Assembly: GCA_025351765.1 (NCBI GenBank)
Contig: JANXVH010000055.1
Coordinates: 1-64,000 of the forward strand
Origin: Pedobacter sp.
Lineage (GTDB): Bacteria > Bacteroidota > Bacteroidia > Sphingobacteriales > Sphingobacteriaceae
DNA length: 64,000 nucleotides
Direction of reading: 5' to 3'
Below, piece after piece: positions 1-64,000 of the stretch (the first letter of the stretch is position 1; the number at the start of each line of letters is the position of its first letter). The notes under the pieces are model-generated. The model saw only the letters and a program-made list of their open reading frames with translations, made no database searches and was not told the origin of the DNA. Made by a program: the position numbers and the translations under genes.

Positions 1-753
1 AAAATTGCTTTAATAACAGGCGCAACCTCAGGAATTGGCGCAGCTTGTGCTCACTTGTTCGCGGCACAAGGTTATCATCTGGTATTACTGGGAAGAAGAG
101 AAGGTCTCCTTGTTGAAATATCAAAACACCTGGAAGATAAATACGCAATTGAGGTTAAACATGTAGTTGCTGACGTTAGAGATAATGAAGATTTGTCTTA
201 TAAACTGGAAACATTGCCTGCCCATTGGAAAAAAGTAAATGTGCTGGTCAATAATGCAGGACTTAGTCAGGGTTTAGACCCGATTGACAAGGGAAATATT
301 CAGGATTGGGATACCATGATAGATACAAATGTGAAAGGTCTTTTGTATACCACAAAGATTGTGTCCAATTGGATGATCAAAGAGAAATCAGGACATATCA
401 TTAACATTGGTTCTATTGCCGGTCAGGAAGTATACCCAAATGGAAACGTATATTGTGCAACAAAATATGCTGTAGATGCATTAAACAAAGGCATGCGCAT
501 AGATTTGCTGCCCTACGGTATTAAAGTTACCGCAATAAACCCCGGGATGGTAGAAACTGAGTTTTCTAAAGTGCGTTTTAAAGGAGATGATACCAGGGCA
601 AAAAAAGTGTACGACGGACTAGAGCCGCTTGTTGCAAATGACATTGCTGAGGCGATTTGGTTTGTGGTAAGCAGACCGGCACATGTAAACATAAACGATA
701 TGCTGATTATGCCAACGGCACAGGCAGCAGCTACTATAATAAACAGAAATTAA
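1..753 (+). CDS. SDR family NAD(P)-dependent oxidoreductase (5' end truncated by window edge)
   Basis: Frame 1 is open from base 1 and encodes KIALITGATSGIGAAC (Rossmann TGxxxGIG); later NNAG and YCATKYAVD (YxxxK). Confidence 0.93.
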   Translation, partial: KIALITGATSGIGAACAHLFAAQGYHLVLLGRREGLLVEISKHLEDKYAIEVKHVVADVRDNEDLSYKLETLPAHWKKVNVLVNNAGLSQGLDPIDKGNIQDWDTMIDTNVKGLLYTTKIVSNWMIKEKSGHIINIGSIAGQEVYPNGNVYCATKYAVDALNKGMRIDLLPYGIKVTAINPGMVETEFSKVRFKGDDTRAKKVYDGLEPLVANDIAEAIWFVVSRPAHVNINDMLIMPTAQAAATIINRN

Positions 754-767
754 AATATACGATTGAC

Positions 768-1214
768 ATGGTATCAACTACAATAGATCAGGAAATAAAA
801 CAAGCGATGCTGGCTAAAAATCAACCAAGATTAAGAGGTTTGAGGGCTATCAAAGCTGCCTTACTGCTGGCTAAAACGGAAAAAGGAACGTTAGAAGAAA
901 TTACGGAAGAAGGAGAGTTAAAAATATTACAAAGACTGGTAAAACAGCGTAAAGAATCATCAGATATCTACAAGCAACAAGGAAGAGAAGATTTAAGCCT
1001 TATTGAAGAAGAGGAAATTGAAGTGATTGCAGGCTTTATGCCTAAGCAGATAGACCGGGCTGAGTTGGAGCTAATTATTGCCGATTTGATTAAGCAATCT
1101 GGTGCAACATCTGCCAAAGAAATGGGTAAAGTAATGGGGCTGGCAAATAAGGAGTTGGCTGGTAAAGCAGACGGAAAACTAATTGCAGAGTTGGTTAAAG
1201 CACAATTGGCATAA
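768..1214 (+). CDS. GatB/YqeY domain-containing protein
   Basis: MVSTTIDQEIKQAMLAKNQPRLRGLRAIKAALL...GKVMGLANKELAGKADGKLIAELVKAQL is YqeY-like; ATG at 768 preferred over the upstream ORF start at 657, which overlaps the SDR gene. Confidence 0.9.
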   Translation: MVSTTIDQEIKQAMLAKNQPRLRGLRAIKAALLLAKTEKGTLEEITEEGELKILQRLVKQRKESSDIYKQQGREDLSLIEEEEIEVIAGFMPKQIDRAELELIIADLIKQSGATSAKEMGKVMGLANKELAGKADGKLIAELVKAQLA

Positions 1215-1308
1215 ATTGTGTTTACAGTAGTGGATACACAAATATTGTTTTTTTTACATTAAATTAAATTTAGTCTACTAACTTAGTAGCTGTACATACC
1301 AAAATCAC

Positions 1309-2073
1309 ATGAAATACGAAGTAATAGAAGATGATGGGTTCAAATATATTGAAGCTGGAAAAGGCGAAACCCTGGTATTACTTCATGGATTAATGGGCGA
1401 GCTCAGTAACTGGGAGGCGGTTATAGGTCATTTCGAGGACCGTTATCATATCCTTGTTCCAATACTGCCACTCTATGAATTGCCGCTACTTACACTCGGT
1501 GTAAAAAGCTTGTCAAAATTTGTACATAAGTTTATTAAATTTAAGAAACTTGGACAAGTAGTTTTGATAGGGAACTCTTTAGGCGGGCATGTTGGCCTTG
1601 TTTTTACCAATTCTCATCAGGAGAATGTTAAAGCTTTGGTGCTTACCGGTAGCTCGGGGTTATATGAAAATGCATTTGGCGGTACTTTTCCAAGAAGAGA
1701 GAGCTATGATTATGTGCGCGAAAAAGTTCAATTCACCTTTTATGATCCAGCTACTGCGACAAAAGAATTGGTAGATGAGGTTTTTAAGACGATAAACGAA
1801 AGATCAAAAGTAATACGGATTTTGGCACTTGCTAAATCGGCCATCCGTCACAATATGTCCAAAGAATTATCCAGAATAACCATACCTGTTTCACTAATAT
1901 GGGGAAAACAGGATAAAGTTACTCCGCCTGAGGTTGCAGAAGAGTTTCATCAGTTGCTCCCTAATTCTGAATTAAATTGGGTAGACCAATGCGGTCATGC
2001 TCCTATGATGGAGAGACCGGAGGTATTTAACGATTATCTTGACAAATTTTTGAATAGAATTTTATTAAAATAA
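1309..2073 (+). CDS. alpha/beta fold hydrolase
   Basis: LLHGLMGELSNW oxyanion region, GNSLGGH nucleophile elbow, terminal QCGHAPMMERP. Confidence 0.9.
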   Translation: MKYEVIEDDGFKYIEAGKGETLVLLHGLMGELSNWEAVIGHFEDRYHILVPILPLYELPLLTLGVKSLSKFVHKFIKFKKLGQVVLIGNSLGGHVGLVFTNSHQENVKALVLTGSSGLYENAFGGTFPRRESYDYVREKVQFTFYDPATATKELVDEVFKTINERSKVIRILALAKSAIRHNMSKELSRITIPVSLIWGKQDKVTPPEVAEEFHQLLPNSELNWVDQCGHAPMMERPEVFNDYLDKFLNRILLK

Positions 2074-2736
2074 ATGTTTGCATCTGAACTCATATCCAAT
2101 TCAATAACACCGCTAAAAACCTCTGATTCAGTTCAGAAGTCGTTGGAAAGGATGACCGAGTTTAAACTTTACCATTTGCCTATTGTAAACGAAAGCCATT
2201 TTTTGGGCTTAATTGCCGAAGAAGATCTGATAGAAGTTAAGGATACACAACAGGCAATCGGCGCTATTTCTTTGCCGCTGCTCAATCCTTTTGTGTATGA
2301 AGATGCTCATGTGTATGATATTATCAGGGTGTTTAACCAGTTAAACCTTTCCATAGTGCCTGTACTGGACTATAAAAAAAATTACCTGGGTTTAGTTTCT
2401 ATTAATAATATTATCGCTTATACATCAGAGATTTATGCGGTTAAAGAGTATGGTGGTATTATTGTTCTGGAAATTAGCAACAGGAACAATTCTTTGTCCC
2501 ACATGGCTCAGATCGTAGAGGCCGATAATGCCCAGATCCTTTCATCTTATGTACAGTCATTCCCGGATTCTACGAAACTTGAGGTTACACTTAAAATTAA
2601 CAAGACAGAGCTTTCTGGCATTATAGCTTCTTTTGAACGTTATAATTATCAGGTTAAAGCTGTATTTAATACTACACTTTCTGACGATGGTACGGAAGAC
2701 AGATATAATTCATTTATGAATTATTTAAATGTATAA
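2074..2736 (+). CDS. CBS domain-containing protein
   Basis: Tandem CBS-like motifs (HLPIVNESHFLGLIAEEDL; IVPVLDYKKNYLGLVSINNI); directly follows the hydrolase stop codon. Confidence 0.85.
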   Translation: MFASELISNSITPLKTSDSVQKSLERMTEFKLYHLPIVNESHFLGLIAEEDLIEVKDTQQAIGAISLPLLNPFVYEDAHVYDIIRVFNQLNLSIVPVLDYKKNYLGLVSINNIIAYTSEIYAVKEYGGIIVLEISNRNNSLSHMAQIVEADNAQILSSYVQSFPDSTKLEVTLKINKTELSGIIASFERYNYQVKAVFNTTLSDDGTEDRYNSFMNYLNV

Positions 2737-2739
2737 TTA

Positions 2740-3618
2740 ATGATTGCGATTTACGGCAGAGCGTTTAATAATAGTGTATTACCTTTTGTACAAGAAGTTT
2801 TTACTGTACTGGAGCAATACGATACCCCAATATTAGTCCACAAACAATATCTGGATTTTATTATTGACAAGATCAAGCTTCCAGACCGCATTATTACCTT
2901 TCAAGATCACAAAGAATTGCCAGATAAGACAGACGTATTGATCAGTCTTGGGGGAGATGGAACGCTGTTGGATACCCTCGCATTGGTAAGAGATTCTGGG
3001 ATTCCTGTGATCGGAATCAATTTCGGTCGCCTTGGATTCCTCGCTAGTATTAATAAAGACGAAATAAAGACTGCGATTGACGCGATCCACAATAAAAACT
3101 ACAGTTTAGATAAGCGCACACTGCTGAGCTTCAGTTCAAAACAAGGCCTTTTTGGCGATGAAAATTTCGCGTTAAATGATGTAACCATACACAGGAGAGA
3201 CAATTCTGCGATGATGCTTATTCATGCTTATATGAATAATGAATTTGTCAACTCCTATTGGGCTGACGGATTAATTATTGCTACACCTACAGGATCCACC
3301 GCATATTCATTGAGCTGTGGCGGGCCGATTATTTATCCGAGTTCGCAAAATTTCGTGGTAACGCCCATTGCGCCGCATAACCTAAACGTTAGACCGTTGA
3401 TCATTCCGGATGAGGTTTCCCTTACATTTGAAATTGAAGCGCGTAGCGCTAAGTTTTTAGTTTCTTGTGATTCCAGAACTGAAACAGTAGACAGGTCTGT
3501 TAAAATAACTTTGAACAAGGCCTCTTTTCATGTAAATTTGATTCGTTTAAACAATGAAAGCTACCTGACTACGCTTCGCAACAAGTTGTTGTGGGGAATT
3601 GATACGCGGAATTATTAA
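2740..3618 (+). CDS. nadK: NAD kinase
   Basis: LGGDGTLLDTL, GINFGRLGFLA and DGLIIATPTGSTAYSLSCGGPI are NAD kinase signatures. Confidence 0.96.
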   Translation: MIAIYGRAFNNSVLPFVQEVFTVLEQYDTPILVHKQYLDFIIDKIKLPDRIITFQDHKELPDKTDVLISLGGDGTLLDTLALVRDSGIPVIGINFGRLGFLASINKDEIKTAIDAIHNKNYSLDKRTLLSFSSKQGLFGDENFALNDVTIHRRDNSAMMLIHAYMNNEFVNSYWADGLIIATPTGSTAYSLSCGGPIIYPSSQNFVVTPIAPHNLNVRPLIIPDEVSLTFEIEARSAKFLVSCDSRTETVDRSVKITLNKASFHVNLIRLNNESYLTTLRNKLLWGIDTRNY

Positions 3619-3619
3619 T

Positions 3620-4435
3620 ATGCGATATCAGCTGTTTTTTGCCTGGTTTTTTTTACTATTTACATTTAAGTATACCAATACTGCTGCGCAGAATCTCGAA
3701 ATAGGATTAGGAGGTGGAGGTGCTGCTTATATTGGGGATCTGAATCAAACACATTATTTTAAAGTAAGCGGGCCATCTGCCGGGGCTTATCTGAAACTAA
3801 ATCTGGATCCTTATTGGGCTGTTGGATTGCAGTATAATTACGGCAAGGTAAAAGCTGACGACTTAAAGAGTAGTAATGCTTATGAGCAAAACAGGGCACT
3901 CAACTTTAGTACTTCATTAAATGAATTGAGTATGCAGGCAGACTTTAATTTTTTGGAGTACTTTGCTGGGGGTGGTGCTAAGAATTTTACACCTTATATT
4001 TTTACAGGCATTGGACTGGTTTTCTTTAGTCCGAAAGGCAATTACCAAATAGGAAACTCGACTGAAGCTTACCGGCTGCGGTTTTATCAAACAGAAGGAC
4101 AGGCGAATGCCTACAGAAATTTTGCATTGTCAGTGCCCTATGGATTAGGTATGAAATTCAAACTTAAAGACAGTTGGGGCTTATTTACCCAAATAGGATA
4201 TCGTACTGCTTTTACAGACTATCTGGATGATGTGAGTGGGGTGTATGCAGACCCGAATGTTTGGCCGGCGGATGGGAACAGGGCGGTTCGTGAAGAACTT
4301 TCTAACCCTTCTTCAAATCCCGATTATGGGCGTCCAGGAAGCCAAAGAGGGGATTTTAGGAAAAGAGATTCTTATATGTTTGTAGGTGTTGGCATATCTT
4401 TTACATTTGTGTCCCAGAAATGTTATACATTTTAG
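3620..4435 (+). CDS. DUF6089-like secreted/outer membrane beta-barrel protein
   Basis: Signal peptide, GGGGAAYIGDLNQTHYFKVSGPSAGAYLKLNLDP, aromatic C-terminal region; sits between nadK and uppS. Confidence 0.75.
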   Translation: MRYQLFFAWFFLLFTFKYTNTAAQNLEIGLGGGGAAYIGDLNQTHYFKVSGPSAGAYLKLNLDPYWAVGLQYNYGKVKADDLKSSNAYEQNRALNFSTSLNELSMQADFNFLEYFAGGGAKNFTPYIFTGIGLVFFSPKGNYQIGNSTEAYRLRFYQTEGQANAYRNFALSVPYGLGMKFKLKDSWGLFTQIGYRTAFTDYLDDVSGVYADPNVWPADGNRAVREELSNPSSNPDYGRPGSQRGDFRKRDSYMFVGVGISFTFVSQKCYTF

Positions 4436-4453
4436 GCATATTTGCACATTATA

Positions 4454-5194
4454 ATGGGATTCAAAGAACAAATTGATGTTACACGCCTTCCTGAACATAT
4501 AGCGATTATCATGGATGGTAATGGGCGATGGGCTAAAAATCAGGGAAAATTCAGGCATTTCGGTCATGAAACCGGTGTGCTTTCCGTTAAGGATATTGTG
4601 GAGGGATGTGCAGACATAGGAATTAAATATTTAACTGTTTATGCATTCTCGACTGAGAACTGGAACAGGCCTATTGAGGAAGTTAATGCGCTAATGGAGT
4701 TATTGATATCTACTATTAATCAGGAAACACCTACCCTAACGAAAAATAACATCCGTCTTAACGCAATAGGCGATATTGCATCCTTACCACAAAAATGTAT
4801 TGACGACTTAAAAAGTGCGATGGATAAAACGGCGAACAATACCCGCTGTACGTTAACACTTGCTTTAAGCTACAGTGCAAAGTGGGAAATTTTGAATGCG
4901 GCAAAAAAACTTGCGCAACAGATTGAAGAAAAAAAAATTACCATAGCGGATATCAATGAAGAGAATTTTTCAAAAGAGCTAACTACAGTTAATATGCCCG
5001 ATCCCGAGCTGATGATCCGCACTAGCGGAGAACACCGGGTGAGTAATTTTCTATTATGGCAGATGGCTTATACCGAGCTTTATTTTACTGATACCTTATG
5101 GCCTGACTTCAGACAGGAGAGTCTTTTTGAAGCTATTGTAGACTACCAAAAGCGCGAACGTCGCTTCGGTAAAATTAGTGAACAGTTGAACTAA
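4454..5194 (+). CDS. uppS: isoprenyl transferase (undecaprenyl diphosphate synthase)
   Basis: HIAIIMDGNGRWAKNQGKFRHFGHETG and PDPELMIRTSGEHRVSNFLLWQMAYTELYFTDTLWPDF signatures. Confidence 0.96.
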   Translation: MGFKEQIDVTRLPEHIAIIMDGNGRWAKNQGKFRHFGHETGVLSVKDIVEGCADIGIKYLTVYAFSTENWNRPIEEVNALMELLISTINQETPTLTKNNIRLNAIGDIASLPQKCIDDLKSAMDKTANNTRCTLTLALSYSAKWEILNAAKKLAQQIEEKKITIADINEENFSKELTTVNMPDPELMIRTSGEHRVSNFLLWQMAYTELYFTDTLWPDFRQESLFEAIVDYQKRERRFGKISEQLN

Positions 5195-5257
5195 TTTTAA
5201 CTTTAACACTTTTTAACATGTGTTTAAATTAACTTAGCGTCGATTTTTAGATTGTAA

Positions 5258-7801
5258 ATGAAAAGAATATATCAACTCATATTTTTGCTTTTGATTGGTT
5301 TACCAACCATGGCACAAATTACCCGGCCACAAACTCCTCCTGCCCACCCAACCTTAAAGGTGAATGGTCTCGAGCTCGATTATTTCAATCCAAAAGAATA
5401 CATTATTGGTGGAACTACCATTAGTGGCACCCAATTTATTGATAAAGAGGTGATCATTACACTTTCAAAACTGATCAAAGGAGAACGTATAACATTACCT
5501 GGAGAAGCTACAGCAAATGCCATCAAAGTGTTGTGGAGCCAAGGCTTGTTCGATGATATAAAACTAGACATCAGTAAGATTGATGCAGATACCGTTTACT
5601 TTGATATTGCAGTGGTAGAGCGCCCGCGTTTAAGTACCTTTGAACTGAACGGTTTAAGTAAATCTCAGAAGACGGATATTCTTGAAAAGATCAATGAGAA
5701 AAAAGGTAAGGCAATTATTAATGACAACCTTTATAATTCTACTACCGCAATCATTAAAAAGTATTTGTTAGGGAAAGGGTTTTTCTTTACTTCTGTAGAA
5801 TACAAAACTATTCCAGATCCCAATCTTGAGAATGGAATGGTTTTACAAGTATTTGTTACCAAAGGCGATAAGGTTAAAGTACATGAAATCAACTTTACTG
5901 GGAACAAGGATTTCTCTTCTGCCAAACTAAAAAAATTCCTTAAAAAGACGAAACAACAGGCTTTCTATAAAGTCTTTGGGTCGGGCAAGTTTAATAAAGA
6001 AAAGTATGATGAAGATAAGATAAAACTTATAGCGAAAATGCAGGAAAAGGGTTATCGTGATGCGGCTATCTTAAAAGACAGCATTTATAAGTACAATGAT
6101 AAATCTATTGGTATTAAGATAGATTTATATGAAGGACCTAAATATTACTTCGGTAATATAACCTGGGCTGGAAACGCAAAATATACAGACAAGGCATTAG
6201 AGACCATATTGGGTATAGAAAAGGGTGAAGTGTTTAGTGAGGAGAAAATGGAGAAGAAACTTCGTGGAAGTCCTTCAGGCGAAGATGTTTCAAGTTTATA
6301 CCTGAACGATGGTTACCTAACCTTTCTTGTGGACCCTGTTCAAACTAAAATTTATGGCGATACTGTTGATCTGGAAATGCGCATTGCTGAAGGGCCACAG
6401 TATACCAATAACCGCATAACGATTAAAGGTAATAGCATTACGCACGACCGGGTTGCGCTGCGTCAGGTTCGTACTAAACCTGGAGAGAAGTTTTCTAAAG
6501 AGCTTTTAGTCCGTACTATACGGGAATTAGGTCAACTTGGTTATTTTGATGAATCTAAAACTGTCCCTGATGTAAAGCCAAATGCTGCTGATGGTACCGT
6601 GGATATTCATTATGTGGTGGAGGAAAAACCGTCAGATCAAATTGAACTATCTGGTGGTTTTGGTGGTGGTAACATTATTGGAACACTAGGATTGACGTTC
6701 AATAATTTTTCTTTAAGGAATATGTTTAATGGCTCTGCATATAAACCATTGCCAAAAGGTGATGGACAAAAATTGAGCCTTAGAGGGCAGACGAATGGTA
6801 AATATTATCAGTCTTACAGTTTCTCATTCTCTGAACCATGGCTTGGAGGAAAGAAGCCAATTAGTTTTGGAGTAAGTGCTTTCACTTCATCTCAGTCCAA
6901 CGGTGCTAGTTCTAATAGTCAGAATGCGCAAAAGATTCGTTTGAATGGGGTTACGGTTAGCTTAGGAAGAGTATTGAAATTTCCCGATAATTACTTCCAG
7001 CTTACGCACTCTATCAATGCACAGCAATATATCTTGACTAATTATCCTGGGTATCTGTTTAATACTGGTACGTCGTATAATTTCAACTTAACGCAGGAAT
7101 TGAGCAGGGATTCAAGAAATAGTACGATTTTCCCTACTGATGGGTCTATCTTCAGGTTTACCATTCAAGCTACACCACCGTATTCTCTGTTAAATAATGT
7201 GAACTACGCGACAGCTTCAGACAAACAGCGTTATAAGTTCACGGAGTATCATAAATGGAAATTTGAATCTCAATGGTACCAAAGATTGGCGGGTAAGTTT
7301 GTGGTAAAGGCACAAGCACAATTCGGATTCCTTGGTTTATATAACCGTGCAGTTGGACAATCGGCATTCGAGCGTTTTAAATTGGGTGGAGATGGTATGC
7401 AGGGTTTTGATTTCTTGCAGGGTTCTGAACTGATCGCTATGCGTGGTTATGCCAACAATTCAGTAGTTCCCGTTGGATCTAATGTAAATCTTGCTCAGAA
7501 ATCAGGAAGCCCCATCTTTAACAAATATGTAATGGAAATAAGGTATCCTGTAATTGCAAGCCAATCTGCTACAGCTTTTGTTGTTGCATTTGCTGAAGGT
7601 GGTAATACGTGGGATAAGTTTAGCGACTTTAATCCTTTTAATATAAGAAGATCGGTAGGTGTAGGTGCTAAAATTTACTTGCCTATATTTGGATTGCTTG
7701 GCGTAGATTATGGATATGGTTTTGATAAAATACCTGGTTTGCCAGACGCTAATAAGGGACAGTTCCACTTTAGTATTGCCCAGCAATTGGGAGGTTTTTA
7801 A
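5258..7801 (+). CDS. bamA: outer membrane protein assembly factor BamA
   Basis: Signal peptide, multiple POTRA-like repeats, C-terminal Omp85 barrel with FKLGGDGMQGFD and a terminal aromatic residue; located next to uppS and ompH. Confidence 0.94.
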   Translation: MKRIYQLIFLLLIGLPTMAQITRPQTPPAHPTLKVNGLELDYFNPKEYIIGGTTISGTQFIDKEVIITLSKLIKGERITLPGEATANAIKVLWSQGLFDDIKLDISKIDADTVYFDIAVVERPRLSTFELNGLSKSQKTDILEKINEKKGKAIINDNLYNSTTAIIKKYLLGKGFFFTSVEYKTIPDPNLENGMVLQVFVTKGDKVKVHEINFTGNKDFSSAKLKKFLKKTKQQAFYKVFGSGKFNKEKYDEDKIKLIAKMQEKGYRDAAILKDSIYKYNDKSIGIKIDLYEGPKYYFGNITWAGNAKYTDKALETILGIEKGEVFSEEKMEKKLRGSPSGEDVSSLYLNDGYLTFLVDPVQTKIYGDTVDLEMRIAEGPQYTNNRITIKGNSITHDRVALRQVRTKPGEKFSKELLVRTIRELGQLGYFDESKTVPDVKPNAADGTVDIHYVVEEKPSDQIELSGGFGGGNIIGTLGLTFNNFSLRNMFNGSAYKPLPKGDGQKLSLRGQTNGKYYQSYSFSFSEPWLGGKKPISFGVSAFTSSQSNGASSNSQNAQKIRLNGVTVSLGRVLKFPDNYFQLTHSINAQQYILTNYPGYLFNTGTSYNFNLTQELSRDSRNSTIFPTDGSIFRFTIQATPPYSLLNNVNYATASDKQRYKFTEYHKWKFESQWYQRLAGKFVVKAQAQFGFLGLYNRAVGQSAFERFKLGGDGMQGFDFLQGSELIAMRGYANNSVVPVGSNVNLAQKSGSPIFNKYVMEIRYPVIASQSATAFVVAFAEGGNTWDKFSDFNPFNIRRSVGVGAKIYLPIFGLLGVDYGYGFDKIPGLPDANKGQFHFSIAQQLGGF

Positions 7802-7836
7802 TTAAGCGTTTGACACCTATTGAAAAACATAACAAA

Positions 7837-8367
7837 ATGAAAAAATACTTTTTAATCTGCTTCTTTCTGCTAACCGGGTTCGCATCCTTTGCACAAAAGT
7901 TTGCGTATGTGGATACAGAATACATTTTGAAACATTTGCCGGAATATAAATCTTCATTAAGCCAACTTAACGTGCTTTCGGAGCAATGGCAAAAGCAGGT
8001 AGATAACAATTTTACCGAGATTGATAAAATGTACAAATTATATCAGGCTGATCAGGTGTTACTAACTGCAGATATGCGTAAACGAAGAGAGAACGAGATT
8101 ATTGAAAAAGAAAAAGATGCTAAAGATTTTCAACGGAGAATTTTCGGTCCGGATGGTGAGCTGTTTCAAAACAGAACAAAGTTATTAACTCCAATTCAGG
8201 AGAAAGTAACTAAAGCCATTTCTGAAATTGCGAAGGCGAAATTCTTTGATTTTATTTTTGATAAAAGCAGCGAATCAACCATGATGATTTATGCGAGCAG
8301 TAGCTACGATGTCAGTAATGAAGTAATTACCAGATTAGGCTACAAGCCAGGAACTATTTTGAAATAA
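7837..8367 (+). CDS. OmpH/Skp family outer membrane chaperone
   Basis: Signal peptide MKKYFLICFFLLTGFASFA; QKFAYVDTEYILKHLPEYKSSLSQL coiled-coil; follows bamA. Confidence 0.9.
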   Translation: MKKYFLICFFLLTGFASFAQKFAYVDTEYILKHLPEYKSSLSQLNVLSEQWQKQVDNNFTEIDKMYKLYQADQVLLTADMRKRRENEIIEKEKDAKDFQRRIFGPDGELFQNRTKLLTPIQEKVTKAISEIAKAKFFDFIFDKSSESTMMIYASSSYDVSNEVITRLGYKPGTILK

Positions 8368-8410
8368 CACATAAATAAGTAAATTACAACAATTTTTAAG
8401 AACAATAGAG

Positions 8411-8983
8411 ATGAGAAAGTTAATGAACGCATTTTTTGTAGCAGCAGGGTTACTGTTTACCGCTAACATTGCAAATGCACAACAAAAATTGGCACACTTG
8501 AATTCGGCGCTGATTATCGAAGCAATGCCAGAATTTAAAACTGGTCAAACCGCATTGGAAACACTTAGTAAGACAAAGTCTGCAGAGATCGATAAAATGA
8601 TCAGTGAGTACCAAACAAAGTATCAGGCAGCACAAGCCAAAGAAAAAACAATCAGCGAAGCAAATAAAGAAGTTGTTGGTAAGGAATTACAAGCGGCAGG
8701 TGCTGATTTGCAAGACCTTCAAAAACGTATTGAAGACGCCAAAGCAAAAGCACAGCAAGAACTAGAACAAAAGAACACTGAGGTTTTCAACCCAATTAAG
8801 GCAAAAGCTGCTGCAGCTATCAATGCCGTTTCAAAAGAAAAGGGTTATGCATATGTATTTGATACTGCAAACCCAGCATTGGTTTATTTTGATGGCGGTG
8901 AAGACATCACTACTTTGATCAAAACTAAATTGGGAATTTCTGCAACTGCAGCTGCACCTAGTGTTGCACCCAAAAAAAAGTAA
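8411..8983 (+). CDS. OmpH/Skp family outer membrane chaperone
   Basis: Signal peptide; QQKLAHLNSALIIEAMPEFKTGQTALETL and long charged coiled-coil; second tandem paralog. Confidence 0.91.
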   Translation: MRKLMNAFFVAAGLLFTANIANAQQKLAHLNSALIIEAMPEFKTGQTALETLSKTKSAEIDKMISEYQTKYQAAQAKEKTISEANKEVVGKELQAAGADLQDLQKRIEDAKAKAQQELEQKNTEVFNPIKAKAAAAINAVSKEKGYAYVFDTANPALVYFDGGEDITTLIKTKLGISATAAAPSVAPKKK

Positions 8984-9040
8984 AATAAAAACAGCTATCG
9001 GCGCCGAGGGTACTGTATATGATGTTAAATAATTAAATTG

Positions 9041-9075
9041 CGGGATTGAGTAATAAAACTCAATCCCGTTTTTTT
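9041..9075 (+). terminator. Rho-independent terminator
   Basis: cgggattgag-taataaaa-ctcaatcccg followed by seven T; downstream of the ompH genes and just before murI. Confidence 0.9.
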
Positions 9076-9078
9076 ATC

Positions 9079-9900
9079 ATGAAAAATCAGTCTATAGGCA
9101 TATTTGATTCAGGGTACGGTGGTTTAACCGTATTCAAGTCTATATCGGAAAAGCTACCTGATTATAATTACATCTACATGGGCGATAATGCCCGTTCACC
9201 TTATGGCGACCATTCTTTTGAAACTGTCTATGAGTATACCCTAGAGTGCGTAGAATGGTTGTTTTCTCAAGGATGCCCTCTAGTTATATTAGCTTGTAAT
9301 ACAGCATCGGCCAAAGCACTTAGATCGATACAACAAAAAGTTCTTCCAGTTAAGTTTCCTGAAAATAGGGTGCTTGGAGTTATCAGGCCTACCGCTGAGG
9401 TAATTGGCGATTACAGCGCCACAAAAGTAATAGGGGTAATGGGCACCAGGGGGACTGTTAACTCATCGTCTTATCTAATGGAGATTAGCAAATTCTTTCC
9501 TAACGTTGTAGTACACCAACAGAGCTGCCCTATGTGGGTTCCATTAGTGGAGAACAATGAGCACCTCAATTCTGGAGCTGATTATTTCATTGAAAAATAT
9601 ATAGCCAGCCTGCTCTCAAAAAATAAGATGATAGATACCATATTACTGGCTTGTACGCACTACCCGTTGTTGGCGCCAAAGATAGAATTGGTGCTACCTC
9701 CAAATGTGAAGCTGGTTGGGCAAGGTGACATTGTGGCAAGTAGCCTGGCTCATTACTTAGAGAACCATCCGGAAATGAAACAGAAGCTCGGGATCGACGG
9801 TAAAAGAAGCTTTTTTACTACTGGTGAATCTGAAATATTTAATGAGCACGCCTCTTTATTTTTCCATGCGGTGGTCAAATCAGAGCATGTTGATCTGTGA
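9079..9900 (+). CDS. murI: glutamate racemase
   Basis: IGIFDSGYGGLTVFKSI, LACNTASAKALR and LLACTHYPLLAPKI signatures. Confidence 0.96.
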   Translation: MKNQSIGIFDSGYGGLTVFKSISEKLPDYNYIYMGDNARSPYGDHSFETVYEYTLECVEWLFSQGCPLVILACNTASAKALRSIQQKVLPVKFPENRVLGVIRPTAEVIGDYSATKVIGVMGTRGTVNSSSYLMEISKFFPNVVVHQQSCPMWVPLVENNEHLNSGADYFIEKYIASLLSKNKMIDTILLACTHYPLLAPKIELVLPPNVKLVGQGDIVASSLAHYLENHPEMKQKLGIDGKRSFFTTGESEIFNEHASLFFHAVVKSEHVDL

Positions 9901-9992
9901 GACTAAGATGACTATAATCTGAATTTAGATTGCATTTCTTTCTAGGTTCTAAAGGTTATTAACTCTAAATTTGCGGCTCAAATAAGACACTA

Positions 9993-11894
9993 ATGAGTGA
10001 TTCGATTAAACACGAATGCGGGATAGCTTTTATCAGGCTTCTGAAACCCCTCTCGTATTACCAGGAAAAGTACGGTACTGCACTTTACGGACTCAATAAG
10101 CTTTATCTTTTAATGGAAAAACAGCATAACCGCGGTCAGGATGGCGCAGGTATTGCTACCATTAAACTGAATATGAAACCTGGGCACCGCTACATTAGCA
10201 GGTACAGGTCTATGGCTCAGAATGCTGTTGCAGACATCTTTGGATATGTACAGAGCAAGTTTGTAGGTATTCAGAATGAAACACCAGAACTGATGCAGGA
10301 TGCCGAATGGCTAAAAGCAAATGTGAGTTTTATTGGAGAGGTGTTGTTAGGCCACCTTAGATACGGTACACATGGACAGAACAGCATTGAGAACTGTCAC
10401 CCATTTCTACGCCAGAATAACTGGATGACCAGGAATCTGGTAATTGCTGGTAACTTCAATATGACCAATGTTGATGAGTTGTTAGAGCAATTGTACGAAT
10501 TGGGGCAGCATCCTAAGGAGCAGGCAGATACAGTAACTGTTTTAGAGAAAATAGGTCACTTTCTGGATGATGAGAACCAAACCTTATTTGATGAATACAA
10601 AAAAGAGGGACTGGATAATGTGGATATCACCCATAAAATATCTGATAACCTTGACATCGCAAAAATACTGAAACGTTCTGCCAAGAACTGGGATGGAGGC
10701 TATGCGATATCTGGAATAGTTGGTAATGGCGATGCCTTTGTATTAAGAGACCCTTCTGGTATCAGGCCGGCGTTTTATTACCAGGACGATGAAATTGTAG
10801 TGGCTGCTTCAGAACGGCCGGCAATTCAGACTGCATTTAATATTCCGTTTAAAGATGTTAAAGAAATACAACCCGGTCATGCGTTGATTGTTAAGAAAGA
10901 TGGAACAGTTAGTCAGGAAATATTCAGGGATCCCGAAGAGAAAAGAGCTTGTTCATTTGAGCGCATCTATTTCTCCAGAGGTAGTGATGCTGAGATTTAC
11001 CGGGAGCGTAAGCATCTTGGAGCACTATTGTGCGATCAGATCCTTGAGGCGGTAAATTCAAACCTTAAGAATACGGTATTTTCATTTATTCCAAATACTG
11101 CAGAAGTATCATTTTATGGAATGGTTGAAGGTCTTCACAGTTACATTAGAAATGTACAAAAGGATACACTGCTTCACCGAAAGGAGACATTAACAGACGA
11201 GCAGTTGGATGAGTTGTTGTCTATGAATCCAAGAGTGGAGAAACTGGCCATCAAAGATGTTAAGCTTAGGACTTTCATTACCCAGGATGCCGATAGGCAA
11301 GATATGGTAGCACATGTTTATGATACTACCTATGGAGTAATTAAAAATCATACAGATACGCTAGTTGCAGTTGATGATTCTATTGTAAGAGGTACTACGC
11401 TTAAACAAAGTATTATCAAGATCATTGATAGGCTTCATCCTAAGAAAATCATTATTGTATCTTCTGCCCCACAGATCCGTTATCCAGATTGTTATGGTAT
11501 TGATATGTCTAAAATGGGTCAATTTGTTGCCTTTGAAGCTGCTATACAACTTTTAAAGGCTAACGGAATGGAACACATCATAGAAGAAGTTTATCAAAAA
11601 TGTAAAGCTTCTTTGCTACTGCCTAAAGAAGAGATTGTAAATCATGTAAAAGATATCTACAGGCCGTTTAAACAACAGGAAATATCAGATCAGATTACTA
11701 AAATTATTACTCCGGAAAATATCAATGCGGAAGTGAAAGTGATTTACCAGACACTTGATAACCTACATGTAGCTTGCCCTAACCATAGTGGAGACTGGTA
11801 CTTTTCTGGAAATTACCCAACACCTGGTGGAAATAAAGTGGTTAATAAAGCCTTTGTAAACTGGAAAGAAGGAAATAACCAAAGAGCTTATTAA
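9993..11894 (+). CDS. class II glutamine amidotransferase / amidophosphoribosyltransferase-like protein (PurF-like, long form)
   Basis: N-terminal ECGIAFIRL, QHNRGQDGAGIAT, DPSGIRPAFYY, and PRTase motif LVAVDDSIVRGTT. Confidence 0.85.
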   Translation: MSDSIKHECGIAFIRLLKPLSYYQEKYGTALYGLNKLYLLMEKQHNRGQDGAGIATIKLNMKPGHRYISRYRSMAQNAVADIFGYVQSKFVGIQNETPELMQDAEWLKANVSFIGEVLLGHLRYGTHGQNSIENCHPFLRQNNWMTRNLVIAGNFNMTNVDELLEQLYELGQHPKEQADTVTVLEKIGHFLDDENQTLFDEYKKEGLDNVDITHKISDNLDIAKILKRSAKNWDGGYAISGIVGNGDAFVLRDPSGIRPAFYYQDDEIVVAASERPAIQTAFNIPFKDVKEIQPGHALIVKKDGTVSQEIFRDPEEKRACSFERIYFSRGSDAEIYRERKHLGALLCDQILEAVNSNLKNTVFSFIPNTAEVSFYGMVEGLHSYIRNVQKDTLLHRKETLTDEQLDELLSMNPRVEKLAIKDVKLRTFITQDADRQDMVAHVYDTTYGVIKNHTDTLVAVDDSIVRGTTLKQSIIKIIDRLHPKKIIIVSSAPQIRYPDCYGIDMSKMGQFVAFEAAIQLLKANGMEHIIEEVYQKCKASLLLPKEEIVNHVKDIYRPFKQQEISDQITKIITPENINAEVKVIYQTLDNLHVACPNHSGDWYFSGNYPTPGGNKVVNKAFVNWKEGNNQRAY

Positions 11895-11900
11895 AAAGAA

Positions 11901-12527
11901 TTAGTGGTAGTATTTTAATATTACCTGTACAAATAGCCGGATAGCAAAGATCAAGATCACTGCTCCGGCTATTTTATTTAGCGCCTGTATGTTTTTTTCT
12001 TTGATTTTGTCTCTGAGCTTAGCAGCGTAATAGGTTTTAACACAATCTACCGATAGCTGGGTTGTCATGGCAACTGCAAAAAACACCACCTTCTCGGCCA
12101 TATCGTAATGAAGCTGTACCGAAATAATTCCGCCAACCATGATCCAAAACATGAGCGTAGAAGGAGAGAGCAGGCACATTAAAAATCCCTTCAATATATA
12201 TCCACGTTTGCGGATTTTAATGGTGTGCGCCATCTCGTAGTTTACTTTTACTTTGTGGAATAAATAGTAAATACCAATACCAAATAGAAACAAGCCTCCG
12301 ATAATGCCTATATATTGATTGTACTCAGAATTATAATCAACAAACTGAGAGCTAAATATGGTTAAGGAAATAAATATTATATCGCTGAAGATTACTCCAA
12401 TAGCTAGAGCGAACCCTGCTTTGAAGCCTGATTCAATACTGGTTTTGATCATAGAAAAAAAGACAGGGCCCGTCAAAAACGAAAATAAAACCCCTGCACC
12501 TATTCCTTGTAATATTGCTTCAAACAT
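11901..12527 (-). CDS. LysE family translocator
   Basis: MFEAILQGIGAGVLFSFLTGPVFFSMIKTSIESGFKAGFALAIGVIFSD is LysE-type; about 6 TM segments. Confidence 0.88.
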   Translation of the reverse strand: MFEAILQGIGAGVLFSFLTGPVFFSMIKTSIESGFKAGFALAIGVIFSDIIFISLTIFSSQFVDYNSEYNQYIGIIGGLFLFGIGIYYLFHKVKVNYEMAHTIKIRKRGYILKGFLMCLLSPSTLMFWIMVGGIISVQLHYDMAEKVVFFAVAMTTQLSVDCVKTYYAAKLRDKIKEKNIQALNKIAGAVILIFAIRLFVQVILKYYH

Positions 12528-12754
12528 TCAGTTCAACAGATATAATATGCTAATATGCAATTTTAAACATAAACAGTGATATTTTAACACCAGTTCAAGC
12601 GAGATTTCGAAGTGTAAATAAAAAGGACTATGCTAGTCAACTACTTAAAAATCCAAATTTTAAAAATACGTCAAAGAACTTTTTCACATGCAATCACCGC
12701 TTGCTAACCTCGCGTTGTGTACCACAAATTTACCGAAATGCGGTGTGCTAAAAA

Positions 12755-12823
12755 AGGTCATATGACCTAAGTTGGTACATCAAATGACCGTTTTTAGTAC
12801 GCCATTTGACCGAAAAATGGTAC
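12755..12823. promoter_or_regulatory. Candidate operator array: TGACC every 22 bp with interleaved GTAC motifs
   Basis: aggtcatatgacct palindrome at 12755-12768; TGACC at 12763, 12785 and 12807; GTAC at 12775, 12797 and 12820. Confidence 0.45.
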
Positions 12824-13014
12824 AAGCGGAACATATTAGGGGCTTCGATACAAAGACTATACTTGTACATAAAAAGGTGCCTGATTAGTGTAGCAATATG
12901 GGCTAAATATGGTATTTGTATGGTCTATGTGTAAAGCGTGCTCTTTGTACATATTGTACTTCCGTGTACAGTTTTTTTTATTTATGTTTAACACATTAAA
13001 AACTAAATTAAAAT

Positions 13015-14448
13015 ATGAGTTCAGAACAGACACAAACCAAGTGGGCACAATTCATCCCGTTAGTCACGGTATTCTTTTTTTGGGGCTTTGTTGCCGCAAG
13101 TAATGATATCTTAATACCTGTCTTTAAGCAAGCATTTAACCTTTCTCAAAGTCAAAGTCAATGGGTTTCATTGGCATTTTATATTGCTTACACTGTTGGC
13201 TCAATAATATATACAGGTATCTCTGTTCTGATCAAGCAAGATTTGGTTAATAAGATTGGTTACAAGAATGGCCTTGCTCTTGGATTAGTCATATCTGCAA
13301 TCGGTACCCTATTGTTTTATCCTGCTGCTAACCTGGGATCATTCCCACTGATGTTGTCAGGTCTGTTTATAGTAGCGCTGGGCTTTTCATTGCAGCAAAC
13401 CGTTGCAAATCCTCTTGCTATTGCATTAGGCCCCATTTCTACAGGTTCTCAGCGACTAACATTAGCCGGGGGAGTTAATAACTTCGGTACAACCATCGGG
13501 CCGCTTATCGTGAGTTTCGCTATTTTCGGATCCAGCACGAATGCTGTCAGCAGCATCAGTATTGAAAGTGTTAAAATACCATATTTGATTCTTGGAGCTG
13601 CATTTATTGTTGTTGCTATATTTCTAAAGTTTTCTTCATTGCCAGACAGGCCCGCATTGGTAGAGGGAACTGTTGAGGATTCTTCAATGAAAAGTTCAGC
13701 CTTGCGTTATCCCCAGTTGGTTATGGGTATGTTTGCCATTTTTGTATATGTTGGAGTTGAAGTTTCTACAGCTAGTAACTTACCTGCATATATGGAAAAG
13801 GATTTAGGTTTTGCCTTAAAAGATATTGCCCCATATATTTCTTTGTATTGGGCGAGTATGATGATAGGAAGGTGGACCGGAGCTGTTGAAGCTTTTACAG
13901 ACAAAATCAACATACAAAAAATCTTAAGATTTATTGCTCCTTACCTTGCTTTCGGAATATTCCTTGCTGTAAACGCAATAGCAAAACATGACCTGGCTCC
14001 TTTTTACGTTTATGCAGTAATTATCCTATTATTAATCATTGCTGATGCAGCGAGTAAAGGAAACCCGGCGAGGATGCTATTGATTTTTTCGTTGGTTGGC
14101 ATAGCTGCCCTTATAATTGGGATGTCAACTACCGGTATGGTGAGCGTATATGCCTTTACTAGTGTTGGTTTGTTTTGCAGCACATTATGGCCATGTATCT
14201 TTACCTTGGCAGTAAGCGGATTAGGTAAAAATACCAGTCAGGGAAGTAGCTTCCTAATCATGATGATTATGGGTGGCGGTATCATAAGTTGGATACAAGG
14301 ATATGTTTCTGAGTTCACGGGAATTCAATATAGCTATGTAGTAGGAATTATCTGTTTTGCTTACCTCGCATTTTATGCCTGGAAAGTTAGCGGTATATTG
14401 AGAAGCCAAGGCATTTCTTTCGATAGAAAGCTTTCTGGCGGACATTAA
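13015..14448 (+). CDS. MFS transporter, FucP-like sugar permease
   Basis: About 12 TM; VTVFFFWGFVAASNDILIPVFKQAFNLS and LGFSLQQTVANPLA resemble FucP/glucose-galactose permeases. Confidence 0.88.
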   Translation: MSSEQTQTKWAQFIPLVTVFFFWGFVAASNDILIPVFKQAFNLSQSQSQWVSLAFYIAYTVGSIIYTGISVLIKQDLVNKIGYKNGLALGLVISAIGTLLFYPAANLGSFPLMLSGLFIVALGFSLQQTVANPLAIALGPISTGSQRLTLAGGVNNFGTTIGPLIVSFAIFGSSTNAVSSISIESVKIPYLILGAAFIVVAIFLKFSSLPDRPALVEGTVEDSSMKSSALRYPQLVMGMFAIFVYVGVEVSTASNLPAYMEKDLGFALKDIAPYISLYWASMMIGRWTGAVEAFTDKINIQKILRFIAPYLAFGIFLAVNAIAKHDLAPFYVYAVIILLLIIADAASKGNPARMLLIFSLVGIAALIIGMSTTGMVSVYAFTSVGLFCSTLWPCIFTLAVSGLGKNTSQGSSFLIMMIMGGGIISWIQGYVSEFTGIQYSYVVGIICFAYLAFYAWKVSGILRSQGISFDRKLSGGH

Positions 14449-14468
14449 GATTTTTAATTTATTTTTGC

Positions 14469-14498
14469 AGCCACAGGAAAGTATCCTGTGGCTTTTTT
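14469..14498 (+). terminator. Rho-independent terminator
   Basis: agccacagga-aagta-tcctgtggct followed by T-run. Confidence 0.9.
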
Positions 14499-14506
14499 AG
14501 TATAAC

Positions 14507-14962
14507 ATGGCAAATAAACCAAGCTTTAATCACATATTCATGAACCTGGCATCAGATCTTGCGGCACGCTCACACTGCGTTCGTGCGCATGTAGGTGCTG
14601 TGTTGGCTAAAGATACCCGTATCATTTCAATTGGCTATAACGGACCGCCGGCTGGCACACATAACTGCGATGAGGAATGGCCCGATACCGGTTGCGACAG
14701 AGATTCGAAAGGGAGTTGTTCTCTTGCATTGCATGCGGAAGAAAACGCTATTCTGTACGCGGTCAAAAATGGGTCAAAGATTTCGGGGGCTACACTTTAT
14801 ACCACACTTTCTCCCTGTATCGCCTGTGCCAGGCTGATCTTGTCTTCAGGTATAAAAATTGTGCTATATAGGGATTCCTATGCAGAATACAAAGGCTTAC
14901 CTAGTGATGAAGGGGTTGATTTTTTGCAAAGGTTCGGTGTGGAGGTGATTAAATTTTCTTAA
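14507..14962 (+). CDS. dCMP/deoxycytidylate deaminase family protein
   Basis: HAEENAI and [11 protein letters not shown] zinc motifs; [15 protein letters not shown] typical of dCMP deaminase/ComEB. Confidence 0.93.
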
Positions 14963-14970
14963 CTTTGGCC

Positions 14971-16500
14971 ATGCTAGAAAAAATCATTATTCTCGATTTT
15001 GGTTCTCAATATACACAATTAATTGCCCGGAGGGTGCGCGAGTTAAACGTTTATTGCGAAATACATCCCTTCAATAACATTCCTGAACTTACAGCAGACG
15101 TAAAAGGGATCATTTTTTCTGGAAGCCCTTTTTCTGTGCGTCAGGAAGATGCTCCACAAATAGATCTTGCAAAGTTTCATAATCATTACCCTGTACTAGC
15201 TGTATGTTATGGCGCTCAATATATTGCCCAGCATTTAGGTGGCGAGGTACAGCAATCCTCAACAAGAGAATATGGTCGTTCTAACCTAAACTTTGTTGCC
15301 GCAGAAAATAAATTATTTAAAAAAATTAATAAAGGATCTCAGGTTTGGATGTCTCACGGAGATACCATTACAGTAGTGCCAGAAAACTTTGAAATAATTG
15401 CAAGTACCGATAGTGTAAAGGTTGCTGCTTTCCAAATTATAGATTCTAATACATATGCTATACAGTTCCATCCAGAAGTAACACATAGCTCTGATGGAAA
15501 GCAGTTGCTGGAAAATTTTCTTGTCGATATCTGTGAATGCAAACAAGAGTGGACTGCAGATGCATTCGTTGAAACAACAATTGCAGCATTGCAAGAAAAA
15601 CTGGGTAACGATAAAGTTGTTCTAGCGCTTTCTGGCGGTGTAGATTCTTCAGTAGCTGCTATCTTATTGCATAAAGCGATTGGAAAGAACTTGCATTGCA
15701 TTTTTGTTGACAACGGACTACTTCGTAAAAATGAATACGAGGCTGTATTGGAGCAGTATAAACACCTTGGGCTGAACATTAAAGGCGTAGATGCTAAAGA
15801 TCGCTTTTTAAGTCAGCTGGCTGGATTAAAAGATCCTGAGTTAAAACGTAAAGCAATTGGGCGGGTATTTATAGAAGTATTTGATGATGAAGCGCATGAG
15901 GTAGAAGATGTAGTATGGCTTGCTCAGGGAACCATTTATCCTGACATAATTGAATCTGTTTCAGTTAAAGGACCATCAGCTACAATAAAATCTCATCATA
16001 ATGTAGGCGGATTGCCTGATTTCATGAAACTTAAAGTAGTTGAGCCTTTGAATACTTTGTTTAAAGATGAAGTAAGAAGGGTTGGGACATCTTTAGGTTT
16101 AGAACATTTCATTATTGGTCGACACCCTTTCCCTGGCCCGGGTTTGGCCATAAGGATTCTGGGCGAAGTGACTCCCGAAAAGGTAGCCATACTCCAAGAA
16201 GCGGATGCGATTTACATCGATAACTTAAAAGAAGCTGGTTTGTACGACCAAGTTTGGCAGGCGGGAGCTATATTCCTACCTGTTCAGTCCGTAGGTGTAA
16301 TGGGTGATGAACGTACCTATGAGAATGTAATATGCCTAAGGGCAGTAGAATCAGTAGATGGGATGACGGCAGATTGGTGTCACCTTCCATATCCTGTACT
16401 GGCAAAAATTTCGAATGAGATCATTAACAAAGTAAAGGGAATAAATCGCGTTGTATATGATATCAGCTCAAAACCACCGGCAACTATTGAATGGGAGTAA
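14971..16500 (+). CDS. guaA: glutamine-hydrolysing GMP synthase
   Basis: [66 protein letters not shown]-terminus. Confidence 0.97.
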
Positions 16501-17689
16501 GTATTGGCTCGCTGTTCTTCTTGGATTAATTTTAGCTGCTTGTTCTCCAAAGGTTGTAACCGTGGTTACCAAACCGAAGGAAACACCTAAGGCAGTGGAC
16601 AAAAAGCCTGAAAAACCGGCAGTTAAATTTACAGAGGCCGTTGTTTCCTTGTTATTGCCGTTTAAACTAAACAGCGTAAATTTAAAAATCGCAACAAAAG
16701 CTGAGGTTGAAAAATCTGCAATGGCAATTGATTTTTACCAGGGCTTCAAGTTGGGTATGGACTCGGCAGCTGCATCCGGATTAAATTTTAAACTTAAGGT
16801 ATATGACATCCGTGATAATAATTCACAAATAGAAGGATTAATGCAGAACGGTGGATTGCTATCTAGTAACCTTATTGTCGGGCCTATTTTTCCGGAAGGA
16901 TTAAAACACATCAGGGCATATTCAATAGCAAAAAACATAGCGATTGTTAGTCCACTTGCGGCCACTCATCCCAAGGAATTCAATAATCCTAATATGATTT
17001 CCATGATCAGTAATGTTGATTTACATGCTGAAAAAATAGAAGATTATATAGTAAAAAAATATACTCCTGAGCAGACTGTAGTGGTGCTGATCAATCCTGG
17101 AAATGCCGATGATGAAATGATGGCGTCTCCTTTGAGGAAGTTCTTCCAAGATCCCAAGAGGCCATTGTTTTTCCAGGAATTTGCGTCTGTATTTACTATG
17201 GAACTTAAATTGATCAAGAACAAAAAGTATGTTATCCTGCTCAGTTCTTCTAATAAAAAGTTTGTGATTTCAACGATTGATAAGCTGATTAAATTAAAAA
17301 ATGCAGGTCTTTCAATTGATTTGTATGGACATCCAGATTGGATTAAACAAAGCTATAGCATAGATAAGTTGCAGGCATTGAATACAGTTGTAAGCTCTTC
17401 CTATAAGATAGATTATTCCCGCAAAGAAGTCGCTCAGTTTATCAGAAAATATCGTTCTGTATTTCACTTTGAACCAAGTGAATATGCATTTAAAGGATTT
17501 GATTCAGGCTATTATTTTGGAAAATTATTGACCGATCATGGAAAGAATTATCAGCAGTTCCTAACAAAGGAAAAATATAAAGGCTTGCAAAATAATTTTG
17601 TATTTCAATACGATCCCAAACAGGGATATATCAATACAAGTGTAATGCTACTTAAATATCACAATTTTGCTTTAAATATTATTGAATGA
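16457..17689 (+). CDS. putative lipoprotein, periplasmic-binding-protein-like (ABC substrate-binding type)
   Basis: Lipobox [32 protein letters not shown] and [12 protein letters not shown] resemble Leu/Ile/Val-binding folds; start uncertain (ATG 16457 or TTG 16487). Confidence 0.75.
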
Positions 17690-18849
17690 GGGTAGAACAC
17701 CAGGTTAGAGCATTTGAACAAATTTTTAAAAGTTATGATGGTATTTTGCCCCTGCACCGTTTCTTATTTGCCTATTTTAAGCAAAACAAACAAATGGGAT
17801 CCTCGGACAGGCGTTGGGTTACCCGTTATATCTATAGTTTTTTTCGATTAGGCAAAGCATTAATGAATGAAAGTCGGCTGCAGAGATTAGCTATTGCAGA
17901 CTTTCTTTGTAGTCATACCTCCAGTTTAATAATAGACAATTACCTGCCCGATATTAAAGATCAGGTAACTGAAAGTGTTGCGCATAAACTTGAGCTAATA
18001 GAGAAGGCTTATCCAGAGTTTAAACTTGAAGACATATTTAATTTTAACGCTGCAATTAGCAACTCCATTGATAAAAAGGATTTTTACACTTCTTATTTAA
18101 CCCAGCCAGATCTTTTTCTAAGGGTAAAAATAGCGCACTTAAAAGGGGTGACGGAGAATTTATTAGCGGCAGATGTTCCTTTCACTCAGCTTTCAGAACA
18201 GGTAATTGCTTTGCCAAATGGTACCAGGTTGGAGCAACTATTGCAAAGTCAGCAATACCACCAAGTACAGGATCTTTCGTCTCAGAAAACCGGAGATTTC
18301 TTTAAGCCGGAAAAATGGGACTATTGGTGGGACTGCTGTGCGGCCTCCGGTGGAAAATCATTGCTTCTTCATGATTTGGAGCCGCAGATACAGCTACTTG
18401 TAAGTGACATAAGGGAAAATAGTCTAGCCAACTTAGACGAGCGTTTCCAGGAAGCTGGATTAAAGAAGTATCAAAAAAAGGTACTTGATCTACTCCTAAA
18501 TAACGATCAGGATCTTCACCATTATGAATTTGATGGAATTATCCTTGATGCGCCCTGCACAGGTTCTGGTACGTGGGGCCGAACACCTGAAATGCTTTAT
18601 TATTTTGATGAACAAAAGGTGGCCAATTTTTCAAGGCTTCAAAAATCCATTGCTGCAAATGTGGTAAAATATCTTAAGGAAGGAAAACCGCTTATCTATA
18701 TAACCTGCTCTGTTTTTACTGAAGAAAATGAGGAAGTTGTAGAATGGTTAACTGAAAATCTACCCTTAAAAGTGGAAAAGATGGATGTCATAAAGGGCTA
18801 TAATGACAAGGCTGATACGATGTTCGCAGCAAGGCTGATCAAAAAATAA
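17686..18849 (+). CDS. RsmB/NOP family class I SAM-dependent RNA methyltransferase
   Basis: CCAASGGKSLLL, LDAPCTGSGTWGRTPE, YITCSVFTEENEEVVEWL; ATGA overlap with the preceding gene. Confidence 0.92.
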   Translation: MRVEHQVRAFEQIFKSYDGILPLHRFLFAYFKQNKQMGSSDRRWVTRYIYSFFRLGKALMNESRLQRLAIADFLCSHTSSLIIDNYLPDIKDQVTESVAHKLELIEKAYPEFKLEDIFNFNAAISNSIDKKDFYTSYLTQPDLFLRVKIAHLKGVTENLLAADVPFTQLSEQVIALPNGTRLEQLLQSQQYHQVQDLSSQKTGDFFKPEKWDYWWDCCAASGGKSLLLHDLEPQIQLLVSDIRENSLANLDERFQEAGLKKYQKKVLDLLLNNDQDLHHYEFDGIILDAPCTGSGTWGRTPEMLYYFDEQKVANFSRLQKSIAANVVKYLKEGKPLIYITCSVFTEENEEVVEWLTENLPLKVEKMDVIKGYNDKADTMFAARLIKK

Positions 18850-18901
18850 GGTAGTTATTGGCCTTTTGGCTTTTAGTCTATAACTATTTATTGAAATTTT
18901 G

Positions 18902-19471
18902 TTACAGTCCGGTATTGTTCCTGAATAACTTAATGGCAATAGCCAAAAGTATAATTCCAAATGCCTTTCTAAGTACGTTAAGCCCAGATTTACCTAATAA
19001 TTTCTCAAGGCGTTCTGTATTCTTTAATACCACATATACAAAAACCATATTAAGTAAAATGCCAATAATAATATTCTGAGTAGCATACTCAGTTTTTAGA
19101 GAAAGTAAGGTAGTCATGGTTCCGGCGCCCGCAATAAGCGGAAAGGCGAGCGGAACTATAGAAACGGTTTCAGGAGCATCTCCATCCTTAAAGATGGACA
19201 AGCCAAGTACCATTTCCATAGCAATAAAGAAGATTACGATAGATCCAGCGATGGCGAAAGATGCAACATCGAGGCCAATAACCTTGAGTAAAGTCTCTCC
19301 CGCAAATAAAAAAATGATCATTAGTGTGGTTGCAACTATTGAGGCCTTTTCTGATTGTATGTGACCCGCTTTCCTTCTCAGTTCAATAACAACGGGTATG
19401 GAACCTAATATATCAATTATAGCAAACAGTACCATTGAGGTAGACAGGATCTGGCTGAAGTTAAATTCCAT
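18902..19471 (-). CDS. MarC family integral membrane protein
   Basis: 6 TM; ILGSIPVVIELRRKAG and PLAFPLIAGAGTMTTLLSL. Confidence 0.9.
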   Translation of the reverse strand: MEFNFSQILSTSMVLFAIIDILGSIPVVIELRRKAGHIQSEKASIVATTLMIIFLFAGETLLKVIGLDVASFAIAGSIVIFFIAMEMVLGLSIFKDGDAPETVSIVPLAFPLIAGAGTMTTLLSLKTEYATQNIIIGILLNMVFVYVVLKNTERLEKLLGKSGLNVLRKAFGIILLAIAIKLFRNNTGL

Positions 19472-19525
19472 AGCTGAATAATTCGATTATTGGTCAAAGG
19501 TATAGCATTTGCAGAAGTAAATGGT

Positions 19526-19560
19526 AAAAAAAAAGCCCCCTCCAGATTTTGGAAGGGGCT
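19526..19560 (-). terminator. Rho-independent terminator downstream of the 19577-21088 permease
   Basis: Minus strand: agccccttcc-aaaatct-ggagggggct followed by T-run. Confidence 0.88.
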
Positions 19561-19576
19561 ACTAGAAATAATTTTA

Positions 19577-21088
19577 TTATAGTTTTGGTGCTGGGGGATC
19601 AACCGGATCAACAGTTATCCCTTGATTACCAAGTTTAGAATGTTTTCTGCTGTAACCAAAATAGATCACAAAACCGATTGCAAGCCATCCAATTAATCTA
19701 AGCCAGTTTGTCCAGTGTAAACCAAATATCATGGCCGAACAAACTATTATACCAAGAATTGGAAGGAAAGGCACCCACGGAGCTCTAAACTCCCTTGGTA
19801 AATTAGGTTCTGTTTTTCTAAGCACAATTACTGCAGCACAAACCAAGATAAAGGCGAATAATGTGCCAATACTTGTCATATCTCCAACAATATCTCCTGG
19901 TACAAATGCAGCAAATAAAGCAACAAGAACAAGGATAATTAAGTTGGCTTTGTAAGGTGTTTTAAATTTAGGATGCAAGTCGCTAAAGATCTTGGGCAAT
20001 AGTCCGTCCTTACTCATTGAATAAAATACGCGGCTTTGTCCTAAAAGCATTACTAATATCACAGAAGAAAATCCAGCTAGGATAGCTACGGTTACTAATT
20101 TGCCTAACCATGCATAACCCGGCATAAAACTGTGGATAGCAGCTACTACAGAGGCTTCTTTTCCATTAGTCCTGAAAAAATCAACTGGCGCAAGTCCGGT
20201 TAACACATGAGCAAATAGTATATATAATACGGTACAGATAGCCAAAGATCCAAGAATACCAATAGGCATTGCGGTTTTAGGGTTTTTTGTTTCCTGAGCA
20301 GCAGTACTTACTGCATCGAAACCGATAAAGGCAAAGAACACAGTTCCCGCGGCACCAAGAATACCCATTATGCCTCCAAAATTATGGTGGATACCTTCAC
20401 TATCTGTAAAAATAGAAGGCTCAGGAATGTAAGGCGTATGGTTAGCAGGATTGATGAAGCTCCATCCAAAAATGATGATGAGGATAACAATCGCTACTTT
20501 TGTAATAACAATAATGCCGTTAACAAAAGCAGATTCCTGCGTTCCTTTAATTAATAGCAAGCTTAGTAATGTTACTATAAATAATGCAGGTAAATTCATT
20601 ATGCCCTGAACGGACCCTGCAGATGTTTCAAACGGAGAATGGCACCATTCATAAGGTATGGGGCTGGCATTGAAAACATTTACCAGCAGGTTATTTAAGT
20701 ATTCACTCCAGGCAATGCCAACCGTTGCAGCACCTACAGCATATTCGAGTACGAGGTCCCATCCAATAATCCATGCCAATAACTCACCCATTGTGGCGTA
20801 GGTGTAAGTATAAGCACTACCTGAAATTGGAATAGAAGAAGATAGCTCAGCATAACATAAGCCGGCTAAAGCACAGCCTATCGCTGCAACTATAAATCCA
20901 ATGGTTACAGAAGGGCCTGCATTTTGCGCAGCAGCGGAAGCAGTACGCACAAACAAACCTGCACCAATGATTGCGCCGATACCGAGAGCCACTAGCGACC
21001 CTGCGGTAAGCGTCCGCTTTAAGGTCTTTTCAGACTCCGATGCGTCGGCGAGTAATTGTGTAATTGATTTCTTTGTAAAAAGACCCAT
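19577..21088 (-). CDS. amino acid permease (APC family, cationic amino acid transporter-like)
   Basis: About 12 TM; LVALGIGAIIGAGLFVRTA, GFDAVSTAAQETKNPKTAMPIGILGSL. Confidence 0.93.
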   Translation of the reverse strand: MGLFTKKSITQLLADASESEKTLKRTLTAGSLVALGIGAIIGAGLFVRTASAAAQNAGPSVTIGFIVAAIGCALAGLCYAELSSSIPISGSAYTYTYATMGELLAWIIGWDLVLEYAVGAATVGIAWSEYLNNLLVNVFNASPIPYEWCHSPFETSAGSVQGIMNLPALFIVTLLSLLLIKGTQESAFVNGIIVITKVAIVILIIIFGWSFINPANHTPYIPEPSIFTDSEGIHHNFGGIMGILGAAGTVFFAFIGFDAVSTAAQETKNPKTAMPIGILGSLAICTVLYILFAHVLTGLAPVDFFRTNGKEASVVAAIHSFMPGYAWLGKLVTVAILAGFSSVILVMLLGQSRVFYSMSKDGLLPKIFSDLHPKFKTPYKANLIILVLVALFAAFVPGDIVGDMTSIGTLFAFILVCAAVIVLRKTEPNLPREFRAPWVPFLPILGIIVCSAMIFGLHWTNWLRLIGWLAIGFVIYFGYSRKHSKLGNQGITVDPVDPPAPKL

Positions 21089-21150
21089 AAGTTTAGTTTA
21101 GTTTTTTATATGAATTACGAAAATCAAACGTAAAGAAAATAAATCTAAAA

Positions 21151-21182
21151 ATAAAAGGGATTTTATCTCAAAATCCCTTTTA
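21151..21182 (-). terminator. Terminator hairpin downstream of hppA
   Basis: ataaaagggatttt / aaaatcccttttat inverted repeat just past the hppA stop. Confidence 0.75.
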
Positions 21183-21218
21183 TTCGTAACAATTGTAGTT
21201 AATTGAGGTATTTTAATA

Positions 21219-23507
21219 TTATTGAACAGCTTTTGTGGTGTCACTTACGCTTTTAATGGTGTCTAATTTGGTATTTCCTTGCGCATCTTCTGTTTTTATA
21301 ACTTTCAAAGTTGAATCTACCACTGTAGTAGTGGCTTTTCTTTCTGGTGCTGTTTCTGAAACGCCAGGTGTGCCACTAATTGCAATATAAGGAGCAATAA
21401 CCAGGGAAACAATAGACATCAATTTAATTAAAATGTTCATTGAAGGACCTGATGTGTCTTTAAAAGGATCTCCTACAGTATCGCCCGTAACAGATGCCTT
21501 ATGAGGCTCAGATTTTTTATAATACATTTCTCCGTTTATTTCTACACCCTTTTCAAATGATTTCTTGGCATTGTCCCAAGCGCCACCTGCATTACTTTGA
21601 AAAATACCCATTAGCACACCTGCAACTGTAACCCCGGCAAGTAAACCGCCAAGTACCTCAGGTCCAAAAATGAAACCAACAACAATTGGAGTAATCAGTG
21701 CAATTGCCCCGGGTAACATCATCTCACGGAGTGACGCTTTGGTAGAAATCGCTACGCACTTTTCGTATTCAGGCTTTGCTTTATATTCCATAATTCCAGG
21801 GATCTCGCGGAACTGTCTGCGTACCTCCTGTACCATGTCCATTGCAGCCTTACCTACCGCCTGGATACATAGCGCCGAGAAAACAAATGGTATCATACCA
21901 CCTACAAATAGTCCCGCCAGTACGGGTGCTTTGTAAATATCGATCGCAGATATACCTGCGATGCCAACAAATGCTGCAAATAACGCCAGAGAAGTTAGTG
22001 CTGCTGATGCGATTGCAAAACCTTTACCCGTTGCCGCTGTAGTATTTCCTACCGCATCTAAGTTGTCGGTACGCTCGCGAACCTCAGGAGGTAGCTGACT
22101 CATTTCTGCAATACCACCCGCATTATCTGCAATTGGTCCAAATGCATCTATTGCTAATTGCATCGCAGTTGTGGCCATCATTCCTGCTGCTGCAATAGCA
22201 ACCCCATACAATCCAGCAAAATGGTAGGATGCCATAATTCCTCCAGCCAGAACTAATATAGGAATAACGGTAGATTTCATCCCAACAGATAACCCAGCAA
22301 TAATATTAGTGGCGTGTCCGGTTGATGATTGTTGAATAATTGAATTAACAGGGGCTTTACCCATTGCAGTATAGTACTCTGTTACAATACTCATAATGGT
22401 TCCAACTATTAGACCCACCATAATTGCGTAGAATACATTGATACTTGAGAATTCATAACCTCTAAGACTCAGCGTGTCAGGTAGCATCCATTTTACAATA
22501 AAGTATGATGCAATAGCTGTAATTAATATAGAGGACCAGTTGCCAAGATTTAACGCATTTTGTACACTTGAATTTTCATCTTTTATAGTTACAAACCAAG
22601 TCCCTACTATTGAGAATAAAATACCAAGTCCGCAAATAACCATTGGCAATAATATAGGAGACATACCTCCAAATTTATCCACAACTTTGATTTCCTGCCC
22701 AAGCACCATAGTAGCCAAAATGGTGGCAACATAAGATCCAAAAAGATCTGCACCCATACCGGCTACATCACCTACGTTATCGCCTACGTTATCTGCAATA
22801 GTTGCTGGATTACGCACATCATCTTCAGGAATTCCTGCTTCTACTTTACCTACAAGGTCGGCACCTACATCGGCAGCTTTGGTGTAAATGCCACCCCCAA
22901 CTCGCGCAAACAAAGCGATGGACTCCGCTCCTAAAGAGAATCCGGTTAGTACCTCAATGGCTGTTCTCATATTGATGCGATTTACACCATCAGCACTGAT
23001 AACATCAAAATAATTTAGGAAAACAATAAATAAGCCACCAAGACCAAGAACTGCAAGTCCCGCAACTCCAAGTCCCATCACGGTGCCCCCAGTAAATGAA
23101 ACTTTCAAAGCTTGTTTAAGGCTGGTTCTTGCTGCTTGTGTTGTACGTACATTTGCTTTGGTTGCAGATCTCATACCAATGTAACCTGCAGTAGCAGAAA
23201 AAACAGCGCCAATTACAAAAGAAACAGCAATGATCCAGCTAGAATGAATTGGCCTGCCGTTTATTTCGTGTATGGTTCCAGAATAGGCAAGAAGAGCTCC
23301 GGCAAAAAGTACAAATATGCTTAGTACCCGCCATTCAGCTTTTAAAAATGCCATCGCACCGTCGGCAATGTAGCCTGCAAGTTCCTGCATATTTTTATCG
23401 CCAGCGTCCTGTTTGTTCACCCATGCACTTTTGACTGCCATCACGAGGAGGCTGATCAATCCCAGCACGGGGATCAAATAAATTAAATTGTCTTGTAAAA
23501 ACTCCAT
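21219..23507 (-). CDS. hppA: membrane-bound sodium/proton-translocating pyrophosphatase
   Basis: [52 protein letters not shown]-type motif present ([23 protein letters not shown]); many TM. Start set at MEFLQDN (23507). Confidence 0.96.
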
Positions 23508-23751
23508 AATTGATGTCCTGTTTAGTTTAGGTTCTAGTATTTGGTTAATTCCGTCGCTACATTTTTTTTTCTGTTCCATGACTTTGATCGTCAGATAAAA
23601 GATAGCGGGGGGATGCAAAAATAATGGTGTTTATGAAATAACCAAATATTTTATCAAGTTATTCACTATATGCCTTAAATAATGTAGTATTTCACATTAT
23701 TTGTAAATTTTAAATATATTAGCTAACCAAGCTAAACTTACTAGGAAAACA

Positions 23752-25167
23752 ATGGAAAAGGAAATTCAAGACGGTTCATTTAAGCGGGAACTCGGTCTGC
23801 TGGACGGTACAATGCTCGTTGTAGGATCAATGATCGGCTCAGGTATATTTATTGTAAGCGCAGACATTGCAAGGCAGGTCGGATCAGCCTTCTGGCTTAT
23901 TGCCATTTGGGTGGTTACTGCTATAATTACTATGATAGCTGCAGTAAGTTATGGAGAATTGAGTGCCATGTTTCCAAAAGCTGGGGGGCAGTATGTATAC
24001 CTTAAAGAAGCCTACAATAAATTGATTGCGTTTCTTTATGGTTGGAGTCTTTTCGCGGTAATCCAGACCGGAACAATTGCCGCAGTAGGCGTAGCTTTTT
24101 CTAAATTTGCCGCGTACCTCTATGAGCCATTAAGTAATGAAAATATCCTATATGAGTTGGGTAGTTTTAAACTGAACGCTGCGCAAATCGTATCTATTAT
24201 TACCATAGTATTCCTTACCTACGTAAATAGCAAGGGGGTTAAGGACAGTAAAATTTTGCAAACTATCCTTACCATCATCAAAATATTATCACTGTTTGGC
24301 CTAATTATATTTGGATTTACGCTTGCCGCAAAAGCGGAGATATGGAATGCCAACTGGGCCAATGTATGGACGCCAAGAGCATTCAATACTACGACAATGA
24401 GCTGGACTAACATCAACGGCTCGCTATTGCTTTCAGGCATATCTGCCGCTATGGTAGGTTCATTGTTTTCAAGTGATGCCTGGAACGGAGTTACTTTTAT
24501 TGCAGGAGAAATAAAAAACCCACAACGCAACGTAGGTTTAAGTTTATTTCTGGGAACACTTATAGTCTCTGTAATCTACATTCTTGCAAACTTGATGTAT
24601 ATTGCTGTTTTGCCTTTGGATGTCATTGCAACTGCTAAATCGGATAGGGTTGCCGTAGTTGCCGCACAGTACATTTTTGGTGAGGCAGGTACAATCATTA
24701 TTGCTGTAATGATTATGATCTCTACGTTTGCTTGTAACAACGGGTTAATTATGGCGGGCGCCCGCGTATATTATACAATGGCTAAAGATGGTTTGTTCTT
24801 TAAAAAAGCGGCAACTTTAAATAAGTCTGACGTTCCCGAATGGGCTTTATGGATACAAGGAATATGGGCTTCGGCACTTTGTCTTACCGGCAGGTATGGG
24901 GATCTACTTGATTTTGTGGTCATCATTGTCATGATCTTTTATATTCTTACCATTTACGGAATCTTTATTCTCAGAAGAAAAATGCCAAATGCTGAAAGGC
25001 CTTACAAAGCTTTCGGTTATCCTGTTTTACCTGCATTATATATTATAATGGCGTCTGCATTATGTATTGGACTACTGAGATACAAATTTGCAACTTGTGG
25101 ATGGGGTGTACTTATTATGCTTATAGGAATTCCAATCTACTACCTAACAAAAGAAAAGGAAAACTAG
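23752..25167 (+). CDS. APC family amino acid permease
   Basis: GSMIGSGIFIVSADIA, about 12 TM, NPQRNVGLSLFLGT. Confidence 0.93.
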   Translation: MEKEIQDGSFKRELGLLDGTMLVVGSMIGSGIFIVSADIARQVGSAFWLIAIWVVTAIITMIAAVSYGELSAMFPKAGGQYVYLKEAYNKLIAFLYGWSLFAVIQTGTIAAVGVAFSKFAAYLYEPLSNENILYELGSFKLNAAQIVSIITIVFLTYVNSKGVKDSKILQTILTIIKILSLFGLIIFGFTLAAKAEIWNANWANVWTPRAFNTTTMSWTNINGSLLLSGISAAMVGSLFSSDAWNGVTFIAGEIKNPQRNVGLSLFLGTLIVSVIYILANLMYIAVLPLDVIATAKSDRVAVVAAQYIFGEAGTIIIAVMIMISTFACNNGLIMAGARVYYTMAKDGLFFKKAATLNKSDVPEWALWIQGIWASALCLTGRYGDLLDFVVIIVMIFYILTIYGIFILRRKMPNAERPYKAFGYPVLPALYIIMASALCIGLLRYKFATCGWGVLIMLIGIPIYYLTKEKEN

Positions 25168-25183
25168 TGCTAGCTTAAAAAAG

Positions 25184-25219
25184 AAACAGGGATAAGCTAT
25201 GAACTGCCATCCCTGTTTT
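25184..25219 (+). terminator. Probable Rho-independent terminator
   Basis: aaacagggat ... atccctgttt stem with T-run, 16 nt downstream of the permease stop. Confidence 0.65.
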
Positions 25220-25309
25220 AATAGATGTCGACCCACCACAGGTCAACAAAACCAAACAAACTATCTACATAACATGCGTAGTTTAAAAAAGTTTTAATTT
25301 TTTTTATTT

Positions 25310-26884
25310 TTATAGAACTTCTCTTAAATCGTTCTTATTTAACCATCCCTTTGTTACCTCGCCATCATTATTGGTATGGGTAATTAAAATGAAACCATTT
25401 TGCTCGTCCAGCACACTAATTTTGTAATTTACCCCTACAACCGCCACACCATGTTTTACAGATTCGCCACTCGGTTCATCATAAAAGTATGCAGCCCCTT
25501 TTGGCATTTTAAACTTTTTGCCATTGCTAACCAGAGTAGGTTCTAGTCCGTTATTAACAGCAACAACAGGCGTTGCAGGCTTTACTTCTTTGTCGCCGGT
25601 CTGCTCTATGTACGCCTTTTTTAAACTATCAACTTCTGCATTTCGTTTTGCTGTATCAACTACTTTTGCTGGTGGATTGATTCTTGTCGTGTCAGGTTTT
25701 ACAGGGTAGGGGATACTTAATGCAGAAGTATCAGGTGCAAGATTGGCAAGAGAATCTTTATATACAATCTGTTTTTTATCTGTGTTTGCAAGAAATAAGG
25801 AATAGGAAGAGTAAGCACCTAATGCCACCAGCAGCAGGATAAGTGAAATAAATAAAGGTTTGGATACTTCCATTGTATCTGGCGATCGCATATCTCCAGG
25901 ATTGATCGTATCCGCTGTAGTGGCTGTTGGTACACTAGCGGGCACTTTTACCACCTTTGCTAAAGGAACACTTGTTTGCTCTAAGTTTTCATGCAAGATC
26001 GCTTCCTGAAGTTCAGTTCCATTTGCATAGCGCTTCTCCGGGTTCTTTTCCAAACATTTCTTAATTACCTGCGTAAGCCAAAATGGGATGTTCATTTCCC
26101 TTGCTTTTGTGTTTTCCGACCAATTTTCTGGTATGTTACTTTTACGCAGCGCCAGCAAGTCAGGAACAGGCTTTTCCATATGGGATACCATTACGGAATT
26201 TCTATTAGCCTCTCCCTTACTGGTTAATGGGAAAGGAACTTGCCCAGCTAATAATTCATAAAGTATTATCCCAAAGCTATAGATGTCTGTCTGGAAAAAC
26301 ATCTCTCCATCGTGTTGTTCAGGAGCCATAAATTCTACCGCACCGGCATGTTGTATGCTACTGCGGCGCTGTTCATCAGACATGATTGCCAATCCAAAAT
26401 CAAGCAATATATAATTACCTGTATCCGTATTAAACTTTACGTTATTGCTTTTTATATCTCCATGCTTTACACCAACCCTATGGCAATGTGCCAGCGCATT
26501 GCCTAATTGATGTGCCAGTTTTTTTGTTTCCCTTATAGTGAAAATAGGAGTGTGTGGTGGCTGAAGCAATTCTTCCAAATCAGGGCCTTCGATGTACTGC
26601 ATCTCGATAAATGGAAAAGATCCGCTTTCCGTTAAACCCGAGTTAACGATTTTAACTACATTGGGATTAGGAATCTCGTTAACTTTTTTAAGTTTCTCTA
26701 CTTCGTTCTTAAAATTCCTATAGTTTTTATCATCTAAATTTTCTGTATGTATAGGCGTAGGCAAGATTTTTACAGCGGTGATGATCTCGCCAATTCTTTT
26801 TCCTTTATACACCGAACCCTGACCACCGGTACGCAGGGCTCCCATATTTTCTAATCCTTCTGTTATGGTAAATACTTTACTCAT
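25310..26884 (-). CDS. Ser/Thr protein kinase, single TM, C-terminal SH3-like extracytoplasmic domain
   Basis: GGQGSVYKGKR, AVKILP, VKHGDIKSNNVKF (HGD catalytic loop), LLDFGLA, EFMAPEQ, DIYSFGIILYELL; TM LFISLILLLVALGAYSSYSLFL; C-terminal SH3-like segment. Confidence 0.93.
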   Translation of the reverse strand: MSKVFTITEGLENMGALRTGGQGSVYKGKRIGEIITAVKILPTPIHTENLDDKNYRNFKNEVEKLKKVNEIPNPNVVKIVNSGLTESGSFPFIEMQYIEGPDLEELLQPPHTPIFTIRETKKLAHQLGNALAHCHRVGVKHGDIKSNNVKFNTDTGNYILLDFGLAIMSDEQRRSSIQHAGAVEFMAPEQHDGEMFFQTDIYSFGIILYELLAGQVPFPLTSKGEANRNSVMVSHMEKPVPDLLALRKSNIPENWSENTKAREMNIPFWLTQVIKKCLEKNPEKRYANGTELQEAILHENLEQTSVPLAKVVKVPASVPTATTADTINPGDMRSPDTMEVSKPLFISLILLLVALGAYSSYSLFLANTDKKQIVYKDSLANLAPDTSALSIPYPVKPDTTRINPPAKVVDTAKRNAEVDSLKKAYIEQTGDKEVKPATPVVAVNNGLEPTLVSNGKKFKMPKGAAYFYDEPSGESVKHGVAVVGVNYKISVLDEQNGFILITHTNNDGEVTKGWLNKNDLREVL

Positions 26885-26896
26885 TTTGTAGCGCTA

Positions 26897-28171
26897 TTAA
26901 AATTCAGGGACATCATTTATCAGACCATCTTTCGTTTTTACCTGGCCATTTTTCTTCTTTGCTGGCTTGTTGTTTTTTTTATTATCAATTGCTTTGCTAT
27001 TGATCTTATTAAGAGTATCTGCCTTTGCAATTACCACACTGTCCTTCAATGCAGTTTCAGATTTTTTGCTTCCTCCAAATAACGAAGTCAATGCTAAAGT
27101 TACCAAACAAACCATTACCATTGCAGCGCCCACGTAAATAGATTTACTTTTATAATAGGTTCTATATTTATTTACTTCTGCTTTTAGCAGCTCATTTTCT
27201 TCTGTTAACCTTAGCGTATCTGTATCCCTTTCAATAATTGGCAATACGTTGTTCAAAGCCATATTGTTCTCCAGCTGATTGCATACCGCTTCGTGTAAGT
27301 GAATGCCGTTTAAGTATCGGTCTGATGGCGTTTTTTTGAGGCAGTTTGCGACGATCTCCAGCAACCACTCGGGTACTTTCATTTCTGCAAGCTTCTTATC
27401 CTCGTTCCATTCTTCAGGTAGCTTGTCTTTACGAAGCGATAGTAAATCTGGTATCTCTCTCTCTATATGAGCCAACATCACCTGATTACGGTTAGATTCA
27501 CCCTTGCTAATCAAAGGGAAAGGCACAACACCCGCAAGCAATTCGTACACGATAACGCCAAAGCTGTAAATGTCAGACTGAAATAAAATTTCACCCTCAT
27601 GCTGTTCTGGCGCCATAAACTCAACCGCACCTGCGTGGCGAAGACTGGTTCTGCGCTGCTCATCAGACATCACTGCGAGACCAAAATCTAACAAAATATA
27701 ATTCCCTGTATCGTTGTTGAATTTTATGTTATTGCTTTTAATATCTCCATGTTTCACCCCGGCCCTATGGCAATGCGATAGGGCGTTAGAAAGGTGGGTA
27801 GCCAATTTAATGGTTTCCCTTATTGTAAAAACCGGTGGATGTGGCGCTTTTAGCAATTGTTCCAAATCCGGACCTTCTATATATTCCATTTCTATAAATG
27901 GAAAAGATCCACTCTCTGTAAGTCCGGAGTTAATGATTTTTACCACATTGGGATTAGGGTCTTCATTAACCTTTTTCAGTTTTTCTACCTCGTTCTGAAA
28001 GTCCCTGAAGTTTTTGTCCTCAGTGTTTTCTGTGTAAATGGGAGTAGGCAATAATTTTACAGCAGAGATGATGGTACCTATACGTTTTCCCTTATACACC
28101 GACCCCTGGCCGCCTGTACTGAGCGCACCCATGTTTTCTAATCCATCTGTTATTGTGAATACCTTTGCCAT
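26897..28171 (-). CDS. Ser/Thr protein kinase, single TM with short Lys-rich tail
   Basis: Kinase domain nearly parallel to the neighbouring paralog (GGQGSVYKGKR, HGDIKSNNIKF, LLDFGLA, EFMAPEQ); TM IYVGAAMVMVCLVTLALTSLF. Confidence 0.93.
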   Translation of the reverse strand: MAKVFTITDGLENMGALSTGGQGSVYKGKRIGTIISAVKLLPTPIYTENTEDKNFRDFQNEVEKLKKVNEDPNPNVVKIINSGLTESGSFPFIEMEYIEGPDLEQLLKAPHPPVFTIRETIKLATHLSNALSHCHRAGVKHGDIKSNNIKFNNDTGNYILLDFGLAVMSDEQRRTSLRHAGAVEFMAPEQHEGEILFQSDIYSFGVIVYELLAGVVPFPLISKGESNRNQVMLAHIEREIPDLLSLRKDKLPEEWNEDKKLAEMKVPEWLLEIVANCLKKTPSDRYLNGIHLHEAVCNQLENNMALNNVLPIIERDTDTLRLTEENELLKAEVNKYRTYYKSKSIYVGAAMVMVCLVTLALTSLFGGSKKSETALKDSVVIAKADTLNKINSKAIDNKKNNKPAKKKNGQVKTKDGLINDVPEF

Positions 28172-28178
28172 TTAATAT

Positions 28179-28961
28179 TTATTGATTGTAGCTGAACTCC
28201 AATACAGCAGATTCTCCTAAGATAATTTGATCGCCCTCGTGCAATACAAAGCCAAGTTCCGTAAAGGTCAGTTTAACTGGGTTATGGTCAGCTTTAGAAC
28301 GGATTTTAACTTTATTTCTTGGGGGTACACCTCCATCATCGGCAAAAAGCATAAAAGCATCTGCTTCGTTATTCCATTCTATATGTGCATGCTGCCTGCT
28401 AATGTATTTATTACACTCGTTTGTACTCTCATCAGGAAAAGCAATATCATTATTTCTAAAAAAGCCATCCTTATCTTGCGCCTGTTTACCTCTGCCCATG
28501 TTAATTCTACCATCTGCAGATTTTATCGTATAAACTTCTTGTTCCGCTTCGCCTGCTAGTATTTTAATATATCCAGTCTCCAGTTTTTGAATAGCAGCAT
28601 GTTCAGGTGTCTTAATATAAAATGCCGCATCCAGATTCGTCATCTTAATTGCACTTTCTGGTAAACCATCAACATAGAGGGTTTCCATTGTCCAGCTTTC
28701 AGGCAGGTCTATTGCAAAGTCATCCGCAATGCGCTGTATCTCATTCTTAAAACGGTCTTGTTCTGCAGAGAATAGAGCAGAATCGTACATAAACTGCTCT
28801 GCAGGTAAACAGCAAATGTATAGTTGAAAACCTTTTATATTCTTGCCTTCACCACCTTCCATTTTTTGCAGTTCCTGTTTAATAAAAACCAACAAAGCTT
28901 CCCTAATGGCCTTTACATCTTGAGGTTTTTCCGGCGTATTCTTATTAAATAAATTAAACAT
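28179..28961 (-). CDS. FHA domain-containing protein
   Basis: C-terminal FHA signatures: INMGRGKQ and YISRQHAHIEW (SxxH), followed by NKVKI; separate N-terminal domain. Confidence 0.88.
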   Translation of the reverse strand: MFNLFNKNTPEKPQDVKAIREALLVFIKQELQKMEGGEGKNIKGFQLYICCLPAEQFMYDSALFSAEQDRFKNEIQRIADDFAIDLPESWTMETLYVDGLPESAIKMTNLDAAFYIKTPEHAAIQKLETGYIKILAGEAEQEVYTIKSADGRINMGRGKQAQDKDGFFRNNDIAFPDESTNECNKYISRQHAHIEWNNEADAFMLFADDGGVPPRNKVKIRSKADHNPVKLTFTELGFVLHEGDQIILGESAVLEFSYNQ

Positions 28962-28988
28962 CTTTTCGTTACTCCTTTAAATAAACAA

Positions 28989-31900
28989 TCAATTAATGAT
29001 CTGGTTTTCTACTGCAACTGTTGCCGGAACTTTCTTCATAGCCACCACTACAGCAGGTTTTTTTGTTTCTTCAACATATCCTAGCGCTTTCAGAACAGGT
29101 ACCACATGTTGACCCGCCAACAATACTGCCTTACTTGAACCTTTTGTTGATTCTATTCTTACACAAACCACAATATGCCCTTTACCAGTTTTCTTTGGTG
29201 CAAAAAATACATACCAACCATCATTTATGCGTTCCTTTTTCCAAACCCTTTCAGGAGTACCCGTTTTACCTGCAACCGTAAGGCCAAGCGTGGTAGATTT
29301 AGTGGCACTTTGCTTAAGCATAAAATCTGTCAAAAGCGCAGCATATTTAGGGTCATTCGTTAGCTTCAAGCCTGGTTTTACAGCTACTGTAGAGTCGCTA
29401 ATCTTTAATACATACCTATTTGGTACCAGCATTCCCTGATTAGCAACCGCAGAAGCTAGCCTAGCCACAGCAGCGGGCGTAGCAATAAGCTCACCTTGTC
29501 CCCATGCCATACCAGAAATGCCTTTAGCCCTGGTTCTTCTTATATTTGCAGGATCATATTTGGGCTTTGTATTGAACTCTGTTCGCCGCCAAAGGTTCAT
29601 CCATTCCTCTTCTTGCTTTTCGTTATTTAATGCTTTATCAAAGTAGTAGCCACCAACACCGCGCAAAAACATACCTGTTTTTAGGTACAGGGCAGCCATG
29701 TCTACCTGTAAATGCTCCTCATTAGCCAACTTTATAAAGTACACGTTGTTTGATTTTACAATAGCACGCTCCAGATTAATTTTTCCAGTCTCATCAGGCT
29801 CAATTCCCTTAGTTCTAATCCGCTCGTCCATGGTTACGTTAAAAGTTTTCTGTGTGGCGGCCAGCCCCAACTTGTTAAATGAAGCCATAGCGGTAAGTAC
29901 CTTAGCTGTTGATCCAGGTTGGGTAGCGTAGGTAAACCCTAAATCAACATTGGTATACCATCCAGCCAGTTTATTTTGTTCGGCGGTGGTCATGGTTAAC
30001 AATTCCCAATCCTTAACCTGCGGTAAAGGATAAACTGCGGAAGCCAGAACATCGCCGGTATTATCTTCCATAATCACAACTGAAACACGATTGTTTTTTA
30101 ACGAATCATCCTTACTAATTGAGTGCTGAATGGCGGTTTGCAATCGTGCATCCAAACTAAGTTTAACATCCCTATTTCGTTTTTTAAATTCTGCAACCTC
30201 AACACTGTTTATTCCTGCTAATAATAGGGGTGCTAATTCTGAATAATTTCTTTTACTAACCGTCATTTCTTTTACGCCACGGGGCAGGAAACGGTCTTCT
30301 CTATATTTGTTTGCTTTTGTATTTAATGAAGTAATGGGCGTGTGGAAACCTCTAAGTTCAGCGGCATGTTCATATTCAGCAAAATAGCCATTGGTACTCC
30401 CATTAAATACACCCGTATTCACATCACCTGTCCAAAAAAATGTTTGCTCTCCAAAAGGATAATACCGGTCAACTCTTTTATGCACTGCAGAATCCAGGTT
30501 GTAATCTACACCTGCCTGAGTAAGCAGGTTACGCTGTTTTTTTACCCTATTCGGATTACTAGTAGCCAATATTTTACCATTTCTGTCGTACAACTCTCCG
30601 GCTTCCAGTTTGTTCATCAATATAGCAATACGTGGATTGTAACTAAACATCCTCGCACCACTTTTATCTGCAACAAGAGCAGGCTGTACCACCCACTTTT
30701 TATTGTCCATCACATATTTAGAAACCGTTACAGTTAAGAGGAGCACAGCGATACTAGCTGAAAGTAGTGCGGGAACCAGGTTCTTATCTTGCCTTTTGGT
30801 AATAAATTCCATTTGCAGAGCCGTTCCCTTAACTTTAGAAACAGAAAGGAGAAAGCCCGCTGCTAACATATTAGCCACTAATGAAGAACCCCCATAGCTG
30901 ATGAATGGCAATGCTACACCTGAAAGAGGTAGCGCTCCTGTCGATCCTCCTGCAATCAAGAGGAATTGTACAAAAAGACTAATCCCAACGCCTGCCGAGA
31001 GGTAAAAGAGAAATGGTGTGCCTGTTTGTCGCCCGATAACAATAGAACGATTTAGTAAAACGAGAAATAAAATAAAAATACCTGTTATTGCGGCCAAGCC
31101 AAACTCTTCGCCAATTGCAGGCAAGATCATATCAGTATGGGCTTCGGGGATGGTTTTTGCGAAACCCTCACCCACACCTTGGCCACTAACGCCACCGCCT
31201 GCCATTGCCCAAATTCCATTGGCTACCTGGTCTCCACCGTAAACCTCATTATTCCATGGATCCTGCCAGATAGATTTTCTTTCAGAAAGCCTGTTAACCG
31301 GCCCTGGTATCAGCTTATCCAAATAAGGAATCTGGTCTATCAACAGAAAACCTGCCATAACCATAATTACCATCACCGCCGATTCGCTTGTCTGTTTCTT
31401 ATTAAAGAACATGGTTAAGGCAATAACAATAACCGTTGTAAGGCTGGCAATCCAGATATTCAGGAACCAAACTGTTAAGGTGTAAATGATAATGGCTACT
31501 AGCATCATCATAAAATCGCCCCTTGAAAAGGAGAATAGAATGATGAAGGTAAAACAGACTACCATAGCAGGGCCAAGATCGCCCAGTACCAGGTACATTA
31601 AAATAGCGACAAGCATTGCTGCCACAGCAAAAGAGAAAAAATACCATCTCTTTTGCCAACTGCGGTATTCTGTTATAAATTTTTCATTGCTTGCAAAAAA
31701 TCCTGCAAGGAAGAGGATAATACCATACTTTACAAGCTCGCTTGGTTGTATGCCAAATAAGTTCACTTTTACTCCGCTACCCTCAGGCCCGCTGCCAAAT
31801 AAAATGGTTAAACCTAACAGGCCTAGTGCTACAACTGCCCATTGCCAGCCATTGGCTTTGTTGCTTTTGTTGCTTAAAACAAACATTCTGTAAAAGCGGG

Positions 31901-33020
31901 AGTCTATCGTAAATTTTCTAAAGTTTATCAATATGGAAATTAACATCACCAGAATCCCTATTCCAAAAAACAAGAGTGAATCCTTAGCTAAAAACCGATC
32001 TCTAAGCGGATCCTGTAGGCTTAACAAGGTAATAAAAGAAATACCCGTCATTAACATAACCAGCGGTAAAACCAATTGATCTGCTTGTGGAAATTTAATA
32101 GTCAGGATCAAATGTAAAAACCAGAAGCCCAGAAAAAAGCTTACTGTAATAATCAAAAACCATTGGTTATACTCACCAATACTTCGTACGATAAGTGATT
32201 TTTCTTTCTTTAAAATCTTAAAGTCTCGTGCAGAAAAGAGCCTTATGGTATGTTGCGATTGCTTAAAGGTAAAACTGGCATCGCTGCTCAACTCCTGTAC
32301 GCCCTGCGATCGGCCAAATTGATATCCAGGTTGCAAGGGCAAAATCTCAAAACCTTTATCAGATGGCAGATGCTGAAAAGCAAAATGTCCATTCGCATCG
32401 GTTCGTACGTAAGAAACCAGTTCGGGTTTAGCTGGTATGGAATCATTTTCTACATAACCACTGTCCTGAGGCAAAATCATAGACATTTTGATTAATACCC
32501 CGGCTACAGCTGTGTTAGCCTTATTAATAATATTGCCGTCAATATTGTATTCACCAAGAGCCAGGTTCTTGGAGGCCGGTAATGCAGCCGGATTTTTCAG
32601 TTCCTCTTCAAAGCGTTTTTCATCATCACCGGTATAACCTAATAATGCCCTCGAGTCCGAAGCACGTTTTTTAAACACTTCTCCTCCAGAAGCATACGCA
32701 ACATCTGCATTTACAAAAAACTTGTTTTTATTCAACTCACCAATATTGTCTATGGGTTCAGTAAATAATTTTATCCCTCTTGTTACTGCATTCTCAATAG
32801 TTGCAATATCACGCTTATCTTCAAAATAATAACCTTTTTGCAACAGGCCGGATATCAGAGATCCAGCATTTCTGTTGTTTAAGTTAACCATTGTTCCGCG
32901 CTCAAGCCTGGTGTTTACATCTGCAAAACCGCGTTGCAACACGCTAAAAAGTGTAATGAATAAGGCGCCTAAAACAATAGTAATCAATAAAATAAAGATG
33001 CGTTCGGTTCTTCTATTCAT
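28989..33020 (-). CDS. SEDS (FtsW/RodA/SpoVE) - class B penicillin-binding protein fusion
   Basis: SEDS signature AMAGGGVSGQGVGEGFAKTIPEAHTDMILPAIGEEFG; C-terminal transpeptidase motifs PGSTAK (SxxK), KSNN (SxN), KTGTPERVW (KTG); one uninterrupted 1343-aa ORF. Confidence 0.96.
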   Translation of the reverse strand: MNRRTERIFILLITIVLGALFITLFSVLQRGFADVNTRLERGTMVNLNNRNAGSLISGLLQKGYYFEDKRDIATIENAVTRGIKLFTEPIDNIGELNKNKFFVNADVAYASGGEVFKKRASDSRALLGYTGDDEKRFEEELKNPAALPASKNLALGEYNIDGNIINKANTAVAGVLIKMSMILPQDSGYVENDSIPAKPELVSYVRTDANGHFAFQHLPSDKGFEILPLQPGYQFGRSQGVQELSSDASFTFKQSQHTIRLFSARDFKILKKEKSLIVRSIGEYNQWFLIITVSFFLGFWFLHLILTIKFPQADQLVLPLVMLMTGISFITLLSLQDPLRDRFLAKDSLLFFGIGILVMLISILINFRKFTIDSRFYRMFVLSNKSNKANGWQWAVVALGLLGLTILFGSGPEGSGVKVNLFGIQPSELVKYGIILFLAGFFASNEKFITEYRSWQKRWYFFSFAVAAMLVAILMYLVLGDLGPAMVVCFTFIILFSFSRGDFMMMLVAIIIYTLTVWFLNIWIASLTTVIVIALTMFFNKKQTSESAVMVIMVMAGFLLIDQIPYLDKLIPGPVNRLSERKSIWQDPWNNEVYGGDQVANGIWAMAGGGVSGQGVGEGFAKTIPEAHTDMILPAIGEEFGLAAITGIFILFLVLLNRSIVIGRQTGTPFLFYLSAGVGISLFVQFLLIAGGSTGALPLSGVALPFISYGGSSLVANMLAAGFLLSVSKVKGTALQMEFITKRQDKNLVPALLSASIAVLLLTVTVSKYVMDNKKWVVQPALVADKSGARMFSYNPRIAILMNKLEAGELYDRNGKILATSNPNRVKKQRNLLTQAGVDYNLDSAVHKRVDRYYPFGEQTFFWTGDVNTGVFNGSTNGYFAEYEHAAELRGFHTPITSLNTKANKYREDRFLPRGVKEMTVSKRNYSELAPLLLAGINSVEVAEFKKRNRDVKLSLDARLQTAIQHSISKDDSLKNNRVSVVIMEDNTGDVLASAVYPLPQVKDWELLTMTTAEQNKLAGWYTNVDLGFTYATQPGSTAKVLTAMASFNKLGLAATQKTFNVTMDERIRTKGIEPDETGKINLERAIVKSNNVYFIKLANEEHLQVDMAALYLKTGMFLRGVGGYYFDKALNNEKQEEEWMNLWRRTEFNTKPKYDPANIRRTRAKGISGMAWGQGELIATPAAVARLASAVANQGMLVPNRYVLKISDSTVAVKPGLKLTNDPKYAALLTDFMLKQSATKSTTLGLTVAGKTGTPERVWKKERINDGWYVFFAPKKTGKGHIVVCVRIESTKGSSKAVLLAGQHVVPVLKALGYVEETKKPAVVVAMKKVPATVAVENQIIN

Positions 33021-33021
33021 A

Positions 33022-34494
33022 TTAATCTGGAAAATTCAGGGATAGCGAGTCTGCACTAAATGAACTATACGGGATCTTACCGTTAATGTATTTCTTCTGT
33101 GATAGGTTATAGGTGCTTTGTAGCGTATTCGGGCAATTGGTAAAACGAATATTCCTTAAAACCAACGCGTTGTTTCCTGTTAATATGGCTGTATTAAAAT
33201 TCTTAAAAGCAATATTTCTCAATTGTATAAACTTGCTGGCCGGTCTTACAGTTATAGCAACACCTTTATAAAGAGAATCACTAATGATCACCACCTCCTT
33301 GTTGGACTTTAAATAAATAGTGTCCTTATTAAACTCAAGCGGCTGATGCAAAATAATAGGCGATGAAAAAAGCGAATCAGTGAGCACTAACGTCTGGCCT
33401 TTCATTTTATTCAGCGTGTCCTGAAGCATAATTTCTTTTGTATTTCTCTTTTCTGTAACCTCCGTAAGCGGTTGTTGTTTTACTTGATTAGCAGGAAGGA
33501 AGATGTAATACCAATATAGGCATGTAGTTGTTGCAATAAATATAAGAGTGGTGAAAGAAAGTAAAAGAGTGAGGCCTCTTTGTGGTACATATATTATTTT
33601 CTGCGTCATATCGGTAATAGAGGTTTCGTTCACCTTTCCTAAAATGCTGGGAGGTGCTGGTTTGTTTTCATCAAAAAGTAAGGGCTGAGCAACAACAGCG
33701 GCTTTAGCAGACTGCTCTGGTTTGGTAGCCTCATGCAATACTGGTGGGTTTGTATTGTGTACCAAAACAACTGTAATATTGTCGGCACCACCATTTTTAT
33801 TTGCTGCGGCAATAAGCATTGTTCCTTTTTCTGCTAAATCCTTCCCTTCGTTTAATGCAACAATTATCTCATTTTTGTTTACCATATCAGATAGTCCGTC
33901 GCTGCAGAGCAACAACAAATCTCCTGGTAAAAAAGGAGATTGACCCATTTCCATATAATCATCCTGATCTGCCAGATTAACTCCAAAACCCAATGCCTTA
34001 TTAATTTCATTACGTTTGGGATGTTTCATGGCTTCTTCTTCAGTTAACCGGCCAGTATCTTCCATAAAACCAACAAAAGACTGGTCTCGTGTAATCTTAA
34101 CCAAAGAATTATCACGTAGCAGATACATCCTAGTATCGCCCACATGTGTATAATGTAAAATGTTTTTATTGAGGTCTACTAGAGCCAGTGTCAAAACACA
34201 AGCCATGTTTTCCAGCTCTTTTACCTGCTGTTTCTCCGCAACTATCTTTGCATCAGCTTCTGATATCGCCTTCTTCATCAGTGTTAGGATATCACCCTGA
34301 GGCTTACTCAAATGCTCCAATACAGAAAGCTTTGTTATCTCTGCAGCAATTTCGCCACCAGAGTAACCACCTACACCGTCAATTACGCAGGCAATTATAT
34401 AATCACCAGAAGCGGTATCTTTTGCAATAAAGGTGTCTTCATTGTTGGTCCGAACTTTACCAATGTCTGTTATTCCGAAATAATTTTTATTCAT
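33022..34494 (-). CDS. PP2C family Ser/Thr phosphatase with TM and C-terminal beta-helix-like domain
   Basis: GKVRTNNEDTF, CVIDGVGGYSGGE, LLCSDGLSDMV, GGADNITVVLV; TM LTLLLSFTTLIFIATTTCLYWYYIF; start set at MNKNYFG (34494). Confidence 0.94.
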   Translation of the reverse strand: MNKNYFGITDIGKVRTNNEDTFIAKDTASGDYIIACVIDGVGGYSGGEIAAEITKLSVLEHLSKPQGDILTLMKKAISEADAKIVAEKQQVKELENMACVLTLALVDLNKNILHYTHVGDTRMYLLRDNSLVKITRDQSFVGFMEDTGRLTEEEAMKHPKRNEINKALGFGVNLADQDDYMEMGQSPFLPGDLLLLCSDGLSDMVNKNEIIVALNEGKDLAEKGTMLIAAANKNGGADNITVVLVHNTNPPVLHEATKPEQSAKAAVVAQPLLFDENKPAPPSILGKVNETSITDMTQKIIYVPQRGLTLLLSFTTLIFIATTTCLYWYYIFLPANQVKQQPLTEVTEKRNTKEIMLQDTLNKMKGQTLVLTDSLFSSPIILHQPLEFNKDTIYLKSNKEVVIISDSLYKGVAITVRPASKFIQLRNIAFKNFNTAILTGNNALVLRNIRFTNCPNTLQSTYNLSQKKYINGKIPYSSFSADSLSLNFPD

Positions 34495-34495
34495 C

Positions 34496-34585
34496 TTACT
34501 CTGGTGAGTTTTTAACGTGTTTAAAATGTGCAATAAGTATTGCTAAACAGAGAACTAGGAATGCTATAGAAAGAATATGCGACAT
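34496..34585 (-). CDS. 29-aa single-TM microprotein (not in the supplied ORF track)
   Basis: Reading from the minus strand: MSHILSIAFLVLCLAILIAHFKHVKNSPE*; 5 nt after the FHA stop and 1 nt before the PP2C ATG. Confidence 0.65.
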   Translation of the reverse strand: MSHILSIAFLVLCLAILIAHFKHVKNSPE

Positions 34586-34590
34586 ATTAA

Positions 34591-35541
34591 TTAGGATTTA
34601 AAAATGTTCATACCTATAATTCCGTTTAGAATGATCCGGGAGTTAAGCGGTAATTCTGTCCATTTTGGCTCATTAATATCGCTCCTTTCAATCAGATTTT
34701 CATTAACAATAGTTTTCTCTCCAAATGATGCCAGGTAAAATTTATCATCCGCATCGCTATACCTTATTTTAAGGTGAGGCGTATTTACCCATTCTGAAGG
34801 AATTTTGAATATATAATCCTCAGCTCTGGCGTCTTCCTCACCAGTTACGATGATCTCTTCTTTTTTCATCAAAAACTCAACCTTCTTACCAGAATATGCC
34901 CGGTCTGGCAGGGTGGTTTCAAACCTTGCAAGCAATTCATTTTCTTTATTTAGCGGAGTTTTAGGATCGAATACCAGCGTGCTCACATACGGTATTTCAT
35001 AATAGCCTTCACTATAAAATATGAAGTCCTTAAGGATATCGTTATTGATATCAAATGTCTGTGCCATACCTGTTTGACGGGGAATAAAAGTTACCCGCAG
35101 GTTCTCTTCTTTTTTATTATTGTCTGGAAGCAGTTTGCCAATAAAACCCTTATCGCCAGGTTTATAATCTGGATGAGATACAAAACGGAATACCCATTTA
35201 TTACTGGATGGCTCCGCTTTTTTACCTTCATTGATTTTTTGATTCAATATTTCGTAAAAATTCTTAACAGATTCCTGTGCAATCAAACCCAGTATGCCTT
35301 TCTTATTGTCCATAAACTCACGATAGTCATCTGTATTAAGGCAAATGATGTATTCATGGTAAAAAACAATACGTTCAGCAAAAGAAAGCTGCGCCATAGA
35401 TTCTTCGAACTTCTCAATAATATATTTAAATACAATATTAGGAGTAAGAGCTTTGGCTTTTGCCGCCGCAGTGCCTTCATTATTGGTCAGAAACCAGTCC
35501 TGAACGCCAATTCGTTGCCAAAAAGAGGTTTTTTCAATCAT
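34591..35541 (-). CDS. FHA-like domain-containing protein (degenerate FHA)
   Basis: C-terminal VNTPHLKIRYSDADDKFYLASFGEKTIVNENLI ... LPLNSRIILNG is FHA-like; large uncharacterised N-terminal domain; operon partner of PP2C and kinases. Confidence 0.75.
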   Translation of the reverse strand: MIEKTSFWQRIGVQDWFLTNNEGTAAAKAKALTPNIVFKYIIEKFEESMAQLSFAERIVFYHEYIICLNTDDYREFMDNKKGILGLIAQESVKNFYEILNQKINEGKKAEPSSNKWVFRFVSHPDYKPGDKGFIGKLLPDNNKKEENLRVTFIPRQTGMAQTFDINNDILKDFIFYSEGYYEIPYVSTLVFDPKTPLNKENELLARFETTLPDRAYSGKKVEFLMKKEEIIVTGEEDARAEDYIFKIPSEWVNTPHLKIRYSDADDKFYLASFGEKTIVNENLIERSDINEPKWTELPLNSRIILNGIIGMNIFKS

Positions 35542-35701
35542 TTAATGAATCAAAATTATTTGGCGTGAATATAGCAATAATGTTGCCTGTTTTGATAGGA
35601 AATCAGGTGGGATTTAAATTGCAGGTAAAATGTATACCGTATAAGTTTTGGACAGCGAAACACTAGGATAGGGGTTGGTTTCCCGCATGTTCTTACTTCA
35701 T

Positions 35702-35768
35702 CCCGTATTTCTCCCACATAAGTGGCGTTTAAGTACTTTTAGTGGGAAAAGGGTGGGAGGAATACGGG
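35702..35768. repeat. Imperfect inverted repeat, 16-nt arms, 35-nt spacer
   Basis: cccgtatttctcccac (35702-35717) and gtgggaggaatacggg (35753-35768) pair at 15 of 16 positions. Confidence 0.75.
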
Positions 35769-35813
35769 AGAAACCCAAGACTTGCCCTTAATTAGAACCA
35801 ATTCAGTACCATA

Positions 35814-37733
35814 TTAGATAGGAGTAATCCAGTTCAATGCCTCCTGGTAATCCTGAAAAAGCATGATCTGGAGCAAACCTTTTGCGGAACCGGTACTCTT
35901 GCCAACGGAAAGCTTACTAAATGAGCTTGGCGAATGGATCCATGCAAAATGGCGTAATCCTTCTTTCTCTACCATGGGCAGCCAGATCTCCCTTAACCAG
36001 TCAGTAGCTTCAGACCAGCTGCCGGGTACATGAGAGTTGTCTGCAAGGAGTTTTTTAGCTTTAAAAGCTTTTATCATACTCAATATTTTTAAACAACCAG
36101 ATTGTATTGATTCTGCATTTTGGAAACCTGTCCAGTCTGCCTCTATACAACTTGTTTTTTCATTGAACTTAACAGTTGTATATTCATCAACATAGTAATC
36201 AGGATCGTTCCTGGAGGGTAAAGCAATGATTGACTTTGGTAAGGGCAGTCTAAAGAAGAATTTTGAACCTACACCAAGGGTGCTTTCAATCCAAAAACTT
36301 CCGTTATGTCTTTTTAAGATTTCGGATGAAATGAACAACCCCAATCCCAGGCCTTCAAAATGCATTGTTTTGTTATCGGCACGGTAATAACGTTCAAACA
36401 GGTGGTCCATATCATGCTGATCGATACCTATACCAAAATCCTGAATAGAAACAATGATGTTATTGAGCAATACTTTAAATTCTACATTAACCCGATCACT
36501 TTTGGGCGAGTATTTAATGGCATTTGTTAAAAAATTACTCAATACTTGTTCAATTCGGATCTTATCCCCATTGTATAAAATAGAACTACCTTTTTTTAGG
36601 TTTATTTTGTGCGAACTGGAAACGAGCTGTACATTATCAACCACGTCAGCAAGCATCTCACTAAAGTTAAACTCCTGCATAGTATACTGCATTTTTCCTG
36701 CGTTTAGCTTGGTTACATCAAGCAAATCTGATATAAGCCTGCCCAGACGCGTAATGTTTTCGGCAGATTTTTGGGCATAGTTGTGCAGTTTATTGACATC
36801 TGAAGAGCGCTGCATCAGCTGGTTAAATGCTTTAATGCTGGTTAGCGGTGTTTTCAGTTCGTGACTGGCAATGGAAAGAAACTCATCCTTCATGTGTTCG
36901 CTGTTTCTAGCATTAACTAATTCTGTTATGTCATAAGAAAAGCTAAGGACACCATTTACCTTTCCATGCTCGTCAAGTCTGGCCTGGTACATAATATTAA
37001 AGTAGTAATCTTTAAAAATTTGTTCCTGGTGATTAAAGAGCTTAACTGGTATTTCTTTCCCTTCGTAGGTTAACCCGGTTTGGTAAACCTTTTTCAGTTC
37101 CTGATAAACAGGATGGTTGGCCATTTCAGGCAACACTTCAATAACAGGTTTGCCAATCAGGTCAAGGTATCCAAAATGTTGATGATACATTGGGTTGACA
37201 AATTCGTAGATCAGTTCAGGTCCAGAAAGCACGGCTATTCTGGCAGGCAAATCGGCAAATAATTTTTCAATACGCCTGCTTAGCTGAACGGATTTTGACG
37301 CAGCCGTAGTCTGCTTTTCCAGACTCACTTTTAAACTATTTTCTGTAAGTATTTGAGGGGTTACATCAATAGTGGAATGAATAAGATATAATATTTCTCC
37401 GTTCGTATCCAGTACAGGGGTGTTTGTGCTCTCCCAATACTGATCTAAAAGATAAGCCACCGGCAGCTGATGTTGTTTTTTAATTTGGAGCACATTTTGC
37501 AAAGAATCTCTCAATGCATAAGAGTTTTTATTAGTCTCATCTACAGGAAAAACATCAAAAAGATACTTTCCGCTAATACCTTCCCGTGTTTTTAAAGTGC
37601 GTTCTAGATAAAGATTACTTGCTGTTAGAATAACCAGATTAGGCGATAAAATAAGGCACATGGATGGTATGGTTTCAAATACCTTTAATACCTCAAGTCC
37701 GTTTTCCTTTTGCTGCTGCATGAGTGATATCAA
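35814..37733 (-). CDS. PAS domain sensor histidine kinase with C-terminal extension
   Basis: H-box SIASHELKTPLTSIKAFNQLMQR, N-box NFLTNAIKYSP, GLGLGLFISSEILKRH; PAS-like N-terminus; about 120-aa tail after the ATPase domain. Alternative start at 37721. Confidence 0.93.
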   Translation of the reverse strand: MISLMQQQKENGLEVLKVFETIPSMCLILSPNLVILTASNLYLERTLKTREGISGKYLFDVFPVDETNKNSYALRDSLQNVLQIKKQHQLPVAYLLDQYWESTNTPVLDTNGEILYLIHSTIDVTPQILTENSLKVSLEKQTTAASKSVQLSRRIEKLFADLPARIAVLSGPELIYEFVNPMYHQHFGYLDLIGKPVIEVLPEMANHPVYQELKKVYQTGLTYEGKEIPVKLFNHQEQIFKDYYFNIMYQARLDEHGKVNGVLSFSYDITELVNARNSEHMKDEFLSIASHELKTPLTSIKAFNQLMQRSSDVNKLHNYAQKSAENITRLGRLISDLLDVTKLNAGKMQYTMQEFNFSEMLADVVDNVQLVSSSHKINLKKGSSILYNGDKIRIEQVLSNFLTNAIKYSPKSDRVNVEFKVLLNNIIVSIQDFGIGIDQHDMDHLFERYYRADNKTMHFEGLGLGLFISSEILKRHNGSFWIESTLGVGSKFFFRLPLPKSIIALPSRNDPDYYVDEYTTVKFNEKTSCIEADWTGFQNAESIQSGCLKILSMIKAFKAKKLLADNSHVPGSWSEATDWLREIWLPMVEKEGLRHFAWIHSPSSFSKLSVGKSTGSAKGLLQIMLFQDYQEALNWITPI

Positions 37734-37810
37734 TATAGAATTGCTTGTATCAAAATTACATAATTATACGCTAAAATAAATGGGCATATCTTTTGTTGTG
37801 CAAACCTTGA

Positions 37811-40465
37811 ATGATGTTAGCTGAACTGATACAAACTAAAGACTGGTCTAACACTGCGCTTGGGAGACGTGAAGACTGGCCGGAAGACTTAAAACTAGCC
37901 GTAAATATTTGCCTGAATTCAGGTTTTCCTATAGCCTTATACTGGGGTTCTGAATTTACGTTGATCTATAATGACGCCTGGAGCAGCATTCCGGGCGACA
38001 AACATCCTATGGCGCTGGGTAGACCAGGTCCCGAGGTTTGGCCAGAGATATGGGATGGATTAGCGCCAGAATTTAATAGCGTACTAAATTCAGGAGAGTC
38101 TATTAGACGGCCAGATGCTTTGCTCTTAATGAACCGTTATGGTTATGTAGAGGAATGTTATTTTGATTATTCGCTTTCGCCGATTATGGATGTTAATCAG
38201 AAAATTGGCGGGGTGTTTAATGCGGTTGTGGAAACTACTTACAAAGTAATTAACGAGCGTAGAAAACAGTTGTTGCATCAATTATTACTTGCTAATTTAT
38301 TAAGAAGCACAGCTGATAGTTTGCGGAATATTGAAGCACTGTTGGGCGCGGCTACAGAAGATATTCCATTTAGTCTTTTATATACATTCTCTAACAACGA
38401 CCCGATAACTGGCGAAATAGCCATATATACCGGAACGAAAACCGAAGAAGTTTTGAGGGCAAATTGGCCTAAACCTGATCATAAAGATGGGCACCAATCG
38501 GTATATGTGGGTGACTTACTCCAGTTTGTAGAGGCACTTCCTTTGAACTTAAGGAGAGAAGAGTGCACAGAAGTTTTAGTGGTACCAGTAAACGCAGCTT
38601 ATGCGAATGTTAACGGCTATATGGTGATGGGTATATCGCCAAGGAAACGGTTGGATACAGACTATAGGCATTTTTTGGAATCGGTTGGCTTGCATATCGG
38701 GAACATTTTAAGCAATTCATACGCTTTTGAAAAAGAGAGCCTGTTTGAGCGTGAACAAGCATTAAATGAAGAACTTGCCGCTGCCAATGAAGAATTAGGT
38801 GCAACAAACGAAGAGCTTCAACATACACAGGAAAGCCTTGCTACTTTAAACCAAGAACTGGAAAGGCGGGTTGCTTATAGAACCAAAGCCCTGGTAGAAA
38901 GTGAGCACAGGCTTCAAATTATGGTGATGACTTCGCCAATTGGCGTTGGTGTATTTAAAGGTAGAAATCTGAAGGTAGAGATGGCCAATCAACAAATGCT
39001 TGACATTTGGGGCCTTACGCGGGAGCAGGTGATTGGTAAAGATCTTGTTGATGTGTTTCCGGAACAGATCGAACAACCATATTTGACGCTTTTTGATCAT
39101 GTATATACTACAGGGAAACTCGTGTCAAACTCTGAAATAGAGGCAACAATGGTTACTGCCGACGGTAGCAAGAAAATTTACATGGATCTGCAGTATTCAC
39201 CATTATATGATGCCGATCAAAATATTGATGCCATTATGGCTTCGATTATTAATATAACACCTATTGTAGAATCACGTAAAAAGTTAGAGCAGAGCGAGCA
39301 GGAACAGCAGGTGCTTAACGAGGAATTAATGGCAACTAATGAAGAACTTGCCGTTTCAATGGAACAGCTTGCTATAAGTGAGCGCAAAAAAGACGAATTC
39401 ATTTCTATTGCCAGTCACGAGTTAAAAACACCACTAACCAGTATAAAAGCATTTAACCAGTTAATGCAGCGCACACAAGATCCGGAGCGTATGAAAAGCT
39501 TTATATTAAAGTCGTCAGAACAGGTACACCGTTTGGAAATGCTAATAAGAGATTTGTTAGATGTAACCAAGATCAATGCAGGTAAGATGAATTATAATAT
39601 GGAGCCTTTTAATTTTGCAGAAATGGTTTCCGGAAGTGTAGAAAGCGTGCAGCATACCACAACTACCCATGAGATTATATTGGAAAATAATGAGCAGATT
39701 ACCTATAGGGGCGATCAGCTAAGGTTGGAACAAGTATTGCAAAATTTCCTCTCAAACGCAATCAAATATTCGCCACAAGGTAAAAAAGTAATCGTAAAAA
39801 GCCGGATAGAACAGAATAACATTGTGGTATCTGTACAGGATTTTGGGATTGGAATTGCAGCAAACAAACTGGATCGTTTATTTGACAGGTATTACCGGGT
39901 AGACAATACGGCGATGCAGTTTGAGGGTTTGGGTTTAGGGTTGTTCATCTCTTCAGAAATATTAAAAAGGCATGAAGGTAGCTTTTGGATAGAAAGTGAA
40001 CCGGGCAACGGTGCTAATTTCTTTTTTAGGCTGCCATTGCATACAGATCAGTTGATTAGTACAAAGGTAAAAACAGAGACCTATTATCTGGACGAGCACA
40101 TTGCAATTAGTTACAATAGTTTTGCAAAGATGCTGGAAGTGGATTGGACAGGTTACCAGAACATGGAAACCGTTAAAAGTGGTGGAATGCTTATGTTAGA
40201 AATGCTGGAGAAGAATAAATGTGCTAAAGTGTTGAACGACAATACGCATGTGTTGGGTTCATGGTCTGAAGCCGCAGATTGGGCTGGCAACGAGTGGTTC
40301 CCTATGATGGAGCGGGCTGGACTTAAGTCCTTAGCTTGGGTATATTCCCCAAGTGTGTTTAGCAGACTAGCCGCAAAAAGAAGTGTAGATATTGCAATTG
40401 GCGATGTAGTAACTCAGTTTTTTACAGATACAGCGCTTGCAGGCCAATGGCTTGATGGGAAGTAA
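37811..40465 (+). CDS. PAS domain sensor histidine kinase with C-terminal extension
   Basis: H-box SIASHELKTPLTSIKAFNQLMQR, NFLSNAIKYSP, GLGLGLFISSEILKRH; coiled-coil linkers; same C-terminal extension as the divergent neighbour. Confidence 0.94.
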   Translation: MMLAELIQTKDWSNTALGRREDWPEDLKLAVNICLNSGFPIALYWGSEFTLIYNDAWSSIPGDKHPMALGRPGPEVWPEIWDGLAPEFNSVLNSGESIRRPDALLLMNRYGYVEECYFDYSLSPIMDVNQKIGGVFNAVVETTYKVINERRKQLLHQLLLANLLRSTADSLRNIEALLGAATEDIPFSLLYTFSNNDPITGEIAIYTGTKTEEVLRANWPKPDHKDGHQSVYVGDLLQFVEALPLNLRREECTEVLVVPVNAAYANVNGYMVMGISPRKRLDTDYRHFLESVGLHIGNILSNSYAFEKESLFEREQALNEELAAANEELGATNEELQHTQESLATLNQELERRVAYRTKALVESEHRLQIMVMTSPIGVGVFKGRNLKVEMANQQMLDIWGLTREQVIGKDLVDVFPEQIEQPYLTLFDHVYTTGKLVSNSEIEATMVTADGSKKIYMDLQYSPLYDADQNIDAIMASIINITPIVESRKKLEQSEQEQQVLNEELMATNEELAVSMEQLAISERKKDEFISIASHELKTPLTSIKAFNQLMQRTQDPERMKSFILKSSEQVHRLEMLIRDLLDVTKINAGKMNYNMEPFNFAEMVSGSVESVQHTTTTHEIILENNEQITYRGDQLRLEQVLQNFLSNAIKYSPQGKKVIVKSRIEQNNIVVSVQDFGIGIAANKLDRLFDRYYRVDNTAMQFEGLGLGLFISSEILKRHEGSFWIESEPGNGANFFFRLPLHTDQLISTKVKTETYYLDEHIAISYNSFAKMLEVDWTGYQNMETVKSGGMLMLEMLEKNKCAKVLNDNTHVLGSWSEAADWAGNEWFPMMERAGLKSLAWVYSPSVFSRLAAKRSVDIAIGDVVTQFFTDTALAGQWLDGK

Positions 40466-40508
40466 CATGATTTATTTTTTTGTATTTTTGTAAAAAAATA
40501 CAATCGAA

Positions 40509-41468
40509 TTGGGAACACTACTGGATCAGGGAATTAAAGGCTATAACAATTACGGTACACACCTTAAAGAAAAATACAAAGGACAGCGTGTATTTAAAGT
40601 AATTGTGGATGGTGGCTTTACCTGCCCCAATCGCGACGGCAGTAAAGGCTATGGCGGATGTACCTATTGTAATGTAGATTCTTTTACTCCCGAACTTTCC
40701 CGTACGCTACCAACCATACGTGAGCAGCTTGAACAAGGCATGGAGAGGGGTAAGGGTTTTTATAAAGCAGATAAGTTTATTGTTTATTTTCAGCCAAATA
40801 CCAATACGTATGCACCTGTACATTATTTAAAGATGATGTATGATGAAGCACTTTCTATCAATCCAGAAGATGTAGTAGGCTTTTCTGTTGGGACGCGGCC
40901 GGATTGCATAGATGCCGAAAAGGTAGCACTTTTGGAAAGCTATTCAGACCGGTTTGATGTAGATCTGGAAATGGGTATGGAGTCTATCTATGACGAAACC
41001 TTAAATCAAATTAACAGGGGCTGCAGTCATGCTGAATTTGTAACAGCGGTAAAACTTTTGGAAAACAGTAAGCTAGACCTTTGCGTGCATACTATATTTG
41101 GTTTTCCATGGGAAACAGAGGAAATGATGTTGGGTTATATTCATGAGATTAACCGGTTTCCGCAAATTAAGTTTGTAAAATTCCACCACCTTCATATAGT
41201 TGAAGGATCTATAATGGGTGCAAAGTATAAAAAACAGCCTTTTAAACTGTTCTCATTAGAAGAATACACCGATTTACTGTGTAAACTTATCCCGCTGCTG
41301 CGGCCGAACATTGTTATACAACGATTATTTGGAATATCTGATTGGGATTTGTTAATTGCGCCGAACTGGGGGTTAAACAAATCTGCGATACAATCCTATA
41401 TAGATAAGGAAATAGAAAGAAGAGGCGTGGTGCAAGGCTCTGCTTATGTATCAGTAGCAGTGGTATAA
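40509..41468 (+). CDS. TIGR01212/YhcC-like family radical SAM protein
   Basis: FTCPNRDGSKGYGGCTYCNVDSF cluster motif; FQPNTNTYAPV; TTG start. Confidence 0.9.
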   Translation: MGTLLDQGIKGYNNYGTHLKEKYKGQRVFKVIVDGGFTCPNRDGSKGYGGCTYCNVDSFTPELSRTLPTIREQLEQGMERGKGFYKADKFIVYFQPNTNTYAPVHYLKMMYDEALSINPEDVVGFSVGTRPDCIDAEKVALLESYSDRFDVDLEMGMESIYDETLNQINRGCSHAEFVTAVKLLENSKLDLCVHTIFGFPWETEEMMLGYIHEINRFPQIKFVKFHHLHIVEGSIMGAKYKKQPFKLFSLEEYTDLLCKLIPLLRPNIVIQRLFGISDWDLLIAPNWGLNKSAIQSYIDKEIERRGVVQGSAYVSVAVV

Positions 41469-41929
41469 TCGCCAAACAGTGCGATGACTTTCGCTCGTCT
41501 GAATTCGAAAATGCTTTTAACTTTTTCCGCTACATATAGGCTATTGGCAATGTTGCCAATAAAACCAAAAGGCAAACCATAAGTAAGGATATCATCCATT
41601 GCCGTACCACCTTCAATTTCCCTAAAGTGATGCTGATGGTGCCAGAATTGGTAAGGGCCAAAACGTTGCTGGTCTATAAAATATTTTTCTTCTTCTACAT
41701 GGGTGATCTCTGTCATCCAACTCAGTTTAATATTAAACATTGGAGAAACCTTGTAAGTGATTAGCATCCCTGCATACATGGTTTTAAGTTGCTCTTTTTT
41801 TGAGGTGACTGTAAAAGCCATTTCTGGCGGAGTAATCCTAGCCAGATTCATTGGAGAAGAAAAGAATTCCCAGCACTCTTTTAAAGGTACAGGCAATCGC
41901 TGAGAAAATGTGAGTTGATAAGATTTCAT
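41444..41929 (-). CDS. SRPBCC family protein
   Basis: LPVPLKECWEFFSSPMNLARITPPEMAF and FWHHQHHFREIEGGTAMDDILTYGLPFG; 3' end overlaps the convergent radical SAM gene by about 25 nt. Confidence 0.88.
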   Translation of the reverse strand: MKSYQLTFSQRLPVPLKECWEFFSSPMNLARITPPEMAFTVTSKKEQLKTMYAGMLITYKVSPMFNIKLSWMTEITHVEEEKYFIDQQRFGPYQFWHHQHHFREIEGGTAMDDILTYGLPFGFIGNIANSLYVAEKVKSIFEFRRAKVIALFGDYTTATDT

Positions 41930-42191
41930 AAGTAGTTAAAGATACGAACTTATTGCAAGGAACGATTTGCATTCATTTATAAAAAATTAGGAATTTAATT
42001 GACTGATTATTGGAGATATGGAGAAAATTAGACTACAAATTGTGATTATTAAGTATTTTTGTCTTTAAAAGTGAATTTTTACTATCATATTTCATTAATT
42101 ATTTTGATTTAAGTGTTTTTTATTAAAATAATTACTAGTTTTATAAAAAAAACAAATAAACTATAATTACTAACAGTTAAAAAACACATTT

Positions 42192-43562
42192 ATGGCAAAA
42201 GTTTTATTCAAACAATGGGGCCCTCTTGCAATTTTATTAATAGTTGCAGTTCTTGCCCTTTTTATTCCACTACTCCCTAATTTTGATGAGGGTAAATACA
42301 GCGGACCTGATATAGCGTTTGTATTAATAGCTACGGCTTTAGTGTTTATTATGACACCTGGTCTTGCATTTTTTTATGGTGGTATGGTTCATCGTAAAAA
42401 CATACTGTCTACCATGATAAAAAGTGTGGTAGCGGCGGGTGTAATTACTGTTCTTTGGGTGGTAGTTGGTTTTAGTCTTGCATTTGGAGAAACGATTGGT
42501 GGATTTATTGGAAATCCTAAAACGTTCTTTTTCTTTCAAGGAGTAAACTCAAGTCCGTCATGGAGCCTTGCTGCAACTATTCCTCTTTCATTATTTGCTG
42601 TTTTCCAGTTGATGTTTGCTATTATAACTCCAGGACTTGTTGTTGGGGCTGTTGCTGAGCGTATCCGCTTTACATCTTACATCTTGTTTATTGTATTGTT
42701 TGCAATATTTGTATACTCTCCGTTAGCACACTGGACTTGGCATCCTGATGGCATCCTGTTTAAAATGGGCGTCTTAGATTTTGCCGGAGGTACAGTAGTT
42801 CACATCTCTGCGGGTATGGCTGCATTAGCCGGTGCATTGGTGTTAAAACGCAGAAAATCTCATATAGAACATCAAGAAGTACCTCCTGCTAACATTCCTT
42901 ATGTATTGATTGGTACTGGTTTACTTTGGTTTGGATGGTTCGGCTTCAATGCAGGTTCTGCACTTGGAGCTAATAGTCTTGCCGTATCTGCATTCTTAAC
43001 AACAAATACTGCTGCCGGTGCTGCAGGTTTATCTTGGATGTTCTTTGATGTATCAAGAGGTAAAAAACCTTCTGTACTTGGCTTTTGTATTGGTGCGGTT
43101 GTTGGTTTAGTTGCCATCACTCCCGGTGCGGGTTTTGTAAGCATACCTTCAAGCATCTTTATTGGCGCTATAGCTGCAATCATTTCTAATCTTGCTGTTT
43201 CATGGAAACAAAAAACAAGCCTGGATGATACATTAGACGTGTTTCCTTGCCATGGTGTTGGAGGTATAGTTGGTATGTTATTAACAGGTGTATTTGCAAC
43301 TAAAACTGTAAACAGTGCTGGTGTTGATGGTTTGTTTTACGGTAACCCTGCATTTTTTGTTACTCAATTAAAAGGTGTTGTTATAGTTGTATTGTTCAGC
43401 TTTATCATGTCATACGTAATCTTCAAATTCATTAACCTGATCCAACCAATCCGTGTTACATCAGAAGAAGAAGAAGAAGGATTAGATTCAAGTCAGCATG
43501 ACGAGAAATATTCTCAAGGTACACTGATCGTTTCAGGACAAGAAGTAGAACATAAATTTTAA
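42192..43562 (+). CDS. amt: ammonium transporter
   Basis: PGLAFFYGGMVHRKN, DFAGGTVVHISAG, LGTxLLWFGWFGFNAGS-type motif, DTLDVFPCHGVGGIVG. Confidence 0.96.
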   Translation: MAKVLFKQWGPLAILLIVAVLALFIPLLPNFDEGKYSGPDIAFVLIATALVFIMTPGLAFFYGGMVHRKNILSTMIKSVVAAGVITVLWVVVGFSLAFGETIGGFIGNPKTFFFFQGVNSSPSWSLAATIPLSLFAVFQLMFAIITPGLVVGAVAERIRFTSYILFIVLFAIFVYSPLAHWTWHPDGILFKMGVLDFAGGTVVHISAGMAALAGALVLKRRKSHIEHQEVPPANIPYVLIGTGLLWFGWFGFNAGSALGANSLAVSAFLTTNTAAGAAGLSWMFFDVSRGKKPSVLGFCIGAVVGLVAITPGAGFVSIPSSIFIGAIAAIISNLAVSWKQKTSLDDTLDVFPCHGVGGIVGMLLTGVFATKTVNSAGVDGLFYGNPAFFVTQLKGVVIVVLFSFIMSYVIFKFINLIQPIRVTSEEEEEGLDSSQHDEKYSQGTLIVSGQEVEHKF

Positions 43563-43598
43563 TTTACACACATCTAAATTTCACTCAAACCAAACATT

Positions 43599-44627
43599 AT
43601 GAAATTAAAATCATTACTAACAATCGCATTTCTTGCTTTTACATCTGCTGCTATAGCGCAGGAAGCGGCTGATGCTCCCCTACAAATTTCGGGTTCTGCT
43701 GATGCATATTACAAATATGATTTTGCGAAAAGACCTAATATAGGTACTTCTTTCGCTAGCGATCACAATTCAGTGTCACTAGGTATGTTAGACCTTGCGT
43801 TAAAGAAAACTACAGGTAAAGCATCTTTTGTTGGAGAGTTGTCTTTCGGCCCACGTGGCCAATACCAATCAATTCCTAACGGTGACGGTACTGATGTAAA
43901 TTCATTCCATATCCAAAACTTATATACTTCTTATGCATTTACCGACAAGTTTTCAATGACTGCAGGTTATATGGGTACATTTATTGGATACGAAGTAATA
44001 GCGCCAACTGGTAACTTTAATTACTCTACTTCTTATTTGTTTACTAATGGTCCATTCCAAAATGCTGGTATCAAAGGAACTTATGCATTCTCAAGTAAAG
44101 TAAGTTTGATGGTTGGTTTGTTTAACGACTGGAATGTTTATAAAGATTTAAACGGTGTTTCTCATGTTGGAGCTCAGTTAATGCTAAGCCCTGTTAAAGG
44201 ATGGACGGCCTATTTAAACGTATTATCTGGAACTTCAGCTGGTGCTAAAAACGGTACTGTTCTTGATTTAACTACTTCTTATCAAGTAACTGAAAAAGTT
44301 AAGATTGGTTTAAATGCAGCTGATTATTCAGTTGACGGCGGCGGCGGCTATGGTGGCGGTGCTTTGTATTTGCAAAACTCATTTACTCCCGGCTTTGCTC
44401 TAGGATTGAGAGGTGAAATGTTTACCTTGAAAAACAATGGAACAATTGGCTCTGGTAAAGACATCACGGCAGTAACACTTTCTGGAAATTTTAAATCTGG
44501 TGGTTTAACTTTCATTCCTGAAGTTAGATTTGATAATGACTCGAACTCTAGTTTTCTAAAAAGTGACGGCCTAACTGCTACAAAATCTGCATCGCAATTT
44601 TCATTGGCTGTAGTGTACGCATTCTAG
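43599..44627 (+). CDS. outer membrane beta-barrel porin-like protein
   Basis: Signal peptide; SGSADAYYKYDFAKRP; alternating barrel pattern ending SLAVVYAF. Confidence 0.85.
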   Translation: MKLKSLLTIAFLAFTSAAIAQEAADAPLQISGSADAYYKYDFAKRPNIGTSFASDHNSVSLGMLDLALKKTTGKASFVGELSFGPRGQYQSIPNGDGTDVNSFHIQNLYTSYAFTDKFSMTAGYMGTFIGYEVIAPTGNFNYSTSYLFTNGPFQNAGIKGTYAFSSKVSLMVGLFNDWNVYKDLNGVSHVGAQLMLSPVKGWTAYLNVLSGTSAGAKNGTVLDLTTSYQVTEKVKIGLNAADYSVDGGGGYGGGALYLQNSFTPGFALGLRGEMFTLKNNGTIGSGKDITAVTLSGNFKSGGLTFIPEVRFDNDSNSSFLKSDGLTATKSASQFSLAVVYAF

Positions 44628-44648
44628 TTTGGATTACGCATAAAATCG

Positions 44649-44678
44649 AGCCACCGGTATTCTCCGGTGGCTTTTTTT
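44649..44678 (+). terminator. Rho-independent terminator after amt-porin
   Basis: agccaccgg-tattct-ccggtggct followed by T-run. Confidence 0.92.
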
Positions 44679-44692
44679 GTTTATATTGCCTT

Positions 44693-45277
44693 ATGAAATT
44701 AATAATAGCTTCTTTTTGTTTTTTATTCTTTTGCGGCAGTTGTATAGCTCAGGATAAATCTCTTCCTTTTGATGAACGTGGTAAACTAATCTATTACGAG
44801 GTAGTAGATGCGAAAGGGATTTCAAAAGACTCTTTAACTTCAAGAGCAAACTGGTTTTTAAAGAAATTGCCTAAAAGTATTTTAGTAAAGAAAGCGAATG
44901 ATGATACTGGTATAGTAGCTGCAGGAAAACTGTTGATCAATAAAAGTGCGCTCGGAATGGCCAGGCCTATGGGAGCAGTTAATTATAACTTTTATGCCGA
45001 AATGAAAGAGGGTAAATATAGGTTTTGGCTTACAGATTTTGAATTTGTTCCTTACAATAGAGATCGATATGGAAATTTTGTTCCTACAACGCCAATAGGT
45101 GTGCCATTGGAAAGGGAACCGGGTAAACTTGCTGCAAGTGAATGGGCAAGCTATCTAAAGATAACAGCCAAAGAATCAAAAATATTTGCCGACCGATTCA
45201 AGCTTGCACTATCGGAAACTCGAGTATCTTTAAAGGTAGAGAAGGCTAAAAATACAATTTCCACTAAGCAGTGGTAA
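44693..45277 (+). CDS. DUF4468-like secreted/lipoprotein
   Basis: Signal peptide; LPFDERGKLIYYEVVDAKGISKDSLTSRANWFLKKL is DUF4468-like. Confidence 0.7.
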   Translation: MKLIIASFCFLFFCGSCIAQDKSLPFDERGKLIYYEVVDAKGISKDSLTSRANWFLKKLPKSILVKKANDDTGIVAAGKLLINKSALGMARPMGAVNYNFYAEMKEGKYRFWLTDFEFVPYNRDRYGNFVPTTPIGVPLEREPGKLAASEWASYLKITAKESKIFADRFKLALSETRVSLKVEKAKNTISTKQW

Positions 45278-45281
45278 TTTT

Positions 45282-45755
45282 TTAATGCACCATTTTATCT
45301 GCACAGGTTGAACTGGCAAATGCCTCTGGTTTAGCTTTAAATATAAAACCCATGCTTAAGATATAGCCCATGGCTTCGTTAAGAGCCTTGTTAGACTTGA
45401 ACATTGGGTTGGTATTGATATCGGCATGTACTTCCAGATCTACGTCATAGAGATCGAGTAAATCGCAAATTGAGTATGCTGTTTCTATAGATTTCTGTAC
45501 TTCTACGAGCATACGCTCTTTTATGCTCATTTTTTGTGGGGTTTTTTCCTGATGAATATACATGAAACCTCCGTGATGCGCTCTAAGCAAAACAATAACA
45601 GTTGCAAAATCTGTGAGATCTCCCTTTACCTGGGAATCTGTTCCGATGCAAACTTTTATTTTGTGCCCATTACCGGTTTCTCTTATGATTGCATTTTCAA
45701 CTTCTTCAAGAATAGATGAACTAATCAGTTCACCGCTAAATTTTTTCCAGGTCAT
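45282..45755 (-). CDS. YkuK-like (DUF458) RNase H-like protein
   Basis: VCIGTDSQVKGDLTDFATVIVLLR ... DVDLEVHADINTNPMFKSNKALNEAMGYILSMGF. Confidence 0.85.
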   Translation of the reverse strand: MTWKKFSGELISSSILEEVENAIIRETGNGHKIKVCIGTDSQVKGDLTDFATVIVLLRAHHGGFMYIHQEKTPQKMSIKERMLVEVQKSIETAYSICDLLDLYDVDLEVHADINTNPMFKSNKALNEAMGYILSMGFIFKAKPEAFASSTCADKMVH

Positions 45756-45925
45756 TCAGTGTTAGTTTAAGATATCAGTTTTCTTAAAATTAAAGCTATT
45801 AAATTAAAATCAGGTTAAAAAGATGTTGTTTAATTGCTAACAAACATCTTGTTGTCAACACTTTATGCCTCTCTTTTAGGTTACATCCCTACATTGTTCT
45901 CTTTGTATCTTATCTTTGGTCACTT

Positions 45926-47233
45926 ATGCTGGAAAAGATCCTTGAGAAATTAAAAATTACCACGCTGAACGATATGCAGCTGGCTTCAATAAGCGCTGCA
46001 AAAAAAAGTCAGGATGTTGTTTTGCTTGCACCTACAGGGTCCGGTAAAACATTGGCGTTTTTGTTACCTGTGTTGAATAATTTGGAACGGCATGAAAAAG
46101 AACGTGTGCAGGCACTGATACTTGTTCCTTCAAGAGAGCTCGCCTTGCAAATTGAACAGGTTTTTAAGCAGATGTCTACCGGTTTTAAGGTAAATTGCTG
46201 TTATGGCGGGCATCCTGTTAAAACGGAGCGCAATAATTTTGAACAACCTCCTGCAGTGTTGGTAGGAACACCAGGCCGGATTGCCTATCACCTGAGACAT
46301 GAAAACTTTGATGAATCTGGGATCACCATGTTGGTATTGGATGAATTCGATAAAGCGCTGGAATTTGGTTTTCAGGAAGATATGTCTTACATAATCAAGA
46401 AACTATTGTCACTTAAACAAAGGATACTTACCTCCGCAACGGCGATGAATGAGATCCCGGAGTTTACTGGAATAGGGAAATCGGTAGAAATAGATTTCTT
46501 AAAGGATATAAAAGTAACCCCAAACTTAAAGCTAAAAAAGGTGCTCACTACGGCTGAGGATAAGCTGGATACACTTTTTCAGTTGATTTGTAAAATTGGG
46601 GATAAGCGTACCCTAATATTCTGTAACCATAGAGAGACGGTTGATCGGATTAGCGATTTACTGATAGATAAAGATTTGGCACATGATATTTTTCATGGAG
46701 GGATGGAGCAGGATGAACGCGAGCGCGCGTTGCTAAAATTCAGAAATGGCAGTATAAAGATTCTTATTACTACAGATCTTGCCTCCAGGGGGTTAGATAT
46801 ACCTGAAGTAGAATGTATTATACATTATCAGTTGCCCTATACAGAAGATGCATTTTTGCATAGAAATGGCCGTACGGCAAGGATGAATGCTAAAGGAACA
46901 GCTTATCTCGTTATAGCAGATGAGGAGAAATACCCTTTTCTTAAAGCAGATATAGAAACAGAAAATCTAAAAGGTAATTTTAAGATACCTGTAGATAGTG
47001 AATGGCAGACGCTTTATATTGCCGCAGGAAAAAAAGATAAGGTTAATAAAATAGATATTGTTGGCCTGTTGTTAAAGAAAGGAGGTTTGCAAAAGGAAGA
47101 TGTAGGGTTGATTGAAGTGAAGGACCAAAGCTCTTATGTGGCAATAAAACGTAAAATGGTTAAAAAGGTGCTGGCTGCGTTGGATAATGAACGTATAAAA
47201 AACAAAAAGATAAAAATTGAAATAGCGATGTAA
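45926..47233 (+). CDS. DEAD/DEAH box RNA helicase
   Basis: APTGSGKTLAF, PSRELALQ, GTPGRI, VLDEFDKAL (DEFD in place of DEAD), TSAT, TTDLASRGLDIPEV, HRNGRTAR. Confidence 0.95.
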   Translation: MLEKILEKLKITTLNDMQLASISAAKKSQDVVLLAPTGSGKTLAFLLPVLNNLERHEKERVQALILVPSRELALQIEQVFKQMSTGFKVNCCYGGHPVKTERNNFEQPPAVLVGTPGRIAYHLRHENFDESGITMLVLDEFDKALEFGFQEDMSYIIKKLLSLKQRILTSATAMNEIPEFTGIGKSVEIDFLKDIKVTPNLKLKKVLTTAEDKLDTLFQLICKIGDKRTLIFCNHRETVDRISDLLIDKDLAHDIFHGGMEQDERERALLKFRNGSIKILITTDLASRGLDIPEVECIIHYQLPYTEDAFLHRNGRTARMNAKGTAYLVIADEEKYPFLKADIETENLKGNFKIPVDSEWQTLYIAAGKKDKVNKIDIVGLLLKKGGLQKEDVGLIEVKDQSSYVAIKRKMVKKVLAALDNERIKNKKIKIEIAM

Positions 47234-47234
47234 T

Positions 47235-47480
47235 ATGAGTAATAACGATATTTTTAAAAAGCTGCGGGTGGCGCTTGAGTTAACCAATGAGGACATTATT
47301 AAAATAATGGATTTGGTGGGATTTAAAGTGACCAGAAGTGAGCTTGGGGACATTTTTAGAAAGGATGATCATCCTAATTTCAAGAAATGTGGAGATCAAA
47401 TCCTTAGAAATTTCTTGAATGGGCTTGTTATTTACAAGAGAGGCCCGCGCCCACCAAAGGAGGGTACTGCTGCACTTTAA
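47235..47480 (+). CDS. DUF1456 (YehS-like) protein, single repeat
   Basis: NDIFKKLRVALELTNEDIIKIMDLVGFKVTRSELGDIFRKDDHPNFKKCGDQILRNFLNGL. Confidence 0.88.
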   Translation: MSNNDIFKKLRVALELTNEDIIKIMDLVGFKVTRSELGDIFRKDDHPNFKKCGDQILRNFLNGLVIYKRGPRPPKEGTAAL

Positions 47481-47609
47481 GAGCGCATCAATTGGTTAAA
47501 GAGTGGTTGCTAATTATTTATTGGTAAAGGTTTGCTATAACGGTTTAAATAACCTTATTTTAGAAATTGAATCTACTAGATTCGCCTAAACCAAGAATTA
47601 AACCATACC

Positions 47610-48476
47610 ATGAACTCTAATCCGTCTAAGCTCCCATTTATTGGTGTAGATATCGGGGGCTCCCACATCACCGCAGCACATGTAGATTGCAACTCTTGTA
47701 CCATAATTGATGATACGATGAAGCGGGAGCGCGTTTCATCAATGGATGAAGCTGAAACCATCTTTGCCTCTTGGGTAGAAGCACTTTCTTCACTCATACT
47801 TAAATCAGGCAACAACTCCACAAAAATAGGTATTGCTATGCCAGGTCCTTTTGACTACAAAGAAGGGATTTCATTAATGAAGGGCATGCAGAAATACGAT
47901 GCTTTATATGGCATGAATATCCGTACAATACTAGCTGAACGCCTGGGAATTCTTGGGGAAGATATTATTTTTATCAACGATGCTGAAGCTTTCCTTCGTG
48001 GTGAGCTCGCTTCTGGAGCTGCTTCTGATTTTACACGAGCTATAGGGGTAACTTTGGGCACAGGATTAGGGTCTACGAGTAACTGCAGCGGTGAAGTGAA
48101 GGATATGAACAGAGCCTTTACTCCATTTCTTGATAGCATTGCAGAGGAATATATTTCTACAAGGTGGTTTTTAAAGCGTTATAAAGAGCTTACCGGTAAA
48201 GACATAAAAAATGTTGAGCTGTTTCTGAATACGGATTGTGCAGAGACAAAAGCTACAATATTTGATGAGTTTGCGACTAATCTTGCTTCCTTTTTGAACG
48301 ATTTTATAGCTGAAGAAAAACCACAGGTTTTGGTTATTGGAGGAAATATTGCTAAGACTTGGGATCATTTTATTGCGAAACTTAAGGAACTACTGGTAGA
48401 TAAATCTGTAGTGGTTAGAAGAACAGAAATGTGGGAAGATGCCGCTTTGGTAGGAGCCGCATGTAGCTGGGTTTAA
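47610..48476 (+). CDS. ROK family sugar kinase/regulator
   Basis: IGVDIGGSHITAAHVD, IAMPGPFDY, INDAEAFLRGE, GVTLGTGLGS. Confidence 0.93.
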   Translation: MNSNPSKLPFIGVDIGGSHITAAHVDCNSCTIIDDTMKRERVSSMDEAETIFASWVEALSSLILKSGNNSTKIGIAMPGPFDYKEGISLMKGMQKYDALYGMNIRTILAERLGILGEDIIFINDAEAFLRGELASGAASDFTRAIGVTLGTGLGSTSNCSGEVKDMNRAFTPFLDSIAEEYISTRWFLKRYKELTGKDIKNVELFLNTDCAETKATIFDEFATNLASFLNDFIAEEKPQVLVIGGNIAKTWDHFIAKLKELLVDKSVVVRRTEMWEDAALVGAACSWV

Positions 48477-48479
48477 CGT

Positions 48480-49294
48480 ATGAGAAAATGTCTATTCTTT
48501 GTTGCTATTGCCGTGTTGTTGTCAACAAACGGCGCATTCTCAGCTCAGGTTGATACAGTGAATACCTTTAGTGCTGCAATGAAAAAAACCATCAAAGCAG
48601 TTGTTGTTTTACCAGAAGGATACGATGCTGGAAAGGATTACCCTACTGTTTACTTGTTGCATGGAGCGGGCGACAAATACTCTGGTTGGGTAGATAAAGT
48701 TCCTTTAATAAAAAAGTATGCAGATGATTTTAAGCTCATCATCGTGTGTCCGGACGGAAATGTTACGAGCTGGTATTTTGATAGTCCGGAGGATGCTGCC
48801 TGGAAATATGAAACTTATGTCGGTACTGAGCTGGTGAGCTTTATAGACAAGAAATACAAAACAATTAAAGACAGAAAAGGAAGAGCAATTACGGGGTTAA
48901 GTATGGGCGGTCATGGCGCACTTTACCTTGCTTTTAAACATCAGGATACTTTTGGTGCTGCGGGGAGTATGAGTGGTGGTGTAGACATCAGGCCTTTTTC
49001 CTTAAATTGGGATATCGCTAAAAGGCTTGGTTCGGAAGATAAATATCCTGAGCGATGGGAACAAAACTCGGTGATCAACCTTATTTATTTATTGTCCCCT
49101 AATCGCCTTGCAATTAATATTGACTGCGGACGGGATGATTTTTTCTACGATGTTAACTTGAAACTTCATGAGAAATTAGTTTACAATAATATCCCTCATG
49201 ATTTTACGATTAGACCAGGTGCGCACAACTGGGAATACTGGACAAATGCCATTGGTTTTCAACTGATGTTCATAATAATTTTAACAAGAAATAG
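48480..49294 (+). CDS. alpha/beta hydrolase-fold esterase (esterase D-like), 3' end possibly frameshifted
   Basis: VVLPEGYD...YPTVYLLHGAGDKYSGW and GLSMGGHGALYLA; the intact ORF in the given frame runs to 49337, but the alternative-frame stop at 49294 fits better. Confidence 0.85.
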
Positions 49295-49296
49295 TT

Positions 49297-50223
49297 ATGT
49301 CTACAAATACAAAAGACCGCAGAAGTTTTATTCGTGACCTGGGTATGCTGGGTGCAGCGGCCGGTTTGGGTTCCTTACTTCCCTTTGATGTACTGGCTGG
49401 AGCCAAGAAAGAGTTTTTTAAGATATCTCTGGCAGAGTGGTCATTCCACAAAGCCTTATTTGGTGGAAAAATGACAAATCTTGATTTCCCGATGCGGGCA
49501 AAAAAAGAGTTTGGGATTAATATAGTGGAGTATGTTAGTCCATTTTTCAATAAAAAGGAAACAGACCCTGCCTATCTGCAAGAACTGCTGAATATTACTA
49601 AAGGAGAGGGAATTCAGAATCACCTTATTATGGTTGACGGTGAAGGGGAGTTGGGAAATCTAGATGAAAAAGCTAGAACTAAGGCTATTGAAAATCACTA
49701 CAAGTGGGTTGACGCTGCCAAGATTTTAGGCTGCCTTACTGTTCGGGTTAATGCCGCGGGAAATGGTACAGAAAATGAAGTTAAAACAGCAGTTGTTGAT
49801 GGTTTAGGAAGGCTAACTGAATATGCTAAGAAAAGTAAGATTAATATTATTGTGGAGAATCATGGCGGATACTCATCTGACGGTAAGTGGCTGTCTGACG
49901 TGATGAGGCAGGTGAATAGTTCTTTTTGCGGTACGTTACCCGATTTCGGTAATTTTAAGATTAGTGCTGATAGGCAGTACGATATTTACCAGGGAGTTAC
50001 GGATCTCGTTCCATTTGCAAAGGGAATTAGCGCTAAGACATTTAAGTTTGATGAAAGGGGCGAAGAACCGGACATTAATTACACCAAGATGTTTAAGATT
50101 ATTCACAAGGCTAAATTTAACGGTATAGTGGGGATTGAATGGGAGGGAGATGGATTCTCTGAGGAAGAGGGTATTAAGAAAACTAAAGTGCTGCTAGAGA
50201 AAATACTAAAACAGTACGCTTAA
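49297..50223 (+). CDS. sugar phosphate isomerase/epimerase family (TIM barrel), Tat-like signal
   Basis: RRSFIRDLGMLGAAAGLG N-terminus; IVEYVSPFF, VRVNAAGNGTENE, IIVENHGGYSSD, GIVGIEWEGD. Confidence 0.9.
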   Translation: MSTNTKDRRSFIRDLGMLGAAAGLGSLLPFDVLAGAKKEFFKISLAEWSFHKALFGGKMTNLDFPMRAKKEFGINIVEYVSPFFNKKETDPAYLQELLNITKGEGIQNHLIMVDGEGELGNLDEKARTKAIENHYKWVDAAKILGCLTVRVNAAGNGTENEVKTAVVDGLGRLTEYAKKSKINIIVENHGGYSSDGKWLSDVMRQVNSSFCGTLPDFGNFKISADRQYDIYQGVTDLVPFAKGISAKTFKFDERGEEPDINYTKMFKIIHKAKFNGIVGIEWEGDGFSEEEGIKKTKVLLEKILKQYA

Positions 50224-50232
50224 AATAAAAGA

Positions 50233-50273
50233 AAAAAGAGGCTGTCTCACAATATTGAGACAGCCTCTTTTTT
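50233..50273. terminator. Bidirectional terminator between convergent genes
   Basis: aaaaaagaggctgtctca-caatat-tgagacagcctctttttt, symmetric with A-run and T-run; it reaches into the ettA stop codon. Confidence 0.92.
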
Positions 50274-51951
50274 AAATCAATTTTTTATATTTGAGTCTGT
50301 GAGGAGTAACATCTCCAAGACGTTTTTTACGATTTTCTTCATAATCGCTATAATTTCCTTCGAAAAAATAAACCTGTGAATTTCCTTCAAATGCTAAGAT
50401 GTGAGTACAGATCCTGTCAAGGAACCACCTATCGTGACTAATTACAACTGCGCAACCTCCAAAGTTCTCCAGTGCTTCTTCCAATGCACGTAAAGTGTTT
50501 ACGTCAATGTCATTTGTAGGCTCATCCAGGAGCAACACATTTGCGCCTTTCTTAAGTGTAATGGCAAGGTGCACCCGATTTCTTTCTCCGCCTGACAATA
50601 CGCCTACTTTTTTCTGCTGATCTCCGCCATTGAAGTTAAACTTAGATACATAAGCACGCCCGCTAACCGCTTTGTTGCCGAGCTGTATGTTATCTAATCC
50701 ATCTGTAATGTTCTCATAAACAGTCTTTGCCGGATCAAGATCATTGTGCATCTGGTCAACATATCCTAGTGCAACTGTTTCTCCAACGCGGAACGTGCCT
50801 GTGTCAGGTGTTTCCTGCTGGGTAATTAGACGGAATAAGGTTGTTTTACCGGCGCCATTAGGGCCAATAATACCTACTATACCAGCAGGTGGAAGAGAAA
50901 AACTAAGGTTTTCAAACAACAGTTTATCGCCGTAGGCCTTAGTAACATTATCGGCCTCTATTACTACATTTCCTAACCTAGGTCCTGCAGGAATAAATAG
51001 CTCCAATTTATCTTCCCTTTCTTTTGAGTCTTCAGAAGCAAGCTTGTCGTAATTAGATAATCGGGCTTTCGATTTTGCATGGCGTGCTTTAGGCGCCATA
51101 CGCACCCATTCTAGCTCGCGTTCTAATGTCTTTTGGCGTTTGCTTTCGGTTTTTTCTTCTTGAGCTAAGCGTTTAGCTTTTTGATCAAGCCAAGAAGAGT
51201 AATTTCCCTTCCATGGGATACCTTCGCCACGGTCTAATTCTAGAATCCATCCAGCCACATTATCAAGGAAATACCTATCGTGAGTAACCGCTATAACGGT
51301 ACCTTTATAGTTCTTTAAAAACTGTTCAAGCCAGTCAATACTTTCCGCATCAAGGTGATTGGTAGGCTCATCCAGTAGTAAAACGTCCGGTTCCTGAAGC
51401 AATAGTCTGCACATGGCAACGCGCCTTCGTTCACCTCCAGATAATACGCTAATTTTGGTTTCAGGATCAGGGCAGCGCAATGCGTCCATTGCACGTTCCA
51501 GTTTATTGTCTAGTTCCCAGGCATTTAAAGCATCAATTTTATCTTGAAGTTCTCCTTGTTTTGCCATTAACTTATCCATGGCATCGGCATTCTCATACAC
51601 TTCAGGAAGTCCGAATTGTTCATTTATAGATTCATACTCTTTTAAGATGACAGTGATCTCGGCAACGCCTTCTTCAACAATTTCTCTTACGGTTTTATTT
51701 TCATCAAGTTCAGGCTCCTGGGCAAGATAACCCACAGTAAATCCGGGAGAGAAAACCACCTCGCCTTGGAAAGATTTATCAAGTCCGGCAATAATCTTTA
51801 AAAGGGATGATTTTCCTGATCCATTAAGACCAATTACGCCAATTTTTGCTCCGTAGAAAAAGGAGAGGTATATGTTCTTTAAAACTTGTTTTTGGGGTGG
51901 ATAAATCTTGTTTACCCCCGCCATAGAAAAGATTATTTTTTCGTCTGACAT
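50272..51951 (-). CDS. ettA: energy-dependent translational throttle protein EttA (ABC-F)
   Basis: Two ABC domains (GLNGSGKSSLLK; GPNGAGKTTLF), LSGGERRRVAMCRLLL, DEPTNHLDAESIDWLEQFL, ABC-F linker. Confidence 0.96.
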   Translation of the reverse strand: MSDEKIIFSMAGVNKIYPPQKQVLKNIYLSFFYGAKIGVIGLNGSGKSSLLKIIAGLDKSFQGEVVFSPGFTVGYLAQEPELDENKTVREIVEEGVAEITVILKEYESINEQFGLPEVYENADAMDKLMAKQGELQDKIDALNAWELDNKLERAMDALRCPDPETKISVLSGGERRRVAMCRLLLQEPDVLLLDEPTNHLDAESIDWLEQFLKNYKGTVIAVTHDRYFLDNVAGWILELDRGEGIPWKGNYSSWLDQKAKRLAQEEKTESKRQKTLERELEWVRMAPKARHAKSKARLSNYDKLASEDSKEREDKLELFIPAGPRLGNVVIEADNVTKAYGDKLLFENLSFSLPPAGIVGIIGPNGAGKTTLFRLITQQETPDTGTFRVGETVALGYVDQMHNDLDPAKTVYENITDGLDNIQLGNKAVSGRAYVSKFNFNGGDQQKKVGVLSGGERNRVHLAITLKKGANVLLLDEPTNDIDVNTLRALEEALENFGGCAVVISHDRWFLDRICTHILAFEGNSQVYFFEGNYSDYEENRKKRLGDVTPHRLKYKKLI

Positions 51952-52135
51952 AATTGCTTGTTAGACGGCAAATATCAGTAAATAAGTCAAAAATTAGTAA
52001 CATTTATGAAATTACGGCAGTCGCTGCATCTATTTAGCATTGGATGGCGTAATTGTTGATAAATTAAAAAAATCAGGGGTGCATTTATAAAACAAATTTT
52101 ATAGTTTAGAGCATTCCGGATTTAGAAAGGTATAT

Positions 52136-54673
52136 ATGGAAGCGAAATTTTCTCCACAAGTAAAAGACGTGATATCTTTTAGCAGGGAAGAAGCCCTGAG
52201 ATTAGGTCACGATTATATAGGCGCAGAACATCTGTTGTTAGGCCTAATTCGCGAAGGCGACGGCATGGCCATCAAAATATTAAAATCATTAGGGGTTGAT
52301 ACTTCAAAGCTTCGCAGATCAATAGAAGATTCAGTAAGAGGGACTTCCAGCGTTACTGTAAATCTTGGAAATATTCCTTTAACGAAGCAAGCTGAAAAGG
52401 TATTAAAGATTACCTATTTAGAAGCTAAAATATTCAAGAGTGACTTAATTGGTACTGAGCATTTGTTGTTGTCCATTTTGAGAGATGACGATAATATTGC
52501 TTCTCAAATACTTCTGCAATACAGCATTAATTACGAAGTCTTTAAACAGGAGGTTGAGGTGAATAAAAATGGTTTCAGAGATGACCCGCAAAACAGTTCT
52601 TCTACAGGTGATGATGATTACCGTGAGGATGAAACATTCAGCAGTCCTAAAAAAGTATCAGATATTAAGTCGAAAACTCCCGTTCTGGATAATTTTGGCA
52701 GGGATTTGACTAAAGCGGCTGAAGATGGAAAACTGGATCCGATTGTTGGTCGTGAGAAAGAAATAGAGCGTGTGTCTCAAATTTTGTCCCGTCGTAAAAA
52801 AAATAATCCCATCTTAATTGGTGAACCTGGTGTTGGTAAATCTGCAATTGCAGAAGGATTGGCATTAAGGATCGTACAACGCAAAGTTTCAAGAGTACTT
52901 TTTAACAAACGTGTGGTTACACTTGATTTGGCTTCATTAGTTGCTGGAACTAAATACCGCGGACAGTTTGAAGAGCGCATGAAAGCTGTGATGAATGAGC
53001 TTGAGAAATCTACGGATGTAATCTTGTTTATTGATGAGATCCATACCATAGTAGGGGCGGGTGGGGCATCCGGATCTCTGGATGCGTCAAATATGTTTAA
53101 ACCTGCATTAGCAAGGGGAGAGATACAATGTATTGGTGCAACCACGCTTGATGAATACCGTCAGTACATAGAAAAAGATGGCGCACTGGATCGTCGTTTC
53201 CAAAAGGTAATGATTGAGCCGGCTACTCCTGATGAAACGATTGAAATCCTTAACCGAATTAAAGAGAAATATGAAGATCACCACGGTGTAACTTACACTG
53301 ATGAAGCTATTAATGCTTGTGTGGCACTTACCTCCAGGTATATTACTGATAGGTTTTTGCCGGATAAGGCTATCGATGCTTTAGATGAAGCAGGTTCGAG
53401 GGTGCACTTAACAAATATCCATGTTCCTGAAAACATCATAGAAATTGAAAGTAAGATTGAAGAAATCAAACTTGAAAAGAATAAAGTAGTTAAAAGTCAG
53501 AAATATGAAGAGGCCGCTAAATTAAGAGATACTGAAAAGAACTTACTAGAAGAATTAGAACGTGCAAAAGCAGCATGGGAAAACGAGACTAAAGCAAAAA
53601 GATATACGGTTTCTGAAGATAATGTGGCTGAAGTGGTATCTATGATGACCGGTATTCCTTTACAGCGTGTAGGACAGACAGACAGCATCAAGTTGTTAAA
53701 TATGTATGAAACTGTTGCGGAAAAGATTATTGGTCAGGATGATGCCATCAAGAAATTAACTAAAGCAATTCAACGCACTAGGGCAGGGTTAAAAGACCCT
53801 AAAAAACCAATTGGTTCATTCATATTCTTAGGGCCTACCGGTGTGGGTAAGACAGAGCTAGCTAAAGAACTTGCGCGTTTTATGTTTGATAGTGATGATT
53901 CACTGATCCAGATAGATATGAGTGAGTACATGGAGAAATTTGCAGTATCACGTTTAGTTGGTGCGCCTCCAGGTTACGTAGGATATGAGGAAGGTGGGCA
54001 GCTTACTGAAAAAGTTCGCCGCAAACCTTATGCAGTAATATTGCTTGATGAGATTGAAAAGGCCCACCCTGATGTATTCAATATTTTATTGCAAGTATTA
54101 GATGAAGGGCAGCTTACGGACAGCTTGGGTAGAAAAGTAGATTTTAGAAACACGATTATTATCATGACCTCTAATATCGGCGCGCGTCAATTAAAGGATT
54201 TTGGACAGGGCGTAGGTTTCTCTACAACTGCTAAAGTTAATCAGGTTGATTCGCACTCGAGAGGTGTGATCGAGAGCGCTTTAAAACGTGCGTTTGCTCC
54301 AGAGTTTTTAAATCGTGTTGACGATGTAGTAGTGTTCAATAGTTTAGGAAGAGAAGAGATCTTTAAAATTATCGATATTGAATTGAAATCTTTATTTGGC
54401 CGTGTCCATAACTTGGGTTACGAAGTGAAGCTAACTGATAAGGCAAAAGATTTTATTGCGGATAAGGGTTTTGACAGCAATTTTGGCGCTAGGCCATTGA
54501 AAAGGGCTATTCAGAAATACCTGGAAGATCCAATCGCAGAAGAAATCCTTAAAGGAGAGATTCATGACGGCGATACACTTGAGATTGATTACGATAAAGA
54601 GAATGATTTGATTGTGGTTGAGAATAGAAGCCCTGGTAAAAAGAAGAAAAAAGAAGGTGGAAGTGTAGAATAA
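52136..54673 (+). CDS. clpC: ATP-dependent Clp protease ATP-binding subunit ClpC
   Basis: Clp N repeats (GAEHLLLGLIREGDGMA), two AAA+ Walker A (GEPGVGKSAIAEGLA; GPTGVGKTELAKELA), UVR-like motif KYEEAAKLRDTEKNL. Confidence 0.96.
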   Translation: MEAKFSPQVKDVISFSREEALRLGHDYIGAEHLLLGLIREGDGMAIKILKSLGVDTSKLRRSIEDSVRGTSSVTVNLGNIPLTKQAEKVLKITYLEAKIFKSDLIGTEHLLLSILRDDDNIASQILLQYSINYEVFKQEVEVNKNGFRDDPQNSSSTGDDDYREDETFSSPKKVSDIKSKTPVLDNFGRDLTKAAEDGKLDPIVGREKEIERVSQILSRRKKNNPILIGEPGVGKSAIAEGLALRIVQRKVSRVLFNKRVVTLDLASLVAGTKYRGQFEERMKAVMNELEKSTDVILFIDEIHTIVGAGGASGSLDASNMFKPALARGEIQCIGATTLDEYRQYIEKDGALDRRFQKVMIEPATPDETIEILNRIKEKYEDHHGVTYTDEAINACVALTSRYITDRFLPDKAIDALDEAGSRVHLTNIHVPENIIEIESKIEEIKLEKNKVVKSQKYEEAAKLRDTEKNLLEELERAKAAWENETKAKRYTVSEDNVAEVVSMMTGIPLQRVGQTDSIKLLNMYETVAEKIIGQDDAIKKLTKAIQRTRAGLKDPKKPIGSFIFLGPTGVGKTELAKELARFMFDSDDSLIQIDMSEYMEKFAVSRLVGAPPGYVGYEEGGQLTEKVRRKPYAVILLDEIEKAHPDVFNILLQVLDEGQLTDSLGRKVDFRNTIIIMTSNIGARQLKDFGQGVGFSTTAKVNQVDSHSRGVIESALKRAFAPEFLNRVDDVVVFNSLGREEIFKIIDIELKSLFGRVHNLGYEVKLTDKAKDFIADKGFDSNFGARPLKRAIQKYLEDPIAEEILKGEIHDGDTLEIDYDKENDLIVVENRSPGKKKKKEGGSVE

Positions 54674-54688
54674 TATCCATATATAAAT

Positions 54689-55762
54689 CTAAAATAAGCT
54701 GAGTTGGACTTTTGGTACTTTAAAAAGAGTATGGTCTAGCTCGGTTTTTTTTTCATTAAGGTGATTCAATCTGCAGTGAAGCTTAAAATTGTCATTAATC
54801 AGTTGTGCAATGTTTCCGTCTCCACGCATTCTATCGCCAAACCTAGTGTCGTTGACGTTACCTCTATGACAAGACTGGATCAAATGCCATACCTTCTCAA
54901 ACCTATCTGGATAGTTTTTCTTTAACCAATCTTCAAATATACTTCCTATTGCTCCGTTAAGTCTTACTACGGTATATCCAGCTGCGATAGCGCCAGCGTT
55001 TGCAATTGCTTTTAAAATAGAAGGAATTTCATGATCACTCAAGCCTGGTACTAACGGTGCAACCATAACTCCCACCGGAATTCCCGCTTTACTTAACTCT
55101 TCCACAATTTTTAAGCGCTGTTTGGCAGTAGCTGTTCTGGGCTCCATCTTAGATCTTAATTGTTCATTTAAACTATTAATGGATATATAAACCATACATA
55201 AGTTAAAATTGGCCATTTCCTTTAGTATATCTAGGTCTCTCAATATCAACGAATTTTTTGTAATCATTCCTATTGGCTGCTTATATTCCAGGGCAATTTC
55301 AAGCAGATGCTTGGTTATTTTGAATTTCCGCTCCGCAGGTTGGTAACAGTCGGTATTGCCAGAAAGGGATATGGTACTTGCATCCCATCCTTTACGTTCA
55401 AGAAACTTCTTAAATAATTCCGGAGCGTCAGTTTTTACGATGATCTTCCGCTCAAAATCAAGTCCAGCGCTAAACCCCCAATACTCATGTGCATTTCTTG
55501 CGTAACAATAGGTGCAGCCATGTTCACATCCCTGATATGGATTTAGCGAATATGCCATACCAACATCGGGACTGTCTACTTTATTTACTATAGATTTTGC
55601 TTGCCCAAGTATAAATGTAGTCTTCTGCGGCTCATCCTCCCAATCGTCTATTCCCTCATCATGTTCTTTAACGTAATCATTTCTTGAGAACCTATTGTGT
55701 GGATTAAATTGAGCACCACGGCCCTTATGGTAATTTTCTGGAAGATCCTTGCTAAAGTTCAT
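54689..55762 (-). CDS. PA0069-like family radical SAM protein
   Basis: NPYQGCEHGCTYCYARNAHEYWGFSAGLDFERKI; SLSGNTDCYQPAERKFKITK. Confidence 0.93.
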   Translation of the reverse strand: MNFSKDLPENYHKGRGAQFNPHNRFSRNDYVKEHDEGIDDWEDEPQKTTFILGQAKSIVNKVDSPDVGMAYSLNPYQGCEHGCTYCYARNAHEYWGFSAGLDFERKIIVKTDAPELFKKFLERKGWDASTISLSGNTDCYQPAERKFKITKHLLEIALEYKQPIGMITKNSLILRDLDILKEMANFNLCMVYISINSLNEQLRSKMEPRTATAKQRLKIVEELSKAGIPVGVMVAPLVPGLSDHEIPSILKAIANAGAIAAGYTVVRLNGAIGSIFEDWLKKNYPDRFEKVWHLIQSCHRGNVNDTRFGDRMRGDGNIAQLINDNFKLHCRLNHLNEKKTELDHTLFKVPKVQLSLF

Positions 55763-55798
55763 CTATAAAAATACTAATAATATTAGTATTTTTATAGA
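55762..55798. repeat. Perfect inverted repeat, 17-nt arms, 3-nt loop
   Basis: tctataaaaatactaat-aat-attagtatttttataga; abuts the minus-strand ATG of the radical SAM gene. Confidence 0.9.
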
Positions 55799-55801
55799 AA
55801 A

Positions 55802-57037
55802 CTATTGTTTATTTAATTCAGGGATATAGTCCATCGGCACCATATCAGCTACCTTTTCATACGCCCAAAATCCCTCATATAAAAGTGATCTGGGATCAAA
55901 TACACTGCCGTTTTCATAAAAGCTAGCCGGCCTAAGGAGCTGATAAACAACGGAGATTTGAAAGTTTGGGATATCTTTTGGTCTGGTTACGCTATGGCCT
56001 GAAAACTGTGTGTATTCTTTTGATTCTTTCTCTTTAGTATAAATGATATAAAGAGCATCCTTATAGTTGATAGATTTTACATCACTAAACATATCTTTTA
56101 CCAAAGTATCGATCAATACTTCGGATCTATTTAAAACTGACGACATTAAAGGTTCATTCTTTTTTTCTCTCCAGTATTTTAGAGAATCTGTAGGTTTGTC
56201 AGATACCCGCGCGCCGCGGGTGTAGGGGTTTATAAAGCGTTTTAAATTGGCATTGATCACATCATCTGCCGGACGGTCTTTATTTAGTGTTTTAGCCACT
56301 TTATTGATAATAAATCCATCTTCTTTAGTACGGTGATGATACAGAGAATTAAAAAAATGTTGTGAGGAGCCTAAATAGGCCTCTTCCCGCAATTTGCTAT
56401 ACCGCTTTCTTTTCGAGTTAGATTTTTCCATTTCCTCAAAATGTGGATGTCCTGCATAGAAGAGCACGTTTTCACGACTGTCATTCTCAAAATAGGTAAG
56501 CAAGTATTTGATGCGGTAGCCCAATGCTTTGTTCTCAATTATTAAAAAATCAGTTGCGGTAACGGTTAATATTTTGGTCTCTTTATCGTAATCCGTTTGG
56601 ATCACTTCAGGATTTAGAATGGTACATTGCTCTGCGTTTGGCGTTCCGCCTATAAATGATTTCTTAAATAGGTTGAGATAGTAGCCCCGATTGGGGTCCG
56701 CTTTGATTTCAACCTCGCTTAACTGAGTTATATTTTCTTTAAGTACAATTTCGATGTTTACCGATTTATCGAAAACAATCACATTCTTTGTTTGAGGCAG
56801 AAATCCAATTACCTGCACTAAAACATCATAATTGCCGGCCTTTAAATTCCCCAGTGTAAACCTACCTTCATTATTAGCAACTGTTGAAATCTTATATCCG
56901 CTAAGATAAATGGCTGCACCGGGCAATGTTTCGCCCTTTTTATCTTTAATTGTTCCTGTTATGGAATAAGATTCCTGACCATAACAATAAAAAGACAAAC
57001 CGGTTAGAACAAAAAGCATTAATAGATGACGGATCAT
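55802..57037 (-). CDS. carboxypeptidase-like regulatory domain-containing outer-surface protein
   Basis: Signal peptide; SYSITGTIKDKKGETLPGAAIYLSGYKISTVANNEGRFTLGNLKAGNYDVLVQVIGF (CarboxypepD_reg-like). Confidence 0.88.
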   Translation of the reverse strand: MIRHLLMLFVLTGLSFYCYGQESYSITGTIKDKKGETLPGAAIYLSGYKISTVANNEGRFTLGNLKAGNYDVLVQVIGFLPQTKNVIVFDKSVNIEIVLKENITQLSEVEIKADPNRGYYLNLFKKSFIGGTPNAEQCTILNPEVIQTDYDKETKILTVTATDFLIIENKALGYRIKYLLTYFENDSRENVLFYAGHPHFEEMEKSNSKRKRYSKLREEAYLGSSQHFFNSLYHHRTKEDGFIINKVAKTLNKDRPADDVINANLKRFINPYTRGARVSDKPTDSLKYWREKKNEPLMSSVLNRSEVLIDTLVKDMFSDVKSINYKDALYIIYTKEKESKEYTQFSGHSVTRPKDIPNFQISVVYQLLRPASFYENGSVFDPRSLLYEGFWAYEKVADMVPMDYIPELNKQ

Positions 57038-57070
57038 TATACTAATGTAACGAAATAAGCGATGCCCGCA

Positions 57071-57101
57071 AAAGAAAAATCCCGGTTTTTGAAGTCGGGA
57101 T
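57071..57101 (-). terminator. Terminator downstream of fabI
   Basis: Minus strand: atcccg-acttcaaaaac-cgggat followed by tttt. Confidence 0.7.
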
Positions 57102-57136
57102 CAATGATTATTCTTAGATAATATAAAGGTTGTTTT

Positions 57137-57958
57137 TTATACTTCAGAATCAACACCTAGTCTTTTCATTACATCATCACTAACTCCGGTAGATGAATAG
57201 CCACCATCATGGAAAAGGTTCTGCATGGTTACCATGCGTGTTAGGTCAGAGAATAATGTGATGCAGTAATCAGCACAAGATGCCGCGTCTGCGTTACCAA
57301 GGGGTGCAACTGAGTTTGCGAAATCGTAAAAATCGCCAAAGCCTTTAATACCTGTACCAGCTGTTGTTTTAGTGGGCGACTGAGAAACTGTATTAATACG
57401 AACCTTTTTATCTATTCCATAGTGATAACCGAAGCTTCTTGCTATTGATTCCAACATTGCTTTAATATCAGCCATGTCAGTATAGAATGGATAAGTTCTC
57501 TGAGCCGCCATATAGGTCAATGCTACAACAGAACCACCTTCGTTAATCGCATCCAGTTTTTTAGCTACTGCAAGCATTTTATGAAGCGACAATGCAGATA
57601 CGTCAATACCCTTCATAAAATAATCGTAATTGGATTCAGTATAAGGTATCTTCTTCCGTATGTTAACACTCATACCTATAGAATGTAAAACAAAATCAAT
57701 TTTCCCACCTAATATCTCCTGAGATTGTGTAAACAGGTTGGTAAGTTCTTCGACATTGGTAGCGTCAGCAGGGATAATTTGCGAACCTGTTTTTTCTGCA
57801 AGTGTATTAATCTCTCCCATTCTCATGGCAATGGGAGCATTAGTTAAAACAAATGTAGCTCCTTCTTCATGCGCTTTTTCGGCTACTTTCCATGCAATGG
57901 AATTTTGGTCTAGGGCACCGGTAATGATACCACGCTTACCTTTTAATAAATTGTACAT
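57137..57958 (-). CDS. fabI: enoyl-[acyl-carrier-protein] reductase (NADH)
   Basis: KRGIITGALDQNSIAWKVAEKAHEEGA, SPTKTTAGTGIKGF, MVTMQNLFHDGGYSSTGVS. Confidence 0.93.
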   Translation of the reverse strand: MYNLLKGKRGIITGALDQNSIAWKVAEKAHEEGATFVLTNAPIAMRMGEINTLAEKTGSQIIPADATNVEELTNLFTQSQEILGGKIDFVLHSIGMSVNIRKKIPYTESNYDYFMKGIDVSALSLHKMLAVAKKLDAINEGGSVVALTYMAAQRTYPFYTDMADIKAMLESIARSFGYHYGIDKKVRINTVSQSPTKTTAGTGIKGFGDFYDFANSVAPLGNADAASCADYCITLFSDLTRMVTMQNLFHDGGYSSTGVSDDVMKRLGVDSEV

Positions 57959-58040
57959 ATATGTTGGTTTTGTTATGCTTTTGTTAATTTGTCGAAAGTA
58001 AGAAAAATATGAAAGATTTAAGGAAACGATCTATAAAGAA

Positions 58041-59699
58041 TTAGCTTGCTGTTAGGAGGTCTTTTGCGTTTTGAAAGGCAGAATTCCCTGGGTTTTTACC
58101 GCTCAGCATTTCTGCTATAATTGCCACTCTTTCGTTCGCTTGTAGCTTTCTAATACCTGTTGTTGTGCGCTGGTTACCTTCTTCCTTGTAAACAAAATAA
58201 TGCGCATTACCTTTTGCAGCAATCTGTGGTAAATGGGTAATGCAGATTACCTGCATATTTTGCTCAAGTTCGCCGATAACATTTCCTACTCGTACTGCTG
58301 TTTCGCCTGATATGCCAGTATCTATTTCATCGAATATCAATGTAGGAAGTGCAGTGTGTTTGGCAAGTATGGATTTTATAGAAAGCATTAGCCTGGACAA
58401 TTCACCCCCTGAAGCAACTTTGCCAACAGGAGCAGGCGGCTGACCGCTATTTGCTGAAAAAAGCAAATTTATTACGTCTTTACCATCCTTATTAAATTCG
58501 GCGATTACATGCTGCTCTAATTTAATCTTCGCATTAGGCATGCCGGTATTTATCAATACAGCCCCAACCTGTTCCTCTGTTTTTTTAATGGATAGTTTTC
58601 TATTATCGGAAAGTATGGTAGCCATTTTTTCAAGCTTTTCAATCATCTCAATCAATTGCTTCTCCAGTTTCAAAATCGCCTCATCACTGGTTAAGAGCGC
58701 ATTCAGACTGTCAGATAGCTTTAACTGTACGTCAATTAATTCAACAGTTGTATTTACTTTATGTTTTTGTTGTAGCGCATAAATTGTATCTAATCTACTA
58801 TTGAACTCTGATATCCTGCTTGGGTTAAATACCATATCTTCTTCAAGGGTAGCAATTTCTGTCGCAATATCTTTTACCTCAATTAATACCGATCTAAGTC
58901 TTTCGTTTAAGGATAAGTAATTCGCATTATAACGCTCAATTGTTTGCAACTGACTAACGCTTTCCTTTATCAATGAGGTAGCTGCAGATTCCTGACTGTC
59001 CAGTAGCTGCGCTGCAATAAGCAGACTCCGTTTAATACTTTCTGAATTATTGAGTAATTCAAGATCTGCTTCCAGTTTTTCCTGTTCTTCTTCCTTTATT
59101 GAGGCAGCCTCCAGTTCATTGAAAAGGAATTGTTCGTAATCTTGTTTGTTTCGGGCTTCATCGGCTGCGAACTTCATTAAAGCGAGCTGTTGTTGAGCCT
59201 TTTTGTAGGATTTGAAAAGACTACGGTAGTTGCCCAATAAAACAGCATGATTAGCAACAGTATCAACTACCAACAGTTGGAATGCCGGATCATTTATTTC
59301 AAGTGTTGCATGCTGCGAATGTATGTCGATTAATTGTTCGCCTGTGGCCTTCATTACAGCAAGGTTAACAGGGGTGTCGTTTATGAAAGCTCTTGATTTC
59401 CCATCTGTGGAAATCTCCCGTCTTAGTGTTGTTTCCTGGTAGAAATCTACATCATTTTCCTCAAAAAACATCTTTAAGGAATCATCCGATAAGCTAAATT
59501 GCCCCTCAATTATGCACTTTTTATCCTGATTATAAAAGTATTTAGTTTCAGCACGCTGCCCTAGTATGAGAGACAATGCGCCAAGCATAATTGATTTTCC
59601 TGCACCGGTTTCTCCGGTAATGATATTTAAACCTTTATCAAGTTCAAGATCAACACTGTCGATCAACGCATAATTCCGGATAGTGAGTTTTTGTAGCAT
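58041..59699 (-). CDS. recN: DNA repair protein RecN
   Basis: LTIRNYALIDSVDLELDKGLNIITGETGAGKSIMLGAL; ASGGELSRLMLSIKSI; FDEIDTGISGETAVRVG; CITHLPQIAAKGNAHYFVYK. Confidence 0.96.
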   Translation of the reverse strand: MLQKLTIRNYALIDSVDLELDKGLNIITGETGAGKSIMLGALSLILGQRAETKYFYNQDKKCIIEGQFSLSDDSLKMFFEENDVDFYQETTLRREISTDGKSRAFINDTPVNLAVMKATGEQLIDIHSQHATLEINDPAFQLLVVDTVANHAVLLGNYRSLFKSYKKAQQQLALMKFAADEARNKQDYEQFLFNELEAASIKEEEQEKLEADLELLNNSESIKRSLLIAAQLLDSQESAATSLIKESVSQLQTIERYNANYLSLNERLRSVLIEVKDIATEIATLEEDMVFNPSRISEFNSRLDTIYALQQKHKVNTTVELIDVQLKLSDSLNALLTSDEAILKLEKQLIEMIEKLEKMATILSDNRKLSIKKTEEQVGAVLINTGMPNAKIKLEQHVIAEFNKDGKDVINLLFSANSGQPPAPVGKVASGGELSRLMLSIKSILAKHTALPTLIFDEIDTGISGETAVRVGNVIGELEQNMQVICITHLPQIAAKGNAHYFVYKEEGNQRTTTGIRKLQANERVAIIAEMLSGKNPGNSAFQNAKDLLTAS

Positions 59700-59708
59700 A
59701 ATAGCCGA

Positions 59709-60650
59709 CTAATTGTTTTTATTGTCTTGATTTATAGGCATAGGGGCTTTTTTCAAAGCTTCATATTTATTAATATTTGCAGGATCTACCTCAATTAAAA
59801 GGTTATATGCCTTAAGGCGGTCAGACGGGTCTCCTGTAGCTATTGAAAAAATATTTACCATTTCATCTGCTTTACTGGCAAAATAGAAGTTTGGGAATAT
59901 AGAACCCAGCTTTTGTTTATCCATTTGTTTTAAACCACTAATAAGGGTAATCATTTTCTTCACCCCCCTTCTGGTATTATCCTGTAATCTGTCTAGGCCA
60001 TTAAAATGATAATCATATATAAATACCCTTAGCTCTTCAAATCCTTTATTTAACAAGTTTTCATTGAGCCAGTAACGGTTCCTTAATCCATCAAAAGCCT
60101 TCCATCCTTTATTTGCAGATACTTGGGCATTATTAAGCAGCGTCCATGCTTTTTTATAGTATATAGTTCCTCCTAGCAGACTAAAACTATCTTTATCAAG
60201 GCCAATTATTGTATAGGCATAAAAGCCCAATAAGGAACTTAGGTTTGATAGGTAATTCTGATCTGAAAAGTCTAATGACTGGCCTTCTGTATAATTGAAA
60301 TTAAAATCTTTATCGCTTAAATTCAATAATGTGCTATTGTAAGCAGAACCATAAACTGGTCTGCTAGACTGTATTTGGGCTTCTGCTTTATAGGAAGAGT
60401 TGCCGTCCCATTCAGTAATGGTTATTACGAAATTACATTCAATTCTTTCCTGCGGAGAATAATTCTCATTACTCCATTTATTATTATTCAGAAATTCTCT
60501 AATGTTTTTTTGCAGTACTTCAAGGTTCCTTTTGTCAATATTTGGTACGGTAGGTGCCAATATCTGTACTTTGGCATTTAGTTCCTGGGCTTTTAATCCA
60601 GCAGGAATACAAAATGTCAATAAGAAAATAAAAGCGCAGTAATATTTCAT
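59709..60650 (-). CDS. DUF4835 family protein (PorD-like)
   Basis: Signal peptide; LNAKVQILAPTVPNIDKRNLEVLQKNIREFLNNNKWSNENYSPQERIECNFVITI; located between coaBC and recN. Confidence 0.88.
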   Translation of the reverse strand: MKYYCAFIFLLTFCIPAGLKAQELNAKVQILAPTVPNIDKRNLEVLQKNIREFLNNNKWSNENYSPQERIECNFVITITEWDGNSSYKAEAQIQSSRPVYGSAYNSTLLNLSDKDFNFNYTEGQSLDFSDQNYLSNLSSLLGFYAYTIIGLDKDSFSLLGGTIYYKKAWTLLNNAQVSANKGWKAFDGLRNRYWLNENLLNKGFEELRVFIYDYHFNGLDRLQDNTRRGVKKMITLISGLKQMDKQKLGSIFPNFYFASKADEMVNIFSIATGDPSDRLKAYNLLIEVDPANINKYEALKKAPMPINQDNKNN

Positions 60651-61846
60651 AGGGAAACAATCTTTAACGCCTCAGCACAGATGTCTTTAGCAACGTCAAT
60701 TTTGGATTTAACTCCAAAGACCTTCTTTTCAAATGCCTTATTAAAGATAGTGATTTTATTTGTTTCTAATTTAAAGCCAGCTCCCTTATCATTTAAGGAA
60801 TTCAGGACAATAAAGTCGAGATTTTTTTTCTTCAGTTTAGCTATTGCATGCTCTTCCTCATTATTAGTCTCCAATGCAAAGCCAATAAGTAGCTGTCCGG
60901 GTGCTTTTAGCGTACCTAGGATAGCCAATATGTCTTCAGTTTTCTTCAAATCAAGACTAAACTCTTCGGCAGATTTTTTTATTTTCTGTTCTTCTATGAT
61001 ACGAGGTGTATAATCAGCAACTGCCGCTGCCATTACGGTAATGTTGGCATCGGGAAATTCTTTTTTGCAAGCCCCTAGCATTTGTGCGGCACTTACCACA
61101 TCAATCCGTTTTATTCCTGATTCACTTTTTTCTGCCGTTGGCCCACTTATCAGCGTTACATCTGCACCCAACCTCATAAATTCATGTGCAATTGCAAAGC
61201 CCATTTTCCCTGTCGAGTGATTCCCTATAAAACGAACTGGATCAATTGCTTCGTAAGTTGGGCCGGCAGTAACCAAAACCTTTTTTCCAAGTAATGGTAA
61301 TCCTTTGCCTATCCACGCTGTTAAATCATTTACAATTTCATCAGGCTCGGCCATTCTTCCTTCTCCGTATAAGCCACTAGCGAGTTCGCCAGTTCCTGGA
61401 GAGATCAATATGTTTCCGTAAGATAGGAGTGTTTCTACATTTTGATGGGTGCTTTCATGTTTCCACATATCCAAATCCATAGCAGGCGCAAAGAAGACTG
61501 GGCACTTTGCAGAAAGATAAACAGCTGTTAGGAGATTGTCACATAAACCGTTTGCCATTTTGGCAATCGTATTTGCACTTGCAGGAGCAAGTATCATATA
61601 ATCAGCCCATAATCCCAATTCAACGTGGTTACTCCAAACACCCGTTTCTGCTTCGAAGTATTGTGTATATACCGGATTTTTTGAAAGGGTGGCAAGCGTG
61701 AGCGGTGTGATGAAATTCGCCGCATCGGCAGTGAGAATTATTTTAACGTTTGCACCAGCCTTGATAAGCAGCCTAACTAAGGTTGCTGCTTTGTAAGCTG
61801 CAATGCTGCCGCAAACGCCCAATAATATTTTTTTATCTTTTAGCAT
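60647..61846 (-). CDS. coaBC: bifunctional phosphopantothenoylcysteine decarboxylase/phosphopantothenate-cysteine ligase
   Basis: ILLGVCGSIAAYKAATLVRLLIKAGA, APASANTIAKMANGLCDNLL, VTAGPTYEAIDPVRFIGNHSTGKMGFAIA. Confidence 0.96.
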   Translation of the reverse strand: MLKDKKILLGVCGSIAAYKAATLVRLLIKAGANVKIILTADAANFITPLTLATLSKNPVYTQYFEAETGVWSNHVELGLWADYMILAPASANTIAKMANGLCDNLLTAVYLSAKCPVFFAPAMDLDMWKHESTHQNVETLLSYGNILISPGTGELASGLYGEGRMAEPDEIVNDLTAWIGKGLPLLGKKVLVTAGPTYEAIDPVRFIGNHSTGKMGFAIAHEFMRLGADVTLISGPTAEKSESGIKRIDVVSAAQMLGACKKEFPDANITVMAAAVADYTPRIIEEQKIKKSAEEFSLDLKKTEDILAILGTLKAPGQLLIGFALETNNEEEHAIAKLKKKNLDFIVLNSLNDKGAGFKLETNKITIFNKAFEKKVFGVKSKIDVAKDICAEALKIVSL

Positions 61847-61887
61847 GGTTATTAATGCATATATGCAATCTAATCCAATGCAAGGTG

Positions 61888-62214
61888 TTATTGTTGCTCT
61901 TTAGCAGGATTTCTATGATAAATTTTATCATTAAGGAACTCATCAACAGCTATAAGGCTAGGCTTAGGCATACGCTCATAATGCTTGCTGATTTCAATTT
62001 GTTCCCTGTTTTCAAAGATCTCTTCCAAATTATCATTCGAAGAAGCAAACTCGGCTAATTTGCCATGTAATTCTTCTTTCATATTATTTGAAATTTGGTT
62101 AGCCCTTTTAGAAATAATTACTAAAGACTCATAGATGTTGCCTGTTTTCTGATCAAGATCATTAACATTTCTCGTAACCGTAGTATTTGGAATTGCAGGT
62201 TTATTCGTATTCAT
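61888..62214 (-). CDS. RNA polymerase omega (Rpb6-like) subunit
   Basis: GNIYESLVIISKRANQISNNMKEELHGKLAEF; conserved position between bamD and coaBC. Confidence 0.85.
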   Translation of the reverse strand: MNTNKPAIPNTTVTRNVNDLDQKTGNIYESLVIISKRANQISNNMKEELHGKLAEFASSNDNLEEIFENREQIEISKHYERMPKPSLIAVDEFLNDKIYHRNPAKEQQ

Positions 62215-63140
62215 TATTTTATTGGGGTTTTAATAGTCGTATCTCTTTTATTTTTTGATTCTTTAGAAAGCTGAGCTTTATATTTCTCGTTAAGTGTAGT
62301 TTGAGTAGAAAAATAGTTTTTTACAGTTGCTATTCCAGCTTCACTTTCTTTTTTAAGAAGATTTGCTTCCGCAAGTTGCGCACTCTTTGGATGAGATTCA
62401 ATAAACTCGTTTGCATAAGTGATTGCTTCGTTAAACCTGTCTTCCTGGCGCTCCTCTGTACTATTCTTAGCATAAGCATACTGAGATTTTACAATCAATA
62501 GGTCCATTTCCTCGGCATACTTAATATCAGGGAACTCAATCTGCGCATTTTTTAACGCAATTACTGCAGATTTGTAATTTGTAATGTCATAACCTCCAAG
62601 CTCATAATACATCTTCGCATTAGCAAATGCTTTATCTTCTAGCTTCGCGCGCAAAATTGCTATGTATTTGGTGGCTTCAACTGCACGTTCACTTTTTGGA
62701 TAGAAGTTAATAAAAAGTTGAAGTGCATCAATTGCTTTGTAGGTGTTTTCCTGATCCAAACTAGGCTCTGGTGATTCCAGATAGTAGCAATAAGCGCTCA
62801 TGTAGCGGCATTCTTCTGCATACTCACTAGTAGGGTAGGTGTCTGCAAATACCTTAAATTGGTACCTGGCAGTGGTGTAATCCTTTAACTTATAAAGGGT
62901 CATTGCATAATAGTAGTTTAACTGTTGTGCACCGTCTCTTCCCCTGTATTTTTGTGATAGGTCTTCAAATAAGATTAAAGCTTTGCTATAGCTCTTCTTA
63001 TTATAAAGACGCATTGCTTCCTGATTTTTTTTAGCAATATCATTACTTGACCTGATTTTTTCAAACTGACTTTTACAGCCTGCAATGGTAAGCGCAATGA
63101 TGGTGAAACTTAATAGTGTTATGTGTTTAATTTTAAACAT
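62214..63140 (-). CDS. bamD: outer membrane protein assembly factor BamD
   Basis: Lipobox IAGC; TPR-like repeats RGRDGAQQLNYYYAMTLYKLKDYTTARYQFKVFADTYPTSEYAEECRYMSAYCYYLESPEPSLDQENTYKAIDALQLFINFYPKS. Confidence 0.93.
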   Translation of the reverse strand: MFKIKHITLLSFTIIALTIAGCKSQFEKIRSSNDIAKKNQEAMRLYNKKSYSKALILFEDLSQKYRGRDGAQQLNYYYAMTLYKLKDYTTARYQFKVFADTYPTSEYAEECRYMSAYCYYLESPEPSLDQENTYKAIDALQLFINFYPKSERAVEATKYIAILRAKLEDKAFANAKMYYELGGYDITNYKSAVIALKNAQIEFPDIKYAEEMDLLIVKSQYAYAKNSTEERQEDRFNEAITYANEFIESHPKSAQLAEANLLKKESEAGIATVKNYFSTQTTLNEKYKAQLSKESKNKRDTTIKTPIK

Positions 63141-63418
63141 TCTGCAAAGATAAGTAATATTACGACAACGTCAATTAAAATAGTAGGATGCTAAGCTATG
63201 TAAAAGCTACATAATCAGTTTGGCAGTTAACATTATTTAACAAATAAAATGCAGCACATATAACCTGTGTCATTGAAAAGTAAACGCTTTATCTCGTCAC
63301 ATCTGTTTATGCAATTCTATCGTTTGTTAAACAGAAGCGGGTGAGACGACGATTGATTTGAAATGAGGGAGTGAGGTTGATTACACACGTGAGACGGAAT
63401 AGTGGGAAAGGGAAGAAG

Positions 63419-63446
63419 CCCGGGAGATGATCTTCCGGGTTTTTTT
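63419..63446 (+). terminator. Rho-independent terminator without an obvious upstream gene
   Basis: cccgggaga-tga-tcttccggg followed by seven T; located in the intergenic region upstream of the 63517 gene. Confidence 0.8.
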
Positions 63447-63516
63447 AAATCAAAAAGGGCTTGCATCTGTTGATATAATCTATATTAGCCCTAACTTTAA
63501 CAAAACATTAACTGTA

Positions 63517-63945
63517 ATGCAAAACTATAAGAACCACGCCCGTTTTTACACCCCCCACCATTTTGTTTTCTACCCAATTTTAGTGTTTCTACTTTCATTT
63601 GCTATTTACCAAGTATTTTCGGGAGAGAATCAATTGATCTGGACTTTTATTGCTGCATTGTTGTTCCTACTAGGTTGGCTTTCTTTTATGCTAAGGCAAC
63701 ATTATGCGATAATTGGGCAAAACAGAATTATAGTTTTAGAAATGAGGTTTCGATATTATGTGCTCACTAAAGAAAGATTTGAACTAATTGAAGACCAGCT
63801 TTCCTTCGGCAAAATAGCAGCATTGCGTTTCGCATCTGACAATGAACTTCCTACTCTTGTTAAAAAAGCAATTGCGGAAGGACTTTCTGCCGATCAAATA
63901 AAGAAGTCCATCGTAAACTGGTTGCCAGATCTTAGACGGGTTTAG
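63517..63945 (+). CDS. DUF6526-like small membrane protein
   Basis: MQNYKNHARFYTPHHFVFYPILVFLLSFAIYQVF...WTFIAALLFLLGWLSFMLRQHYA; start chosen downstream of the terminator. Confidence 0.82.
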   Translation: MQNYKNHARFYTPHHFVFYPILVFLLSFAIYQVFSGENQLIWTFIAALLFLLGWLSFMLRQHYAIIGQNRIIVLEMRFRYYVLTKERFELIEDQLSFGKIAALRFASDNELPTLVKKAIAEGLSADQIKKSIVNWLPDLRRV

Positions 63946-64000
63946 GGCTTCCAAATGGCTTATAAGGAAGTTTTTCTGGTTGCATTGTTGGTGGTTTCTA

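Follow-up and report, generated by a model that had tools for sequence, protein, structure and literature searches.

Organization of the operon

The window, a 64,000-nt stretch of a Pedobacter sp. genome (contig JANXVH010000055.1), contains an operon for which ORF calling gives the order FHAa, TM microprotein, PP2C phosphatase, SEDS::PBP fusion, FHAb and the kinases PK1 and PK2 (Table 1), with intergenic gaps from FHAa to PK2 of 5, 1, 1, 27, 7 and 12 nt. These genes, their order and the six gaps were listed in an initial annotation of this DNA, and all are recovered exactly on re-checking the ORFs, every gene lying on the minus strand. A Bacteroidota-type promoter with an TAATTTTG element 17 nt upstream of FHAa was considered and is not claimed, since relatives lack a conserved copy. 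In 114 other loci neither of the histidine kinases HK1 and HK2 adjoins the operon, and they are not regarded as members.

Table 1. Genes and domains of the operon, with positions in the window.
Feature	Position	Strand	Description
FHAa	34591..35541	-	316 aa; predicted cytoplasmic; FhaA_N-related alpha/beta N-terminus and degenerate C-terminal FHA fold
TM microprotein	34496..34585	-	29 aa, single-pass, sequence MSHILSIAFLVLCLAILIAHFKHVKNSPE
PP2C-type Ser/Thr phosphatase	33022..34494 (from its ATG)	-	cytoplasmic domain, TM and extracytoplasmic tail
SEDS::class B PBP fusion	28989..33020	-	1343 aa; Pfam FTSW_RODA_SPOVE and Transpeptidase in one frame
CarboxypepD_reg-like extracytoplasmic domain of fusion	32160..32936	-	between two extra N-terminal TM helices
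SEDS glycosyltransferase part of fusion	30816..32159	-	conserved Asp D630
Transpeptidase domain of fusion	29142..30083	-	S1037xxK, S1090xN, K1252TG
FHAb	28179..28961	-	N-terminal alpha/beta domain and canonical FHA domain
PK1, Hanks-type Ser/Thr kinase	26897..28171	-	HGD, non-RD; one TM; short extracytoplasmic tail
PK2, Hanks-type Ser/Thr kinase	25310..26884	-	HGD; one TM; C-terminal extracytoplasmic domain

The fused synthase

Both enzymatic parts of the fusion are readily recognized by Pfam (PF01098, 152.9 bits with a cut-off of 26.4; Transpeptidase, 86 bits with a cut-off of 22), and the catalytic motifs (D630, SxxK, SxN and K[TS]G) are invariant in 90/90 homologues. The extra N-terminal TM helices correspond to residues 10-28 and 288-306, and exactly two such helices are present in 88 of 90 fusions. 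They are also found in the FHA-linked SEDS proteins of actinobacteria and clostridia but are absent from canonical SEDS proteins; C. glutamicum RodA has 12 predicted TM segments (PMC4285798). The domain enclosed by the hairpin matches PF13620 in 12 of 13 members (best 9.5e-6) and scores above the cut-off in the loci L246 and L247. A second shared feature is a loop signature, LIAGGS[TI]..PL[ST]G / VVGGVT..IPLTG, in the fusion and FHA-linked SEDS proteins, where canonical members have [IV]N[MLI]; the loop residues 690-693 of the fusion (A-G-G-S) are nearly invariant and the canonical Asn is missing.

The FHA proteins

FHAb falls just under the Pfam FHA cut-off (19 against 20.7), 13/13 of the relatives scanned match FHA, and its AF2 model (pLDDT 86) has FHA-fold matches. 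The phosphothreonine-binding residues are G156-R157, S188-R-x-H191 and N216, of which the G, R, S and H are invariant (91/91) and the N is present in 90/91. FHAa matches no Pfam family, and the AlphaFold model (pLDDT 74) shows its C-terminal half with an FHA fold, with PDB FHA matches that include 2lc1, the Rv0020c FHA. Its phosphothreonine-binding residues are not kept among 96 sequences, the Arg site being occupied by N, K, S, D or E and the Ser site mostly by Asn.

A link between FHAa and actinobacterial FhaA is visible only by way of the phylum-level intermediates L247 and L248. The syntenic L247 homologue passes Pfam FhaA_N (PF12401; 26.5 bits against 25) and also has an FHA domain, and a profile of the window FHAa matches the L247/L248 FHAa sequences with a probability of 97% (E 7e-11); a relationship to FhaA through an intermediate containing FhaA_N is supported by these matches. 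Direct comparison of the FHAa and FHAb N-termini with FhaA_N is not significant by Pfam, PDB sequence search or hhalign, and profile comparison shows the N-terminus of FHAb to be unlike FhaA_N. The whole-model fold search matched only the FHA halves and is therefore uninformative about the N-terminal domains of both proteins.

The kinases, phosphatase and microprotein

PK1 and PK2 match Pfam Pkinase (121 and 123 bits, respectively) and are both non-RD. TM helices are predicted at residues 347-365 of PK1, 348-366 of PK2 and 308-326 of the PP2C. The initial annotation noted that PASTA domains are missing, and Pfam indeed finds no PASTA repeats in either kinase; the best NCBIfam kinase match is PknB_PASTA at 144 bits, below the curated cut-off of 450. 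The extracytoplasmic domain of PK2 may be SH3b-like, a resemblance that is suggestive by eye; SH3_3 is weakly matched in one orthologue (E 0.063) and an SH3b domain is not claimed. The phosphatase matches Pfam PP2C_2 (52 bits) and NCBIfam Stp1/IreP (197 bits, cut-off 230), shares 37% identity with Tsukamurella PstP, and is the sole PP2C_2 match in the host genome. No other FHA protein is found in that genome at the Pfam level, and a paralogue of PK1/PK2 is the one further strong Hanks kinase it encodes.

The microprotein is retained in 19 of 20 Pedobacter loci, and a hydrophobic ORF occupies its position in 92 of 93 wider loci; the Spirosoma plasmid copy reads MIDALLVFVLLLFVIFLVLKHFQDLPR. A median dN/dS of about 0.22 and differences by codon position of 0.39/0.22/0.57 indicate that the reading frame is under purifying selection.

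Distribution and accessory status

Among named related loci left intact by contig ends, FHAa, the microprotein, the PP2C, the SEDS::PBP fusion and FHAb occur together in 75/75, flanked by kinases on one side or on both. Distant versions, found in Chitinophagaceae, in the f67/Spirosoma lineage (one of them plasmid-borne in Spirosoma) and in further classes of Bacteroidota, keep a core of the set. The neighbourhood, whose conservation among relatives was at stake in the initial annotation, is thus retained, both in the loci from named species and in several families and classes of Bacteroidota. The arrangement is far from chance, given its recurrence in every related locus examined and the selection on the microprotein frame.

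Two departures concern the phosphatase and kinases. Locus L248, also distant, encodes a PP2C::SEDS::PBP triple fusion in a single 1384-aa protein, which would couple phosphatase to synthase directly. In L246 and L247 neither a PP2C nor a kinase adjoins the core, so the phospho-signalling part is not universal.

Within Pedobacter the operon is patchy, being present in 21 of 36 genomes, and the genomes with a member of the kinase family (E < 1e-100) are precisely the 21 that have FHAa. The flanking genes are not conserved among loci, and the tree suggests transfers of the operon within the family. The host genome has a complete dcw cluster (with ftsW and ftsI) and a complete mre-mrdA-rodA cluster elsewhere. 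With ftsW/ftsI and rodA/pbp2 pairs thus separately encoded, the operon synthase is a third, accessory pair. This bears out the accessory status proposed at the outset, for which separate ftsW, rodA and pbp2 genes were to be sought; all are present, plus ftsI.

Comparison with known systems

The closest parallel is the fhaA-fhaB-pstP-rodA-pbpA-pknA-pknB locus of Mycobacterium and its relatives (PMC6554272). Both have an FhaA-type protein, a second FHA protein, a membrane PP2C, a 12-TM SEDS protein, a class B PBP and two membrane Hanks kinases; the order fhaA-pstP-rodA-pbpA-kinase-kinase is common to both, and the SEDS proteins are of one clade. The Pedobacter operon differs in that SEDS and PBP are fused, the extra TM hairpin encloses an extracytoplasmic CarboxypepD_reg-like domain, the second FHA protein follows the synthase, a TM microprotein is added, the FHA domain of FHAa is degenerate, and the kinases are non-RD and without PASTA. 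The enzyme fusion and the split FHA positions were recognized in the initial annotation. The host, moreover, is Gram-negative, and the operon is accessory and patchy alongside complete FtsW and RodA systems. We found no publication describing a Bacteroidota version.

A clostridial FHA-SEDS-PbpA cluster (Monoglobus pectinilyticus NZ_OY725743.1, L218) likewise has a PBP, and an FHA gene that adjoins a SEDS of the same clade carrying the TM hairpin, but its SEDS and PBP are separate genes, the FHA protein is small, and no kinase or PP2C adjoins. The RodA-PBP2 and FtsW-FtsI pairs share the polymerase-transpeptidase pairing and invariant catalytic residues, whereas they consist of two polypeptides and lack a dedicated kinase/phosphatase/FHA operon and the extra hairpin. 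Gram-positive PASTA-kinase/Stp systems (PknB/Stk1/StkP, Stp/IreP) also tie a membrane Hanks kinase and a PP2C to wall synthesis; PASTA is present there and not here, and the operon proteins score below the curated cut-offs (450 and 230).

Interpretation

We favor, with a probability of about 0.7, the view that the operon specifies a self-sufficient accessory peptidoglycan synthase equipped with a phospho-switch of its own, and that it is a divergent relative of the actinobacterial locus.

The operon could instead be a module for wall stress or beta-lactam tolerance: its synthase would be an inducible spare whose transpeptidase has low affinity, and it would be kept patchily and move on mobile DNA. 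The patchiness in Pedobacter, the Spirosoma plasmid copy, the unconserved flanks and the transfers suggested by the tree all agree with this, and PBP2a/MecA is among the best long matches that the transpeptidase has in PDB and NCBIfam; however, the PBP2a matches are weak (35-40 bits, far under the model cut-offs), and no conserved neighbour points to antibiotics. We consider this account doubtful as it stands, and tolerance is better seen as a possible function of the accessory synthase than as a separate machine.

Convergence would have the Bacteroidota build the set from their own FtsW/FtsI-like proteins and generic kinases, PP2C and FHA proteins, the likeness to the actinobacterial locus being functional only. 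Against this, the fusion SEDS groups with actinobacterial operon RodA and clostridial FHA-linked SEDS, and hence with those of two other phyla, with support of 100/99* (99/98* in another tree); the TM hairpin and loop signature are common to these proteins, the syntenic L247 FHAa carries both FhaA_N and FHA, and the gene order is retained. More compatible with convergence is that placement of the SEDS with Bacteroidota FtsW is not rejected by the AU test (p 0.123 and 0.131), that the FHAb position differs from that of the actinobacterial second FHA, and that the kinase, PP2C and transpeptidase trees give no resolved placement with PknA/B, PstP or PbpA. The kinase tree has long branches, with PK1/PK2 and PknA/PknB in separate, weakly supported groups, and the transpeptidase is not sister to PbpA in the best tree, with a PbpA grouping not rejected (p 0.157 and 0.117). 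The SEDS clade, hairpin, loop signature and FhaA_N intermediate make common ancestry of SEDS and FHAa better supported than convergence, which we regard as rather improbable, and at least these two parts appear from their sequences to share ancestry with those of the actinobacterial operon. The kinship with the actinobacterial operon raised in the initial annotation, which proposed kinase, SEDS and PBP phylogenies, is therefore supported for the SEDS and FHAa parts.

A duplicated and fused host ftsW/ftsI that backs up division is very improbable: the SEDS part does score best with FtsW among NCBIfam models (164 bits, rodA 129 bits) and FtsW structures are its best structural matches, but the ftsW score is far below the cut-off of 337.5, the trees set the fusion apart from all Bacteroidota FtsW, the hairpin is extra, and FHA proteins are linked in every locus examined. 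Least credible is that the kinase/PP2C/FHA set works in phage defence or in controlling type VI secretion, with the synthase as passenger, for although such trios are known alongside T6SS and PADLOC kinase models match PK1/PK2 (E down to 2e-45), those matches reflect the generic kinase fold and leave the remaining operon proteins unmatched, T6SS_VipA is not found in the host genome, and no member is more constant than the synthase, which L248 has fused to PP2C, so that both roles are unsupported.

A more specific form of the accessory-synthase reading, to which we give slightly less than even odds, is that of a mobile third Gram-negative synthase system. Its single-chain SEDS-bPBP enzymes, joined in one lineage to their own phosphatase, would be switched by dedicated membrane kinases acting through an FhaA/FHA pair and a new 29-aa membrane subunit, and the system would share an ancestral FHA-SEDS-PBP module with the mycobacterial operon for wall growth.

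Proposed mechanism and significance

For the accessory synthase we infer regulation through phosphorylation. The extracytoplasmic parts of PK1 and PK2, and also of the PP2C and the fusion, would sense the state of the wall, and the kinases would then phosphorylate threonines in their own juxtamembrane segments, in the microprotein or in cytoplasmic loops of the fusion. FHAb would bind the phosphothreonine and dock on or switch the fused synthase, with FHAa a putative phosphate-independent scaffold and the PP2C resetting the switch. The fusion would hold polymerase and cross-linker at 1:1, which, as proposed, would permit controlled wall synthesis, for repair or growth in wall stress, without Rod or divisome proteins.

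If this is true, phospho-controlled SEDS-PBP synthesis extends beyond the Gram-positives, and a natural single-chain SEDS-bPBP enzyme, as well as a PP2C::SEDS::PBP chain, becomes available for biochemistry and structure. In mycobacteria the kinases of the locus are essential, so switching of a SEDS synthase by FHA proteins, kinases and phosphatase is hard to study there. The Pedobacter operon would provide a dispensable Gram-negative system, missing in many close relatives, in which to study it.

Gene content and domain organization

The operon consists of seven minus-strand reading frames separated by spacers of 5, 1, 1, 27, 7 and 12 nt, and re-reading them returns exactly the gene order, strand and six gaps of the initial annotation. 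Pfam identifies two Ser/Thr kinases and one PP2C phosphatase, and places FTSW_RODA_SPOVE and Transpeptidase domains in a single 1343-aa chain, in agreement with the enzyme fusion that had been proposed as distinguishing this locus. The same scan finds no PASTA domain in the operon proteins, as had been described initially. FHAb scores slightly below the Pfam FHA cut-off, and all relatives scanned match FHA. FHAa has no Pfam match; the C-terminal half of its predicted structure is an FHA fold (pLDDT there mostly 84-92) that matches, among other PDB entries, MDC1, GarA and Rv0020c FHA domains. In both the FHAa and FHAb models an alpha/beta N-terminal domain precedes this fold.

The SEDS Asp and the SxxK, SxN and K[TS]G motifs are unchanged in 90/90 fusions, and FHAb retains Gly-Arg and Ser-Arg-x-His in 91/91 sequences and Asn in 90 of them. 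In the kinases Lys, Asp and DFG are all preserved, with HGD replacing HRD in 138/141. The residue at the Arg site of FHAa varies, making the usual phosphothreonine binding improbable for this protein.

The microprotein is very probably a real gene missed by annotation. A single-TM frame of 29-33 aa, with an HF-x-x-[IV]-K-like motif at its C terminus, lies 3' of FHAa in 19/20 Pedobacter loci, a hydrophobic frame of similar size is similarly placed in 92/93 wider loci (by a loose criterion), and the Spirosoma plasmid copy of the operon also has one. Codon statistics indicate purifying selection on the frame.

Coordinates of the operon genes and of related loci
Feature	Location	Remarks
PK2	25310-26884	Hanks-type Ser/Thr kinase
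PK1	26897-28171	Hanks-type Ser/Thr kinase
FHAb	28179-28961	second FHA protein
SEDS::PBP	28989-33020	fusion
PP2C	33022-34494	phosphatase
Microprotein	34496-34585	29 aa
FHAa	34591-35541	FhaA-like
PAS histidine kinases	35814-40465	two, divergent, immediately upstream; not found next to the operon in 114 other loci
Third Hanks kinase	G000 contig C138:2671-3561 (L228)	~67% identity with PK2 across the kinase domain; comparable unlinked extra copies in genomes G012 and G025
Triple fusion	L248:7262-11416	1384 aa, one frame; kinase with WD40 repeats nearby
FHAb homologues	L248:11479-12753; L246:10435-11805	N-terminal HEPN_Swt1 domain (PF18731)
Spirosoma oryzicola operon	plasmid NZ_CP089545.1, 69767-80323	f67 type
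Pedobacter panaciterrae O48 second operon copy	G030 contig C1, ~68-79 kb	inverted; FHAa interrupted by stop codons
Pedobacter sp. V48 SEDS::PBP	L031:7005-11035 (= L126)	split across two frames that overlap, through a frameshift or an error of assembly
Another Bacteroidota cluster	L234 (G052:C6)	two PknB-like kinases and PP2C; kinases closer to actinobacterial PknB by BLAST than PK1/PK2

Distribution and accessory status

FHAa homologues are present in 21/36 Pedobacter genomes, including the window's own, and in 81/296 genomes across the family, in single copy in each. When 85,462 species genomes were scanned by pattern, 193 loci were confirmed; the best 80 of these, which were retained, belong to Pedobacter, Mucilaginibacter, Daejeonella and members of the Chitinophagaceae, for example Segetibacter and Ferruginibacter. 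The 75 loci uncut by contig ends all have FHAa, PP2C, SEDS::PBP and FHAb in this order, with at least one kinase 5' of FHAa, 3' of FHAb, or both, where the contig extends far enough. The neighborhood conservation that the initial annotation had suggested checking is thus borne out, and distant versions occur elsewhere in the phylum. Full-length fusions are found in 13/390 genomes of a class-wide sample (three families) and 15/396 of a phylum-wide sample, other classes among them. In the f67 lineage, whose version is also plasmid-borne in Spirosoma, both kinases sit between PP2C and the fusion. The three most distant loci (L246, L247 and L248) share the fusion and FHAb as a constant core, and two of them also have FHAa; L248, from another class, encodes a natural PP2C::SEDS::PBP triple fusion.

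Elsewhere in the host genome lie two complete clusters, dcw (ftsI, murE, mraY, murD, ftsW, murG, murC, ftsQ, ftsA, ftsZ) and mreB-mreC-mreD-mrdA-rodA, so the fusion is a third SEDS-PBP pair, and accessory, as had been supposed. The genome's sole PP2C_2 match is the operon's and no FHA scores above threshold outside the operon, the assembly being ~95% complete, a margin that applies to these absences. Of three strong Hanks kinases two are in the operon; the other, a paralogue from their family, is not linked to it. In the 36 Pedobacter genomes the distribution of this kinase family is exactly that of FHAa. Genes flanking the operon are not conserved between loci, and fusions of some Pedobacter species are nested within those of Mucilaginibacter; together these sequence comparisons suggest that the operon moves between genomes.

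Relationship to the actinobacterial locus

The actinobacterial fhaA-fhaB-pstP-rodA-pbpA-pknA-pknB locus couples peptidoglycan synthesis with phospho-signalling (PMC6554272; PMC6736417). We compared operons of Tsukamurella, Nonomuraea, Nocardia, Arthrobacter and Actinomyces, and the clostridial FHA-SEDS-PBP cluster of Monoglobus. The fusion SEDS groups with these FHA-linked SEDS (99/98* in one maximum-likelihood tree, 100/99* in two), and is separated from the FtsW and RodA proteins of Bacteroidota, Actinomycetota, Bacillota and Gammaproteobacteria. AU tests reject its grouping with Bacteroidota RodA (p 0.003 and 0.008) and do not reject that with Bacteroidota FtsW (p 0.12-0.13). Two tree-independent characters agree with the SEDS tree: an extra TM helix pair ahead of the SEDS core in the fusion and FHA-linked SEDS, between which the fusion's extracytoplasmic domain sits, and a loop lacking the Asn present in every canonical sequence checked. 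Twelve TM helices are also predicted for Corynebacterium RodA (PMC4285798). Of the phylogenies proposed initially, the SEDS tree groups the fusion SEDS with that of the actinobacterial locus, and the transpeptidase and kinase trees, like that of PP2C, give no resolved placement relative to actinobacterial counterparts. At the profile level FHAa appears connected to FhaA through L247, whose FHAa homologue matches FhaA_N at 26.5 bits (cut-off 25) and FHA at 45.6 bits; the window FHAa profile matches L247/L248 at E 7e-11.

The open-access papers searched yielded no description of a Bacteroidota version of the locus, nor of a SEDS::PBP fusion of this type. We rate the FHA-linked SEDS-PBP locus as already known as a type, and the Bacteroidota version with its differences as new: unlike that type, it has SEDS and PBP fused, an extracytoplasmic insert, an added microprotein, a degenerate FHAa and another kinase type, and it is accessory in a Gram-negative host.

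The operon is best read as a phospho-switched accessory wall synthase. The analysis establishes its domain make-up, its retention as a unit, the existence of the triple fusion and the conservation of key residues. A plausible scenario, drawn from the protein families, is that wall state would be sensed and relayed to a kinase, whose phosphothreonine product would be read by FHAb and passed to the synthase, with PP2C returning the switch to its start.
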